NCBI GenBank assembly: GCA_026390015.1
Contig: JAPLGS010000077.1
Coordinates: forward strand, 56,770 to 120,769
DNA from: Chloroflexota bacterium
GTDB lineage: Bacteria; Chloroflexota; Anaerolineae; Anaerolineales; Villigracilaceae
DNA length: 64,000 nt
Direction of reading: 5' to 3'
A model generated the notes under the pieces. It made no database searches. It was given only the letters and a program-made list of their open reading frames with translations, and was not told the origin of the DNA. Made by a program: the position numbers and the translations under genes. Positions 1 through 64,000 of the stretch are shown piece after piece (the first letter of the stretch is position 1; every line of letters begins with the position of its first letter).

Positions 1-549
1 AAACCACTCTTGATAATCACGCCGATAAGACGACCACGTCCCGCCGAGGATCAGCAACTCGATCTTTTCTGTCGGATGCCCCAGATTCTCAAGCGCGCGG
101 ATCCGCGCATGCACTTGCTCATACGGATCAAATTGATGCTCGAGCGCGCGCATCGCGCCAGGTTCATCAGGCAGATAACTCTTCGGCATCCGCACATCAG
201 TGGGGCAGAAGATACACTTGCCGGGGCATGGATACGGCTTCGTTAAAACGGTAACAGTGGTCACGCCCGAAAGAGTCCGCATGGGTTTCATGCGTATCTT
301 TTCAAGCAAGACTCGATCCGCCTCAACATCGCCTGCCGCCAGCATTTGGTTATATGCGGCCACCAGCGCGGCCTTTGTCAGATAGCCTCCGCCATGCTGC
401 GCGTCCAGTGGATGAGAGCGCAGCGCGCGCATCACATCCATCCCTTCGCGGACCTCCTCCAACACATGCTGAGCCAGCGCAAGTTTCTCTGACGTAAGGT
501 TGTTAAATTTTTTCCAGCGTTGTCTTCGTTCGGAAATTTCCATGATCAT
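1..549 (-). CDS. elp3: Elp3-family radical SAM / tRNA wobble-uridine carboxymethyltransferase, truncated by window edge
   Basis: Own reverse-strand translation from ATG at 549 (or 543), open to position 1: MIMEISERRQRWKKFNNLTSEKLALAQHVLEEVREGMD...MRTLSGVTTVTVLTKPYPCPGKCIFCPTDVRMPKSYLPDEPGAMRALEHQFDPYEQVHARIRALENLGHPTEKIELLILGGTWSSY. Radical SAM Cys motif CPGKCIFCP and Elp3-type context. Not in the supplied ORF track because it has no stop inside the window. Confidence 0.9.
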   Translation of the reverse strand, partial: MIMEISERRQRWKKFNNLTSEKLALAQHVLEEVREGMDVMRALRSHPLDAQHGGGYLTKAALVAAYNQMLAAGDVEADRVLLEKIRMKPMRTLSGVTTVTVLTKPYPCPGKCIFCPTDVRMPKSYLPDEPGAMRALEHQFDPYEQVHARIRALENLGHPTEKIELLILGGTWSSYRRDYQEWF

Positions 550-599
550 TTTTAACCTATACCAATAACGTGCGAGGATTATACCGTTATAATGCCGCT

Positions 600-1328
600 A
601 TGAATTCCAGCACCGCACAGCAGCTCCTTAAGATCAACCGCGAATTTTACGATCATTTTGGAGAGTCTTTTTCCGCCACACGTCAGCGGCTGCAACCGGG
701 TGTAAAAAAAATTCTTGGAACAATTCAAGCGGATGTCTCCGTTTTGGATCTGGGATGCGGCAACGGGAATTTCCTACGCGAGCTCAGCAGACGTGGCCAC
801 AAAGCAAATCTTCTCGGCGTAGACTTTAGCCTGCCTCTGCTTCGAGATGCAGAATCCCAACCCGAGGGATTTTCCGCCAGATTCTTGGAAATTGATATTA
901 CTAAGTTATCAGTTATCAGCAATCAGTCTCTGATACCTGATAACTGGTCACTGATCACTGCTTTCGCCATGTTACATCATATCCCATCAACTGAAATGCG
1001 TTTGGATATTTTGCAGACGGTTCGTAAATTATTGAAAACGGATGGGCGATTAATTTTATCCAACTGGCAGTTCTTGAACAGCGAAAAACTCAAGTCACGT
1101 ATTCAAGCATGGGATAAAGTTGGAATTGCTGACAGCGATTTGGACGCGGGGGATTATTTATTGGATTGGCGCAGCGGAGGCGAGGGCTTGCGATACGCAC
1201 ATCATTTCACAACGCAGGAACTGCTTGCGCTGGCAGAACAGGCCAAAATGCGCGTGATCGATTCTTTTTCATCCGATGGCGATGGCGGCAATCTGGGATT
1301 GTATCAAGTGTGGGCGCCGACCACCTGA
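600..1328 (+). CDS. Class I SAM-dependent methyltransferase, Trm9/ABH8-MT-like
   Basis: ORF 570-1328; likely start ATG 600 (MNSSTAQQLLK). SAM motif VLDLGCGNGNFL, YDHFGESFSATRQRLQPGVKKIL N-terminus typical of Trm9-like enzymes. Confidence 0.8.
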   Translation: MNSSTAQQLLKINREFYDHFGESFSATRQRLQPGVKKILGTIQADVSVLDLGCGNGNFLRELSRRGHKANLLGVDFSLPLLRDAESQPEGFSARFLEIDITKLSVISNQSLIPDNWSLITAFAMLHHIPSTEMRLDILQTVRKLLKTDGRLILSNWQFLNSEKLKSRIQAWDKVGIADSDLDAGDYLLDWRSGGEGLRYAHHFTTQELLALAEQAKMRVIDSFSSDGDGGNLGLYQVWAPTT

Positions 1329-1329
1329 G

Positions 1330-2310
1330 TTATGGAATTACGTTATGCGGCGCGGCCACGTACTGCCACCAATTGTTATGGATCCCATTCTTGCGGCCCG
1401 CCACTCGCGGAAAATGATTGAGCCACCATTTGTGGTGTTCACGAATCTCGCCGCCCCATTCAGACGGACCAACCACACGCACATCACCTTTGAAATTTGG
1501 GAAATTCAATTGCCAGTCATAGCATTCGCTTCTGACCATGCCTGGGTTGTTCCAGTCATAATCCTGCTGACTGTTGGGCGCAAAGTGAATGTTTCCGCAG
1601 GCGGCCTTGCCCGGCGCGATCTTTTCATATTGAGTGAAGCGCTTCCATAAATTCGCATCGCCGCTTAATTTGTTAAAAGTTTTTTCCATGATCGATTCGG
1701 CGCGATGACCGTACGCCTCCAGCATTTCGCCGACAAATCTTTCAAAGGAAAATCCCATGATGACAAAACGGCGTTTGCTGGCATCTGTGTTTTTTAAAGG
1801 TGGCGCGTTACACCAGAATGCGCCCGGCCCGCCCATGATCGATTCGTAAAACCCCGCGTGTGGAAAACCAAATAACCAGACTTCATCAATTTCATTTCTT
1901 GCCACGCGCTGTAAAATATTAAATTTACTGATGATGGCGTGGTAGTTAACTTCCTGCGGCATATGCAGCGGAACTGTGCCACGCAGAACATTTATATAGG
2001 TTTGAGGGGTGTAGCGAAAACCGTCCGTCTTGGCAGGGAATTCATCCAGATCCACGCGTTGAACGATTTCATAGCGAACCATGCCCGCGCTGATCTGCAT
2101 CAGATCCAGCATGAAACTGGTGATCAAGTCGGCGGTGCGGTACCATGTTTGCTGCTGAGAGAGCGTGACGCCCGACGTCATGAGAGGATCGTACACGATC
2201 AGCAATACTTTGCTTTTTGTGATCTGCGCCGGTTCGGTGATGCTATCGGTTGGGGGTTTGGGTTGAGCAGGTTTGAAAAAACTGGAAAACGCGCCGAAAA
2301 AATTTTGCAT
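1330..2310 (-). CDS. Conserved hypothetical protein
   Basis: 326-aa ORF, good start, no recognised domain. Confidence 0.7.
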   Translation of the reverse strand: MQNFFGAFSSFFKPAQPKPPTDSITEPAQITKSKVLLIVYDPLMTSGVTLSQQQTWYRTADLITSFMLDLMQISAGMVRYEIVQRVDLDEFPAKTDGFRYTPQTYINVLRGTVPLHMPQEVNYHAIISKFNILQRVARNEIDEVWLFGFPHAGFYESIMGGPGAFWCNAPPLKNTDASKRRFVIMGFSFERFVGEMLEAYGHRAESIMEKTFNKLSGDANLWKRFTQYEKIAPGKAACGNIHFAPNSQQDYDWNNPGMVRSECYDWQLNFPNFKGDVRVVGPSEWGGEIREHHKWWLNHFPRVAGRKNGIHNNWWQYVAAPHNVIP

Positions 2311-2352
2311 AAATATTCCTTGTATCTCATCAACACGAGTGCGTTGGGCTGG

Positions 2353-4779
2353 CTACGGCATATCTGTTGCGAAATAGATCTGTCCTTTTACCGCAAGGTA
2401 CAACACATGATTGGAGCCAACTGCAATTGCGCCAATGGGGCCTGGTGGCATGGAATTTGATGTTCCAAGTTTGGGGCGGAACTGTTTTTCCAGGCCAAGC
2501 GTGCGCGGCGAAAAACGGAAAACGCCCTGAGACGGCGAGTCAGCATCAAGCAGCAGAATGGATTGATCCGGCAAGGCAGTGAACAGTATTTGTGTGAAAT
2601 GAGCACTGGCAAACAGCTCTGTATCACGGTATGCCGGAAAAGGATTGTTATACGGTGATGGATCCTGACATCGCGTGGAGGCTGAGTTGAGGCGGCTAAA
2701 GGAGCAGGTGGAAAGATGCCCGTCTGCGTGAAGCATATATAGATCGTCACCGGAAACAACCAGGTCAATGACATCCTGTTTTTCAGGGGTTTGCCCTCCA
2801 AAGAAGAAGTTTGGAAGATCTATAAAAGCTCCATCTATACCGGTATATACCCACACAGCGCGCGCAGACGAATCCAAGACATACAAATTACTACCATCCA
2901 ACACAAAGGCTGTTACACGTTCCCAACTGGTGGCAGGCGGCGGCAAGGGAACGGGCAGAGCCGCTTGTCCGGGAGCACAATATAGCAGGGTGCCGGTCGC
3001 GTCAATGCCCAACAATGAGGCTCCTTTTATATTCACCAGCGGTAATGTGAGAATATCGACCAGCGGGCCGACTGTGTATTCACCATAAACGCCCGGCTTG
3101 CATTCAAAAGTAGCATCCAATTCAAAACCGTGTCCACTCTTACCCGGGCTGGCTCTGAGCACTTCTCCAGTGGCCGCGTTAAGCATGTACAGATCAGATT
3201 CGTTGGCGGCCATGCGGCTGATGTCGATCCCAAGATTACTGCTGAAGGCTGGGTTGAATTTTAAACGCGCGATCCCCAGCAACGTATCGAGTTTGGATTC
3301 CGCTTCCTGGCGGAGCGTGATCGTATCAGAAGTTTCGCGATGTGATTCAGCGATAGCCACATTGCTGATGACATTTTCCCAGGCTTTACGTTGCTCCACA
3401 GGGTCGGTCAGCGCAAGCGCTTGCGCCTTCATTTCATTTGCCTGAAACAAATAAGTATCATATTGCTGACTGCGCCCATATCGCAGATAAACAACACTGG
3501 CGATCGTGACCACCGCCAGCGGAATCAGCACAGCCATGAACAGCATGGTTGCAGTGGATGGCGAATTAAGGGATACGGTGGAATCAGCGTTGGGCAGCAA
3601 ACGCGGTATAAAACTTCTAACTTTGTCGCTGATGGTTTTGATACTTCGGCGCGTAAATTGGATCGAACCTGCCAGCGCCTTCGCGGTTTGACGAGTCAGA
3701 ACAGAGGTTTCGATCTGAACTAAAGGCTTCCTCACTCTTACAGGAACTGGCTCAAGGATTTTTTCGACGATGGGCAATTCCCCTGCTTCAACCACAAGTG
3801 ATTCTTCCTTTTCACCGGCAGGTTCACTTTCGCTGGGCTGTAGCTGAGCTCGTATTTGAGCCCGTGGAATGGAAGCGGGAAAATCGTGCGATGGGCTGAC
3901 CGTGATCTTTTTTTCCGGAGGAAACGATTCTTCGTGCTGAAGCGGGATCGCATACGCTGAGGCTTGAATCACATGCGCTTGCAGCGAGTCAGCGGAGTCA
4001 GTTTTGGGGGCGGAAAAAATTTCCTCGTGCTGAGGCAGGCTCGGGCTTATGCCCAGAGGCGCTCCCATTCTCTTTTCCTCTTTTGCTTCAATGGTCGCTT
4101 TTATTAGAGTCACAGCGCCCAAACCATCTGTCGCCTGTATCAGCACAGCGTTTAGATCTGCACTGGTCAGCGTCATCAAGCGGCGGCGCATTGCATCCAT
4201 CGAAGATGGAGCCGCATCATTCAGCGTGCTATTCCAGGCGCTCGGCGCTCTCCCAAAAAAGAGCAAACGATCCCCCGCATTCAATGTGGTCTGGGCATAA
4301 TGGATATTCACAATTTGGTTGGCGCCCAGTCCCTTGCCCGCAGCAAGCGGCTCATGAATATGACGTGATTCTTTTTGGCCGAACCAATATGCATGCATGG
4401 GACCACACATTGAAAGCGTGCATTGTTCATCACGCAGCACGGCAAGGGTCAGCCACCCAATAGCATATTGGCCCTGTATATTGGTGGTCATGTTGCGGTC
4501 GAACAATGTTTTATTTACCTGATCGGCGGCAGTGCGCAAGGCACTGGTAAGCGAGCCGTTAGTTTTATAAAAAAGATTTGCCGCGTCCTGCGCCAATTTT
4601 AAATATTCAGTTGTTGAAAATGTGGATGTGCCGGTCAGCAATAAATAAACGATCAGGCGGTCTCTTTCGCGGCCGCGCACCGCGTTCTGCGGAGGCATAA
4701 GCGTAACCAAGCCAGGCAGGCTGGCGATTTCCTGTCCGTTGATGCGGTAGATGGGTGTAAGAGTGAGATCGAGTGCCAT
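2353..4779 (-). CDS. PP2C-like N-terminal domain + TM segment + C-terminal beta-propeller-like extracytoplasmic domain
   Basis: 808 aa; N-terminal PP2C-like fold hints (QYAIGWLTLAVLRDEQCTLSMCGPMHAYWF, GDRLLFFGRAP, IQATDGL), hydrophobic segment TMLFMAVLIPLAVVTIASVVYL, C-terminal repeats with GSNLYVLDSSARAVWVY / GDDLYMLHADGHLS. Confidence 0.65.
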   Translation of the reverse strand: MALDLTLTPIYRINGQEIASLPGLVTLMPPQNAVRGRERDRLIVYLLLTGTSTFSTTEYLKLAQDAANLFYKTNGSLTSALRTAADQVNKTLFDRNMTTNIQGQYAIGWLTLAVLRDEQCTLSMCGPMHAYWFGQKESRHIHEPLAAGKGLGANQIVNIHYAQTTLNAGDRLLFFGRAPSAWNSTLNDAAPSSMDAMRRRLMTLTSADLNAVLIQATDGLGAVTLIKATIEAKEEKRMGAPLGISPSLPQHEEIFSAPKTDSADSLQAHVIQASAYAIPLQHEESFPPEKKITVSPSHDFPASIPRAQIRAQLQPSESEPAGEKEESLVVEAGELPIVEKILEPVPVRVRKPLVQIETSVLTRQTAKALAGSIQFTRRSIKTISDKVRSFIPRLLPNADSTVSLNSPSTATMLFMAVLIPLAVVTIASVVYLRYGRSQQYDTYLFQANEMKAQALALTDPVEQRKAWENVISNVAIAESHRETSDTITLRQEAESKLDTLLGIARLKFNPAFSSNLGIDISRMAANESDLYMLNAATGEVLRASPGKSGHGFELDATFECKPGVYGEYTVGPLVDILTLPLVNIKGASLLGIDATGTLLYCAPGQAALPVPLPPPATSWERVTAFVLDGSNLYVLDSSARAVWVYTGIDGAFIDLPNFFFGGQTPEKQDVIDLVVSGDDLYMLHADGHLSTCSFSRLNSASTRCQDPSPYNNPFPAYRDTELFASAHFTQILFTALPDQSILLLDADSPSQGVFRFSPRTLGLEKQFRPKLGTSNSMPPGPIGAIAVGSNHVLYLAVKGQIYFATDMP

Positions 4780-4853
4780 GTAAGAATAATCCCTGAGCGC
4801 CTATCCTAAGAGGTGCGTTTCAATAACATTATAACTGGTAAAATTTGGCGGCC

Positions 4854-5864
4854 ATGAAATATACAATTCACAATGATTTTTCTGAAATTGATCCACAAGA
4901 ATGGAACAACCTGTTAACAAACTCTGTTAGTGACAATCCTTTTTTGCGTTATGAATATCAACGCACATGGTGGGAGCATCGCGGCGGCGGCGAATGGAAG
5001 GATGCACAGTTAATTTTAATTTCTGCCCGCGAAGATGAAACGCTGATCGGCATTGCGCCGCTATTCCTGTCAGTGTCTGACGGCCAGCCTGCACTTCTAC
5101 TAAATGGCAGCATCGAAATATCCGATTATCTGGATTTGATCGTGCGGGCGGATGACCACGCCCGCTTCGTCTGCGGGTTATTTGATTTTCTCGCTTCAAC
5201 CTTAACCGATAAATGGTGCGCTGTCGATTGGTATAACATACCCGATTCATCCACCACATTAACCGCCCTCAAAGATGAAGCATCCAAACGCGGCTGGACT
5301 CATCTCGAAGAGATGTACCGTCCAACTCCACGCATCGCCTTGAACGGTGATTTTGAAGAATATCTTGGGCGTGTCGAAAAAAAACAGCGCCACGAGATCC
5401 GCCGCAAAATGCGCCGTGCCGAAGAAAGCGGACGCGGCGTACGCTGGTTCATCTCGGACATGGCCGATGTGGAATCAGAAATAGATTCCTTTCTCGGTTT
5501 GATGGAGCAAGATCAAGGCAAAGCAGGCTTTCTGCACGAACCGATGCGCAACCAAATGCGCGCGGTCATCCGCACCGCACAGGAAAACGGCTGGCTGTGG
5601 CTGGCCTTCCTCGAAGCGGATGGGCAGCGCATAGCGGCTTATCTTAATTTTGATTACAACAATAAATTATGGGGCTACAACGCCGGGGTCAACCGCGAAT
5701 TCATGGAGCTTTCGCCCGGCTGGGTTTTACTCGGTCACGTTTTACAATGGGCTTGTGAAAATAAACGCCATGAATTCGATTTCATGCGCGGCGACGAAGA
5801 ATACAAATACCGCTTTGGCGCGGTCAATCAATATGTAATGCGGGTTAAGTTAACGCGTAATTAA
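4854..5864 (+). CDS. GNAT / FemAB-like acetyltransferase (CelD/BcsL type)
   Basis: 339-aa ORF; pattern NPFLRYEYQRTWWEHRG, EKKQRHEIRRKMRRAEE, WGYNAGVNREFMELSPGWVLLGHVLQWACE typical of Acetyltransf_6. Confidence 0.75.
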   Translation: MKYTIHNDFSEIDPQEWNNLLTNSVSDNPFLRYEYQRTWWEHRGGGEWKDAQLILISAREDETLIGIAPLFLSVSDGQPALLLNGSIEISDYLDLIVRADDHARFVCGLFDFLASTLTDKWCAVDWYNIPDSSTTLTALKDEASKRGWTHLEEMYRPTPRIALNGDFEEYLGRVEKKQRHEIRRKMRRAEESGRGVRWFISDMADVESEIDSFLGLMEQDQGKAGFLHEPMRNQMRAVIRTAQENGWLWLAFLEADGQRIAAYLNFDYNNKLWGYNAGVNREFMELSPGWVLLGHVLQWACENKRHEFDFMRGDEEYKYRFGAVNQYVMRVKLTRN

Positions 5865-5940
5865 AAGTAAGCAAGTTGCAATACGGCCTGCTTTTTTTCA
5901 TCCTTCGGGATTATGATTCACAAAAATATTGGAGGCTCTC

Positions 5941-6813
5941 ATGCGAGATTTAACAAATGAAATCCTTGAATTGATCCGCCGCACATCATCCAGTTTGCCG
6001 CCGGATGTGGAAAAGCGCCTGCGCGAATCCTTTGAAAAGGAACAACCCGGTTCATCGGCGCGCGGGGCTTTTGAAACCATTCTCAAGAATATAGAAATTT
6101 CCCGCGCCAATTCCACACCGATCTGTCAGGATACCGGCACGCCAATTTTTTACGTGCATTATCCTGTCGGGTTATCCACGATCAAACTCAAAGGGCAGAT
6201 CCGCTCTGCGCTGGCGGAAGCCACCAAACGGTCGTATATGCGTCCGAACGCTGTGGATGCGATCTATGACAAAAACACTGGCAACAATCTCGGCGGCGAC
6301 GATTTCCCGTATGTCCATTTTGAAGAAGTGGAAGGCGATGATCTCACCATCGAGTTGATGCTCAAGGGCGGCGGCTGTGAGAATGTTGGGCGTCAATATT
6401 CCCTGCCGGATAATTCAATCGGCGCGGGGCGTGATCTGGCCGGTGTGCGCAAAGTGGTTTTGGATGCGGTTCAAAAGGCGCAGGGTCAGGGGTGCGCGCC
6501 CGGTATTCTGGGCGTTTCCATCGGCGGTGACCGAGGCTCTTCCTATATCAAATCAAAAGAAGTGTTGTTCAGTGAAATGGGCACACGCAATACCGACCCG
6601 AAGATCGCCGAACTCGAAGAACGCCTGACTAGTGAAGCCAATGAAATGGGGATTGGCCCGATGGGTTTCGGCGGAGCGACAACCATATTAGACACCAAGA
6701 TCGTTGGCTTGAGTCGTTTGCCCGCTTCGTATTTTGTCTCTGTTTCATATATGTGCTGGGCGTATCGCCGCCGTAAGATGACGGTGAAGGGTGAGGAAGT
6801 AATTTACGATTAA
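5941..6813 (+). CDS. Class I fumarate hydratase, alpha subunit
   Basis: CQDTGTPIFYVHYP, GGGCENVGRQYSLPDN, GIGPMGFGGATTILDTKI motifs. Confidence 0.9.
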   Translation: MRDLTNEILELIRRTSSSLPPDVEKRLRESFEKEQPGSSARGAFETILKNIEISRANSTPICQDTGTPIFYVHYPVGLSTIKLKGQIRSALAEATKRSYMRPNAVDAIYDKNTGNNLGGDDFPYVHFEEVEGDDLTIELMLKGGGCENVGRQYSLPDNSIGAGRDLAGVRKVVLDAVQKAQGQGCAPGILGVSIGGDRGSSYIKSKEVLFSEMGTRNTDPKIAELEERLTSEANEMGIGPMGFGGATTILDTKIVGLSRLPASYFVSVSYMCWAYRRRKMTVKGEEVIYD

Positions 6814-6820
6814 GGAGAAT

Positions 6821-7444
6821 ATGATGAAACAGATAACTACTCCAATAACCGATGATGTGATCCGCGACCTGAAAGTCGGCGATGCGGTTGCGCTTTCCGG
6901 CATGCTGGTGACCGGGCGCGACGCCGTCCACAAATGGATGATCGAAACTTTTATCAAAAAGACTCGAGAACCTCAGGGCGATGATTTGCAAGTCTATGAA
7001 GAATTGAAAAAACTATTGAACGGTTCGGTCATCTATCACTGCGGACCGGTCGTCTCGGGACTTGATACAAAAGAATATAAATTCGTGGCGGCTGGCCCGA
7101 CCACATCCATCCGCGAGGAACCGTATCAAGCCGATGTGATGAAGCACTTTAATCTCAAAGGTGTGATCGGCAAGGGCGGCATGGGCGCAAAGACCCTCAA
7201 AGGCTGTGAAGAAACTCCCGCAGTATATTTCCACGCCATTGGCGGAGCGGCTTCCTATATCGCGCAGACAGTCACCAAGGTACACGGCGTGTTCAAGCTG
7301 GACTTTGGCGTGCCCGAGGCGATCTGGGTGATCGAAGTCAAGGAATTCCCGGTCGTGGTCACCATGGATTCTCATGGTGGCAGTCAGCACGCGGTGATCG
7401 AAGCGTCATCGAAGAAAATCTTGGAAGACCTGCTGGCACGATAA
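6821..7444 (+). CDS. Class I fumarate hydratase, beta subunit
   Basis: LSGMLVTGRDAVHKWM, YHCGPVV, GPTTSIREEPYQADVMKHFNLKGVIGKGGMGAKT. Confidence 0.9.
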   Translation: MMKQITTPITDDVIRDLKVGDAVALSGMLVTGRDAVHKWMIETFIKKTREPQGDDLQVYEELKKLLNGSVIYHCGPVVSGLDTKEYKFVAAGPTTSIREEPYQADVMKHFNLKGVIGKGGMGAKTLKGCEETPAVYFHAIGGAASYIAQTVTKVHGVFKLDFGVPEAIWVIEVKEFPVVVTMDSHGGSQHAVIEASSKKILEDLLAR

Positions 7445-7473
7445 TAATGAAGGAATTCAAAATGATCGTTATA

Positions 7474-7507
7474 AAAAACTTCCGAGGCGTTGGCTTCGGA
7501 AGTTTTT
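7474..7507. terminator. Rho-independent-like terminator
   Basis: Inverted repeat AAAAACTTCCGA ... TCGGAAGTTTTT downstream of fumarase. Confidence 0.8.
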
Positions 7508-7521
7508 GTTATTCATAAGTA

Positions 7522-7554
7522 AAGTGACAGTCACCTTAAAGGTAACTGTCACTT
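7522..7554. repeat. Palindromic intergenic element (AAGTGACAGT...ACTGTCACTT), family member A1
   Basis: 10-bp outer arms 7522-7531/7545-7554 plus ACCT/AGGT inner arms; related copy at 42963-43009. Confidence 0.8.
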
Positions 7555-7566
7555 ATAATCAGATAT

Positions 7567-8295
7567 ATGAAAGAACTCATCTATTCACGCAACGCAGTCT
7601 ATGAAACCCTGTGCGCAAAGCGCAGACAGATATTTTCGATCGAGATCGCCGAAGGGGTACAAGAGAAGGGCAAGATCGAACAAATTATCCGACTGGCGAA
7701 AGAGCAAAAGATCAAAGTCAATCGCGTGGGGCGTCCCAAACTGGACAAGGTACACCAAAATAATCAGGGCATCGTGGCCGAGGTCAGCGGATATCCGTAC
7801 TCGGATGTGATCGAGATCCTTGAACATGCCAAAGGCGAACTTCCATTTATCCTCTTGCTTGATTCCCTGCAAGACCCGCAGAACTTCGGCACGCTCATCC
7901 GCACGGCGGAGGCGCTCGGCGTGCATGGCGTGGTCATCCCATCTGCGCGCACGGTGGATGTGACACCGGCCGTGGTCAACGCGTCCTCGGGCGCCAGCGA
8001 GCACATGCTCATCGCGCAGGCGAATCTCTCGCAGACGATAGATGCTCTCAAAGACAACGATATCTGGATCGTCGGACTGGATCAAGCTGGGGCGGAGATC
8101 GACTCGGGATCGCGTCATCTAAAAGGCGCATTGGGATTAGTCGTCGGCTCGGAGGGCGAAGGACTGCATGATCTCGTCCGAAAAAAATGTGACTTCGTTT
8201 TGAAGCTGCCTATGAAAGGCAAGATCGAATCCCTCAACGCCGCCGTCGCGGGGTCGGTGGCTTTGTATCTTGCATATCTATCAAGAAAATCCTAA
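7567..8295 (+). CDS. rlmB: TrmH/RlmB-family 23S rRNA (guanosine-2'-O)-methyltransferase
   Basis: LLLDSLQDPQNFGTLIRTAEALGVHGVVIP, VVGSEGEGLHDLVRKKCD, IESLNAAVAGSVALY. Confidence 0.88.
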   Translation: MKELIYSRNAVYETLCAKRRQIFSIEIAEGVQEKGKIEQIIRLAKEQKIKVNRVGRPKLDKVHQNNQGIVAEVSGYPYSDVIEILEHAKGELPFILLLDSLQDPQNFGTLIRTAEALGVHGVVIPSARTVDVTPAVVNASSGASEHMLIAQANLSQTIDALKDNDIWIVGLDQAGAEIDSGSRHLKGALGLVVGSEGEGLHDLVRKKCDFVLKLPMKGKIESLNAAVAGSVALYLAYLSRKS

Positions 8296-8325
8296 AGATA
8301 TTTAGGATTTGTATCAGGAGAACAC

Positions 8326-9651
8326 ATGCCTCAAGCAACCTATCATTTTCCAAAAGGATTTTTGTGGGGAACAGCGACCGCCTCGCATCAAGTGGAGGGC
8401 GGCAACACCAATAACAATTGGTCGAAGTGGGAAGCGGACGGTCATACCAACGGGACATCTGGTCTGGCCGCCGATTGGTGGGGCGGACGCTGGCGGGAGG
8501 ACTTCGACCGCGCCGAAGAAACTGGTCAGAACGCGCACCGTTTTTCGGTGGAGTGGAGCCGCATCCAACCAACACCCGATTCGTGGGACGAGGAAGCCAT
8601 CGAAAAATATCGCGCCATGCTGCGTGGACTCAAAGAACGCAACATGACCGCGCTGGTGACTCTGCATCACTTCACCGATCCGCTATGGGTGACAGAACGC
8701 GGCGGCTGGGAGAATGATGAGATCGTGGCTTTGTTTGAAAAATTCACGCGCAAAGTTGTAGATGCGTTGAAGGAATATGTGACGCTCTGGTGCACGATCA
8801 ACGAACCGAACGTGTACGCATTAAGCGGCTATGCAGTCGGCGTGTTCCCGCCTGGAAAAAAGGATTTGAAATTATCCATGCGCGTACTAGGCAACATGAT
8901 CCGCGCGCACGCCGCCGCCTATCGCACCATCCATGAAGTACAGCCCGAAGCGCGCGTAGGGTACGCCCTGCATTACCGCCCGATGGTTCCGAGGCTGAGT
9001 TGGTCACCACTCGATAGACTCATGCGCAATATCCGCTACGATGGGATCAACATGGGATTTCCAACCGCCATCTCAACGGGCGTGATGAAATCACCCGTTG
9101 GCAGCCAGAACATTCCCGAAGCCAAAGGCACGCAGGATTATCTCGGATTAAATTATTACTCCGTGGATACCGTTTGGTTTGACATTACCAGACCCCGTGA
9201 ATTATTCTCGAACAGTGGCTTCCCCAAAGATGCTGACATGAGCGACACGAACTTCCTCGCCAATATCCCCGAAGGACTTTATAACTCCATCAAATGGATT
9301 GACCATACCTATCCCCACCTGCCGATCATCATCACCGAGAACGGCGTGGAAGATTCCGATGATCATATGCGCCCGCGTTACATCGCCCAGCACCTTCATC
9401 AAGTCTGGCGCGCGGTCAACTTCAACTGGCCTGTGAAGGGATACTTCCACTGGTCACTAGTCGACAACTTCGAATGGGAGCGCGGCTGGACCCAACGCTT
9501 CGGCCTGTGGGGGCTGGACATCGACACTCAAAAACGAATCCGCCGCCCAAGCGTGGACCTGTACGCTGAGATCTGCAAAGAGAATGGTATATCCTCCGAG
9601 ATGGTTCAGCAGTATTGTCCCGAAGTGTTTGATAAGATATTTCCAAGTTAG
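8326..9651 (+). CDS. Glycoside hydrolase family 1 (beta-glucosidase-like)
   Basis: FLWGTATASHQVEGG, TINEPNVYA acid/base, IITENGVED nucleophile. Confidence 0.92.
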   Translation: MPQATYHFPKGFLWGTATASHQVEGGNTNNNWSKWEADGHTNGTSGLAADWWGGRWREDFDRAEETGQNAHRFSVEWSRIQPTPDSWDEEAIEKYRAMLRGLKERNMTALVTLHHFTDPLWVTERGGWENDEIVALFEKFTRKVVDALKEYVTLWCTINEPNVYALSGYAVGVFPPGKKDLKLSMRVLGNMIRAHAAAYRTIHEVQPEARVGYALHYRPMVPRLSWSPLDRLMRNIRYDGINMGFPTAISTGVMKSPVGSQNIPEAKGTQDYLGLNYYSVDTVWFDITRPRELFSNSGFPKDADMSDTNFLANIPEGLYNSIKWIDHTYPHLPIIITENGVEDSDDHMRPRYIAQHLHQVWRAVNFNWPVKGYFHWSLVDNFEWERGWTQRFGLWGLDIDTQKRIRRPSVDLYAEICKENGISSEMVQQYCPEVFDKIFPS

Positions 9652-9771
9652 GCGATAGATGTCATGGAGAGCAATCTCTGCGCGCTATTTTTATAAAACT
9701 AAATTTCAATTTTCTCGCACTTCACTTCCCGCGTTCATCCTTCGTTCTTCCACATGATAAAATCCACCCCT

Positions 9772-11913
9772 ATGACTCACGCAGAACAGATAGCATCCCA
9801 ACTTAATGTCAAGCCATCGCAAGTGACAGCAGTCATCAACCTGATAGACGAAGGCAACACCATCCCGTTCATTGCCCGTTATCGCAAAGAAATGACAGGC
9901 TCGCTCGACGATGAACAGATCCGCATCATTGCCGATGAACTCATCCGCCTGCGCGGACTCGACGAACGCCGCACATCCATCCTTGCATCCATCGAAGAGC
10001 AGGGCAAACTGACAGATGAATTGCGCGACAGCCTCAATTCTGCCGTCAGCATGACCGCCCTCGAAGACTTATACGCGCCGTATAAAAAGAAACGCCGCAC
10101 CCGTGCCATGCTCGCCCGTGAAAAGGGACTGGAGGCACTGGCTGAATTAATTTTGAAACAAGACTCTGGCTCACCTGAAGAACTTGCGAAGCAATTCATC
10201 AACGAACAGGTTCCCAATATTGAAGAAGCGCTGCAAGGCGCGCGCGACATCGTGGCAGAAACGATCAGTGACAATGCCAACGTGCGCGCTGTGACCCGCG
10301 AGAAGGCACTCAAAGATTCCACTGTCCGCGCCGAAAAGATCGAAAAAGCTGTAGACGAAAAGAACGTGTACGAAAGTTATTATAATTTTTCGATCCGCGT
10401 AGACCGTATCCAGCCGCACCAGATTCTCGCCATCACGCGCGGCGAAAAAGAAGGCGTGCTGCGTGTGCATGTTGATGTCCCCGAACGCGATTGGCTGAAT
10501 GCCATTCAAGCTGAATTCGAAGAAGACATCATCAGTCCTTTCGCAGAGCAGCTTGAACTAGCCATTCAAGATTCTGCTGAGAGATTATTGCTGCCCGCCA
10601 TCGAGCGCGATGTGCGCCGTGAAAAAGGTGAAGCCGCAGATAATCACGCCATTCAAGTTTTCGCCACCAATTTACGCGCTTTGCTAGGTCAGGCTCCGCT
10701 TGCGAATCAAGTCGTACTCGGACTCGACCCCGGCTTCCGCACAGGCTGCAAAGTTGCAGTCGTGGATGCCACTGGAAAATTACTCGATACTGGTACGATC
10801 TATCCGCACGAGCCGAGGAAAGATTGGGCTGGCTCGATCAACACTTTGCAAGATATGATCAATCGCCACCATGTCACACTCATTACCATTGGCAACGGAA
10901 CTGCCTCGCGAGAAACTGAAAAACTGGCCGCTGAACTCATCCGCGACATTCGACCTTCAAACCTTAAACCTGCAACAAAATATCTCATCGTCAACGAAGC
11001 GGGCGCATCGGTCTATTCAGCATCCGCACTCGCGCGCGCCGAATTCCCCGATCTGGATGTCACCATCCGCGGTGCGGTTTCCATTGCACGCCGCGCACAA
11101 GACCCACTCGCAGAGTTGGTCAAGATCGATCCCAAATCAATCGGCGTCGGCATGTATCAACACGATGTCGATCAAACCGCCCTCACTCACGCTCTCGACG
11201 GGGTGGTCGAAAGCGTGGTCAACAGCATCGGCGTGGATCTCAATACCGCCAGCTCCGCACTGCTGACGCACGTCGCGGGCATCGGCCCAAAACTTGCAAA
11301 TAATATTGTCACGCATCGCGACACCAACGGTCCCTTCAAATCACGCGCCGCGCTTCGAAAAGTTGCTGGGCTTGGACCCAAGGCTTACGAACAAGCCGCG
11401 GGCTTCATGCGGATTCGAAATGGAGCGAACCCATTGGATGGATCAGCGATCCATCCAGAATCCTACACGATCGCAGAATCCATTCTCTCCCGCGCGGCGC
11501 TGACAGCTGCTTCGCCATTAAGTGACAGAGTGCCCGCCTTGGAATCTCTCGCCTCAAAAACCTCCCTCGACATTTTAGCCAAGGAATTAAACTGCGGCGT
11601 ACCCACACTCAAAGATATTCTCGAACAACTCGTCCGCCCGGGCCGTGACCCGCGCGCCGACACCCCCGCGCCCATCCTGCGCTCAGATGTGCTCAAAGCT
11701 GAAGACCTGCTGACAGGCATGCAGCTTAAAGGCACCGTCCGCAACGTGGTCGATTTCGGCGCATTCGTAGATATCGGCGTCAAAGGTGATGGACTCCTGC
11801 ACAAGAGTCAAATCCCGCACGGCACGATCCTCAAGGTCGGCGACATCATCGATGTGGATATCCAAAAGATCGAAACCGAACGCGGACGAATCAGTTTGGG
11901 CTGGGTCAAATAA
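9772..11913 (+). CDS. tex: Tex family RNA-binding transcriptional accessory protein
   Basis: NTIPFIARYRKEMTGSLDDEQIR, LGLDPGFRTGCKVAVVD, C-terminal S1 domain LKGTVRNVVDFGAFVDIGVKGDGLLHKSQI. Confidence 0.93.
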   Translation: MTHAEQIASQLNVKPSQVTAVINLIDEGNTIPFIARYRKEMTGSLDDEQIRIIADELIRLRGLDERRTSILASIEEQGKLTDELRDSLNSAVSMTALEDLYAPYKKKRRTRAMLAREKGLEALAELILKQDSGSPEELAKQFINEQVPNIEEALQGARDIVAETISDNANVRAVTREKALKDSTVRAEKIEKAVDEKNVYESYYNFSIRVDRIQPHQILAITRGEKEGVLRVHVDVPERDWLNAIQAEFEEDIISPFAEQLELAIQDSAERLLLPAIERDVRREKGEAADNHAIQVFATNLRALLGQAPLANQVVLGLDPGFRTGCKVAVVDATGKLLDTGTIYPHEPRKDWAGSINTLQDMINRHHVTLITIGNGTASRETEKLAAELIRDIRPSNLKPATKYLIVNEAGASVYSASALARAEFPDLDVTIRGAVSIARRAQDPLAELVKIDPKSIGVGMYQHDVDQTALTHALDGVVESVVNSIGVDLNTASSALLTHVAGIGPKLANNIVTHRDTNGPFKSRAALRKVAGLGPKAYEQAAGFMRIRNGANPLDGSAIHPESYTIAESILSRAALTAASPLSDRVPALESLASKTSLDILAKELNCGVPTLKDILEQLVRPGRDPRADTPAPILRSDVLKAEDLLTGMQLKGTVRNVVDFGAFVDIGVKGDGLLHKSQIPHGTILKVGDIIDVDIQKIETERGRISLGWVK

Positions 11914-11931
11914 CGATCTACAAAATGTGGT

Positions 11932-12648
11932 TTATTGCCGAGAATATGCCCCGCGATATTTTTCCGGAAGTAGATTCGCCAGCGCCTGCATGATCTGACT
12001 TGTACCAAGCGCCACCGCCGCCTGTCTACTTTCAACCTGTTCTGCCAACTTGAACATTTTCCCCACTCGAACATTTACCGCCGCGCGCCGAAATTTTTTC
12101 ATATGACCATATACATTTTCGTTCTCGGTGCCTGTAATGGCGATCGGAAGAATTGTCGAACCCGATTTATAAGCGAGGAACGCCGCGCCGCCGCTGCCTT
12201 CCTCCAACGCGCCTGTAACAGAATACCTGCCTTCGGGCGCGATGACGATGACACGCCCTTCTGCAAATCCATCCAGCGCGGTGCGCAAAGCCTTTGTATC
12301 GGCGCGGCCGCGATGCAGCCAGATCACTCCATACCAATCTATTAATTTTCCAAGAATCGGGAGATCATACAACTCTATCTTGCCAAGCGCATCTGGAGGA
12401 AATGGCAGGGTCGAGATCAACGCGAGGATATCCGCATCGCCCAGATGATTGATAACAACAAGGATAGGTCCTCGCGCAGGAAAATTCTGCATTCCTTCAG
12501 TTGTAATGTTCAGGAAAATTTTCGCAACGAATTTCATCAGCCCATGCGCGAACGAGCGAAAAGCACGCCGGGCACGTGTCATCTTCGGCAGACGTACCAA
12601 GTCCGGCCGCCATACTTCGCTGATGGGTTTGGGAAGAAGATCATTCAT
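11932..12648 (-). CDS. 1-acyl-sn-glycerol-3-phosphate acyltransferase (PlsC-like)
   Basis: VINHLGDAD (NHxxD-like) and VIAPEGRYS motifs. Confidence 0.85.
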   Translation of the reverse strand: MNDLLPKPISEVWRPDLVRLPKMTRARRAFRSFAHGLMKFVAKIFLNITTEGMQNFPARGPILVVINHLGDADILALISTLPFPPDALGKIELYDLPILGKLIDWYGVIWLHRGRADTKALRTALDGFAEGRVIVIAPEGRYSVTGALEEGSGGAAFLAYKSGSTILPIAITGTENENVYGHMKKFRRAAVNVRVGKMFKLAEQVESRQAAVALGTSQIMQALANLLPEKYRGAYSRQ

Positions 12649-12669
12649 AAAAAATTACGGAAGACCGTC

Positions 12670-12705
12670 GTCTCCCGTTGTTGGATTTTTCCAAAGTCGG
12701 GAGAC
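12670..12705. repeat. Intergenic hairpin GTCTCCCG...CGGGAGAC
   Basis: 8-bp arms 12670-12677/12698-12705 with inner TTGGA/TCCAA stem. Confidence 0.65.
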
Positions 12706-12706
12706 T

Positions 12707-13420
12707 TCAGACTCCGCTATAGAGAGCCTGCCCCGCATATACGCCGTGATATTCCTCTGGCAGAAGGCCTGCGATATGACACATCACAAGATCTGAATTC
12801 TTCTGACGAGCTTCCCTGCGCTCTGCGCCTTTCTCGAGAATGGGAGGAAAAATTATCGGTTTACCGATGCGCACTTCCAGCGGCGGTTTTTCTCCATGAG
12901 TGGCGCGCTGCCAGAAATCATCAGTTGTCCCAACCAAGCCGACAGGGATAACCGGCACTTGCGCGTGCTCAACAATATAACCAACACCCGGCATGGCGCG
13001 CCGCATGGCAAGTTGATGGGAACGTCCGCCTTCCGGGGCGATCACAAGCGGGCGGCCTGACTTTAAGATCGCCATGATCTTATCAAGCAAGAAGCGATCA
13101 TAATCACCGCGATGAACTGGGATGACCCCATACATGGATAGGATGGTGCCCAGACCCTTTTTCTCAAACACATCCGCCGCGCCGATCACTTCGGGCTCTT
13201 CAGGCCAAAAAGAAACCGCCAGCGGAGGATCAAAGATGGAAATATGATTCATGGCGATCACATACGGTTTGCCAAGCGGAACATTTTCCTTCCCGATGAC
13301 TTTTACGCGACCTAATATTCGGAACAGCAGGTTAATGCCGGGGCGCAAAAAGAGTCGATTCAATTGGATGTGCAGGGGAATGTTGTAGGTTTTTGTCGGC
13401 ATGATTTTCTTAATAAACAA
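12707..13420 (-). CDS. 1-acyl-sn-glycerol-3-phosphate acyltransferase (PlsC-like), second paralogue
   Basis: MNHISIFDPP (NHxSxxD) and IAPEGGRS motifs. Confidence 0.87.
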   Translation of the reverse strand: MFIKKIMPTKTYNIPLHIQLNRLFLRPGINLLFRILGRVKVIGKENVPLGKPYVIAMNHISIFDPPLAVSFWPEEPEVIGAADVFEKKGLGTILSMYGVIPVHRGDYDRFLLDKIMAILKSGRPLVIAPEGGRSHQLAMRRAMPGVGYIVEHAQVPVIPVGLVGTTDDFWQRATHGEKPPLEVRIGKPIIFPPILEKGAERREARQKNSDLVMCHIAGLLPEEYHGVYAGQALYSGV

Positions 13421-13450
13421 TACTCTAATGACAGTTTGTTCGTCATGCCA

Positions 13451-14134
13451 TTATTTGCACAACGCAAGCACTTGGTGAAAGACTTGATCGGCATCCATTT
13501 TATCTGAGTCGATAATGATGGCATCATCCGCTGGACGCAACGGCGCAACTGCTCGCGTTGAATCGATGTGGTCACGCTCGATCACTTTTCGTAGAATTTC
13601 ATCGTAGTCAGATCTCTCGCCGCGCGCAATGAGTTCATCGTATCTGCGTTTGGCGCGTTCCTCGGCGCTCGCATCCAAATATATTTTTATGTCTGCTTCG
13701 GGCAGAACGACCGTGCCAATATCGCGGCCGACCATCACAACCCGGCCGCGCAGCCCAATGCGGCGCTGCTGTTCAGATAATGCCTGACGAACTCCAACAT
13801 ACGCGGAGACCACAGACACATTCGCATCTACATTTCCATCGCGCATTTCCCAGGTGACATCTTTTTCAGCGATCACAACGTCACAGGCTCGGCCATCTTT
13901 TTTTGATGGCGGACGAATATCTATTTGCGCTGTTTGAGCCAATTCAGTGACAGTAGATTCGTCACGCAGGTCAAGCTGACGTTGAAGCGCGATCCAGGTG
14001 ATGGCGCGGTACATAATACCGGTATCGAAGAAAAGGTAACCGAGCGATTCCGCGAGTCTTAATCCAAGCGTAGATTTACCCGACGCGGCGGGACCATCCA
14101 GGGCGATGATGGAGGGATGAGAATTTATTGTCAT
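13451..14134 (-). CDS. cmk: Cytidylate kinase
   Basis: IALDGPAASGKSTLGLRLAESLGYLFFDTGIMYRAIT, VMVGRDIGTVVLPEADIKIYLDASAEERAKRR. Confidence 0.93.
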   Translation of the reverse strand: MTINSHPSIIALDGPAASGKSTLGLRLAESLGYLFFDTGIMYRAITWIALQRQLDLRDESTVTELAQTAQIDIRPPSKKDGRACDVVIAEKDVTWEMRDGNVDANVSVVSAYVGVRQALSEQQRRIGLRGRVVMVGRDIGTVVLPEADIKIYLDASAEERAKRRYDELIARGERSDYDEILRKVIERDHIDSTRAVAPLRPADDAIIIDSDKMDADQVFHQVLALCK

Positions 14135-14137
14135 TTT

Positions 14138-15865
14138 TTACGGAACAGCATTGGGCGCAGAGTTGAGGAACATGTCATCGCGAGCCCAAAGAATGATGGT
14201 CTCACCAGATTGAGGTGCATCACGCAAGCTGACCCAACGCACCCAGCTTTGGGATAATGTGTCATTCCATAATGGCGTTTGCCGCCATGTAAAATCCTGT
14301 CCACGATACGAAGAGGCGAGTGTTGGATCATCTTGAAGGGGTGTGATCACGAAATACGGAGAGCTGGAAATATCCAATGATTCAACGACAGTTAATGGAT
14401 GCTCGCGCAGAGCCCACTCAAGCGCTGGAGAATTCACGCCCGCAATGACGACAGGCGCCGAATAGTCATTACCAAGTTTCCATTCGGAGATATCACTCAC
14501 CGTTGAATGGAGAAGTTCAGCTTGCGCGGGAAGATTTGCAGACCACCATAATTCGGGATGATCCAATCCGCGCAGACCTGCGGAACCGAGCGCGCCGCCA
14601 AGCCCAAAGATGCCCAGCACAATGACCAATCCAAAGACGCCGCCAATTCGCGCCGTGCGGATCGACCAACCCGACGCCACCAACAGGATACTGAACACGA
14701 GCAGGAGCACTGCGCCGATCAAAAGCCAAAAGCGCATGTAGTATTCCTGTGAGGCAACCTGCACCCAGACGATCTTTGAAAAATCGAGCCATGAAAATGC
14801 CCAGATAAATGCTGTTAAGAGCATAACGCCAGCAACCTCGAACCGCTCATCCGGAAAAATATCAATGTTGCGGACAAGTTCCAGCGCGGCCAATGCGCTT
14901 AGTGGAATGAGCATCCACGCCAGATCACTGAGTTGGCGAGAGGGAATAAAGACTGCGAGCAATAGTGAAACCAATAACCACAGGCTTAGTGGAATGATCC
15001 TGAAGCTCGCTTTCCGCCAGCCGCGAATGATGGCGATCAACGCCAGCAATAAAGTGAGTGGTTGATAAACAAGCAGCGAAATAAATAATCTACTGGCAGG
15101 GATGGTGGAAGAAGTTAACCAGCCGTTGATAAAAGCTGGGATGGAAGCCAGCGTGGCGCTTAATCCATTGGGGGCGATGAAGAAAAGCGTGCCGACGGTA
15201 ATAAAGGTGATCGCGAAAGAGAATGTCGAATTTCGAAAGTCAAAGGGATCAGGCTGCGCGTGAATTTCTGCTTCGATGGATTCGTCAGTGGATTGATGGC
15301 GCGGCTTGAGTCGAATTTCAATGGCCTGATACAACGCCCACGTGATCCCGAGTCCGAGCAGGCCAGCCCAGATGAATGCTCCACTGAGGAGCGCGAGCGC
15401 AGCGAAAAATCCCGCGAGGCGCGGTTTGTTCTGGCTGAAAAATCCCCAGGTGAAAAGCAGGAATGTGATCGCAAAGATGGGACTGGCGGCCTGACGGGAT
15501 AGGGAGATCAAGCCCGGGTCTACGGCAATGAAAAAGGCGAGGATCAGGCTCGGACGCGGTTTGATGCGTGTCAAAAAAAGAGGAGCAAGCACCAGCAGGC
15601 TGCCTGTCAAAGCGGGGATAAATCGCGCGAGGAAATTAGCCCCGCCGCCGTATAGAAAAAGCAGGATCGAGGTGGAAAGAATATAAAATGGATGCGGACT
15701 GAGCGCGGGCTTGAGGCCTTGCGCGATGTGCAAGGCTTGCAAAGCGGGCAAGGCTTCGGCGTCGGTGAGCGGCAATGCGCCGAGTTGGATAAATCGCAGG
15801 CCAAAGGCGAGCAGAAATGCCAGCGCATACAGCCAGCCTTCGTGTTTGAAATGTCGGTAGGTCAT
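14138..15865 (-). CDS. Multi-pass membrane protein, GT39-like
   Basis: 575 aa, many TM segments, LALRFIQLGALPLTDAEALPALQALHIAQG N-terminal PMT-like loop. Confidence 0.6.
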   Translation of the reverse strand: MTYRHFKHEGWLYALAFLLAFGLRFIQLGALPLTDAEALPALQALHIAQGLKPALSPHPFYILSTSILLFLYGGGANFLARFIPALTGSLLVLAPLFLTRIKPRPSLILAFFIAVDPGLISLSRQAASPIFAITFLLFTWGFFSQNKPRLAGFFAALALLSGAFIWAGLLGLGITWALYQAIEIRLKPRHQSTDESIEAEIHAQPDPFDFRNSTFSFAITFITVGTLFFIAPNGLSATLASIPAFINGWLTSSTIPASRLFISLLVYQPLTLLLALIAIIRGWRKASFRIIPLSLWLLVSLLLAVFIPSRQLSDLAWMLIPLSALAALELVRNIDIFPDERFEVAGVMLLTAFIWAFSWLDFSKIVWVQVASQEYYMRFWLLIGAVLLLVFSILLVASGWSIRTARIGGVFGLVIVLGIFGLGGALGSAGLRGLDHPELWWSANLPAQAELLHSTVSDISEWKLGNDYSAPVVIAGVNSPALEWALREHPLTVVESLDISSSPYFVITPLQDDPTLASSYRGQDFTWRQTPLWNDTLSQSWVRWVSLRDAPQSGETIILWARDDMFLNSAPNAVP

Positions 15866-15885
15866 GTGGGCAATTGTAATCCATC

Positions 15886-15920
15886 AAGACCTTAGAGTTC
15901 TTAAAGAACTCGAAGGTCTT
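15886..15920. repeat. Intergenic long hairpin AAGACCTTAGAGTTCTT / AAGAACTCGAAGGTCTT
   Basis: 17-bp arms with one mismatch and 1-nt centre, between two minus-strand membrane genes. Confidence 0.75.
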
Positions 15921-15929
15921 TGTGTAAAA

Positions 15930-18380
15930 TCACGGCACTTCATAAATCACAGTACTTCCCTGTTGAAAAATGGATTTAAGGTGAGATTGGAATTTCTCTT
16001 CATTTACTTGCAGGGCTGATCGTTCGAGGTTGCCGATATAAACATAGCGAATATTATATTTTGCGATGATGGCTTGCGCATCGTCCCAGCGGGTGGTGTT
16101 ATAGAGTTTTTTTATATCCTCGCTGCGGGAGGCTTGCGGCTCGTAACTACCGCGCCATTGTGCCTCGTGACCAGTCCAGCCGAGCACGGTTTGCAGCCCT
16201 GTGTACATGGAGATGCGCGCATAAGCAGAGTAACCGCCGCCAACAGCTTCGGAGATGACCCCATTTGGAACGTTGTGGAGGAATTTTATGGCTGCAGCTT
16301 CATCAGGGTTCTCGCGGATAATACGGTCAAAGTCATCGAGGGTGAATCCTCCCAAGGGTTTAAAGTTATTCGTCTTTGTGATCAGGCCGAAGACAGGGAA
16401 TAGTAATCCTGAAAAAACAACAAAACCGATCACAATTCGAAAGACAATATCTATCAGACCGCGCAATTTTTGAAGTAGATATGCAACTGCGAAAGCCGCG
16501 GCGAGACTCCATAACATCCACGCTTGATAGTAGAACTTGAAGACTGTGTTAATTCGATAGCCAAATTGGTCACGCAGATAAACAAAATCGGGGACGAGGA
16601 TGAGGATGGCGCCGAGGGTAAGCAGCAGCAGGATGAATTGAGTGGAAAGAACAGAAGTCGGAAGGTTGTCTTCGGTCTGCGGTCTATCAGCTATAGTAAA
16701 AGAATTTTGAAATAAGAAGGCAAGTGACGGAATCAAAACTGCCAGCAAAGTAATAAGGCTTCCAATGTAACTTAATCTGCGCAAGGATGTTGCGCTAACG
16801 AATTGACTGGCGGTCATGCTTTGCGATTTAAGGAAATTTATAACAAAATCTTTTTCAACGAAAGATCCGATCCAGCCAATGGAGAATGTGAGCAGAAATA
16901 GAACAAAAGTAAAACCAAGCCCAAGTGAAAAACCAAGCTTCCAATTTGACGGTATCTTTTCGCCGCGCCATAAATAGATCAGATATGCAAGAATGGGAAC
17001 GAGAAGCGTTCCCCACATCACCCATAAATGTACGCCGCGCGTGGGATACATGAAGTTGGGCAAAAGACCGCCTGCTTGAGATGAGAAGCCGAGATAGAAC
17101 GGAAAATATAACAAAATCGAAAGAATACCGAGCGGTAAGCCAAGCAGAAAAACATCTTCGAGACGCGCCCAACTCCAGCCAGCTTCATCCGCGCGCCAGA
17201 GGATGTACGCGGCAACGATCAATGCCGCCGCGATGAGAATGTCCCATGTGTTGAGGAAGGCCAGTCCGCCGATGACCAGCGCGGAAAATAAAAAACCCTG
17301 AACGTTGATATTTAATTTTGCGCCAAACATATTGATCGTTCCGCGAAAACCGCCGAAAAGTAGATTCATTGCGACGGAGATGGCGAGCAATCCAAATGGA
17401 ATTGCAAGCACATGCGGATGCAGATCACCCAGCAGGAAGGAGAAGAATGGAAACTCGTCAATCACATCACCCGTCCAAGCGCCTATCATGTTGTAATCTT
17501 GAATGATGCGCGAAGAACGCCACCACCAAAAGTAACGGTCAAGTGGGATCCAATGAAGTGGAGTTGCGGGCGGCTGGGATAATTCTTTCATATCCAACCA
17601 GGCCCACAAGCGGTTGGAATATTCACCGGTTACAGAATCTTTCGCCCAGAACAATCCGCCCTGATGCAGGATCTCAAGCAGCGCACCAAAGTTTGAGACA
17701 AGCAGCAGGAAGAGCGGGGCGAGGAGGGAGTTTCCAATTTTCGATTTTTTATCTTCGATTTCCAATTTGGAAAGCAGGTTATATAAAATACCATACGAAC
17801 CGAGCGCGCCAAGAGCGAAGATGAGCGAGCTCATCAGGTTGTGCGCCATGCTGCCAGTGATGCCAGAAACGTGCGCGAGCATGGCGGTCATCACGTAGCC
17901 GAAGTAATAATACGAAATGGCGTATCCTGAAAGCCAAGGATCCTGCGGAGGAAAAGTTGGCGAGCGCAAAATGCCATTAATAAAAGCCAATTCCATTGGC
18001 TTCTCGGTGCTGGCTAATTCAGGGTTGGCCGAGCGGACGAAGGCAAGAAATGCAAATGCAAGAAAAAATAAAATTTCAGTTGTTAGAATCAGGGAGATAT
18101 TAGATTTGAGAAAATCAATAATGGCTGAACGATGACTGATAATTAACCAAATGCTTAGCCCAATAATAACGGCGAGGGCAAGCAAAATTCCGCCAAGATC
18201 ATTTTGCGCGATACCAAGAGAAGCCAACAGCCAGAAAATATATCCCCAGATCAGCAGACCTGCAGCACGTGACAAGGTATAACCTCTATCCGCCAGCGCG
18301 GGGAAAAGAGTATATGCTAGTGGAAAAGTCAGCCAGCCGAGAATACTTATGATGAAATACCAGGAGAAGAATGCAGTCAT
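15930..18380 (-). CDS. DUF2298 (Chlor_Arch_YYY) membrane protein
   Basis: 816 aa; EKPMELAFINGILRSPTFPPQDPWLSGYAISYYYFGYV, RINTVFKFYYQAWML, TGLQTVLGWTGHE. Confidence 0.8.
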   Translation of the reverse strand: MTAFFSWYFIISILGWLTFPLAYTLFPALADRGYTLSRAAGLLIWGYIFWLLASLGIAQNDLGGILLALAVIIGLSIWLIISHRSAIIDFLKSNISLILTTEILFFLAFAFLAFVRSANPELASTEKPMELAFINGILRSPTFPPQDPWLSGYAISYYYFGYVMTAMLAHVSGITGSMAHNLMSSLIFALGALGSYGILYNLLSKLEIEDKKSKIGNSLLAPLFLLLVSNFGALLEILHQGGLFWAKDSVTGEYSNRLWAWLDMKELSQPPATPLHWIPLDRYFWWWRSSRIIQDYNMIGAWTGDVIDEFPFFSFLLGDLHPHVLAIPFGLLAISVAMNLLFGGFRGTINMFGAKLNINVQGFLFSALVIGGLAFLNTWDILIAAALIVAAYILWRADEAGWSWARLEDVFLLGLPLGILSILLYFPFYLGFSSQAGGLLPNFMYPTRGVHLWVMWGTLLVPILAYLIYLWRGEKIPSNWKLGFSLGLGFTFVLFLLTFSIGWIGSFVEKDFVINFLKSQSMTASQFVSATSLRRLSYIGSLITLLAVLIPSLAFLFQNSFTIADRPQTEDNLPTSVLSTQFILLLLTLGAILILVPDFVYLRDQFGYRINTVFKFYYQAWMLWSLAAAFAVAYLLQKLRGLIDIVFRIVIGFVVFSGLLFPVFGLITKTNNFKPLGGFTLDDFDRIIRENPDEAAAIKFLHNVPNGVISEAVGGGYSAYARISMYTGLQTVLGWTGHEAQWRGSYEPQASRSEDIKKLYNTTRWDDAQAIIAKYNIRYVYIGNLERSALQVNEEKFQSHLKSIFQQGSTVIYEVP

Positions 18381-18413
18381 TGACGTCCAGTTATAAGATA
18401 GCGGAAGGCGGGT

Positions 18414-19034
18414 TTAGGATAATTGTTTGACCATGCGATGATAGCCAAGAAACTCGTTTGAATGCTGAACTGTTTCAACGATCTGATATCCAAGACGTTG
18501 ATATAAACGCAGCGCATTTTGATTATAAAGACCAACCACCAAGGCGCACTTCATCAAGGCGGTTGACTGGGCGGATCGTTCGGCGTACGCAAGCAATCTT
18601 GAGCCGATGCCCTGCCCCTGCGCAGAGGAATGCACGCCGACATTGCTGACATAATACTCGTCACGCTCGGCTTCCCGTCCGCCGGGCAGAAAATATCCGC
18701 GCCAGAGAAAACGTAAAGCGGGCATCATTCCCATTGCAGGGAAAAGATGTGGAAGCACAGCCAGGTTAAGTTTATCAAGCCGAGCACCTTCACACGAAAC
18801 CAAGCCGCCTACTGGCTTGCCATCTATTTCTGCAACAAAAGCGATTCCGGAATCAAACCGGCCGGCGTTGCGAGTGACAAGATTTTTTATGATCGTGAAG
18901 ACAGGCTGGCGCGCGTCTTCAAAAAGATAATCGGCCAGCTTGCCCATCGAAAGGTACATTATTTCCGCGATGAACATGGAATCATTTTGGCAGGCTGGGC
19001 GGATATTAAAACTCATTCGGGTAGAGAATGCCAT
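18414..19034 (-). CDS. GNAT family N-acetyltransferase
   Basis: NVGVHSSAQGQGIGSRLLAYAE, LYNQNALRLYQRLGYQIVE. Confidence 0.85.
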   Translation of the reverse strand: MAFSTRMSFNIRPACQNDSMFIAEIMYLSMGKLADYLFEDARQPVFTIIKNLVTRNAGRFDSGIAFVAEIDGKPVGGLVSCEGARLDKLNLAVLPHLFPAMGMMPALRFLWRGYFLPGGREAERDEYYVSNVGVHSSAQGQGIGSRLLAYAERSAQSTALMKCALVVGLYNQNALRLYQRLGYQIVETVQHSNEFLGYHRMVKQLS

Positions 19035-19366
19035 TCGCCGTCAGAGTCAGGTTCGAAGTTTAGAACTGATTCGACTGCGGTTAAGTTGATGGGGCCAAAG
19101 ATATGCGGAAATTTATCGGATTCAGAAATACCCGGGGCAGGGATTCCAGCTGGCGGTTCCCACTTAAGCTCAGGCTTGAGTTTTGTTTCATCTAGTTTTA
19201 ACAACACCAGATCATTTCGTCCGCCATAAAAAGCGTTCGCAACATGCAGGACTTGCGTTTCAGTGGAGCAATGAATGAAGCCTTCGGTTTGTAAACTTGA
19301 CGCGTTGTATTCGCCGCGTGTTTGCGCGTCAAGCCATTCCTGTTTTGAAGTAATATGCAAAATCAA
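19013..19366 (-). CDS. DUF952 domain protein
   Basis: MILHITSKQEWLDAQ...TEGFIHCSTETQVLHVAN; overlaps next gene by 22 nt. Confidence 0.8.
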   Translation of the reverse strand: MILHITSKQEWLDAQTRGEYNASSLQTEGFIHCSTETQVLHVANAFYGGRNDLVLLKLDETKLKPELKWEPPAGIPAPGISESDKFPHIFGPINLTAVESVLNFEPDSDGEWHSLPE

Positions 19367-19412
19367 GATGATCTCCTACCCAATTACTATTTACATAATT
19401 GGTAATTATATT

Positions 19413-22400
19413 CTACGGGATGACTTCGTAAATAACTGTATCGCCGTAACGATAAACTTCCTTCCAAAGAACGCCATTGAATTCATCAAACTTCAGCAGG
19501 CAGCTGGGGATTCTCTGGTCAACCTGCGCGTATTTGACAAGTTCCAATTGTCCAACAACGATATAGCGTACATTGTATTTGCGTAAGAAATTCACCGCCG
19601 CAGTTTGATCTGGAGAAGTATAGAAACTATCCACATCGACACCACGTTGGATGATCTGGTTTGACTCCATGGCGCGTTGCTGTTGTTGATGATATTGCCA
19701 GCCAACCACGCTGGGCAGACCTGTATAAGTGGTAATGCGGGAATGCCATCGATATTGAACTCCAGCCGGAGCGGCTTCGACAATTACCGGCGAGCCTTCA
19801 ATATTTTCCTGCATCCAGCGGATCGCGTGATAGTCCTCTTCAAAAGAGAAATTGCGTCCATAATCTGCATAGGAGGAATATTGCATGTAGGTCATACTGT
19901 CGAGCGTGTGCGGCGCAGAGGGAGTCATGCGGTCGCTGATCTTGTCGGAGGTTGCGGTGAGGGTGAAAAGTAATGCGCCCGTGGCCAGCGCATAAAGCCC
20001 GACTTGATAAATTGTGCGCCAGCGGATTCTCCAAAATGGGAATATATTTAACAGCCAGCCAAATGCCGCGGCCGCACTGACAGCCAGCAGCATCCAGGCT
20101 TGTAAATATAATTTGAAGACCGTGTTCATACGTCCAATATCACCGACCAGCACAACGACTTCAACAGCGATGGTGAGCACAAGCGCTGTGCCGATCATCA
20201 TCAACGCGCCGCGTTTGACATCGGGCAGGTCCGGGCGCAGGAGCAGAATCCCAGCCCAGGCCGCCAGCGGCAATGCCAGCCAGCCGATGCGGACACCTTC
20301 CACCGCGAAGTAAGCCAGCAAAGCGATAATCACCGCCAGCCCAATTTCGATCGGCAGGGAATAATCACGCAGTTTCTGTAAATGCGAAACCGGTGTGGAT
20401 TCCATCCACTCACGCGTTTCCCAGGCGAGCCACGCCACAATGATAAAGAGGAACAAGCCCCATTGCGTGACATATGAAGAGATCGGTGTGTGCGAACCTG
20501 TCCACGGATCTACTGCGCCATAGCTGAGGCTGTACCAATGTGTGAACGGTGAATACATTGCCGAACTGAGTATATATAGGAAAGCCGCCGCGCCCACGGC
20601 GATCACTGCGCGCAGGAGCCAACTCTCATCCCTGGCCCATCCCCTTTGGATAAAGGCTAAAGGGATGGATTTTAGATCGAAATTTCGATACAACGTATAA
20701 GCCAACGCGATCGCCGCCAAAGGGAAGTAAGTATATAGATCCCAGGTATTCGTCGGCTTGAGCGCACCGATCATCAATGCGCCGATGCCGAATGTCGCGA
20801 CCCATTCCGAACGACTCATTTCTGCACGTGATTTTATAAATGATACCGCCCATGCAATAATGAACAATGTGATCGGCATAACAAGCATATGCGCGTGCAT
20901 GTCGCTGTACAGGAAAGTAAATAAAGGAAATTCCGTGATCGGTTCCACATCATTCGGTGCGGGAATTACTCGACTGGGATTCCAGTACCAGTCTCCGCGG
21001 CCGATCGGCAGCTGCATCCCGCCGAACGACAGATACAATCCTTTGGCGGCGAATATCCATTTTTGGATGATGTTCGCGTCCACTGGAACCAGTCCATCTG
21101 GCGCGGCGATTCTTTGGAATCCATTGAAGATCATCCGCACCGTTCCAAGGTTGCCCAAGAGAATGGTCATGACCGAAGCAGACAGGCCGGAGATCCATGC
21201 AGAAGACTGAATTTTGGAAGCCGAATCTTTATCCGTTTTAACAAGTGAAAACGCAACCGTGAACGCGCCGACCGCGATCAACGCAAACCACGTCGGCAAA
21301 ATAAGGTTGTACGCGATCGAAGGCACAATGCCAAGCAATTTCACCGGCGTGCCAGCCAGCACAAAACCGTAATAGTAATAATTAATATAACCGCCCGCGT
21401 ACCACGGATCATACGGCGGGAAAGAAGTACTCTTCAACACCGCGTTGAAATACGAAAAATCCATCGGCCGCTCACCGCCTTTTGCGGGATGCCACAGATC
21501 CGCATTGCCGAGTCGAATGAACAGATCGATAAGGAAGAAGACGAGAAACAGTATTTCCACCATGACGAAGAATCTGCGGTTTGAATTCCACTCCGCTTTG
21601 AACTGCTCTCTGCGGATCATCCACAAGCTGACGCCTGCCGCAGCGATCAGAACAAACACCACGCTGATGGTGACCCGCGTATACGGCACGCCGACAGATC
21701 CGCCCATCCACGCGATCCATGCCAGCAAAGCCAGCCCCACAACTCGTCCAAGCGGATATGAATATTGGCCAAGTCCTGGCAAAGCCAAACGTGTGATCGG
21801 ATAAGCAAACAATCCCAGCACAAAAATAAATCCATACCAAAATAAAATTCCGAGAATTGGATATTTATTTTGAAGCCAATTGTAATTAAATAACTGAGAC
21901 CATGTTCCGCCAGCGGTTTGTTGCGCAAGGCGGGTATCGGGAAGCATCAGATCTTTGTAATTATTTGCCAGCTTCGGCAGGAGATGAACAACGTTCGTTA
22001 AATCCACAGTGCCAAGCTGCGCGAGAACTTTCGCCGCTTCATAATCGTCCGTCTTCTGGAAAATCATCACTTTTGGATGATCGTAGAATGTGAAAGCTTC
22101 TTCCGCGGCTTGATCGTTGATCACGAGCGGCCCAAGAGTAGGATACGATTCAAAGACCGCCACCAGATTAAATCCCAAGCGGCCTTCATATTGGCCGGGT
22201 TTGGCAAGACGATAGCATTTAATTATATTTTCATTTTCCGGGCAACCGAGCAGATCGCGATAATACTTTGTCGTCAGCGGATATCTTTCAGGCAGCCGCG
22301 TGATCTGCGCATACTGATGATTGGTCGGGATGAAAATATAATCGGCCTGATTAAGCGTATTTTGAAAGAGGGCCAGTTTGTCTGGGTTATCATCCCAATA

Positions 22401-24341
22401 AACCTGCAAATTCAGATCGCCGCGATACATTCCGCCAAAGGGATCGTATCCATCAAGGCGGAAGGGCAAACCCCAGTCATAATCTGTCTCATTGGCGAAG
22501 GATGCGCCGGAAAGAGTCAGGTTTTGTGTGCCGAAAGTTTCCAACATCAACGTGTATGTCGCATTCGTCGAGACAGGCACAGGCTCAGCAAAAGTGAATA
22601 AAATTTGCGGGCCGCGCGGGTCTTTTGAATCAGGCGCATAGAGTTTGGCGGATGCGCTCGCAAATATCTGTCCGGGATCATCGACAGCGGCAATAGACAG
22701 ATCGAGTCTGACTGCGGACGTTGAAAGATCGGTAGCGTGAGCAAGAATTACGCCGGTCAACACGCCATCTTGTTTCGGCGCGATCACGGTAGTATACGGA
22801 ACTCCAGGTTGAACAAACCCGCTATTCGGGAATGAAATGGGCTGCGAGATGACGTTTCCATTATTTGTGCGAATCTGCAAGTTGATCGGACCCGGCACAT
22901 TCTCATAGATCCAGCGCGAGGCCGCCATACGGGTTTCGTCTCGCAGATAAATGCTCTGGAAAGCGAACGCCCAGATTGCGGTCAACACTAGAACTGTAAC
23001 GCCGATACTGCCGGCCAATATAGTTGGAAGATTTAAACGTTTAAGCTTTCCAACCTGCCAACCTGCCAACTCAAAAATGAACCACGCTGCCATCATGCAC
23101 AGCAACGGATAGACCGGCAGTTGATAGCGCATGGTCGGGTTAAATTGCATGGATTGCCAGCCAAAATAAAACGCGGTCCAGCCCCACAGCAATAAGTGAC
23201 GCCATTCCCCTTTGAGTATCTTCCAGCCCATGAGCAGGAATCCAGCCCATGCGAGAATACCAAGCGGAGGGCCCAGCCCCCAAACAGTTAAATTGATGAA
23301 CGAATATAAATGCGTGCGCCGCGCCCATTGTAAATTCCACGGCAGGTCGGATTCTCCGGTAGCCTGAAGGCGCTGCTCACTGATATTCGCGACCCAATGC
23401 GGGTCGAGACCCAATCCATTGAATGCGTAAGGCTGAAAAATGCGGAAGGATACGATCGTCGTCAATCCGCCGGCGATCAAAAACAAACTGATCATTAACC
23501 AGTAATCAGTATTCTGTTTTTTGTTTTCATCGTACAAAAAATAACGGACAATGAAAGCCCCCGGCAGCATGACCGCCAGCACCGCCGCGTTGATCTTGGA
23601 TGCCATCGCCATGCCCAGGGCAAAACCAAATCCGATACTGAGCCAGAAAAGGGGAGAGCGCAGGGAATTAGTAATTATGGATTGGAGAGTAGGCCGGTCT
23701 TCAAGTTCATTTATTTCCTGATCCCTACTTCCTAATTCCTTATAATTTATTATCCCCACCGCAAAATAAAGCGTCAGGAATATAAATACATTAACAAACA
23801 GGTCCGAAGTAAAAAAGTGTGATTGCTGTATCTGCATCACAGCCAAAGAGGAGAACGCTGCGGAGATCAAACCTATCCGCCGCCCGTATAGATTTGAAAC
23901 AATAAGATAAAGCAAAAATATGGTGAAGAGATCCGCCAGTGCTGAGAATTGTCTCGCGAAGAATTTCGATTTACCAATATCCTCGTTGTTGGTCAACTCG
24001 ATGGCGGACCGCACCAGGGTTAGCGGCAGATCGCCATACACATAGGAAGCATTTCCTCGATTGTATGGGTTAAGCGTGGATGTGGCAGAGTCGAAATATT
24101 CTCCAGGTGTTAGCCAGCGTTTCAGTTCCGGCGGGCAGGCCTCCATAGGGATGAGCGGATCTTCACAGGAATGCGCGCGCAAATTATCCAGCACACCCGT
24201 CATGAATAATTCATCCGGATGCTGGTGATATCCCTCCCCCCACTGCACACCGCTCAAGCGCAAATAACCCGCCATCAACAGGACAAGAATAAAAAGCAGG
24301 TCATAAACCCAGTCGCGTTTTTTGATTTTTGAATTTTCCAT
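19413..24341 (-). CDS. Giant membrane protein: N-terminal GT39-like half fused to C-terminal DUF2298 half
   Basis: 1642 aa; N-term LRLSGVQWGEGYHQHPDELFMTGVL; C-term ERPMDFSYFNAVLKSTSFPPYDPWYAGGYINYYYYGFV and MNTVFKLYLQAWML parallel the 816-aa DUF2298 protein. Confidence 0.8.
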   Translation of the reverse strand: MENSKIKKRDWVYDLLFILVLLMAGYLRLSGVQWGEGYHQHPDELFMTGVLDNLRAHSCEDPLIPMEACPPELKRWLTPGEYFDSATSTLNPYNRGNASYVYGDLPLTLVRSAIELTNNEDIGKSKFFARQFSALADLFTIFLLYLIVSNLYGRRIGLISAAFSSLAVMQIQQSHFFTSDLFVNVFIFLTLYFAVGIINYKELGSRDQEINELEDRPTLQSIITNSLRSPLFWLSIGFGFALGMAMASKINAAVLAVMLPGAFIVRYFLYDENKKQNTDYWLMISLFLIAGGLTTIVSFRIFQPYAFNGLGLDPHWVANISEQRLQATGESDLPWNLQWARRTHLYSFINLTVWGLGPPLGILAWAGFLLMGWKILKGEWRHLLLWGWTAFYFGWQSMQFNPTMRYQLPVYPLLCMMAAWFIFELAGWQVGKLKRLNLPTILAGSIGVTVLVLTAIWAFAFQSIYLRDETRMAASRWIYENVPGPINLQIRTNNGNVISQPISFPNSGFVQPGVPYTTVIAPKQDGVLTGVILAHATDLSTSAVRLDLSIAAVDDPGQIFASASAKLYAPDSKDPRGPQILFTFAEPVPVSTNATYTLMLETFGTQNLTLSGASFANETDYDWGLPFRLDGYDPFGGMYRGDLNLQVYWDDNPDKLALFQNTLNQADYIFIPTNHQYAQITRLPERYPLTTKYYRDLLGCPENENIIKCYRLAKPGQYEGRLGFNLVAVFESYPTLGPLVINDQAAEEAFTFYDHPKVMIFQKTDDYEAAKVLAQLGTVDLTNVVHLLPKLANNYKDLMLPDTRLAQQTAGGTWSQLFNYNWLQNKYPILGILFWYGFIFVLGLFAYPITRLALPGLGQYSYPLGRVVGLALLAWIAWMGGSVGVPYTRVTISVVFVLIAAAGVSLWMIRREQFKAEWNSNRRFFVMVEILFLVFFLIDLFIRLGNADLWHPAKGGERPMDFSYFNAVLKSTSFPPYDPWYAGGYINYYYYGFVLAGTPVKLLGIVPSIAYNLILPTWFALIAVGAFTVAFSLVKTDKDSASKIQSSAWISGLSASVMTILLGNLGTVRMIFNGFQRIAAPDGLVPVDANIIQKWIFAAKGLYLSFGGMQLPIGRGDWYWNPSRVIPAPNDVEPITEFPLFTFLYSDMHAHMLVMPITLFIIAWAVSFIKSRAEMSRSEWVATFGIGALMIGALKPTNTWDLYTYFPLAAIALAYTLYRNFDLKSIPLAFIQRGWARDESWLLRAVIAVGAAAFLYILSSAMYSPFTHWYSLSYGAVDPWTGSHTPISSYVTQWGLFLFIIVAWLAWETREWMESTPVSHLQKLRDYSLPIEIGLAVIIALLAYFAVEGVRIGWLALPLAAWAGILLLRPDLPDVKRGALMMIGTALVLTIAVEVVVLVGDIGRMNTVFKLYLQAWMLLAVSAAAAFGWLLNIFPFWRIRWRTIYQVGLYALATGALLFTLTATSDKISDRMTPSAPHTLDSMTYMQYSSYADYGRNFSFEEDYHAIRWMQENIEGSPVIVEAAPAGVQYRWHSRITTYTGLPSVVGWQYHQQQQRAMESNQIIQRGVDVDSFYTSPDQTAAVNFLRKYNVRYIVVGQLELVKYAQVDQRIPSCLLKFDEFNGVLWKEVYRYGDTVIYEVIP

Positions 24342-24362
24342 AATTATTTTTTGGCGGCAAAA

Positions 24363-26531
24363 CTATTTCTCAACCATAAGGATCATAAAGTCTTTACCTT
24401 CAAGCGCTGAAGTATAGCGGGTCAACACGCTATTCGGATAGAGTACTTTAAGAGCCTTCTCAGTTTCCAGATCATCATAGCGGAAGATAAACATCTTCGG
24501 AGCGGATACGTTCACTGTCTCAGCAAAATTCTCAGGCCAGAGCGCAAAATCACGGTTCGGAATGCCTGCCCATACGCCGGGCAAACGCGTATCCACCCAA
24601 TATGGGAATGGCACGATCCAAACAGAATCCGTCTGCCCGTATTTATCGCGGAACTCACTGATATACCTTCCCATGTCAGAGCTATTCCACGCGCCCGCTC
24701 TGAAATTCTTATCGAACTTATTGAAAACAAGATCGAAATTTTGATAGGCAGACGCGGCCAATAAAATACCGGTCAACCCATAGGCGATGAAGAGCCGCTT
24801 CCCGCTTCGCACCGCGCTCAAACCTGTTACCAATCCATCGAGAGCCAGCGCACTGACGAGGATTACCGCCACAGCTCCGCCGCCTGCACGGTTCAACGCA
24901 GGGTTTTCGCCTGGAAATGCCAGCGAAAGGATCGACGGCATTAATAAGGCAGGAATGGAAACCAGCAGGTACATATCACGCCAATCGCGCCCGCGCATGT
25001 AACGCGCAACCAGCAAAACAATGCCGATCATAAACAACGCGCCGGTTACCACATCCAACGCAGGGCGGTGAGGTAATGAGTTCACCCAGATCTCACCGTC
25101 ATCCCAATTGAACATCAACAGGCCGCGATATAAATTCGACAGGAATATTTTCCACGCCGGCCCTGGCAGGGCAGTCTCTACCGAAGTCATACGGGTCAAT
25201 GTGCGATATCCAAACTGTTCCGGATTTGAAATCCAATAACGCAAAAGGGGCACAAAAACAAAGAGGGAAGTCATAACGATAATGGAGAGCCAGCTCAAGA
25301 CATTTTCACTCTTCCCGCTTGACCTGTTGTATAACATGTAAACAATGAAGGCGATTACTACCAGGATGGGCATAATGCGGAAAGGACTATACCCGTGCAA
25401 GCCGAGTCCGAGGAAAATGCCGCAGAGGATAAAATCGTTCCGGTTGCGAGTGCGCAGACCGCGGGTCAGGTACAGAAGCGTGGGCGCGACGAAGAGTGGA
25501 TATAAAGGGAATCGCAGTCCAACGCGTGAGATCACGTTCGGCCAGTAGGCGATCCCAAACAGAAAAAGCGCGAAGAGTCCGACGCGTTCGTTCCCATATT
25601 CTTTTCCGAGCAGATAAATATAGGGAAGAGTCAGAATGCCGAGCAAGGCCGTGCCAAGTTTAAGACTCAAATAGGAAAGCCCCGTACCAAAAACATTGGC
25701 AACCAGCAATGTCCAGTATATTTGAATGGCTTCACGGCCTGTGTTGCGCGGGAAGTATACGCTGTAGTCACCCCGCGAAATATCGAACACATCCAGAATT
25801 TTTTCGGCATGGTCGCTGAACGGCTCAGCCGGTACAGATTGCGTACGATAAAGGCGATAGAAAATCGTAATTCCAAAAACTGCGATGACAAGCAAATTCC
25901 ACAGGATCTTATTCCTGCGCGCTTCCGTGCTTAATTCTTCCTTTGCGCTTTTTGGATGTTTTATCCACAGGGCATAAGATAGAAACGCAAGCGATGCCGC
26001 CCAAAAAATAACATTAACGAAGGTGAATTTCCCGCCGCCAAAGGCCCAGAAGGTGAGCAAAGCGAGAAAAATTGAAAGTATGAAAGGAATGATGAGTGCG
26101 GTCTGGGAATCGTATGTTTGTCTAAAAAGAGGGAGGTTGGGCAAATGCCACTCATCATTGAGATATGCCCAGATGACAAACCCCAGCGCGAAGACATACA
26201 ATGCAATGCCCATGGATGCAAGGCGGTTTGGCGGCTCAAGTATTAACTGCGCGCTGAGGGCAAGAAAAAGCCCCAGCGTCGACCTCCACGGGAAATAAGA
26301 AACACGCGCGGGTTCTTGCGGGCTTTGTTCTTCACCCACTTGTAAAGCCACTTCATCTATAAGAGTTTGATTCAGTTCAGCGCGCCGGCGCGCATCCCAC
26401 AGCGCCCGGATGAAATTAAAGAATGAAATCCAATCTCTGGTAACAGATTTGTACAGATCAAGAACAGTGGGTTCCTGCTGAGATTCTTCATTTTGTAGTT
26501 CGGGAATTTGAAACTGGGAATCGTTGTTCAT
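24363..26531 (-). CDS. Multi-pass membrane protein, GT39-like glycosyltransferase
   Basis: 722 aa; FSDHAEKILDVFDISRGDYSVYFPRNTGREAIQIYWTLL, multiple TM helices. Confidence 0.7.
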   Translation of the reverse strand: MNNDSQFQIPELQNEESQQEPTVLDLYKSVTRDWISFFNFIRALWDARRRAELNQTLIDEVALQVGEEQSPQEPARVSYFPWRSTLGLFLALSAQLILEPPNRLASMGIALYVFALGFVIWAYLNDEWHLPNLPLFRQTYDSQTALIIPFILSIFLALLTFWAFGGGKFTFVNVIFWAASLAFLSYALWIKHPKSAKEELSTEARRNKILWNLLVIAVFGITIFYRLYRTQSVPAEPFSDHAEKILDVFDISRGDYSVYFPRNTGREAIQIYWTLLVANVFGTGLSYLSLKLGTALLGILTLPYIYLLGKEYGNERVGLFALFLFGIAYWPNVISRVGLRFPLYPLFVAPTLLYLTRGLRTRNRNDFILCGIFLGLGLHGYSPFRIMPILVVIAFIVYMLYNRSSGKSENVLSWLSIIVMTSLFVFVPLLRYWISNPEQFGYRTLTRMTSVETALPGPAWKIFLSNLYRGLLMFNWDDGEIWVNSLPHRPALDVVTGALFMIGIVLLVARYMRGRDWRDMYLLVSIPALLMPSILSLAFPGENPALNRAGGGAVAVILVSALALDGLVTGLSAVRSGKRLFIAYGLTGILLAASAYQNFDLVFNKFDKNFRAGAWNSSDMGRYISEFRDKYGQTDSVWIVPFPYWVDTRLPGVWAGIPNRDFALWPENFAETVNVSAPKMFIFRYDDLETEKALKVLYPNSVLTRYTSALEGKDFMILMVEK

Positions 26532-26543
26532 TAAACAATGCTC

Positions 26544-27257
26544 TTATTTCTTTTTTGCAATTACCAATATACTTTCGCCCCACGTCATCGGCAGGAACAC
26601 GAAACCTGTGATAGCTTGAATCCCGCCCAGTGCGCCGAAAAATAATTTCTGCAGTTGCTTCGGCACAAAGCGAATATACGGCACATCCCAAAAGCCATCT
26701 GAAAAAACACGTTTTAAATCAAAGCCTGCATTTTGAATCAACGTGAGCCACTCAGTTGGTTGTTTCAATGAAATATGGGTTGGGTCTTGATAGCCAATCC
26801 ATCTGTCCCCTTTCCATGGTTTGAGCATGGATCCGAGATTCGGCGTGGCAAGGATCAACGTTCCATTTTTCGCAGTAATCCGCCCGATCTCATTGATGGC
26901 TTTCTCGGGATTCGGCAAATGCTCGACGATATGTTTGATGATAACCACATTGAAAACACCGGCCTCAAACGGCAACTCCTGTGCGGAGGCAGTTTGCAGG
27001 GAGGAACGATTCACAACAGCCTTGGACTCGCTGACCGCCCAATGATTTAGATCCAGCCCATACGTTTCAAACGTATCTTCAAGCTGGGCGACCAAATGCC
27101 CCATGCCTGATCCCACCTCAAGCAGACGCGCTCCGCGCTTGCCATATCGCCGCGCCAGTATGGCAAAGAATCGATTAGACCACCAATACATGCTGTATTT
27201 GGCGAAAGTAATATTGGCGTATGTGTGTGTGGAAAAATATTTTTCGTCGAAAGACAT
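26544..27257 (-). CDS. Class I SAM-dependent methyltransferase
   Basis: ORF to 27425 but likely start MSFDEKYFSTHTY at 27257; LLEVGSGMGHLVAQLE, IKHIVEHLPNPEKAINEIGRITAKNGTLILATPN. Confidence 0.82.
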   Translation of the reverse strand: MSFDEKYFSTHTYANITFAKYSMYWWSNRFFAILARRYGKRGARLLEVGSGMGHLVAQLEDTFETYGLDLNHWAVSESKAVVNRSSLQTASAQELPFEAGVFNVVIIKHIVEHLPNPEKAINEIGRITAKNGTLILATPNLGSMLKPWKGDRWIGYQDPTHISLKQPTEWLTLIQNAGFDLKRVFSDGFWDVPYIRFVPKQLQKLFFGALGGIQAITGFVFLPMTWGESILVIAKKK

Positions 27258-27304
27258 GGGGAAGAGATCAGTAAATAGGTTAGAGTAATTACGGAAACAT
27301 GCGC

Positions 27305-28075
27305 TTATTTCTTGCGGGCAATATAAAACGTAAATGTACCATTTGCAATTGGTTCGGGCGAGGAAAATTTCTTCACAAAGTTTTTCGTGAGAGCTAAATT
27401 CCATTCGGTACGCGAGAGGATCCATTTACCTGTTAACAAACGCGCAACCACCGACGGGACGCCGAAATAATGTCCCCATTCTAACACGCGCATGGAGGCG
27501 GGCGAAAAATAATGCCACCAGCGTTCGAGCTTGAAACCCGCCTTCTCGAGGCGTTCTTCCCACACATCAGGTTCGTCCGCATGAGAAACTCTAGAAATCT
27601 TGCGAAACCATTCTGTGTAGCCATTTCCCAAAACCTTTGATATGGACAATTCGCTTAAGTATCTCGTATTTGGCACGCAAAAATAGAACGGCGCATTGGG
27701 CTTCAACACACGCGCTGTTTCCTTTAACACCTCATCAATATGAGGAATATGTTCCAAAACTGAATTGCTGAATCCGCTTGAGAAATATCCGGAAGGGAAA
27801 GGCGTGCGCGCGCCATCGGCTTCCACCAATAATTTATACGCGCCAAATTTTTTCGCTTCGTGAATGGGAGCATGCCACGGGTCGAGTCCCACATCGAGTT
27901 TTTGATCGAATGTTAAAGAAGCAAAATGACCATCGCCGCAGCCCACGTCATAGACAGGCGCAGGCATGGGCAGGTCTTGATAATATCCACTCTCAATTGC
28001 GCGCAAAAATGCGCGGAAGTAAGGCAGGTCACGAAGTTGTAAATACAGAAAATCTTTTGATTGACGATTGCTCAT
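27305..28075 (-). CDS. Class I SAM-dependent methyltransferase
   Basis: VYDVGCGDGHFASLTF, NSVLEHIPHIDEVLKETARVLKPNAPFYFCVPN. Confidence 0.82.
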   Translation of the reverse strand: MSNRQSKDFLYLQLRDLPYFRAFLRAIESGYYQDLPMPAPVYDVGCGDGHFASLTFDQKLDVGLDPWHAPIHEAKKFGAYKLLVEADGARTPFPSGYFSSGFSNSVLEHIPHIDEVLKETARVLKPNAPFYFCVPNTRYLSELSISKVLGNGYTEWFRKISRVSHADEPDVWEERLEKAGFKLERWWHYFSPASMRVLEWGHYFGVPSVVARLLTGKWILSRTEWNLALTKNFVKKFSSPEPIANGTFTFYIARKK

Positions 28076-29229
28076 CGCTTCATTAACCTTTGAAATAATT
28101 TTTCATATTCCTGCGCAACAGAATCGGGGACATAGGATTTCTTGATCGATTCAATGTCGCCGCGATATTTTTGCGGATCATCCAACACGCCGAGAATTGA
28201 TTCTGCCAATGAAGCAGAATCTCCAATTTGAGAGACAATGCCCATGCCGTGTATCTTGACCGGTTGACGTACACCGGGCAAAGCAGATGGCACACTTGGC
28301 ACACCGTTCAGCATCGCTTCGATCTGAACGAGTCCGAAGGCTTCGGTGGAGTTAAGCGAAGGCACGGTCAGTACATCCAGGCTGGGATAGAATGCCGCCA
28401 TCTGGACGGGGTCCAGGTTGCCGAGGAATGTCCAATGTCCCTGTTGTTCATATTCATGAATGCGCGGCATAAGTCTGTCTGAATAAGCTTGTTCGCCCAT
28501 CACGTTTTGATAGGTACCGGCAAAGAGTACTTGCGCCTTCGGGTATTTTTTTAGAATGATGGGTAGCGCATCGAGCAAAACTTCCACGCCTTTTTCTGCG
28601 GCAAGACGGGCGGCCATGCCGATGACCGGTCTGCGTTCCTCTACGCGATGCTCGCAGGCAAAGGCAGAGACAGCCTCAGACGTAGGAACAGGCAATTCAA
28701 TCGGAGGCAGGATCGGGGTCAGTTTTGAAGTGTAGCGTGAAAGGTAGGGCGAGTTATCCGCGTAATCTTGTGTATAAGTCACTATGTGATTCGCGAGTCG
28801 TCCGGCCATGTTGTTTTGAAAATCCACAATAAAATTTACCAGGCGATTAAACCATGTGCGTGTGAGAAACAAATCGCAGTGATAAGTAAGAACAACAGGC
28901 TTGCCGAACAGGCGTGCGCGGAAGGCTACGCCGGGCGCATCAAACTGCGGCAAGTGCAGTTGAACAACATCATGCTGCGCGACAAGTTTCGTAGCGACCC
29001 AGCCAAACGTCGGCGCGATAACGCCCTTGCTGATGCGTGCCGCAACCGGTATACGAATCACTTTCACACCGTCCATTGTTTCTTCGAGCGGAAGAGACGG
29101 ATCATATTGCGTGGTCATCACGGTCACTTGATGGCCGCGTTGGACGAAGGCGCGCGCGAGGCGCTCGGCGTAAATGGTCAATCCACTGGTGTGCGGGCGA
29201 TAGTAGGTGAGAACAGTAAGAATTTTCAT
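28072..29229 (-). CDS. Glycosyltransferase family 4
   Basis: PHTSGLTIYAERLARAFVQRGHQVTVMT, VPSLNSTEAFGLVQIEAMLNGVPSV. Confidence 0.87.
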   Translation of the reverse strand: MKILTVLTYYRPHTSGLTIYAERLARAFVQRGHQVTVMTTQYDPSLPLEETMDGVKVIRIPVAARISKGVIAPTFGWVATKLVAQHDVVQLHLPQFDAPGVAFRARLFGKPVVLTYHCDLFLTRTWFNRLVNFIVDFQNNMAGRLANHIVTYTQDYADNSPYLSRYTSKLTPILPPIELPVPTSEAVSAFACEHRVEERRPVIGMAARLAAEKGVEVLLDALPIILKKYPKAQVLFAGTYQNVMGEQAYSDRLMPRIHEYEQQGHWTFLGNLDPVQMAAFYPSLDVLTVPSLNSTEAFGLVQIEAMLNGVPSVPSALPGVRQPVKIHGMGIVSQIGDSASLAESILGVLDDPQKYRGDIESIKKSYVPDSVAQEYEKLFQRLMKR

Positions 29230-29347
29230 AAAGCGGAGAGATTATACACCACGAAAACCAACGCCTTTTGCAACTTGAATTGAAGCAAGTTTGTGGTTTA
29301 ATGGGGATATTATCTTGCAGAAAAAAAATATCTCAAAAGGAAACTAT

Positions 29348-29758
29348 ATGGCACCCAAAACTTCAAACCAACCCAAGCCGGAAAGCGTAGCAGCCGCGGC
29401 AACGAACTGGAATTTTCTTTTTAAATGGCTCTTTATTCTCGGCGGGCTCATTGCTGGTGTGCTGAACACATTGGCGGTAAATAATATTATTACCTCTGAT
29501 GCTCAATATTCATATATTGTGACGGCCTTGATGACTGTTGGTATCATCGTTGGAATTTTCTACTTTGATTCAGATGACGTGATCAATATCGGTCTGCGCT
29601 TTATGATCTTCGGCGCGGCGGCCAACTCCATCAGTGGGTTTTATAAGATCGGTGGTTATCTGGCCCCATTCTTCCTGGGCTTCGCCTATTACCTTGGGCC
29701 GATCATTCTGACATTGATCGTTATCTATTTTGTAAAAAAATATATTCTAGACAAGTAG
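29348..29758 (+). CDS. Small multi-pass membrane protein, unknown function
   Basis: Start MAPKTSNQPKPE with upstream AAAAGGA; 4 hydrophobic segments. Confidence 0.65.
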   Translation: MAPKTSNQPKPESVAAAATNWNFLFKWLFILGGLIAGVLNTLAVNNIITSDAQYSYIVTALMTVGIIVGIFYFDSDDVINIGLRFMIFGAAANSISGFYKIGGYLAPFFLGFAYYLGPIILTLIVIYFVKKYILDK

Positions 29759-29772
29759 TGATTCCCTGCAAC

Positions 29773-29815
29773 AAGACAAAAAAAATGCCATGAAATTATG
29801 GCGTTTTTTTGTCTT
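29773..29815. terminator. Bidirectional terminator between convergent genes
   Basis: AAGACAAAAAAAATGCCAT ... ATGGCGTTTTTTTGTCTT. Confidence 0.85.
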
Positions 29816-30839
29816 AAAACAATCCCTGATTTTCCTTAACCCAATCGAACAATTTCTGTACGCCCGCTTCCACATTGATCTTAGGCTTCCAGGATAATTC
29901 CTTTTCTGCCTTGGAAATATCAGCATAAAAGACGCGCTGATCTCCGGGGCGCCAATCACCACGCGCCACTTGGATGGATTCACCAATTAATTTTTCAAGC
30001 TTCGGGCCAAACTCCGCCCAGACCGACATCACGTTATCCGGTCCGCCGCCGAGGTTGAAGACCTGCCCCGCAGAAACATCAATTTTTTCAATCGCAAGAT
30101 CGTATGCATTGACCAAATCATCTATATACAAAATATCGCGCACCTGTTTTCCATCACCATAAATGGTTATTGCACGTTTCATCACCGCCGCAATAATGAA
30201 CCACGCCACCCAACCCTGGTCTTCAATACCAAATTGACGCGGGCCATAGATGCAAGATTGACGAAAAACGATGGAACGCAGACCGTATATGCGAGCATAA
30301 TCGCGCACATATTGATCGCCAGCGCCTTTACTGCATCCGTACGGTGAATGGAAATCCAACGGCTGAATCTCAGGACAACCATGGATTAAATCTTTATAAC
30401 GCCAGCGCGTGGGTTCTTCAAATAGTTCTACATCTTCCATGCCGCCGTACACTTTATTTGTGGAGGCGTAAATGAAAATCGGATTTCTTTCCGACAGTCG
30501 CGCGGCTTCAAGCACGTTGAACGTACCGAACGCATTGGATTCAAAATCATCCCTGGGATTTATTACGGATGTCGTCACTGCAACTTGACCGGCCAAATGA
30601 ACGATCACATCTGCGCCTTTGGCTGATTCAGCGATCCTTTCAGCATCGCGCACATCCCCAACGATCACATCGAAAGCATTCTCGCCAAACTCCTGCTTCA
30701 ACCAATCGAGGTTGCGGGGTGCGCCAACGCGCGCGAAATTATCATAGATGGTGACCTTCTCGCCGCGTTTCAATAATCGATGAGCATAATTCGAACCGAT
30801 AAACCCGGCGCCGCCGGTGATTAAATAATTTTTTGACAT
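29814..30839 (-). CDS. NAD-dependent epimerase, CDP-paratose 2-epimerase-like
   Basis: Start MSKNYLITGGAGFIGSNYA; HSPYGCSKGAGDQYVRDYARIYGLRSIVFRQSCIYGPRQFGIEDQGWVAWF. Confidence 0.8.
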   Translation of the reverse strand: MSKNYLITGGAGFIGSNYAHRLLKRGEKVTIYDNFARVGAPRNLDWLKQEFGENAFDVIVGDVRDAERIAESAKGADVIVHLAGQVAVTTSVINPRDDFESNAFGTFNVLEAARLSERNPIFIYASTNKVYGGMEDVELFEEPTRWRYKDLIHGCPEIQPLDFHSPYGCSKGAGDQYVRDYARIYGLRSIVFRQSCIYGPRQFGIEDQGWVAWFIIAAVMKRAITIYGDGKQVRDILYIDDLVNAYDLAIEKIDVSAGQVFNLGGGPDNVMSVWAEFGPKLEKLIGESIQVARGDWRPGDQRVFYADISKAEKELSWKPKINVEAGVQKLFDWVKENQGLF

Positions 30840-30853
30840 GATGACTCCATTAC

Positions 30854-30944
30854 CCGTCATTGCGAGGAGCGGAGCGACGAAGCAATCTCCGACTTAATAA
30901 GGAGATTGCTTCGGGCAAGTGCAAGTGCACCCTCGCAATGACGG
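30854..30944. repeat. Palindromic MITE/REP-like element (CCGTCATTGCGAGG...CCTCGCAATGACGG)
   Basis: 14-bp outer arms 30854-30867/30931-30944 and 13-bp inner stem 30878-30890/30901-30913. Confidence 0.88.
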
Positions 30945-30949
30945 AGTTG

Positions 30950-31939
30950 TTATTCTTCTTTTTTTCTAAAATTTAGAATCTGTTGATACACACCCGAAAG
31001 CGTCTGACCTTCGCGCATGAGAGCGATACCGCCAATCACTCCGCTGTTAAGATAATTATACAAACGTGAGATTAATGCCACTGCCAGAGAGGTGGATTGA
31101 TCGTGGGTGAATATAACCAAAGCACCGCTCACGGCTCCTTCAAAGGTGCCAACTCCGCCCGGCAGAGCAGGGATCGCTCCGCCAAAGGCCGCAGCGCCCA
31201 GCACGAAAAGAGTCCAGACCGGCTGAGCCTGAGGGAAAAACGACAGAATGATCAAGTAATAAGCTACCAGCGCAATGACCCAATTCAGTGTCATCCAAAA
31301 TAAAAAGCGCAGGAAGAGCCAGCCGTCGGTCAGAACGCCGAGTCCTTGAAAAAATGATTCGAGGAAACTGCCGCCGATTTTTTGCAGGGACGGCCAGCGC
31401 ACGCTGAGCTTGTGGAATAAATCCAGCGCCCATTGATTGTTACGCGCCAGCACATACATCATGACCAGCCCAAAAGCGACAACGCCGCCAACGATATAAC
31501 CGATGCGCTCGGAACCTTGTGCACCCACAACGAATGGTAACGCCGCAAGCAGGATCACGGCGGAGAAAGCCAGGTCTACGACACGTTCAATAATGATGGT
31601 AGGTAATATTTCGCTGAATGTCATTTCCGATTTTCGGCTGAGTAAAAATGCGCGTCCAAGTTCGCCGAGGCGGAAGGGTAAAAAATTATTCAGCAAATAG
31701 CCTTCGCTCGCGGAAAAAAGCACATCGACATATTTCGGCTTGTCGCGCAATAAAGTCTGCCAGACTTTTGCACGGCAAAACATCCAAAAAAAGGATAGAA
31801 CTGCCGAAACTGCGAGAAGTAAATAATTAGCAGTGAGAATCGCGTTCCACAATGTGTGGAAATCTACGAAATATAAAATAGCGGCGATCAGCGCAATACT
31901 GACCAGCGCTCCGGGGATCAAACGTTTTATATCTTTCAT
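30950..31939 (-). CDS. Lysylphosphatidylglycerol synthase TM-region / UPF0104-type flippase-like membrane protein
   Basis: SFFWMFCRAKVWQTLL, LPFRLGELGRAFLLSRK, ERVVDLAFSA, GGVGTFEGAVSG. Confidence 0.82.
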   Translation of the reverse strand: MKDIKRLIPGALVSIALIAAILYFVDFHTLWNAILTANYLLLAVSAVLSFFWMFCRAKVWQTLLRDKPKYVDVLFSASEGYLLNNFLPFRLGELGRAFLLSRKSEMTFSEILPTIIIERVVDLAFSAVILLAALPFVVGAQGSERIGYIVGGVVAFGLVMMYVLARNNQWALDLFHKLSVRWPSLQKIGGSFLESFFQGLGVLTDGWLFLRFLFWMTLNWVIALVAYYLIILSFFPQAQPVWTLFVLGAAAFGGAIPALPGGVGTFEGAVSGALVIFTHDQSTSLAVALISRLYNYLNSGVIGGIALMREGQTLSGVYQQILNFRKKEE

Positions 31940-31959
31940 TTATTTTTCACCACATGGTT

Positions 31960-31991
31960 TTGTAGGGGCGGATCTCGATTCGCCCCTACAA
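31960..31991. repeat. Short inverted repeat TTGTAGGGGCG ... CGCCCCTACAA
   Basis: 11-bp perfect arms 31960-31970/31981-31991 separated by GATCTCGATT. Confidence 0.8.
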
Positions 31992-31994
31992 GAA

Positions 31995-33794
31995 TTAATC
32001 ATCATCCAATTTCAAGACGGCCATGAAGGCATCCTGCGGGATCTCGACGCTGCCGACCATCTTCATGCGTTTCTTGCCCTTCTTCTGTTTCTCGAGTAAT
32101 TTCTTCTTACGCGATATATCGCCGCCGTAACATTTTGCGAGAACATCCTTGCGCGTGGCTTTGACATTCGCACGCGAGATGATCCGTCCGCCCGCGGAAG
32201 CTTGCACTGCAACATCGAATAATTGGCGCGGAATCAATTCCTTAAGTTTGGTGATGAGACGCTGTCCCTTGTGGAACGCATCTTTCTCGTGGACAATGGC
32301 CGCCAGCGCATCGACAGGTTCGCCGTTGACGAGGATCTCCAGCTTCTGCAATTTGTCGGCGCGGTATTCGAGGAATTGATAATCGAGTGAGGCATAGCCT
32401 TTGGTGCGAGACTTCAACGAATCAAAGAAGTCAATAATGATTTCAGAGAGCGGGATTTCAAAATCCAATTGCACGCGATGAGGCGCGGGATATTCCTGTT
32501 TCTTGAAAATGCCGCGACGCTTGGTGACCAGTTCCATGATCGGGCCATAATAATCAGTTGGCGTGATGATCTCGATGTTCATCCATGGTTCACGCACTTC
32601 GACGATCTTGTTTGGATCAGGCAATTCAGCGGGCGAGTCAACGGTCACGACTTTGTCGCCGATCATCAAGACTTCATATTCAACAGAAGGCGCGGTGAAC
32701 AAAACATCCAAGTCATATTCACGTTCGATACGTTCCTGAATGATTTCCATGTGGAACAAACCAAGGAAGCCCGCGCGGAATCCAAAACCCAAGGCTTGTG
32801 AGGTCTCAGGCTGAAATGTCAATGAGGCGTCGTTGAGTTGTAGTTTGTCGAGCGACTCGCGCAGAGTGGTGTAATCATCCGCTTCAACGGGATAGATGCC
32901 CGCAAAGACCATCGGCTTGGGGACGTGATAACCGGGCAATGCCTCTTCGGCAGGCGCGGATGCGAGCGTGATCGTATCGCCCACGCGGCACTCGTGCACG
33001 GTCTTGAATCCAGTGGCGATGTAACCCACCTCGCCAGAGCCGAGCGTTTCCACTGGCTGCATGCCCGGCACAAAGATTCCAATTTCAACGGGACGCAGAT
33101 CCAATTTTGTTGCGAGCATTCTTAGCACATCAGTGGATTTGATCTTGCCATCCACAATACGCACGTACGCAATCACGCCTTTATACGAATCATAATGCGC
33201 GTCAAAGATCAGCGCGCGGACGGGCTTGTTATCTACATCCTTGGGAGGCGGCACACGTTTGACGATCTCCTCGAGGATCTGCTCGATGTTGACGCCTTCC
33301 TTGGCGGAGACGCGCAGAACGTCATCAGGATCAACCCCGAGCAGGGAGCCTACATCTTCAGCCACTTCGTCGGGACGGGCGGAGGGCAGATCAATTTTGT
33401 TGATAACGGGAACAATTGTCAGGTCGGCTTCGAGCGCCTGATATAGATTGGCTAAGGTCTGGGCTTCGATTCCCTGAGTCGCGTCTACAACTAAAATTGC
33501 ACCTTCACAGGCTTTGAGTGCGCGGCTGACTTCGTAGCCGAAGTCCACATGCCCGGGCGTATCGATCAAGTTCATCTCATAGCGTTGATTGTCTTGTGAA
33601 GTGTAAAACATGCGCACAGCCGAGGATTTGATCGTGACGCCTTTTTCGCGTTCGAGGTCCATGCTGTCGAGCGCCTGCGCAGACATGTCGCGGTCAGAGA
33701 TCGTGCCTGTTAATTGAAGCAGGCGGTCTGCAAGCGTGGATTTGCCATGGTCAACATGGGCGATGATACAGAAATTACGGATGTGGTCGGTCAT
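31995..33794 (-). CDS. lepA: Elongation factor 4 (LepA)
   Basis: IRNFCIIAHVDHGKSTLADRLLQLTG, GxxDxxxxEKGVTIKSSAV, full-length 599 aa. Confidence 0.96.
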   Translation of the reverse strand: MTDHIRNFCIIAHVDHGKSTLADRLLQLTGTISDRDMSAQALDSMDLEREKGVTIKSSAVRMFYTSQDNQRYEMNLIDTPGHVDFGYEVSRALKACEGAILVVDATQGIEAQTLANLYQALEADLTIVPVINKIDLPSARPDEVAEDVGSLLGVDPDDVLRVSAKEGVNIEQILEEIVKRVPPPKDVDNKPVRALIFDAHYDSYKGVIAYVRIVDGKIKSTDVLRMLATKLDLRPVEIGIFVPGMQPVETLGSGEVGYIATGFKTVHECRVGDTITLASAPAEEALPGYHVPKPMVFAGIYPVEADDYTTLRESLDKLQLNDASLTFQPETSQALGFGFRAGFLGLFHMEIIQERIEREYDLDVLFTAPSVEYEVLMIGDKVVTVDSPAELPDPNKIVEVREPWMNIEIITPTDYYGPIMELVTKRRGIFKKQEYPAPHRVQLDFEIPLSEIIIDFFDSLKSRTKGYASLDYQFLEYRADKLQKLEILVNGEPVDALAAIVHEKDAFHKGQRLITKLKELIPRQLFDVAVQASAGGRIISRANVKATRKDVLAKCYGGDISRKKKLLEKQKKGKKRMKMVGSVEIPQDAFMAVLKLDDD

Positions 33795-33840
33795 ATGCGT
33801 GCGAAAGTATAACCGAGTTTATGAACGTTTTCATCCTTCC

Positions 33841-34617
33841 TCATTCATCCTTCATCCTTGTAAATACCTGTTTGATCTGCGCCTGTAACATTTCGAAAAA
33901 TTCAGGCAGGCGATCCCGTTCATTGAGCGGGACAAAGGGACGCAAATCCAGAACGAAATCCTTTTTAGGAAATGACGCGACTCTTTCAATAATTTCCAAG
34001 TTTGCGACTTCGAATATTTCATAATACGCCAGTTTTTTTCGGAGCATATCCTGCCGCACTTCCGTTGCTTTGGACATTAAATACCACAAGTCGTACAGGT
34101 CGCGTCCTTTCCTGCGCGTCATGACCGCGCGGATCTTCTCTGCGAGAACTTCCTCCTGTGACAGGTGGTAAACATAAGAAGTGAAAAGCACGGGATATGC
34201 GGTTTGAATAATGGAACGATCATTTGAAAAAATTTTTTCACGAAAAGAAAAATCGAGCGCAATGTACGTTTTGTAGGGAAGGATATTCTCTGCCGCCAAA
34301 AGGAATTGCTTTCCCGAAATGCTTTTCTTTTCCTTCCATGTTACGCCTTCTTCATCTTCCATTCGTTTTAGTACAGTTGTGATGTACGCATTGAATTCAG
34401 GCACGGAGAACGTAACCGAAAAATCAAGGTCTTCGGAAAAACGTGGTGCCTGATAGATTAGATGTATGGCTGTGCCACCTTTGAAAAAAAAATTCTGGCT
34501 GGGCGTTTTTTGATATAGTTTTTGCAGGAAAATAAGCTGCAAATACTCGCGGAATATGACGGTTTCGTTGATCTTGTACTTCTTCGCCAATACACTGACT
34601 TGTTCCTGAGTGATCAT
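33841..34617 (-). CDS. AbiEii/AbiGii-type nucleotidyltransferase toxin
   Basis: FFFKGGTAIHLIYQAPRFSEDLDFSV, LAEKIRAVMTRRKGRDLYDLWYL. Confidence 0.9.
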   Translation of the reverse strand: MITQEQVSVLAKKYKINETVIFREYLQLIFLQKLYQKTPSQNFFFKGGTAIHLIYQAPRFSEDLDFSVTFSVPEFNAYITTVLKRMEDEEGVTWKEKKSISGKQFLLAAENILPYKTYIALDFSFREKIFSNDRSIIQTAYPVLFTSYVYHLSQEEVLAEKIRAVMTRRKGRDLYDLWYLMSKATEVRQDMLRKKLAYYEIFEVANLEIIERVASFPKKDFVLDLRPFVPLNERDRLPEFFEMLQAQIKQVFTRMKDE

Positions 34618-35192
34618 AAAATGTCCGTTCCTTTCATGGATGGGAACTTCTTCACGTACAACGCAAAGCGCGCCTCATCCAGTTTTGAGGTATCCAATTC
34701 GTCGGTGTGAACAATCGCGAGACCCTTGGAGGTTAAGTAAAGCAGATCAAGCAACGCTTTTTCGGGCTGTGCGATGAGGAATCCTTGAATGGGTTCATAG
34801 CCCCAGAAAAGCGATTTTTTAATCCGCGCATATCGATATGCTTTTTCGTCAACTGTTTTTGTAACCGGTTTTCTGGTCGTCATGCTGGCTACCTCATACG
34901 GAAATTGGGACAGAACGCCGTGAAAATTAAGCGCTGCTTCCAGTGAAACATAGGATGGTTCATAGAGAAAATTGGCAATACTGAAATCATGCGCGCGCCC
35001 GCCGACCAGTATGTACTTATCCCGCTCCAATTTTTGCAAAATATTCTGGCTTGTTAAACGGGTGAGCATGGAAAAGAAAGCCGCCTGCGAAACCTTTGAC
35101 CCCAACATGTCGCGCAGAGTCTTTGTGGTGAACACTTCCAGCTTCGATTGGTAGATTTGCTTTACCAGCACGGTGAGGATTGACGTTTCCAT
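34614..35192 (-). CDS. AbiEi-type antitoxin / transcriptional regulator
   Basis: N-terminal wHTH-like region, YEPSYVSLEAALNFHGVLSQFPYEVASMTTRK, AQPEKALLDLLYL; 4-nt overlap with toxin. Confidence 0.88.
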   Translation of the reverse strand: METSILTVLVKQIYQSKLEVFTTKTLRDMLGSKVSQAAFFSMLTRLTSQNILQKLERDKYILVGGRAHDFSIANFLYEPSYVSLEAALNFHGVLSQFPYEVASMTTRKPVTKTVDEKAYRYARIKKSLFWGYEPIQGFLIAQPEKALLDLLYLTSKGLAIVHTDELDTSKLDEARFALYVKKFPSMKGTDIL

Positions 35193-35225
35193 ATACTCTT
35201 GATTTTACGGAGTATATGGAAACGT
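35183..35225. promoter_or_regulatory. Putative AbiEi operator: 16-bp perfect inverted repeat straddling start codon and flanking -10
   Basis: ACGTTTCCATATACTC (35183-35198) / GAGTATATGGAAACGT (35210-35225); minus-strand TAAAAT in the spacer; ATG at 35192-35190 inside left arm. Confidence 0.8.
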
Positions 35226-35284
35226 GTCAAGATGATGAAAAAGAAGGTTTTCACCCTGAGGGCATCTAATCATGAAAAAAGTAA

Positions 35285-35320
35285 CAAAAAAAAGGACTGG
35301 TCACAACGACCAGTCTTTTT
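35285..35320. terminator. Terminator-like hairpin
   Basis: AAAAGGACTGGTC ACAAC GACCAGTCTTTTT. Confidence 0.8.
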
Positions 35321-35326
35321 CATAAA

Positions 35327-35950
35327 CTACATCTTTGCCAGCAACTCTTTTTTCTTTGCCTTGAATTCTTCCTCTGTCACGATACCCTGCTTGCGTAATC
35401 CATCCAACTCGGCGATCTGCTCGGGGATGCTCTCGACGCGCTGCGCGTGAGTCCCTGTTCCTTCATAGCCAAGTTTTTCCTTGGCATTCAGCATCGCGGT
35501 CTTAAATTTGATCGGGTCACCGATCCGCTTGAAGAGGTTGTCACCTGTCTCGCTGGCGGTCAGGATCTCAACGTCACCGTAATCAAACAGCCTGCCGAAG
35601 AACGACTGAGTCATCTTGACATCGTTGACTTTTTCCAGTGAAGAATCAACCACGTTCTTGGTAAATATACCGGAGACCTGGATCACGCGGCGGTTGGTGA
35701 CCACATACTGATGATTATTCCATGTGAAAATATCCCACGTCATGATCGCCAGAGGAATTAATGCGAGCAGGAAGCCAAATGCCGCCAGCGGATTGGTCAG
35801 CGTCATGACAGTGAAAGCCGAGATCACGATCAATGTGACAACGATTTCCGCAATGATCGAACTGAAGAGCACAAACCAGTGTTGGCGAGTAGACAGAATG
35901 ATTCGTTCATTGTCGCCTAACATACTTAGTACATAATGTATTTTTGCCAT
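35327..35950 (-). CDS. Bacterial PH-domain membrane protein with C-terminal SHOCT motif
   Basis: TNRRVIQVSGIFTKNVVDSSLEKVNDVKMTQSFFGRLFDYGDVEI; C-term IAELDGLRKQGIVTEEEFKAKKKELLAKM. Confidence 0.88.
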   Translation of the reverse strand: MAKIHYVLSMLGDNERIILSTRQHWFVLFSSIIAEIVVTLIVISAFTVMTLTNPLAAFGFLLALIPLAIMTWDIFTWNNHQYVVTNRRVIQVSGIFTKNVVDSSLEKVNDVKMTQSFFGRLFDYGDVEILTASETGDNLFKRIGDPIKFKTAMLNAKEKLGYEGTGTHAQRVESIPEQIAELDGLRKQGIVTEEEFKAKKKELLAKM

Positions 35951-35997
35951 ATTTTTCTCCTTGAGAAGATCAAGATGTGAACATTGTACTCTTAATT

Positions 35998-36033
35998 AAA
36001 AAAGAGACAGTCATCATTGGCTGCCTCTTTTTT
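35998..36033. terminator. Terminator-like hairpin
   Basis: AAAAAAGAGACAG TCATCATTGG CTGCCTCTTTTTT. Confidence 0.75.
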
Positions 36034-36048
36034 ATTTTGACGGCTGCT

Positions 36049-36720
36049 TCAGGGCAGCGTCACAGTTACGTCCACGCTCCAGAATAAATTTACGGTCAGA
36101 TCATCCAGACTTGGTGAAATACTCACAGTGTAGATACCTGATTCGACCGGCTGGCCGCCTGATTGCCATTTATAAATATTATCTTCAAACACCCAGGGGG
36201 CACACGGTCCATTGCCTCCAAAAATGCAATAGGCCGCGGTTTCTTCGATCTTGGTGTAGATATTATTACCATTTTGATCCACCGAGAAAAAGACAGTTTG
36301 TACACCTTCTCCTTTGCCGATCTCTTGTCCATTTTTTAGGATGATGAACTGTATCAATGAATCGTCTGTAAATACGACAGCGCAATCATACACATCTCCC
36401 GTAATTTCGCTAACGATCCCGCCTGCCCCGCAGGTTCCGCCCGGACTAGATTGAGACGTGCCCGGAAAATATCGCCGGGTGGGAGCAGCTGTCGGCGCGG
36501 GAACTATCTCAGTCTCGGTCGGGATGACCGCCGCTGTCTCAGTTTGAATCTTCTGAGTAGCGGTCGGTATGACCTCTACTGTCGCTGTGTCTTCGGGTTC
36601 GGTTTGGATCGTCTCGGTAGCCGGGGGTGAAGCCTGCGGAACAAGCGAACTACAGGAAATCATAGCCAGCACTGCCAGTAACGGCAATGCCATCCAGCGC
36701 GGGAAAGGTTTTTTGTTCAT
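36049..36720 (-). CDS. Putative lipoprotein with Thr/Pro-rich linker, unknown
   Basis: Lipobox-like LLAVLAMISCSS; start overlaps stop of upstream nSTAND gene (TGATG). Confidence 0.7.
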   Translation of the reverse strand: MNKKPFPRWMALPLLAVLAMISCSSLVPQASPPATETIQTEPEDTATVEVIPTATQKIQTETAAVIPTETEIVPAPTAAPTRRYFPGTSQSSPGGTCGAGGIVSEITGDVYDCAVVFTDDSLIQFIILKNGQEIGKGEGVQTVFFSVDQNGNNIYTKIEETAAYCIFGGNGPCAPWVFEDNIYKWQSGGQPVESGIYTVSISPSLDDLTVNLFWSVDVTVTLP

Positions 36721-39635
36721 CAGTTACCTCTAAATAGTTCAGCATATCTTTGCTGAATTTCTTCAAGTTTTGGCTGACAATATTTTTTAACAATATCATC
36801 CTGAATGACCAGGTCTGGGGAAGCATCGGCTTGGGATACACATAAATTAAATGCGTCAATTGATTTTTGGTAGGAAGCGAGCGCAGCTGCATTATCAAGT
36901 TTTGCTTCAAAGGCGCTGCCCTGCCATTGATACACAGTCCCAAGATATTCATAGACCTGGGCCAGATAGCGTCGGTACGATTCATGCTCAGATAACGACG
37001 CCTCAAAATTTGACCGGCTTATTTCAAGCAGATGAATGGATTCATCGAATGCGGTCAAGGCAGAATCCACTTCCCCTTCATAAAGCAAAATCGAGCCTTT
37101 TTGTCGAAACGCATTTCCCAAAGATAAACGCGTAATATTCTCAAGCGGGTTTCCAGATTGTACGGGATCTGTTTTCAACTCCAAAGCTTTCTGGTAAGCC
37201 AGTATGGCTTGTTCCGCCAGTTGAATGGATTGCGAGTCAACTGCCTGACCCGACACAATTGCCGCATCCAACAGATCGGCGGATCTCTTCATGTAAACAC
37301 TGCCAAGACCAAAATACGCCTTTGCATAGCCAGCATTGAATTCAACTGCTTTATTAAATGCATCTTCAGCTTTCTGCCAAAGTGCTTCCTGTTGATCTGG
37401 CTTGAACTCAGCAAGGAATAAATATTCGCGCCCGATAAAGAACTGTACGATTTCAGATTGCGGCGCAGACTCTTCAGCTTTGAGGAAAGCCGCAAGCGCA
37501 TCTTCGGTCTGTCCCAATTGTTCCTGAGCCAGACCCATTGCGATAAATGCCGCTGAAATGGATTGGCGTTCCAGTTCACCCTGAACACTGATCCCGGGAT
37601 CGTTGAGGTTCACCACGCGGATGGGTTCTCCGATCTGCGTACTGCCCTGAATATCTTCAAATTTGTATTTATCCTGCGGAGCGATCCAGAAATTCAAAAT
37701 CAACTGCGGAGGATTCGTGCGCGTGTCAATGTATCCATAAAGCAATAAATCCGCATTGATATCAGCGGCCGTTTTCTCTGCTGTGTTTGGCTCTACCAAT
37801 GGCACGCTGGTTCGTGTGAATAAATTTCCTTTATTAGGCCAGACAACTAAATTTGAATCCTCTTTGTTAAGTTCATCCCACAGATAGTTTACGGTCCAGC
37901 CGCTCATGAGTTGACCAGCCTTCGATGAGTGGATCTCGCCCTGTGAATCCATTTCGCCAAATTCTGCAACGGCAATATTGAAAACCCCATCAGGCATTAC
38001 GCGGCGGGCAAATGCTCCATTGACTCCCAATATCACCACGATAACTATGATGGCAAGCAAAGCCTGCACCCAGCGAGCGCGCACTAATCCTTGAGTCAAT
38101 CCTGCTTCTTTTTGTGCAACCTTGCGGCTCGCGTCTAAAAATTCCTGTTCGGCCAGGCTGATCAAATCAGCATCGGACTTGACCCATTCCAACGTTTGCT
38201 TGAGCCGCGCGCCGCGATATAACGCGCCAGAGTCACGCCCCAGTTTTATCCAGTCATTTGTATCTTCGGTCAACTGCCGATGCAGGATCAAACCTGCGCG
38301 ATTCTGATTGAGCCAGTCACGCAGCGTCGGCCACTCGCGGATCAGCGCTTCGTGCGCGACCTCTACAACTCGTGTATCGCCCGGCTCCAATGTGCCTGTT
38401 GTAACCAGACGTGCATCCGTCAGGATGCTTAGCACAGCATCAATTGTGCTTGTGTCAGTCGAACGGGTGATCAATTCAGAGAACGCGGCACGGCGGCGCG
38501 TGTCCAATGAGTCTTCGCCCATCTCTGCCAGTTTGATGAAGATCATACGCGCGATGGGCTGCTGTTCACTACTGAGACGTTGACGGAAAACTGTCTCTGC
38601 TGTTTGAGCGATCGCGCCTCTGACTCCGCCGGCAGCTGTGTACCCGGATACTGTCAGGACTCTGCCCCGGCGGCGTTTCCACGTTTCCAACAAAGCATGT
38701 GACAACAGCGGAAGCGCTCCCGGCTCACTTCCCAAGTCATCGAGGATGATATCCATCAATCCTTCCTGCACCTTCCAGTTTCCCAAAGCGGCAGGTTGAA
38801 GGATGGCGCGTGTCAACTCCTCACGACTCATCGCGCCGATGAATTCCTGGTTCTGTGAGACCAGTTCCCGCAGATGATCTTGAAACGCTAGTTGAGAATA
38901 AAAATCGGCTCGCAGAGTCAACAGAATGGTGATCGGCTGCGGATTAGCGGGATCAATTGCGTGGAGTAGATTTTCAATGAATGCCCGCCGTTCATCATCT
39001 TGACGGCATTGTGTAAAAACTTCTTCGAATTGATCAATGACCAGAAGCAAATGTTTTTTGTTTTCCTGAGCCAGCACTCGGCGTGCAACCAGACTTAAAG
39101 AATTGGGATCCTGTAACAGGTCCGCACGAAGCGTGGTGATGGCGCTGACAGATTCCGCTTCACGAGTCAAGCTGGCAGCGAGCGCATCCAATGGATGGGC
39201 GCTGGGAGTCAAAATACGGATATCCCATTGACCGCTGTCCGTTGGCGGAAGGGAACCATCCGCCAGCCGTTCGCCGCGCCGCAAAGCTGGGATCACGCCC
39301 GCCCGCACCATAGAGGACTTGCCGCTGCCCGAAGCGCCAATGACGGTTAGAAAACGGGAGGCCGCCAGCCGTCCGATAACTTTAGCTACCAGAGTTTCGC
39401 GGCCAAAGAAACGCGCGGCATCTTTTTCATCGAAATACTGCAATCCCTGAAACGGCGGATCACCGGGTTCGGGCGGCAGATTCTCAAGGTCTTTTACTTC
39501 GGCATTGCTGACAATCGTGGATTTGATATTGATGACTGCGCCGCGAAAATCTCCGGAGAGATCGTAGTTATCTCCGGTAGATGCGCTTTTGTTTTTAGCG
39601 CGCGGCTTTTTAGGGGACTCAGACTTGTCTGTCAT
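36720..39635 (-). CDS. nSTAND1-type NTPase with N-terminal short motif, TM helix and C-terminal TPR-like region
   Basis: 971 aa; Walker A GASGSGKS, Walker B LLLVIDQFEE, TM WVQALLAIIVIVVILGVNGAFA (~aa 522-543), TPR-like C-term; N-term motif LSGDFRGAVINIKST (aa 26-40). Confidence 0.88.
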   Translation of the reverse strand: MTDKSESPKKPRAKNKSASTGDNYDLSGDFRGAVINIKSTIVSNAEVKDLENLPPEPGDPPFQGLQYFDEKDAARFFGRETLVAKVIGRLAASRFLTVIGASGSGKSSMVRAGVIPALRRGERLADGSLPPTDSGQWDIRILTPSAHPLDALAASLTREAESVSAITTLRADLLQDPNSLSLVARRVLAQENKKHLLLVIDQFEEVFTQCRQDDERRAFIENLLHAIDPANPQPITILLTLRADFYSQLAFQDHLRELVSQNQEFIGAMSREELTRAILQPAALGNWKVQEGLMDIILDDLGSEPGALPLLSHALLETWKRRRGRVLTVSGYTAAGGVRGAIAQTAETVFRQRLSSEQQPIARMIFIKLAEMGEDSLDTRRRAAFSELITRSTDTSTIDAVLSILTDARLVTTGTLEPGDTRVVEVAHEALIREWPTLRDWLNQNRAGLILHRQLTEDTNDWIKLGRDSGALYRGARLKQTLEWVKSDADLISLAEQEFLDASRKVAQKEAGLTQGLVRARWVQALLAIIVIVVILGVNGAFARRVMPDGVFNIAVAEFGEMDSQGEIHSSKAGQLMSGWTVNYLWDELNKEDSNLVVWPNKGNLFTRTSVPLVEPNTAEKTAADINADLLLYGYIDTRTNPPQLILNFWIAPQDKYKFEDIQGSTQIGEPIRVVNLNDPGISVQGELERQSISAAFIAMGLAQEQLGQTEDALAAFLKAEESAPQSEIVQFFIGREYLFLAEFKPDQQEALWQKAEDAFNKAVEFNAGYAKAYFGLGSVYMKRSADLLDAAIVSGQAVDSQSIQLAEQAILAYQKALELKTDPVQSGNPLENITRLSLGNAFRQKGSILLYEGEVDSALTAFDESIHLLEISRSNFEASLSEHESYRRYLAQVYEYLGTVYQWQGSAFEAKLDNAAALASYQKSIDAFNLCVSQADASPDLVIQDDIVKKYCQPKLEEIQQRYAELFRGN

Positions 39636-39660
39636 AACCCGTGTGTTTCTTCACCTTGCA

Positions 39661-39780
39661 TGTCATTCTGAGCGATAGCGACACTTGCGCCGTACGTGAT
39701 TTGCTTAGCAAATCATGCAGGTGAGAATCTCTGAAATTATCGTAGAGACCGTTCGCTCCGCTGAGGGAATCACGGTTAAG
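39661..39780. repeat. Intergenic repeat-like element beginning TGTCATTCTGAGCG and containing GAGAATCTC
   Basis: Resembles widespread GTCATTCTGAGCG...AGAATCTC palindromic interspersed elements; contains GATTTGCTTAGCAAATC palindrome. Confidence 0.45.
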
Positions 39781-39794
39781 TGCCGAGGAGACCA

Positions 39795-40178
39795 TCATGC
39801 GCCGATCAGCTTTACAACTGTCAACACAATTTGGCTGGCTATGGTGACCACTGTAGGCATCACCTCCGCCAGATTTTGAGCGGCTTGCTTTAATCCTTCA
39901 GCGGTAATTTTCACCATGGTCTTGTTTGGCTTTTCAGCTTTGGCTGTATCCACCAGAACTTTGGCAGTTTCAGCCACTGCTTCAGCCGCTTCCTGATTTT
40001 TTTCAGGAATAGTTTGCAGAGCTTCGCTCAATTGCCCGATCAGCTTTTCCAATTCCTTGCGGGCATCCTGATCGTCAGTGCGAATTTCACCGACGCTTTG
40101 CTGAACGTTCGTCAATGTGGATTTGATATTAATGATCGAGCCACGAAAATCACCGGATAAATTAATTCGATCTGCCAT
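39795..40178 (-). CDS. 127-aa putative effector/adaptor: shared N-terminal motif + helical body + hydrophobic C-terminal helix
   Basis: MADRINLSGDFRGSIINIKSTL...; C-term AEVMPTVVTIASQIVLTVVKLIGA; upstream of and codirectional with nSTAND gene. Confidence 0.75.
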   Translation of the reverse strand: MADRINLSGDFRGSIINIKSTLTNVQQSVGEIRTDDQDARKELEKLIGQLSEALQTIPEKNQEAAEAVAETAKVLVDTAKAEKPNKTMVKITAEGLKQAAQNLAEVMPTVVTIASQIVLTVVKLIGA

Positions 40179-40298
40179 GAAGGACTCCTTTATAGATAAA
40201 GACTGACGGAGTAACTTGCTATATATGAGATTGATTGTGGAGTAATCGTATCCACAATTCTAGCATTGAAACCAAAAACTTCAAGTGGCAAAATAATG

Positions 40299-40326
40299 AA
40301 GGTTTTCGCCCCGAGCGGTGTCTAAT
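40299..40326 (+). promoter_or_regulatory. Putative ECF-type promoter of sigma gene (AAGGTTTTC-N13-TCTAAT)
   Basis: Located 8 nt before ATG 40335; similar motif at 35244-35270. Confidence 0.4.
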
Positions 40327-40334
40327 CAATTAGA

Positions 40335-40886
40335 ATGATCGTCATGAACAGCCACTGGCTTGAACAATGCCGGGAGGGAGATTCACTCGCCATCGAAAAA
40401 ATGGTGCATACCTATCAAAAGGATGTGTACCGCCTGGCATTCTCCATTCTCGAAGATCCCGACGAAGCAGAAGACGGTACGCAGGAAACCTTCCTCTCCG
40501 TTTTACGCGCCCTCTCTTCGTTCCGTGAGGATGCGGCTTTCAAGACCTGGCTGTTCAGCATCACCATCAATGTGTGCCGTTCCCGTTTGCGACGTGGAAA
40601 AAATCGCGGCCGTTTGCATCAGATTCTGCAGAGTCTGTTTCACCTGCGCGGCGAGGTTGAGCATCCCGAAAAAACGGCGATGCAGAATCAGGCGGATGCA
40701 GAACTTTGTAATGCGATCCACACCCTCGACGAAAAACACCGCGTCCCGCTCGTGCTGCGCTACTATCACGATCTGCCTATAGCTGACATCGCCGCGATGC
40801 TTAACATCCCGCCCGGAACGGTGCACTCCCGCCTGAACCATGCGCGCGAAAAATTACGCGCCCAATTGAAGGAAGAACCAAGATGA
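40335..40886 (+). CDS. ECF-type RNA polymerase sigma factor
   Basis: Region 2 DVYRLAFSILEDPDEAEDGTQETFLSVLRALSSFREDAAFKTWLFSITIN; region 4 RVPLVLRYYHDLPIADIAAMLNIPPGTVHSRLNHAREKL. Confidence 0.93.
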   Translation: MIVMNSHWLEQCREGDSLAIEKMVHTYQKDVYRLAFSILEDPDEAEDGTQETFLSVLRALSSFREDAAFKTWLFSITINVCRSRLRRGKNRGRLHQILQSLFHLRGEVEHPEKTAMQNQADAELCNAIHTLDEKHRVPLVLRYYHDLPIADIAAMLNIPPGTVHSRLNHAREKLRAQLKEEPR

Positions 40887-42955
40887 CAGGGATCTCACAC
40901 AAACTAGCCCAACGTTATCTGCGCGCTGCCGCCGACGGATTGATCCGCGACAACCAGCGCGTCATCCTCGACGCACACCTGCGCGAATGCGACTCGTGCC
41001 GCACCGAAGCGGATGAACTGAACACACTCGAAGCGCGTTTGAAGAAAAACTTTCAGGCCAGATGGGATGCAAGTGACGGTCCTTCCAGGAATGTGATGAC
41101 GACTATTCAATCACGATCACGGAGGATCATTATGACGAACCGAATCAATACCACGCTGAAAACTGCTGCTGGACTTGCGGCATTGCTTTTGCTGATAGTT
41201 TTATTGAATTCCGCAGTTGGAAAATTACGCAATTCATTCGTACTTGCAAACACCACTGAATCAACTGGCACAACTCAATCAATACAATCAAGCGGGCTAA
41301 TCGCCTTTGTCTCAATACAGGATGGCAATAACTACGAAATTTTCACCATGAAAGCCGATGGCAGTGAATTAAAAAACTTGACGAATAATCTTGCCACAGA
41401 CAGGTCTCCTTCCTGGTCACCAGATGGGACTCGAATTGCATTCACCAGCGACAGAAGCGGGGATACCGACATCTATGTCATGAATGCTGATGCAAGCAGT
41501 TTATCCAGATTGACGGATGACCGTGGTCACGAAGATTATTTCTCGTGGTCGCCGGATGGTCAGAGAATCGTTTACAATGCCAGCGAAAATTCGCTCAACC
41601 AAAATGGTCGGCTCATGGTCATGAACGCTGATGGGAGTAATAAGATTCCGCTAACGGATCAGCCTGGCTCATATACCATTCTTGGCTGGTCGCCTGATGG
41701 GAAAACAATCGTTTATCAAGGCACAAACCTTGGCGATACCAAAGATTCCCGCATTATGAGCGCCAACGTTGACGGCACAAACACGCTTGATGGCCCCTAT
41801 TTCGAAGGCGACGGTGGCAGATGGCACTATCAAATCCATTGGGAGAATCCAGAACAGTTTATTACCGTCAGTCTGAACAGCGAACAATCAACATGGGGCA
41901 GGTGGAATCTTACAAGATTCTTTACAACAGGAGATTACACAAATTACATCGGTAATAATCCCATACTCGTTACATCTGATTTTCCCATCGTCGCCATATT
42001 TGATAAGATCTATGTGGTTGAGAGTCAGGATGCTTTGACATGGTTTGTCTATGATGGTGCTCCAATACCTTTGTCACCCTGGAAATTTTCTGAAATATGT
42101 AAGACCCCTGGTGACCCAAAACTACAAGAAACCAACCACGTTATTTCACCAGATAAAAAACATTCCTTTGTCAGTGTCTATTGCAGGGATGACAATGGCA
42201 GTGTATCTTTCTTCCTCATGAATGAAGACGGCACGGAAATTCACCAACTAGGCATTCCAATTACGAATACCAATTCCATACCTGGTGATATTAGTTGGTC
42301 GTCCGATGGAAAGTATGTGACTATGCCAATCGCGGACAGGCAAAATCAGGAACTATATCTTTTTGATATTGAAAAAATGAAGAACGATCCTTCAGTACAG
42401 CCAATCCAATTAACAACAGATGGAGGCCCCAAGCATGGAGTCACATGGCAGCCACAACCAAAAGAAGAGCCAGTTGTCATCAAAGCCTCCGAAGAAAAAC
42501 CAACTCCCGAACCGCTGACAGTGCAGGAAGCAGAAACATTGGCTGGGTTTGATGTGCTTGAGCCCTCTTATATTCCAGAAGGATATACCTTTCAGGGAGC
42601 AGCTTATGATCCTCAATCTCAAGAGGTTACCTTGACATACGCTTCCCCATCCGTAGATCCAATTGGTCAAGGCAGAATAACTATTTCCCAAATACGCAGA
42701 GAATCCCCAAAAGAAGCGGATTTACTCTCTCATGTAACACCAGTCCCAGTTGGGGATGTGATGGGAGAGTTTTCACGCGGCGTATGGATTTACGAGTCTG
42801 GGGCAACAACTCCACGATGGGATGGGTCTGCAAATTACTATGCATTGAGTTGGAAGAAAGGTGGTATTTCTTTTATGGTTGATTTTATGGGCGGCGAAGG
42901 AATCCCAAACATTCAATTAAAAGGATTGCGTGATATTGCTGAAAGTACGAAATAG
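40883..42955 (+). CDS. Anti-sigma factor: zinc-finger N-terminus, TM, TolB-like PD40 propeller, DUF4367-like C-terminus
   Basis: HLRECDSCRTEADELNTLEARL, TM AAGLAALLLLIVLLNSAV, repeated SPSWSPDGTRIAFTSDRSGDTDIYVMNAD, C-term FDVLEPSYIPEGYTFQGAAYDP; 4-nt overlap with sigma. Confidence 0.85.
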   Translation: MTGISHKLAQRYLRAAADGLIRDNQRVILDAHLRECDSCRTEADELNTLEARLKKNFQARWDASDGPSRNVMTTIQSRSRRIIMTNRINTTLKTAAGLAALLLLIVLLNSAVGKLRNSFVLANTTESTGTTQSIQSSGLIAFVSIQDGNNYEIFTMKADGSELKNLTNNLATDRSPSWSPDGTRIAFTSDRSGDTDIYVMNADASSLSRLTDDRGHEDYFSWSPDGQRIVYNASENSLNQNGRLMVMNADGSNKIPLTDQPGSYTILGWSPDGKTIVYQGTNLGDTKDSRIMSANVDGTNTLDGPYFEGDGGRWHYQIHWENPEQFITVSLNSEQSTWGRWNLTRFFTTGDYTNYIGNNPILVTSDFPIVAIFDKIYVVESQDALTWFVYDGAPIPLSPWKFSEICKTPGDPKLQETNHVISPDKKHSFVSVYCRDDNGSVSFFLMNEDGTEIHQLGIPITNTNSIPGDISWSSDGKYVTMPIADRQNQELYLFDIEKMKNDPSVQPIQLTTDGGPKHGVTWQPQPKEEPVVIKASEEKPTPEPLTVQEAETLAGFDVLEPSYIPEGYTFQGAAYDPQSQEVTLTYASPSVDPIGQGRITISQIRRESPKEADLLSHVTPVPVGDVMGEFSRGVWIYESGATTPRWDGSANYYALSWKKGGISFMVDFMGGEGIPNIQLKGLRDIAESTK

Positions 42956-42962
42956 GGCTGCG

Positions 42963-43009
42963 AATTAAAAAGTGACGGTCACCTTTGAGGTGACCGTCAC
43001 TTTTTAATT
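42963..43009. repeat. Palindromic intergenic element, 22-bp perfect stem with 3-nt loop, family member A2
   Basis: AATTAAAAAGTGACGGTCACCT TTG AGGTGACCGTCACTTTTTAATT. Confidence 0.9.
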
Positions 43010-43016
43010 TATTTTT

Positions 43017-45713
43017 CTACCTCACCAAATTTCTAAGCACCGTATGCAGGATACCGCCGTTGCGATAATAATTTACTTCAACATCGGTATTCAACAACAC
43101 CGTGGTTTTGAACTCAACAATCTTGCCATCGGATTTCTGCGCCTTGACCGTGATCTCGCTTTGGGGCTTGATCTGGTCATTCAGTCCTTCGATGGTAAAG
43201 ACTTCGCTTCCATCCAAGCCGAGAGATTCGGCATTTTGTCCCTGAGTGAATCTCAGCGGAAGCACGCCCATGCCCACAAGGTTCGAGCGATGGATGCGCT
43301 CAAATGACTCAGCGATGACGGCTTTCACACCTTGCAGCATCGGACCCTTCGCAGCCCAGTCACGGCTGGAGCCGGTGCCATATTCCTTGCCCGCCAAAAC
43401 AACCGTGGGAATTCCAGCCTCTTTATATTTCATTGCCGCATCGAAGATGGACATCTCCGCACCGTCAGGCTGATGTTTGGTCAGGTTGCCTTCCTTCGGC
43501 GCAACCATTACATTCTTCAAGCGGATATTCGCAAACGTGCCACGCGCCATCACCAGATCATTGCCGCGGCGTGTGCCGTATTGATTAAAATCTTTTGGTT
43601 GAACACCGCGTTCCTGTAAAAATTTTCCCGCCGGAGAATCCGCGGCGATGTTGCCGGCCGGGGAAATGTGATCAGTAGTAATTGAATCGCCGAACATGCC
43701 GAGCACGCGCGCATCTTTGATCGCTTGAATGGTAGGCGTATCAAGAGTCAAATTTTGGAAGTAGGGCGGATGATGAATATAAGTTGACTCATCATTCCAC
43801 TCGAACAGATCGCCCTCTTTTATTTTGATCTCTTTCCACATATCGGAACCGGAGAACACATCCGCATATTTGGATTTGAACATCTCAGCCTTGACATTCG
43901 CCTCAATCGCCTCGCTGACTTCCTTTTGGCTGGGCCACAGATCTTTGAGATATACAGGCTGATTGTTTTTATCTGCGCCAAGCGATTCGTTGTTCAAGTC
44001 AATATCAACTGTACCGGCAAGCGCGTACGCAACAACCAATGGAGGCGATGCAAGATAATTAGCTTTCACCAGCGGATGCACGCGGCCTTCAAAGTTGCGG
44101 TTGCCAGAGATCACCGCCGCCGCAACCAAGTCACCGCCTGTGACTGCCTTGGCAACTTCGCCGGGCAATGGACCGGAGTTACCGATACAGGTTGTACAGC
44201 CATATGCAATGACATTGAATCCAAGCTTGGAAAGCGGCTCGATCAGCCCTGCGCTCTTGAGATATTCAGTCACAACGAGTGAGCCGGGTGCGAGTGAAGT
44301 TTTGACATAAGGCTTCACGTTCAAGCCTTTTTCAACGGCCTTCTTTGCGACAAGTCCAGCCGCGATCAACACGGATGGATTAGATGTATTCGTGCAGGAG
44401 GTAATGGCTGCGATCACTACCGCACCATGTTTCATCTTTTGTTCGTCGCCATTCGTGCCGAAAATAGATTCACGATTTAATGAATCGCCAGAGAGTTCAT
44501 AACCGCGATCTTTTATCGGAGCGGCGAGAGCCTTTCGGAATGTATCCTGCATATCGGTCAGCGCAACGCGATCTTGTGGCCGCTTGGGTCCTGCCAAAGA
44601 TGGGACGACAGATGCGAGGTCGAGTTCGAGTGTGTCGGTGAATTCTGGTTCGGGAGAATTCGCGTCACGGAATAATCCCTGCGCGCGCATGTATGCTTCA
44701 GTGCGATCAATCACTTCGTCTGGCCGACCAGTTAGACGCATGTAGCGAAGCGTCTCTTCATCGACTGGGAAATATCCCATGGTGGCGCCATATTCAGGGG
44801 CCATGTTCGCAATTGTGGCGCGGTCGGTCAGTGACATATTGTTGAGGCCTTCGCCAAAGAATTCGACGAATTTATCAACAACGCCTTTCTTGCGCAGCAT
44901 TTGAGTCACTGTAAGAACGAGGTCAGTTGCTGTGACGCCTTCATTAAGTTTGCCGTAAAGTTTGAAACCAATGACATCGGGCAGCAGCATGTCCATCGGT
45001 TGGCCGAGCATGACGGCTTCGGCTTCGATGCCGCCCACGCCCCAGCCCACAACGCCGAGACCATTGATCATGGTGGTGTGCGAGTCTGTGCCGACGACGG
45101 TATCGGGAAATAATATTGACGTCGAAGTCTCCAATTTCTTCATCACAACTTCAGCGAGATTCTCCAAATTGACCTGATGCACAATGCCGGTCATCGGCGG
45201 CACGACGCGGAAATTGCTGAAGGCTTTTTGTCCCCATTTCAAAAATTCGTAACGCTCGCGGTTGCGCGTGAATTCGACTTCGGTGTTGCGATTGAGTGCA
45301 TCGGCGGTGGCGAAGAAATCAACTTGAACCGAGTGGTCGATGACTAGGTCAACCGGCACAAGCGGATTAATTTTCTTCGGGTCGCCTCCTAAACGCGCGA
45401 CTGCGGCGCGCATTGCAGCCAGGTCAACGACTGCGGGCACGCCGGTGAAATCCTGCATGATAACGCGGCCGGGCAAAAATGGAATACCGGGGCGCGCACC
45501 ATTGGGAGTCCACGCGGCGATGTTCTTCACATCAGCTTGTGTAATTTCCTTATCATTGCATTGACGAAGGGCGGCTTCAAGCACGATACGAATCGAATAA
45601 GGCAGTTTGCTCAACTTGACGAGGCCAGCCTTTTCAAGCGCATCGAGACGGAAGAAGATGTATTGCTTGTTTCCCACATTCAATACATCACGGGATTTAA
45701 ATAGATCTTGCAT
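43017..45713 (-). CDS. acnA: Aconitate hydratase
   Basis: [65 protein letters not shown]. Confidence 0.95.
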
Positions 45714-45848
45714 GGGTTTACTCCTTGGGCGGTTGTTACAAATTTTTTACCACAACTTTTTGAAGAACCCAAAGGAGCGCCTTTGATATCCTTATTTCCA
45801 TGTGGCGGGGTATAACGCGAAGCGCAGGCTTTAGTCTGCACTCTGAAA

Positions 45849-46886
45849 TTATAGCTTCATTTCATTCTTCAATAACGCAGCCAGTTTTTGTTTTTCATCT
45901 TCTGGCAGGAACGCGGCCTGAGCCGCGTTGATGACTATAGTTCTCAATACATCCATCGGCACATGCAGTTCTTCACAAATATCTTTATATTCATGTGACA
46001 GTGTGATGCGCGAGACACTGGGATCGTCGGTGTTGATTGTCACATTCAACCCTGCTTCAAGCATGCGCGGTAGTTGATGTTCAGTCAGCGAGCCAACCAC
46101 GCCCGATTGATAATTGCTGGTCACACAAACTTCAAAAGTTATGCCGCGTTCCTTCGCGAGCGCGACGACATATTCATCTTCCATCACACGCACGCCGTGA
46201 CCGATCCGTTCGGCGCCGAGGTTCTCAATGGCATCGCGCACATTCGCGGCAGAACCCCACTCGCCGGCGTGGATGGTTACATGCAGTCCGCCTTGTTTGG
46301 CTTCCTTGAATATTCCGTAAAACGGGTCTGATTTAAACTCAGCTTCATTACCGGCTAGATCTATGCCAACAAGTCCATTTTTGATGCGATCCGCTGCCAG
46401 CCACGCCACCTGCTCGGCAAGTTCGGGGCTTTCGTGTCTGTTGACGGAAGCGATCAGCCTCACTTTTATCTTATACTTCTGGGCGGCTTCCTGCGCGCTG
46501 GTGATAACCCAATCCATCACATCATGCAGAGGGAATCCTTCCGCACGGCTAAGTGCCACGGGCGTAAAACGCAGCTCAAGGTAGCGAATGTTATCCCGTG
46601 CCGCATCCTCCACCGCTTCACGCGTGACACGATTGATCACATCAGGTGATTTATAAAAGAGCCGCAGTGTTTTGAATTTATCAAGGAAGTTGGTGAAGGT
46701 CATCGGGTCCTGGTCTTGCACCTGCACCAGGCCGCTTAAGTTATATGTATTGACAGGAACCGTCACGCCATGTTGCTGCGCAACCTCCGACATGGTGGTC
46801 AGGCGCAGAGAACCCTCGAGATGGCGGTGTAACTCCACCTTCGGAAGAGCAAAGAATTGATTCGATGGGACGGTTTCGTTTAGCAA
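45849..46886 (-). CDS. add: Adenosine deaminase
   Basis: LPKVELHRHLEGSL, HAGEWGSAANVRDAIENLGAERIGHGV, NTDDPSVS. Start reassigned to TTG 46886; the ORF-track extension to 46940 translates a repeat. Confidence 0.88.
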   Translation of the reverse strand: MLNETVPSNQFFALPKVELHRHLEGSLRLTTMSEVAQQHGVTVPVNTYNLSGLVQVQDQDPMTFTNFLDKFKTLRLFYKSPDVINRVTREAVEDAARDNIRYLELRFTPVALSRAEGFPLHDVMDWVITSAQEAAQKYKIKVRLIASVNRHESPELAEQVAWLAADRIKNGLVGIDLAGNEAEFKSDPFYGIFKEAKQGGLHVTIHAGEWGSAANVRDAIENLGAERIGHGVRVMEDEYVVALAKERGITFEVCVTSNYQSGVVGSLTEHQLPRMLEAGLNVTINTDDPSVSRITLSHEYKDICEELHVPMDVLRTIVINAAQAAFLPEDEKQKLAALLKNEMKL

Positions 46887-46902
46887 TCTACCTCTAAAGG
46901 CT

Positions 46903-47024
46903 CCGTCATTGCGAGGAGGGCGTTCTTCCCGACGAAGCAATCCCTTGTTGCGTATGAGATTGCTTCGGGCAGGAACACACCTGCCCTGGTGGCGGTGCCA
47001 GGGAGAGCGCCCTCGCGATGACGG
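46903..47024. repeat. Second copy of CCGTCATTGCGAGG...CCTCGCGATGACGG palindromic element
   Basis: Outer arms 46903-46916/47011-47024; inner CGAAGCAATC...GAGATTGCTTCG. Confidence 0.88.
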
Positions 47025-47034
47025 TATTCTTTAT

Positions 47035-50000
47035 TTAGTGACGCTTCCTTTTTTTCTTATTGCCGGCAATATTTACCGCTGTCTCACTCGGCGCGATCAC
47101 TCCACTTTCAGAAGTATCAATTGGATTAATTTCCACGCGCCGCGGCCGCGCTGCAAATGCGCGCCCAATCACCAGCCCGCGCACATCCACAAGTAATTCC
47201 TGGAACATTTCAGAAGCGCGTCCTTTGTATTGTACCAGCGGGTCACGTTGGGCGTAAGCCTCGAGGCCAATGGAGATGCGCAGGGCTTCAACCTTCGTCA
47301 AATATTCGACCCATAATTCACTGAACGCACTTAACAACAATTGACGGTGGACTTCATTGAGCACATATTTACCAATAGAGTCGATCAACAGCGCGCGATC
47401 AGGCTCGCCGATAGTGGCTGCAGTTTCGTTGAGTCGTTCCTCGCCGAAAGCGATGCGCGCGGCGGGTCCGAAATCAGCAAATTTCGCAGCGTTCTGACTC
47501 AAGCGCGCAAATTCGCTCTGCCCCCATGTGGTGCGTAAAGTTTCTTCAGCAAACTCAAGATGCGCCATCACTTCTTCATCAATATCCAGCGCCTCGCGGC
47601 CATCAAGCAATTGCGCGGCGAGGAAAATATAACTATAACGCATGTAGATCTGCTTGACCTGCTTATGCGTACGCTGATCAAATGAAGCGCGCGCTCCCTG
47701 AGAGAGAGTCAACAACAAACGCAGTTTCGATTCGTCTGTGTCGATCGAATCGTGCTGGAGCAAAATGGTCATGTCACGTTCAATCTCTTTATTAAGCCGC
47801 TCACGTTTGCGGACGAGTCCCTCGCGCGCGGTCTGTAAAATGACTCCTTCAAGTTCATCCTCGTCCGCGGGCAGTGGATTCGGCCACGGCAATTGCTCGC
47901 CCACACGATTCTGGATCGCGCCGATCAGACGTGTGGCATTGAGCAAAACCATCTGTTGTGAGACCAGCTCCTGAACATCTTCCTTCGCGCTTTCAGGGTC
48001 GTCGACAAGCATGCGGTTGATATCATTATTAAATCGCAATTGCAAATGCACGAGTGTGTTGACTTCTTCAAGTATCTTTTGTGGACGCGGCCGCTCCGCG
48101 TCTTCAAAATCACGCAAGCCCTGGAAGTACGCATCAAGAGCATCATCACGTTCCGCGGTCTGGGCTTCAAAGGATTCGCGTGTTTTCTCCACAAGTGATT
48201 CGATGGCGCGTAAAGTATGCGCTTCCTCAGCTTCGATGGCGCGCGAGATGATGTTTAACATTGAACGTTGAACATCATCTTTTTTAATTTCGCCAAGAAT
48301 TAATTTGAATCCATACGATGGGAATATTCCAGCCGCAGCATCGAACGGAGGTTGAACCTGTTCAAGCCACGCGATCAGTTTCCACGGGCCTTCTTCATCG
48401 GCCAGACCAATTCCAACGCGTTTGGTTACTTCGTTTTGAAGCATCTCGGCAATGTCTTCGCTCAAGTCTTCCTTCATAAAAATGAGATCGCGTTGACCGT
48501 AGATCTGCGAGCGCTGTTTATTCAGAACATCATCATATTCAAGCAAATGTTTGCGGACGTCAAAGTTCGCGCCTTCCACGCGGGTCTGCGAGCTTTCAAT
48601 GATATTGCTCACCAGGCGCACTTCCAATGGAAGCGAATCATCCACTTTGAGGCGTTCCATTAATCCACTGACTTGCTCGCCGCCGAACAGGCGCATCAAG
48701 TCATCTTGCAATGAAAGATAAAAGCGCGAAGAACCCGGGTCACCCTGACGGGCGGCGCGTCCGCGCAGCTGATTATCAATGCGGCGCGCTTCATGTCGCT
48801 CCGAACCGATAACGTGCAATCCGCCCAACTCTTTGACTCTTTCCATATCTTCAAAATATTGCAGGAAGAGTTTTACTTCAGCATCGTAAATACCAAAGTT
48901 GACAGGATCAACTTTCAGCAAAGCCTGACGGCGCTCTTCGAGAGTCATGTCAAACGGGTCGGCATATCCAGCTTTGCGCAGAACTCGGTTCGCGGCTGAG
49001 ATGACTTCCTCCGCCACTTCGCCGCCGAGTTTAATATCCACACCACGGCCGGCCATGTTCGTGGCGATGGTCACCGCGCCAAACGCGCCCGCGCCGGCAA
49101 TGATCTGCGACTCTTCAGTATGCTTGCGCGCGTTCAAGACGAGATGTGAGACGCCGCCCTGGATGATCGCCTTCAAACGCTCGCCCGCGCTTTCTGGCAG
49201 GAACAGCAATTCGAGCAAAGTCTTTAAGTTGGTTGGTTCTTCGGGATTAATATTAGTGACGCCAAACGGCTGGATAAATTTTCGCATCGCATCCGGCGTG
49301 ATCTTTTCAAGAGGTTCATTGAACGGCGCGAGTTCAGGGATGAGACGGCCGTCCTCTTCGCGATCGGTGGCTTTGATAAATGCATTGCGGATGAGAGTCA
49401 CCTGCAGTAACCGGCGAACAGGCTCGGCTTTGAGTCGACTCGAAAGCTGATCGGACGATTCGACTGAGGTGGTGCCAACCAGCATCGGTTTGCCAAGCGC
49501 ATTGTAGCGGACGATCTCCGTGGCGATGGCGCGCAGTTTGGCTTCGACCGTGCGATAGATCACATCGGGATAATCTTTTCTGCGATAGAACAACGGCGCA
49601 GTTTCACCCGCGCGTGCAAAATAGGCGTAGGCGTAACCTTCGTCATCTTTTGTTTTGATCTCCGTCAACGCGGCGCCCTTGCCATAGGATTGATATTCCA
49701 AATTTGGCGGGACAGGCGCGACTTCAAGTTTGTAGATCTTGTTGAATTCCTCGGCCTCGGTCAACGCAGTGCCGGTCATGCCCGCAAGTTTTTGATACAT
49801 GCGGAAATAATTTTGCAATGTGATGGTGGCGTAGGTGACGTTCTCCGGCTCAACCTTCACTCCCTCTTTCGCTTCCACAGCCTGATGCAGACCATCGCTC
49901 CAACGGCGTCCGGGCATTTGACGCCCAGTGAATTCATCCACGATGACGATCTTGCCGCCTTGCACCAAATATTCCTTATTGCGGATAAAGAGGAATTGCG

Positions 50001-51030
50001 CGCGTAAAGATTGTTCAAGATAACCGGTCAGACGCGCTTGCTCTGGAGTTAAATCTTCGGGTCGATCTGGGTCAAGCAGGGTCGTACCTAAAATAGATTC
50101 AACGTGGCTAATTCCGACTTCGGTGAGAGAGACGTTGCGATCTTTTTCATTGACTTCATAATCTTCGGTGCGAAGTTGTTTTACAACCTGTGACATTTTG
50201 CCATACCACTCCAGGTCGCCGGAAGCAGGCCCGGAGATGATGAGCGGAGTACGCGCTTCATCGATCAACACGTTGTCCACTTCATCGACGATGGCGTAAT
50301 AATGTCCACGCTGAACGCGGTCGCTCATGCGCATGGCCATGTTGTCGCGCAGATAATCGAAACCAAATTCAGAGTTCGTGCCGTAGGTGACATCCGCGCT
50401 GTAGGCTTCGACACGTTCCACCAAGCGCAAATGATGCTGATCCTCATGCGGCGACTCGCGTTCGAAATCCACCATGAAGGCTTTCTTGCCGTTTTCGGTG
50501 GCGGCGGCCATTTGCAAAACGCCAACTGAAACACCGAGCGCGTTGAAAATGGGAGCCATCCAGCGCGCATCACGCCGCGCCAGATAATCATTGACCGTGA
50601 TGAGATGGACGCCGCGCCCGGTCAGCGTGTTGAGATAAACAGGCATTGTTGAAACGAGAGTCTTGCCTTCGCCTGTGCGCATTTCCGCGATCTGACCGCT
50701 ATGCAGGGCCGCGCCGCCGATGGTTTGAACATCGTAATGACGCAACCCGATCGTGCGCTTGGAAGCCTCACGCACGGCAGTAAATGCCTCGGGCATGATC
50801 TCATCCAACGCATCCTGTTCAAACTTTTGGCGATCCTTCTCGTCGAGCACCCCGTCAATGGCTTTCACCATACGCGCCTTGAATTCGTCCGTCTTGGCGC
50901 GCAAGGCATCGTCGCTTAAAGCCTCATACTCCGCCTCAAGCGCATTGACCTGCACCACGAGGCCAGAAAATTGTTCAACCGTTTTTTTTGTGGGGTCGCC
51001 ACTGAATAATTTTACAAAGTTTTTGAGCAT
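47035..51030 (-). CDS. secA: Preprotein translocase subunit SecA, unusually long (1331 aa)
   Basis: MRTGEGKTLVSTMPVYLNTLTGRGVHLITVNDYLARRDA, TYGTNSEFGFDYLRDNM, TIATNMAGRGVDIKLGG, RRIDNQLRGRAARQGDPGSSRF. Confidence 0.95.
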   Translation of the reverse strand: MLKNFVKLFSGDPTKKTVEQFSGLVVQVNALEAEYEALSDDALRAKTDEFKARMVKAIDGVLDEKDRQKFEQDALDEIMPEAFTAVREASKRTIGLRHYDVQTIGGAALHSGQIAEMRTGEGKTLVSTMPVYLNTLTGRGVHLITVNDYLARRDARWMAPIFNALGVSVGVLQMAAATENGKKAFMVDFERESPHEDQHHLRLVERVEAYSADVTYGTNSEFGFDYLRDNMAMRMSDRVQRGHYYAIVDEVDNVLIDEARTPLIISGPASGDLEWYGKMSQVVKQLRTEDYEVNEKDRNVSLTEVGISHVESILGTTLLDPDRPEDLTPEQARLTGYLEQSLRAQFLFIRNKEYLVQGGKIVIVDEFTGRQMPGRRWSDGLHQAVEAKEGVKVEPENVTYATITLQNYFRMYQKLAGMTGTALTEAEEFNKIYKLEVAPVPPNLEYQSYGKGAALTEIKTKDDEGYAYAYFARAGETAPLFYRRKDYPDVIYRTVEAKLRAIATEIVRYNALGKPMLVGTTSVESSDQLSSRLKAEPVRRLLQVTLIRNAFIKATDREEDGRLIPELAPFNEPLEKITPDAMRKFIQPFGVTNINPEEPTNLKTLLELLFLPESAGERLKAIIQGGVSHLVLNARKHTEESQIIAGAGAFGAVTIATNMAGRGVDIKLGGEVAEEVISAANRVLRKAGYADPFDMTLEERRQALLKVDPVNFGIYDAEVKLFLQYFEDMERVKELGGLHVIGSERHEARRIDNQLRGRAARQGDPGSSRFYLSLQDDLMRLFGGEQVSGLMERLKVDDSLPLEVRLVSNIIESSQTRVEGANFDVRKHLLEYDDVLNKQRSQIYGQRDLIFMKEDLSEDIAEMLQNEVTKRVGIGLADEEGPWKLIAWLEQVQPPFDAAAGIFPSYGFKLILGEIKKDDVQRSMLNIISRAIEAEEAHTLRAIESLVEKTRESFEAQTAERDDALDAYFQGLRDFEDAERPRPQKILEEVNTLVHLQLRFNNDINRMLVDDPESAKEDVQELVSQQMVLLNATRLIGAIQNRVGEQLPWPNPLPADEDELEGVILQTAREGLVRKRERLNKEIERDMTILLQHDSIDTDESKLRLLLTLSQGARASFDQRTHKQVKQIYMRYSYIFLAAQLLDGREALDIDEEVMAHLEFAEETLRTTWGQSEFARLSQNAAKFADFGPAARIAFGEERLNETAATIGEPDRALLIDSIGKYVLNEVHRQLLLSAFSELWVEYLTKVEALRISIGLEAYAQRDPLVQYKGRASEMFQELLVDVRGLVIGRAFAARPRRVEINPIDTSESGVIAPSETAVNIAGNKKKRKRH

Positions 51031-51244
51031 AATGTCCCTTTCAAGAAAGGGATTATAGCATGGGAGGATTTGAGGAATATAAGAATATCTGCGATAATAA
51101 TCACGCTCAGGCTCGCCCCGAATCCACTTTTGGATAGAGCACCTTCAATTGAATGCTCCACTTCAACGGCACTGGCTGTTAAAACAAACGCTCACGTATG
51201 GGCGCGCAGAGGATATTCGCAAATTAATTCTCAAATAGAAATAT

Positions 51245-51284
51245 AAAAAGATGGCCTGCTCTGAAATAAGCAGGTCATCTTTTT
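51245..51284. terminator. Terminator-like hairpin
   Basis: AAAAAGATGGCCTGCT ... AGCAGGTCATCTTTTT. Confidence 0.8.
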
Positions 51285-51307
51285 GATTCTCACTTTTTAC
51301 TCACGAC

Positions 51308-52540
51308 TCACTTCTTCCCAATTTTCAGCGCTTCTTTCAAAGTTGTTCCCAACCTTGAAATTCCCTCGCGGATATTATCTGTATTCGAGAAAGAGAAATT
51401 GATACGCATCGTATTCGCGCCGCCGCCATTTGGATGGAAAGATGCGCCGGGCACAAAAGCAACTTTGCGTTCGATCGCTACCTTAAGAACATCCGCCGCG
51501 TTTACATGTTCAGGAAGCACGCCCCATAGGAACATGCCGCCCAGCGGCTTGGTCCAGGTTACTTCGGGCGGGAACATTTCTTCCATCATTTCGAGCATCA
51601 CATCGCGTCGTTCTTTATATGTCGCGCGGATCACTTTGACGTGTTCATCCAAAAATCCATTATTCGCCACTTCGTAAGCCACATGTTGATTGAATGAGGA
51701 TGTATGTAAATCTGCGGCTTGTTTTGTCATCACTAATCTGCGGATCACCTCTGGCGGCGCAATTACCCACGCCAGGCGCAAACCCGGCGCGAGTAATTTT
51801 GAGAACGTGCTTAAGTAAATAACGCTTCCAGTGTATTCCCCATCATTGTCATTGCGATAACGGCTGTCAAGAGTCGCGACCGATGGAATATGTTCGCCTT
51901 CATAGCGCAGTTGGCCGTATGGATCATCTTCCACGATCGGCACGCCGTATTTATCTGCAAGCTCAACCAGCTTCACACGACGCTCAAGGCTGAGGGTACA
52001 ACCGGATGGATTCTGAAAGTTGGGTAGGATATAAATAAATTTCGGCCCCACACGCAGGGCGGCTTCCAACTCATCCACGACCATGCCGTGTTCGTCTGTG
52101 CGCACGGAAATATATTGCGCACCGTAGGCGTTCCATGCTTGCAGCGCCCCCAAATAAGTTGGCGATTCCACCACAATATAATCACCGCGATTCACGAATA
52201 GGCGTCCGATAAAATCCAGCGCCTGTTGCGACCCGGAGGTGATCATGATATTCTCCGCGGTCACACGCACGCTGTACCGCGTATTATGACGCGCGATCAT
52301 TTCGCGCAAAGGCAGGTATCCCTCTGTGGTGCTGTATTGCAAAGCTTGCGCGCCATGATCTGTCAACACTTGATTGCAAGCCGCCTGAAATTCCTTCACA
52401 GGAAAAACCTCAGGCGCGGGCAAGCCTCCTCCAAAAGAAATGATGTCGGGCTGTTCGGTCAGCTTCAACAATTCCCGAATGACAGAACTTCCCATTTTTT
52501 GCGTGCGATGTGCGTAACGATATTCCCACGGTGTTTGCAT
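51308..52540 (-). CDS. PLP-dependent aminotransferase (2-aminoadipate/LysN-like)
   Basis: ISFGGGLPAPEVFP, GSQQALDFIGRLFVNRGDYIVVESPTYLGAL, YLSTFSKLLAPGLRLAW. Confidence 0.88.
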   Translation of the reverse strand: MQTPWEYRYAHRTQKMGSSVIRELLKLTEQPDIISFGGGLPAPEVFPVKEFQAACNQVLTDHGAQALQYSTTEGYLPLREMIARHNTRYSVRVTAENIMITSGSQQALDFIGRLFVNRGDYIVVESPTYLGALQAWNAYGAQYISVRTDEHGMVVDELEAALRVGPKFIYILPNFQNPSGCTLSLERRVKLVELADKYGVPIVEDDPYGQLRYEGEHIPSVATLDSRYRNDNDGEYTGSVIYLSTFSKLLAPGLRLAWVIAPPEVIRRLVMTKQAADLHTSSFNQHVAYEVANNGFLDEHVKVIRATYKERRDVMLEMMEEMFPPEVTWTKPLGGMFLWGVLPEHVNAADVLKVAIERKVAFVPGASFHPNGGGANTMRINFSFSNTDNIREGISRLGTTLKEALKIGKK

Positions 52541-52665
52541 TTACTCTCCTATTACGAGATAAAGGAATCTAATAATTACCCAAAAAGTCTCGTGCCAAAA
52601 TACCGATCATCTTCCTTATCTTTCCTATTATAAGCGGGGCTGCAATTATTTTAATCACTCTCATA

Positions 52666-53106
52666 TTATGACAAACTTCCCCCGCTAATCTTCTCGACGG
52701 AAGCCCGCGTATAAGAATCCAAAGGCAGATGCAGAGCCGCATCCAACTTAACCCAAACATGCTCCTCCGCTTCATCATTCAGTCGCACTGAGAGAGAGTC
52801 TGTTTTGCAGGCGTAATCGAAGAAGATAAAGTGTCGTTTTTTCCAAAACGACGGATCATAAATAAATTGCTGGAAGTTGATGAACTTCAGATCGTAAATA
52901 TCCAAACCGGTTTCCTCCTTCGCCTCGCGGATCGCCGCCTCCTCCAGCCTCTCTCCCAACTCTACATGTCCGCCGGGGACAACATACTTGCCGGGGAATT
53001 TATGGCTCTTCAACAATAACATCTCTCCACTGCTGTTGAAGATGAAAACACCAACTGTCGGTTCCGGGAAAATTTGATCTGTCATTTTTTTATCTTGAAT
53101 AATCAT
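52666..53106 (-). CDS. NUDIX hydrolase
   Basis: GGHVELGERLEEAAIREAKEETGLD (Nudix box). Confidence 0.92.
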   Translation of the reverse strand: MIIQDKKMTDQIFPEPTVGVFIFNSSGEMLLLKSHKFPGKYVVPGGHVELGERLEEAAIREAKEETGLDIYDLKFINFQQFIYDPSFWKKRHFIFFDYACKTDSLSVRLNDEAEEHVWVKLDAALHLPLDSYTRASVEKISGGSLS

Positions 53107-53957
53107 CCAAAAATCGCGATGACCATCACCCCCGCAAACACGATCACAGATCCCACTACGCGGACGCCGCCCATTTCCTCTTTCAAGAATCTCCAGCCGA
53201 GAAATGCTCCGATCACCGCGCTGACCTCGCGGATCGCGCCTGAATAACTGAGCGGCGCAAAAGTATAAGCAAAGAGCGCCATCATATAGGCAACCAATCC
53301 CAGCACACCACCCAGCAATAAATAACCGCGATTTTTTTTCCAGACATCCACGAATGAACCCCAGCCATAACGGCGCGCGATATAAGGCGTTGTGACTAAA
53401 GGAGTCATCATGAACATGAACAGTCCATACGGCATGGCTGGTCCGTGCTTGACGGCCGTGCCATCAATAAAAGTATAAATTGAAATCACCAAAGCCACTG
53501 AAAGCGCTGTGAGAATTCCGCGCAGGTGCGGCTTTTCGCCTTTGTTCTGTAAGAGCGTGGTCGCGCCGATCAGGATGATGCCGCCGGTGATCATGGCCAG
53601 TCCGATATATCCGCCGAAGGTTAATTCTTCGCGCAAAAATATCGCCGACCATAACACCAGAAACGCCGGCGCCGATCCGCGTGCAATGGGATAGACGAGC
53701 GAAAAGTCATGGTCGCTGTAGGCGCTGCACAGCAAAATAAAATAAAGGGCCTCCAGCGCCATGCTCAAGACCGCGAAGAACCACATCGAGCGCGGCGGCA
53801 GCCCGACAAAAAAGATCAAGACCGTTGAAAATAATCCACTGAGGATTACCTGCCAGCCCATGGCGATATATTTTTGCTCCGAACTCTTAAGCAAAAAATT
53901 CCACAGGGCGTGCATGGATGCGGAAAAGAATAGCAAAACAATCGCGAAAATTGGCAT
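53103..53957 (-). CDS. EamA/DMT-family transporter
   Basis: 284 aa, ~10 TM, LVYPIARGSAPAFLVLWSAIFLREELTFGGYIGLAMITGGIILI repeat architecture. Confidence 0.83.
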   Translation of the reverse strand: MPIFAIVLLFFSASMHALWNFLLKSSEQKYIAMGWQVILSGLFSTVLIFFVGLPPRSMWFFAVLSMALEALYFILLCSAYSDHDFSLVYPIARGSAPAFLVLWSAIFLREELTFGGYIGLAMITGGIILIGATTLLQNKGEKPHLRGILTALSVALVISIYTFIDGTAVKHGPAMPYGLFMFMMTPLVTTPYIARRYGWGSFVDVWKKNRGYLLLGGVLGLVAYMMALFAYTFAPLSYSGAIREVSAVIGAFLGWRFLKEEMGGVRVVGSVIVFAGVMVIAIFG

Positions 53958-53960
53958 GGG

Positions 53961-54827
53961 TTATTTCATGAACCCGATCAACTTTTGATTCACTTCTTCA
54001 CTGGCATCGTGCTGAACCCAATGCGTAGACTTGCCAAAGAAGGTCAATTGGCCCTCATCGCACAGGTCAATCGAAGGCTGTGCCATTTCAGAACTAAGCG
54101 CTACATCACGCTTGCCCCATAACATGATTGTAGGAACCTGTACGCGCCGCGCAGGCGATTTTTTTTGACTGAGCGCGTGCCGCAATCCACGGCGCAGCGC
54201 GGCGCGATACCAATTCAACATTCCCGTTAAAGCGCCTTTTTGTGACCAGGCTTTTTTGTATTCAACGACATCTGCCTCGCTGAATGTATTTTTGCGCCCT
54301 GAGCGCGTCAACATGCGCGCCAGGTATTCATAATTTTTTCTGCTTAATATCCATTCCACGAACCAGGGAATTTGAAAGAAGAAAACGTACCAGGATTTCT
54401 TGCGCTGCGCGGGATTGTTCAGCACAAAATCCACCATCACATCGGGGTGCGGCACATTCAAGATCGCAAGTTTTTCCAGACGTTCCGGATGATTAATGGC
54501 AACTGTCCACGCGACGACTGCGCCCCAATCATGCCCAACAAGTTTTGCTTGTTGAATTCCAAAATGATCGAGCAAGCCGACAATATCCTTTGCGAGAATA
54601 TCCACATCATAAGCAGATACGCCAGTTGGTTTATCTGATAAGTTATATCCACGCTGGTCAGGGACAATGACACGAAAACCTGCATCCACCAAAGCTGGGA
54701 TCTGATTCTTCCAACCGTAGTGGAACTCAGGAAATCCATGTAATAAAACGACCGCCGTCCCATTTTCAGGTCCGTCGGTCATTACGTGCAGATTGATTTT
54801 ATTGGTGGTGATAAATTGACTTTTCAT
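53961..54827 (-). CDS. Alpha/beta hydrolase (epoxide-hydrolase-like)
   Basis: VVLLHGFPEFHYGWKNQIPAL, VPDQRGYNLSDKP, LVGHDWGAVVAW. Confidence 0.88.
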   Translation of the reverse strand: MKSQFITTNKINLHVMTDGPENGTAVVLLHGFPEFHYGWKNQIPALVDAGFRVIVPDQRGYNLSDKPTGVSAYDVDILAKDIVGLLDHFGIQQAKLVGHDWGAVVAWTVAINHPERLEKLAILNVPHPDVMVDFVLNNPAQRKKSWYVFFFQIPWFVEWILSRKNYEYLARMLTRSGRKNTFSEADVVEYKKAWSQKGALTGMLNWYRAALRRGLRHALSQKKSPARRVQVPTIMLWGKRDVALSSEMAQPSIDLCDEGQLTFFGKSTHWVQHDASEEVNQKLIGFMK

Positions 54828-54831
54828 CCCG

Positions 54832-55512
54832 CTAGTATAACGGAATTCTTGCCCCGTTCACTTTACTGGCTTCATCTGAAAACAAATAAGTCATCGCTGA
54901 GACAATTTCTGCGGGAGTGGTGCCTTCGCGCTGCGTTTCGCCTTTTGTATTAATGGATTTAACGTGGATGATATTCGCGGTCAATCCGCTGTCTTTGAAT
55001 TCTTCAGCCAGAGTCAGCACCAAACTTTCCTGCGCCGATTTTGCCGCAGCGTATAAAGCCATCTTCGCGGCAGGATTAATCGTCACTGGCATGGATACGA
55101 TCAACACGCGTCCGCACTGGCTCGCGGCGATATGCGGCGCAAACGACTGGAGCAAATGGAATGTTGTCCACGCGTGCTGATCGAGCATAGAATCAAAATC
55201 GTCTGCGTTTGATTCCGGGATGGTCTTACCACCCGTCCACCCGCCGACAAGATGGATCAAAGCGTGGACACTGCCAAATTTGGAAAGAACAGTTTCAGCC
55301 GAGCCATGAACCGCTGGCCCGTTGAGCAGGTCAATGGTCTGAGAGTAGAGTCTCTCGCTGGGCAAATTCAAATCACGGATGAGGGCATCCAATTTATTTG
55401 GATCACTGTCAAGCAGCGCAAGGTTGTGCCCGCGCTCCGCAAAAGTTTTCGCGACGAGATTCCCTAATACGCCGGTTGCGCCGGTGATAACGATCACTTT
55501 GCTTTTCAACAT
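54832..55512 (-). CDS. SDR-family oxidoreductase
   Basis: Start MLKSKVIVITGATGVLGNLVAKTFAERG; YAAAKSAQESL. Confidence 0.85.
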   Translation of the reverse strand: MLKSKVIVITGATGVLGNLVAKTFAERGHNLALLDSDPNKLDALIRDLNLPSERLYSQTIDLLNGPAVHGSAETVLSKFGSVHALIHLVGGWTGGKTIPESNADDFDSMLDQHAWTTFHLLQSFAPHIAASQCGRVLIVSMPVTINPAAKMALYAAAKSAQESLVLTLAEEFKDSGLTANIIHVKSINTKGETQREGTTPAEIVSAMTYLFSDEASKVNGARIPLY

Positions 55513-55525
55513 TTGACCCTCAACT

Positions 55526-56284
55526 TTAATCATACAGCGCCTTGATTTGACTTTCGGTCATGCCTTCAACAATGGGTCTGTCGCTTTGTTCGGGTAAATG
55601 TTCCTTGCCATGAAAATCGATCAGGTGACCAGACTTGGCGGCTTTGGTTTCGAGATAAAAACGATTATGTTCATTGCTTGGCAAAATATGCGGAATGCGC
55701 GCGCTGACCTTCACGCCGTACTGCGTGAGCTGATCAATTTTTTTTGGATTGTTGGTCATCAAATTAATAGACTGCACCTTGAGCGAGTGAAGCATGTGCG
55801 CGGCGACCGCGTAATCACGTTCATCATCGCGGAAGCCGAGAGCGAGATTCGCTTCCACGGTATCCAATCCCTGATCTTGCAAACTGTACGCGCGAATTTT
55901 ATTGGTCAACCCAATTCCGCGCCCCTCCTGACGAAGATATAAAACGATACCGTTTTCCATTTCGCCAATTTTCTTTAACGAGGCTTCGAGTTGATCGCGG
56001 CAATCACAACGCAAGGAACCGATCACGTCGCCTGTTAAACATTCAGAGTGCAAACGCACCGGCACATCGTCTGCGCCAAGCACCTCGCCTTTGATTATGG
56101 CAACATGTTCCTTGTCATCCTGATTGTTTGAAAATCCAACGATATGAAAATCGCCAAAGCGTGAAGGAAGTTCCGCGATCGCTTCAATGCGAACACAAAC
56201 ATTATCCTTGCCAACGCCTTCACATTCGTGACAGCAATTTTCTTCCAACAAAAGTTCGATTTGTTCATGTGTAAATGTAGTCAT
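55526..56284 (-). CDS. ribA: GTP cyclohydrolase II
   Basis: HSECLTGDVIGSLRCDCRDQLEASL, LYLRQEGRGIGLTNKIRAY, LMTNNPKKIDQLTQYG; start likely MTTFTHEQIE at 56284. Confidence 0.92.
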   Translation of the reverse strand: MTTFTHEQIELLLEENCCHECEGVGKDNVCVRIEAIAELPSRFGDFHIVGFSNNQDDKEHVAIIKGEVLGADDVPVRLHSECLTGDVIGSLRCDCRDQLEASLKKIGEMENGIVLYLRQEGRGIGLTNKIRAYSLQDQGLDTVEANLALGFRDDERDYAVAAHMLHSLKVQSINLMTNNPKKIDQLTQYGVKVSARIPHILPSNEHNRFYLETKAAKSGHLIDFHGKEHLPEQSDRPIVEGMTESQIKALYD

Positions 56285-56303
56285 GGTTCTTCTCCGTTGC
56301 AAA

Positions 56304-56999
56304 TCACGCTTGAAGCGTGGCCTGTAATTTATAGTATAACAAAACTCCGCCGTCTGCTTGTGCTTCAATGTTTTCCAACTTTAAAGCAATGGCGTCATTT
56401 CGCTCAAATCCTAAACCGGCCGCTAGAGTGGGAGCTTGTTCACCACCAAAGATCATCGGCGCGATGTAAATCATTAATTCATCTACAAGCCCAAGCTTTA
56501 ATAATTCAAAATTAAGCGTGCCGCCGCCTTCGACCATCACGCGCCGCGCGCCAAGTTCATATAATTTATCCAGCGCCAGCGAAAGATCCACGCGCTCTGA
56601 TTCGTGGATAAAAACTTCCACGTCCCGCTCACGTAAAAAATAAACTTGTTCCATTGACGTGCGATTCGTTGTAAATATTACGGTGCGTGCAGGACCAATA
56701 TTTAGAAAATCAGAATCTGGATGAATGTCTCCGCTGGTGACAATGCCCACTTTAATTGGATTTTGCGGCAGCCCGCGCCTGACTCTGCCCTCACGCAGCG
56801 CTTCGCTCTTAACTGTCAGCCTGGGATTCTCTTCGAGCAGTGTCTTGCCCCCGACAAGCACCGCATCTGCGCCCGCGCGCAATTCATCCACACGATTCTT
56901 GTCTTGTGTAGACGAAATTGCGGCACCTTTGCGCTCAAAGGTATCTATCTTTCCATCGGCTGTAGTGGCGATGTTGATAAAAGTGTACGGTCTGTTCAT
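56304..56999 (-). CDS. RibD C-terminal-type pyrimidine reductase
   Basis: FINIATTADGKIDTFERKGAAISSTQDKNRVDELRAGADAVLVGGKTLLEENPRL; VMVEGGGTLNFELL. Confidence 0.87.
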   Translation of the reverse strand: MNRPYTFINIATTADGKIDTFERKGAAISSTQDKNRVDELRAGADAVLVGGKTLLEENPRLTVKSEALREGRVRRGLPQNPIKVGIVTSGDIHPDSDFLNIGPARTVIFTTNRTSMEQVYFLRERDVEVFIHESERVDLSLALDKLYELGARRVMVEGGGTLNFELLKLGLVDELMIYIAPMIFGGEQAPTLAAGLGFERNDAIALKLENIEAQADGGVLLYYKLQATLQA

Positions 57000-57090
57000 G
57001 TCTTTATTTCTGACGCCCTAACTTCCTTTGTCTTTACCTTTCAGGTAATTCGAATTCGAAAATCTCCCGCCGTTGGTAATCCAACATCAA

Positions 57091-58671
57091 TCAATATGAG
57101 CCTGAGAAATATTTCGTGATCAAGTCGCTGATATCTGCGCTGGAATTAGCGCGCACTGTGGCGAAGAAATCATACGAGGTTGCGCGTCCGCGCGAATAAC
57201 GCGAGGCGTAATCTTTTAGGAAACGGAAGAAATCATCATCCCCCATACGCCCGCGCAGATCTTCAATAAAATGTGCGCCGTTTAAATAAGCCGCGTTTGT
57301 ATAGCTGCGAAACGTGCCGCCATTATAAATGGATGTGTCTACATAACCACCTGGCTTGAAATAATCCACGCGAAATTGCCACCACCAACTGAGCTGGCCT
57401 GGATAATTGAATTCATAAAAAACATGCTCGCTATAAGTTGCCATGGCTTCATCAAGCCAGGGCTCAAGCGCCTGATCGTTTCCGACCAGCCCAAACCACC
57501 ATTGATGCGCGATCTCATGCACTCCGATCGTCGTGAGATTGTTCCGCGCGCCGCCGCTGTATTGGGCATAGAAATCAGTCGCCAGAAAAACCAGCCCGTC
57601 ATATTCCTGCCCATCATGAATATCGGTCTGCACCACCGCCAATGTCTGATATGGATATGGCGCGAATTTTGCGGAATAAATGCTGACAGCTTGCATCGCC
57701 GCGAACAGCATTGCATCACCTGCAGATTGATAGCCATCGAAATAATAAGAACGGATCACGACATCGCCGACGGCTGTATCCGTCATAATGAATTCGTTGC
57801 TGGCTGACAGCGCAAACGTGCGCGCTCCGTAAAGATGATAGCGTGTCCATTCGCCGTTTTGCTCGGATGGCGCACTCGCCGCGATGATCACCTCTGAATC
57901 AGTTTTGAGATTCAGCTCAATGTCAGATGAGTCATAGACAAGGTGTTCGCCAAAAGATATGGGATCATGCAAAATCCACCCGCCGCTCGCGTCGCGCGGC
58001 ACAATGAATGGATACCATTCCACAAGATTGATCTGATTGAAATCGTATCCGAATATTCCGTTAGATGTTTTTGCAGGTATGTTGAGATTGAAGTTAAGAG
58101 TCAATGTACTAGCCGAGCCTGGCTGAAGTGGCTGAGGCAGGCTTAGCCCGAGACGTTGACCGCTGAGGGAAAATGTTGTCAACGCAGCGCCTTCAAGCGA
58201 GATGGAATTTAAGGTAAAAGTGCTGCCATAAAGATTTGGCTGAACGGATAAAACAATATCCGATAACGCTGTGCCCGTATTGTTGGTATAGCGAATCGTT
58301 TCATCCACGCTTAATGTGCGGGCGGTGAAATCCAAAGTCGCGTAGAGGATGTAATTTGTGCGCGACGCGGAGGCAGCCTCAGGCGGCGCTGAAGTCGTCG
58401 CGGTAGCAAGTGTCGCCGAAGCAGGAAGCGGAGTGAATGTTTGCGTTGGGGTTTCTGTCGGTGGAACTTGTGTGGACGAGGGTGTATCCATGACAATCAA
58501 TCCAGCAGGTTGAAACGGCGTAGGCGTCGGTGAAGCATTCGGATCTTGTGTGATCAGAATGAATTGCGGAATGGCAGGCGCGGCCGGAGGCGGTGACCCG
58601 CAGGCTGAAAGAAAGATGAAAAATAAAAAGAAAAAAGTAACACGTACTGAACGGGGGTTTTTTTTCATCAA
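57091..58671 (-). CDS. M1-family metallopeptidase-like lipoprotein
   Basis: Lipobox FIFLSACGS; zinc motif HEIAHQWW + WLDEAMATYSE. Confidence 0.88.
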   Translation of the reverse strand: MMKKNPRSVRVTFFFLFFIFLSACGSPPPAAPAIPQFILITQDPNASPTPTPFQPAGLIVMDTPSSTQVPPTETPTQTFTPLPASATLATATTSAPPEAASASRTNYILYATLDFTARTLSVDETIRYTNNTGTALSDIVLSVQPNLYGSTFTLNSISLEGAALTTFSLSGQRLGLSLPQPLQPGSASTLTLNFNLNIPAKTSNGIFGYDFNQINLVEWYPFIVPRDASGGWILHDPISFGEHLVYDSSDIELNLKTDSEVIIAASAPSEQNGEWTRYHLYGARTFALSASNEFIMTDTAVGDVVIRSYYFDGYQSAGDAMLFAAMQAVSIYSAKFAPYPYQTLAVVQTDIHDGQEYDGLVFLATDFYAQYSGGARNNLTTIGVHEIAHQWWFGLVGNDQALEPWLDEAMATYSEHVFYEFNYPGQLSWWWQFRVDYFKPGGYVDTSIYNGGTFRSYTNAAYLNGAHFIEDLRGRMGDDDFFRFLKDYASRYSRGRATSYDFFATVRANSSADISDLITKYFSGSY

Positions 58672-60149
58672 TATACGTTTTGGAAATATTGGAGGATGAG
58701 ATCTGAAATATCTACGCTGGTATATTCACGCAGGAGATGGAAGAAATCTGCCGTGGTGACGATCTTGCCGCGACCCTGCTTAAGGTAATCTTGCAGAAAT
58801 GCAAAAAACTCCTCGTCACCAATTTGCGTGCGCAGGTCTTCGAGAAAATGCGCCCCTTGAAAATACGCCGCGTTGGTATAAGGGCGGAATCCCTGACCCT
58901 CATAAATTGGAATATCCACAAAGCCTTGTGGTTTGTAAAAATCAATTCGATAAGTCCACCACCAACCGACGAGGTCCGGATGAGTGTTTTCATAATAAAT
59001 ACGTTCAGAGTATGTGGCTAAGGCTTCGTCCACCCAGGGCTGCAAGGCCTGATCGCTGGCGACCTGCTCAAACCACCATTGATGAGAGGTTTCATGCGCA
59101 GCTACAAAGGTGAGATAGTTGGCAGGTGTTCCATCGTATAGGTTGTAAAAATCACGCGGGAGAAAGAAGAAAGCCGAGTATTCCATTCCATCGTTGAAGT
59201 CTCCCATCACGATAGAGAGTGTCTTATGTTGATATGCTCCGTAGCGCTGGTTAAAAACCCGGATTGCATCAACGCTGGCTTGTAACGCAGCCAGGCCTGC
59301 AGTTTCGTTTATGGCAAAGTAATAACTTATAACGGATATACCCTCAAACTGCGAACTTTGGACTTGGAACTCACGGCTGGCCGACAGGGCAAATGTCCGC
59401 GCTGAGGTGATGGTGTAACGGGTAGAGTCTGCTAGTTGTTCAGGGAATCCGCTCGCAGCCACGACCGGTGCTGTGTCAGGATCTGCAAATTTGAGATTTA
59501 CTTCGTAGTCAGCAGAATCGTAAACAAGATGTTCACCGTAATACCAGGGAGCGTGTAATATCCACTCTCCATTTATATAAGGCACAACGAACGGATACCA
59601 ATCCACGAGATTCAATTGATGTTTAGTGTACCCATAAATGCGCGGACGTGAAATCTTCGGGTCTTCCTGCACTGCAAATGGAAGCGTCAGTGTGAAATGA
59701 ATATTGATGGTCAATGCGCTTTCAGGCTGAAGCAAGGAACTCAAAGCAATATCCAATCTTTGACCCTCAAGGGCATATGCAGTGACTGGCGCACCGTCAA
59801 TTGAGATACTTTGGAGATCGAAACTATCAACCAAAAGGTTGGGTACCACCGCAAGAACTATTGAGTCGAGCTGTTTGCCTGTATGGTTGGGATAGCGAAT
59901 TATCTCATCCACTGTGACGATGTGCGCGTCGTAGTCAACGAGCGTATTCAGTGTGTACCCGGCAAGCTCAGTTGTAGAAACAGGCGTTGTTTCAGGAAGC
60001 GAGGTGGGCGAAGTCGGCGATGGCGCGATTGTTGATATTGGCACATGCAAAATGGTGGCAATGAATTGAGGTACAGGCGTAAAATAAGAATAGGTAATAA
60101 CAAAGGAAAGAAGGAAAAGCAACAGAAACCTGGCTATTTTTTTTGACAT
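58668..60149 (-). CDS. M1-family metallopeptidase-like, second paralogue
   Basis: Zinc motif HETSHQWW + WVDEALATYSE; start likely MSKKIARFLLLF. Confidence 0.85.
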   Translation of the reverse strand: MSKKIARFLLLFLLSFVITYSYFTPVPQFIATILHVPISTIAPSPTSPTSLPETTPVSTTELAGYTLNTLVDYDAHIVTVDEIIRYPNHTGKQLDSIVLAVVPNLLVDSFDLQSISIDGAPVTAYALEGQRLDIALSSLLQPESALTINIHFTLTLPFAVQEDPKISRPRIYGYTKHQLNLVDWYPFVVPYINGEWILHAPWYYGEHLVYDSADYEVNLKFADPDTAPVVAASGFPEQLADSTRYTITSARTFALSASREFQVQSSQFEGISVISYYFAINETAGLAALQASVDAIRVFNQRYGAYQHKTLSIVMGDFNDGMEYSAFFFLPRDFYNLYDGTPANYLTFVAAHETSHQWWFEQVASDQALQPWVDEALATYSERIYYENTHPDLVGWWWTYRIDFYKPQGFVDIPIYEGQGFRPYTNAAYFQGAHFLEDLRTQIGDEEFFAFLQDYLKQGRGKIVTTADFFHLLREYTSVDISDLILQYFQNVY

Positions 60150-60178
60150 GGGCTGTATTCTAACAAATAAATATCCCA

Positions 60179-60994
60179 CTAACCTGACTTCATTTTTTTC
60201 AACAAGAACGCCAGCAGGAAAAACGCAGTAGCCGTTAGCACGATGGTGGAACCTGAAACAATATTCAAGTAATAACTCAAATACAACCCGATCACTGATG
60301 ATAACGCGCCGATCAAGGCTGATACCAACATCATCGGCAATAAGCGACGGGTGAGTAAATACGCTGTCGCGGCAGGCGTCACAAGCATGGCGGCGGCGAG
60401 GCTAACTCCCACAGTTTGCAAAGAGACCACAACAGTCAGAGCCAAAAGCACGAGCATGAGATTCCGCAGCAATTCAGCAGGCAGGCGCAATGTCGCAGCG
60501 AGAACGGGATCAAACGAAATGACAAGAAATTGATTGAAGAAAAAAGCAACTATCAGCAGAATAATCAAACTCAAGAGACCGATTAGCCACAAGTCGGAGC
60601 TGCTGACTCCCAAGACATTACCAAATAAAATATGGGATAAATCCACCGCATAGGTTTGCATGGAGCTGATCAGCGCCACTCCCAGAGAGAGCGCCGCCGC
60701 AAATAGAATTCCGATGGCGGTATCTTCCTTGACGACGCCTTCGCGTGAGAATAATCCAATACTCAAGGCGACGATAACTGCCGCTACTCCCGCGCCGACC
60801 AGTAAGTTGCCCTGCAACAAATAAGCGATTGCCACTCCAGGTAGAATCGCGTGCGCCATTGCGTCACCCAGAAATGCCATACCGCGCAAAACCACATAAG
60901 TCCCCATCACGGCGCACAACACACCCACGATGACCGAGGCGAAAAGTCCGCGCTGCATAAATTGATAAGCAAGAGGTTCCAGTAACCAGTTCAT
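60179..60994 (-). CDS. Metal (zinc) ABC transporter permease
   Basis: Start MNWLLEPLAYQFMQRGLFASVIVGVLCAVMGTYVVLRGMAFLGDAMAHAILPG; ABC-3 family. Confidence 0.92.
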   Translation of the reverse strand: MNWLLEPLAYQFMQRGLFASVIVGVLCAVMGTYVVLRGMAFLGDAMAHAILPGVAIAYLLQGNLLVGAGVAAVIVALSIGLFSREGVVKEDTAIGILFAAALSLGVALISSMQTYAVDLSHILFGNVLGVSSSDLWLIGLLSLIILLIVAFFFNQFLVISFDPVLAATLRLPAELLRNLMLVLLALTVVVSLQTVGVSLAAAMLVTPAATAYLLTRRLLPMMLVSALIGALSSVIGLYLSYYLNIVSGSTIVLTATAFFLLAFLLKKMKSG

Positions 60995-61791
60995 TTGACC
61001 TCTGCATGGTGATGTTCTTCTTCGGGCGGACAACACTCATCAACAAGCATCATCCCATCTTCCATTACCAACAGAGAATTCCCAAATGCACCTGCGAGAT
61101 GTTCTTTTGTAAAAACCTGTTTTGGAGTGCCAAACGCGATCAGACGATGATTGATTAACAGCACAAGATCAAAGCGCGAGGCGGCAAGATTGAGGTCGTG
61201 AGTCGAAATTATGGTGGTCACTTGTTTCTCGCGCAGATGATCAAGCAGACCGAAAGTCACTTCTTGCGTGGTGGCGTCCACACCTGTAAAGGGTTCATCC
61301 ATCAAAAGGATATGCGGCTCTTGAGCCAATGCGCGGGCGAGGAAGGCGCGCTGCTGCTGTCCACCAGAAAGTTGGCCAATGGACAGGTCTGTCAGATCAG
61401 CAATGCCCATTTGTTCAATGCTCTTGCGGACGATTTGTTTATCTTTTTTCGACGGATTGCTCCACCAGCCAATTTGACCAAAACGCCCCATCATCACCAC
61501 ATCACTAACTGTGACGGGAAAACGCCAGTCCACATCTTCGCGCTGAGGCACATATGCCACGCAATCTTTATGTGCGCCAAGTGATTCACCGTGGATGAAA
61601 ATTTTTCCGCTTTTCAGGGGCAAAATCCCAACCAATGCTTTGAACAGCGTGGACTTTCCCGCGCCATTTGGACCGACCACAGCCACGCGCGCACCATGCG
61701 GAACTTGAAAACTCAAGTCTTGCAAAATTATTTTGTCGCCGTAGCCAATGCTGATGTTTTCAATTTCAAGTCGATGAGGAGTATGAGGCAT
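60991..61791 (-). CDS. Metal (zinc) ABC transporter ATP-binding protein
   Basis: VGPNGAGKSTLFKALVG, LSGGQQQRAFLARALAQEPHILLMDEPFTGVD; 4-nt overlap with permease. Confidence 0.93.
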   Translation of the reverse strand: MPHTPHRLEIENISIGYGDKIILQDLSFQVPHGARVAVVGPNGAGKSTLFKALVGILPLKSGKIFIHGESLGAHKDCVAYVPQREDVDWRFPVTVSDVVMMGRFGQIGWWSNPSKKDKQIVRKSIEQMGIADLTDLSIGQLSGGQQQRAFLARALAQEPHILLMDEPFTGVDATTQEVTFGLLDHLREKQVTTIISTHDLNLAASRFDLVLLINHRLIAFGTPKQVFTKEHLAGAFGNSLLVMEDGMMLVDECCPPEEEHHHAEVK

Positions 61792-61855
61792 AGGATTTAC
61801 ATTTTTTGATTTGTGATTTATAGGTGTGAAAATCATGAAAAGAATTTCGTTAATC

Positions 61856-62773
61856 TTACTTCAAACCGTCCACAATGCGGGACACATTATGCTTCATCAT
61901 GTCAATATAGGTTGCGGCTGGCGCGCCGGCAGTGAGCGACTCAAGATGCAAATCGTTCACTACCTTCACGCCAGTCTCTGCGGCGATCTGATTCGCAAGG
62001 TCGGGGTTTTCCACTTCACTGAGGAATATCGCGGGCGCCCCCGACGCTTTGATTTGCTCGATCAACGCAGCCATTTCCTTCGCTGATGTTCCTGCTTCCG
62101 TGCTCAGGCTGGGGATGACCGCACCGACGATCTCAAAACCATAGCGCTGGGCAAAATATCCAACAGCTTCGTGATTGGTCACCAGCAAACGGCGTTCAAC
62201 AGGAATGGTGTTGACCTGTTCCACGATCCACGCATCAAGTTCTTTGAGTTGTGAGATGTATGCATCTGCGTTGGCTTTGTATATTTCTGCGCCATCAGCG
62301 TCAACCTTGATCAATCCATCGCGGATATTTTCGACATAGCTGATGACACGATTCGGATCGAGCCACATGTGCGGATCACCAATCATCTGTCCAGCGTTTT
62401 CATCATCTTCCATTTGATTGGGCGTCAATCCGTCAGACGCAGTGACGATAAGTCGCTCGCCGCCTGTGTTCTCTAAAAGTGGTTTTATGAAATGTTCATA
62501 CTCTATTCCATTGAGAACTAACAGATTGCTTTTGGAGATTTTTGCCATATCAGATGGCGCGGCTTGATAAGCGTGCGGATCTGCGCCGAAGGGGAGGAGT
62601 GAGTCTACGCGCAGACGGTTGCCAGCGATATTCTGCGTGATGTCCGCCAGAAAGGTGGTGGAGGCGAGCACTTTCAAGGCGCCGTCACTGCTTTTTGGGA
62701 CTGACCCGCAGGCAGTTAAGAAAAGAGCCGCGAGGGTTGTAAACACAGTAATGGAATTGATAATCTTTTTCAT
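61856..62773 (-). CDS. Zinc ABC transporter substrate-binding lipoprotein (ZnuA-like)
   Basis: LFLTACGS lipobox, FGADPHAYQAAPSDMAKI, DPHMWLDPN, TNHEAVGYFAQRYGFE. Confidence 0.92.
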   Translation of the reverse strand: MKKIINSITVFTTLAALFLTACGSVPKSSDGALKVLASTTFLADITQNIAGNRLRVDSLLPFGADPHAYQAAPSDMAKISKSNLLVLNGIEYEHFIKPLLENTGGERLIVTASDGLTPNQMEDDENAGQMIGDPHMWLDPNRVISYVENIRDGLIKVDADGAEIYKANADAYISQLKELDAWIVEQVNTIPVERRLLVTNHEAVGYFAQRYGFEIVGAVIPSLSTEAGTSAKEMAALIEQIKASGAPAIFLSEVENPDLANQIAAETGVKVVNDLHLESLTAGAPAATYIDMMKHNVSRIVDGLK

Positions 62774-62787
62774 TTATGATCCTTTTT

Positions 62788-62815
62788 ACTTCCCCCACCA
62801 TCTGGTGAGGGAAGT
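62788..62815. promoter_or_regulatory. Hairpin in znuA 5' region
   Basis: ACTTCCCCCACCA TC TGGTGAGGGAAGT (12/13 paired). Confidence 0.55.
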
Positions 62816-62873
62816 ATTAAATTTTTACGGGCGTCGGCGGGTTTAATCTACAGAAGTAATTTGAATATTGAAT

Positions 62874-63296
62874 TTAATTTGCGCGGCATTTTGCGCACAG
62901 GCCGAAGAGTTGCAACCAGTGTTCGCTGATCTGGTAGCCGGTCTTTTTGGCAATTGATTTTGTTAACACATCCAGATCGTCGCCTTCGAAAAAAGCCACC
63001 TGCCCGCAATTTTGGCAGAGCAGCAAATGTTGATGACCTTCGCCTGCCGAGATAAATGCCTGACATCCCATCGGCTGATGCACACGTTGAATTAGATGCA
63101 GTTCTTCCAACTTTTCCAATGTACGATATACAGTGACCAGTCCGAGGGCGCGATATTTTTTGCGCGCCATGTCATACACCTCAACAGGAGTGAGCGCGCG
63201 ATTGGATTTTTCCACCGTTTCAACTACAGCGCGGCGCGCATCGGTGAGGCGGTAGCCATTCTCGTGTAATTGGGCCAACCAAAGCTCAGCGGACAT
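62874..63296 (-). CDS. Fur-family regulator, Zur-like
   Basis: NGYRLTDARRAVVETVEKS, GLVTVYRTLEKLEELHLIQRV, HQHLLLCQNCGQ, C-terminal CAKC. Confidence 0.88.
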   Translation of the reverse strand: MSAELWLAQLHENGYRLTDARRAVVETVEKSNRALTPVEVYDMARKKYRALGLVTVYRTLEKLEELHLIQRVHQPMGCQAFISAGEGHQHLLLCQNCGQVAFFEGDDLDVLTKSIAKKTGYQISEHWLQLFGLCAKCRAN

Positions 63297-63310
63297 AAAG
63301 GCTCTTTTTG

Positions 63311-63333
63311 TTATTGAAAACCATTATCAATAA
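63311..63333. promoter_or_regulatory. Putative Zur operator
   Basis: TTATTGAAAACCATTATCAATAA, 15 nt upstream of zur start; minus-strand TATACT immediately upstream (63339-63334). Confidence 0.7.
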
Positions 63334-63441
63334 GTATAAACGAGAAAAACTAGGAGGTCAAGAAATATTTAATGTTAGGGTGTGGTCTAAAGTTTCGGGA
63401 AATAGGAGTAAGATGGGGGAAAAGGAAGAAGGAGGCACCCG

Positions 63442-63798
63442 ATGAAAAAAGGCAAAGCAGAAGAGGAATGGAAAAAGCTGAGTGATGAGGTGATAGCGGG
63501 AACAAGCGCATGGCGTGAAAAACACCCCAAGGCAACAATGCGAGAAATAGAAGAAGAAGTAGATCAACGGCTGTCAGTGATGCGAGCACGCATGATTGCA
63601 GATACAGCGATGAAGAGTGAGATGGCGGAATGGGAAGTAGGAGAAAAAGAAGCGGTGTGTCCGGATTGCGGTGGAGAGTTACAGAAGAAGGGGAAAAAGA
63701 AACGGAAACTGCAATCGCGAGAAGGACAAGAGATTGAATTGGATCGGGAGTATGGAATATGCCTGAAGTGTGGGCATGGGATTTTTCCCCCTAGATAA
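63442..63798 (+). CDS. ISKra4-like transposase, N-terminal part (frame 1)
   Basis: CPDCGGELQKKGKKKRKLQSREGQEIELDREYGICLKCGHGIFPPR*; zinc-ribbon N-terminus. Confidence 0.75.
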   Translation: MKKGKAEEEWKKLSDEVIAGTSAWREKHPKATMREIEEEVDQRLSVMRARMIADTAMKSEMAEWEVGEKEAVCPDCGGELQKKGKKKRKLQSREGQEIELDREYGICLKCGHGIFPPR

Positions 63799-64000
63799 AG
63801 AATTGGAATTATTGCCTGGGAAGCTGACGCCGAAAGGGTATGAGCAGTTGGTGAGAATGTCAAGTTGGATGCCATTCAGAAGGGCAGTAGAAATGTTTGG
63901 GGAATTCACAGGGATCAAATTGAGCAAGATCGTCAGCCAAAGGAAGACAGAGAAAGCCGGGGCGGTGTATGAAGAAATACAAAAGGCAGAAGTAGAGTGG
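63785..64000 (+). CDS. ISKra4-like transposase continuation in +1 frame, truncated
   Basis: FPLDKELELLPGKLTPKGYEQLVRMSSWMPFRRAVEMFGEFTGIKLSKIVSQRKTEKAGAVYEEIQKAEVEW, no stop to window end. Confidence 0.75.

Follow-up and report, generated by a model that had tools for sequence, protein, structure and literature searches.

The genes for an Elp3 homologue and for a Trm9-like class I SAM methyltransferase (MT), which stand back to back in the 64,000-nucleotide stretch of Chloroflexota DNA analysed here (the window), probably encode a two-enzyme wobble-uridine pathway that leads to mcm5(s2)U34 and takes the place of MnmE/MnmG. In the proposed scheme Elp3, which combines radical SAM and GNAT domains and would work without the other Elongator subunits, places the carboxymethyl group derived from acetyl-CoA on C5 of U34 to give cm5U34. 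The divergently transcribed MT would then methylate the carboxylate with SAM, turning cm5U34 into the ester mcm5U34, and thiolation by MnmA would convert mcm5U34 to mcm5s2U34 in the Lys, Glu and Gln tRNAs. We infer the substrate and product of the pair as well as the order in which its steps follow. The formation of cm5U34 by archaeal Elp3 (PMC13315578) and the methyltransferase activity of yeast Trm9 (PMC5372719) are both established.

In the window, the N-terminal 183 codons of elp3 occupy positions 1-549 on the minus strand and the rest of the gene lies beyond the window edge, while the MT of 242 amino acids, delineated by sequence, profiles and an AlphaFold model, is encoded at 600-1328 on the plus strand. 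The preliminary description had reported a divergent pair separated by a gap of about 50 bp, and both genes and the quoted peptides are indeed present; the intergenic region spans 550-599 (50 bp from ATG to ATG) and is the presumed site of both promoters, and no sigma-70 consensus was found within it. The same description had called the Elp3 truncated, which is an effect of the window edge only. On the parent contig, of which the window covers positions 56770-120769, the full elp3 (L009:7658-9319, ORF C119) is an intact frame of 553 amino acids, and a pseudogene is ruled out by this intact gene. The era gene follows downstream of elp3 on the same strand of the parent contig, with an overlap of a few bases. 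The MT start is placed at the ATG at 600, and its M1 is nearly invariant across the 34 orthologues; the mechanically called GTG at 570 is left unsupported by this near-invariance.

The Elp3 of the window genome is matched by TIGR01211 with 492 bits over residues 69-552 (cut-off 350) and has the Radical_SAM (PF04055), Radical_SAM_C (PF16199) and GNAT (PF00583) domains. The radical-SAM CxxxCxxC motif (C108-PGK-C112-IF-C115, positions 205-228 on the minus strand) and the C-terminal GNAT/KAT domain are both present, and the protein aligns with D. mccartyi Elp3 (DmcElp3, 5l7j), the CPGKCIFC cysteine motif included. The protein is extended at its N-terminus by about 85 residues that are missing from the crystallised D. 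mccartyi protein and align in part with archaeal MinElp3. This Elp3 may serve better as a model for the biochemistry of the bacterial enzyme.

The divergent pairing of elp3 and the MT is far beyond chance because it is conserved across about 15 families. In a set of 61 genomes (the window genome and 60 relatives from 15 families) the MT was found in 53, Elp3 in 55 and both in 51; the two genes share a contig in 45 of these 51, every such pair lying within 1.5 kb. A scan of named GTDB genomes gave 271 MT relatives, the best 80 of which were used as named loci. Nearly all of these 80 belong to Anaerolineales or Chloroflexi metagenome bins, a few being otherwise named, and the closest is an uncultured Chloroflexi bin with 98% identity. 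Elp3 was seen in 67 of the 80, divergent from the MT in all 67, and in the named loci without a visible Elp3 the contig mostly ends near the MT start. Homologues of two ORFs downstream of the window MT, at 1330-2310 (326 amino acids) and 2353-4779 (808 amino acids), both on the minus strand and both devoid of a Pfam match, are also found in more than 50 of these 80 named loci. The distance between elp3 and the MT in the named loci falls into two ranges, one of about 10-330 bp and one of about 770-1440 bp. The longer spacers that were inspected (L099, L120, L150 and others) are occupied by a gene for a cysH-type (P)APS reductase that runs in the same direction as elp3; this gene is missing in the window genome.

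Synteny inertia was considered as the cause of the linkage and rejected. Among 20 loci from other families the MT was present in all 20 and adjoined elp3 in 16, and none of six other neighbour proteins of the window genome was found when searched in those loci. Neighbourhood conservation of the two genes within the phylum, which the preliminary description had named as a check on the pairing, is thereby borne out by the shared contigs, the divergent order and the distant families alike.

The distribution of the two genes was followed in a phylum sample of 301 Chloroflexota genomes, of which 52 carry Elp3. True MT orthologues (E <= 1e-56) occur in 28 of the 301 and all 28 are Elp3-positive; within the class of the window genome the MT is present in 28 of 29 Elp3-positive members and in none of the nine Elp3-negative ones. 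The exceptions are G248, which has Elp3 and no MT, and G232, where the MT is present and unlinked to elp3. Weaker matches of the MT profile (1e-15 to 1e-19) cover mostly the SAM-binding half only. One remote match to the MT was found in viral contigs and none in phages.

MnmG was detected in 121 of the 301 genomes and its overlap with the 52 Elp3 carriers is zero, against an expected overlap of about 21 (hypergeometric 7e-14, with no correction for kinship). Likewise, none of the 61 close relatives has an MnmG above the cut-off, against 9 of 14 control genomes. Matches of about 60 bits in the relatives were not counted, as they probably represent TrmFO-type paralogues: they are partial matches to frames of about 450 amino acids, far below the cut-off of 525 bits. 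The 2-thiouridylase MnmA is over its cut-off in 50 of the 52 Elp3-positive genomes. Since Elp3 and MnmG never occur together in the phylum sample, Elp3 seems to stand in for the bacterial MnmEG route to the U34 side chain at C5. The s2 thiolation appears to stay bacterial. As a separate observation, seven genomes of the same class (G095, G184, G208, G264, G317, G330 and G337) have neither Elp3 nor MnmG at E <= 1e-60.

Bacterial U34 pathways end with a methyltransferase, and on this general ground the MT might be thought an N-methyltransferase of the MnmC or MnmM kind which finishes an mnm5U-type pathway. We regard this as very improbable, as such enzymes use nm5U, which arises after the MnmEG step, and MnmG is lacking, the product of Elp3 is a carboxylate and not an amine, and neither Pfam nor NCBIfam gives a family-level match to these enzymes.

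The remaining Elp3-positive genomes of the phylum sample measure 0.9-2.2 Mb and encode a DmcElp3-like protein. In one such locus (L188) the Elp3 hardly differs from D. mccartyi 5l7j, from which we infer that this second group is Dehalococcoidia. The Anaerolineales-type MT was found in none of the Dehalococcoidia-type Elp3-positive genomes; each of the 15 loci of this type examined (L188-L202) has another MT divergent from elp3, within 150 bp of it or slightly overlapping by the mechanically called starts. The profile of these MTs has Yarrowia Trm9 (5cm2) as its best PDB match (77.7 bits, E 8.5e-21). D. mccartyi, whose Elp3 is in the PDB as 5l7j and 6ia6, offers a bacterial stand-alone Elp3 and a locus type with a divergent Trm9-like MT, as in the window; its Elp3 has about 42% identity to that of the window and is devoid of the N-terminal extension, and its MT resembles eukaryotic Trm9 more closely than the window MT does.

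For the window MT itself, Pfam and NCBIfam gave generic methyltransferase matches only, below the equivalog cut-offs. Structure searches were equally unspecific: Foldseek with the model of the window MT placed 5cm2 at rank 6 (TM-score 0.77 by target) with many class I methyltransferases scoring close, and on the two models that were searched Trm9 stood at rank 6 and rank 2, class I methyltransferases being too alike to discriminate. Such results would also fit an enzyme whose substrate is an unrelated protein, lipid or metabolite and whose gene simply remains beside elp3. We consider this improbable, since the adjacency outlasts every other tested neighbour, the MT is confined to Elp3 carriers in the phylum sample, and the second lineage has a different Trm9-like MT at the same place.

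Profile comparisons in both directions point to Trm9. Searched against the PDB, the MT profile (an alignment of 34 orthologues) retrieved Trm9 5cm2 third with 52.6 bits; the two matches above it are two-domain proteins whose best domains reach 32 and 28 bits, so that among the single-domain matches shown 5cm2 ranks first, with 3sm3 close at 49.4 bits. The same profile scores archaeal and yeast Trm9-type proteins at 52-79 bits and the Dehalococcoidia-type MTs at 51-66 bits, and the other class I methyltransferases of its own genome at no more than 41 bits. Conversely, a Trm9 profile ranked the window MT first of the 40 class I methyltransferases of the genome (56.5 vs 47.1 bits); as its archaeal member this profile includes a protein from a Natronorubrum plasmid, which is annotated only as a class I methyltransferase and was taken as Trm9-type by its motifs. 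The alignment of MT and Trm9 by hhalign extends over 192 columns at 99.6%. A single-sequence search of the genome was made with what we take to be the yeast Trm9 sequence, which matches 5cm2 at 241.6 bits and fits five of five published residue numbers. In this search a generic methyltransferase (C169) came first and the window MT third. C169 has no RYxH region, and the profile comparison inverted the ranking.

In the maximum-likelihood tree the window MT, the Dehalococcoidia MT and Trm9 fall on the same side of a branch supported at 92/80 with two long-branch rows excluded; with both rows kept, the support is 89/45 and one intruder enters. This grouping of the MT with Trm9 is suggestive, its support being moderate and not decisive. 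The Trm9-like character claimed in the preliminary description is partly supported, since the MT sides with Trm9 over other class I families in the two-way profile scores and, with moderate support, in the tree; it is weakened by the third place with the single yeast sequence, by the residue differences described below and by the lack of a Trm112 that tracks the MT.

In yeast Trm9, R29, H115, R241, Y243 and N271 are the active-site residues with published mutants (PMC5372719). All 34 MT orthologues keep equivalents of R29, H115 and R241 without exception: R28 (in FSATR, positions 681-683 on the plus strand) corresponds to R29, the pair H126-H127 (975-980, plus strand) to H115-H116 and R198 to R241 by alignment. 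A wider MT set has Q at the H115 position in 1 of 12 members. R198 lies inside a predicted beta-hairpin of residues 185-201 (DYLLDWR...LRYAH, positions 1152-1202 on the plus strand), placed by the alignment and by the AlphaFold model (pLDDT 93.5), where strands 185-190 and 196-201 stand ahead of the RYxH helix. From its position, this hairpin may be the equivalent of the Trm9 lid.

The position of Y243 is Ala or Val in the MT orthologues (Ala, Val, Ile or Leu in the wider set), and that of N271 is not conserved, with no clear match in the window MT family. These differences raise the main rival to the proposed pathway, namely that the Anaerolineales MT works in the Elp3 pathway and makes a product other than the mcm5 ester, for example on another Elp3-derived side chain or at a neighbouring anticodon position. 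Two of the five mutated Trm9 positions would then have changed to reflect the new substrate, and D226, G227, G230 and Y235 are newly invariant within the window MT family. On the other hand, the R29, H115 and R241 counterparts are unchanged and the predicted hairpin occupies the position that the lid has in Trm9. Moreover, the Dehalococcoidia-type MTs, in the same divergent layout, keep R29, H115, R241 and Y243 (R[YF]Y, the HH pair and WYxxR), and the RNIC motif in their C-terminal strand matches the Trm9 DNWW (N271) by eye. A change of substrate in Anaerolineales, which the Y243 and N271 differences would suggest, is held to be unlikely, though likelier than the other alternatives.

A Trm112 partner had also been suggested as something to look for. 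The window genome has one weak, unlinked Trm112p-domain match, and across 76 genomes the Trm112p matches, weak and single-domain, do not follow the MT in their distribution, several MT-positive genomes having none. A specific Trm112 partner for the MT is not supported, though the MT may have a diverged one.

An archaeal precedent exists in the clustering of Elp3 and Trm9 in Sulfolobus solfataricus, and an mcm5s2U-like U34 has been predicted in Haloferax volcanii (PMC2584109). In view of the Sulfolobus precedent, the Chloroflexota pair is a bacterial variant of an already known arrangement. As in the archaeal cluster (PMC2584109, PMC5372719), Elp3 is found without other Elongator subunits near or alongside a Trm9-like methyltransferase. 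The window pair differs in being bacterial and divergent, where the archaeal genes are described only as clustered, in having as its MT a distinct diverged family with no evident Trm112 dependence, and in the proposed thiolation by MnmA in place of Tuc1. With eukaryotic Trm9-Trm112/ABH8 (yeast Trm9; 5cm2) the window MT has in common the class I fold, the FSxTR, HH and R-Y-x-H motifs, the three active-site counterparts and a beta-hairpin at the lid position, whereas its identity is about 23%, its C-terminal strand SDGxxGxLxLY differs, the Y243 and N271 positions are altered and no Trm112 is tracked. MnmE/MnmG, the cmnm5U34 pathway of most bacteria, serves the same wobble uridine C5 through unrelated enzymes and chemistry, and its MnmG is absent wherever Elp3 was found in the phylum sample. 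A review of 2020 placed bacterial Elp3 in one clade, Dehalococcoides, and noted that direct evidence of xcm5U34 derivatives was lacking there (PMC7663514). We found no description of a bacterial Trm9-like gene beside elp3 in the open-access literature searched.

The minimal two-gene mcm5U pathway first proposed for this locus gains from the conserved linkage, the Trm9 affinity and the absence of MnmG, and loses some ground to the Y243/N271 substitutions, the yeast ranking and the Trm112 result. In its fullest form, the reading that a minimal, Trm112-independent Elp3 and Trm9-like pathway replaced MnmEG in Chloroflexota, with mcm5(s2)U34 in the tRNA and with one MT lineage in Anaerolineae and a second, distinct one in Dehalococcoidia, both in this divergent arrangement, is one towards which we lean.

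Our study extends Elp3 across Anaerolineae, beyond Dehalococcoides, and has shown that Elp3 and MnmG are mutually exclusive within the phylum sample. It places a candidate second enzyme beside elp3 in both lineages, including beside a near-identical match of the Elp3 of solved structure, and it turns the question of the bacterial Elp3 product into a specific mcm5U/mcm5s2U prediction which can be tested by LC-MS. The pair may also offer a model of the Elongator-Trm9 pathway with two proteins, possibly free of Trm112. As Elp3 and a Trm9-like MT are present and MnmG is absent, the Chloroflexota carriers probably make an archaeal/eukaryotic-style wobble base; if this is true, Chloroflexota tRNA would carry mcm5(s2)U34, a nucleoside regarded as eukaryotic and archaeal.
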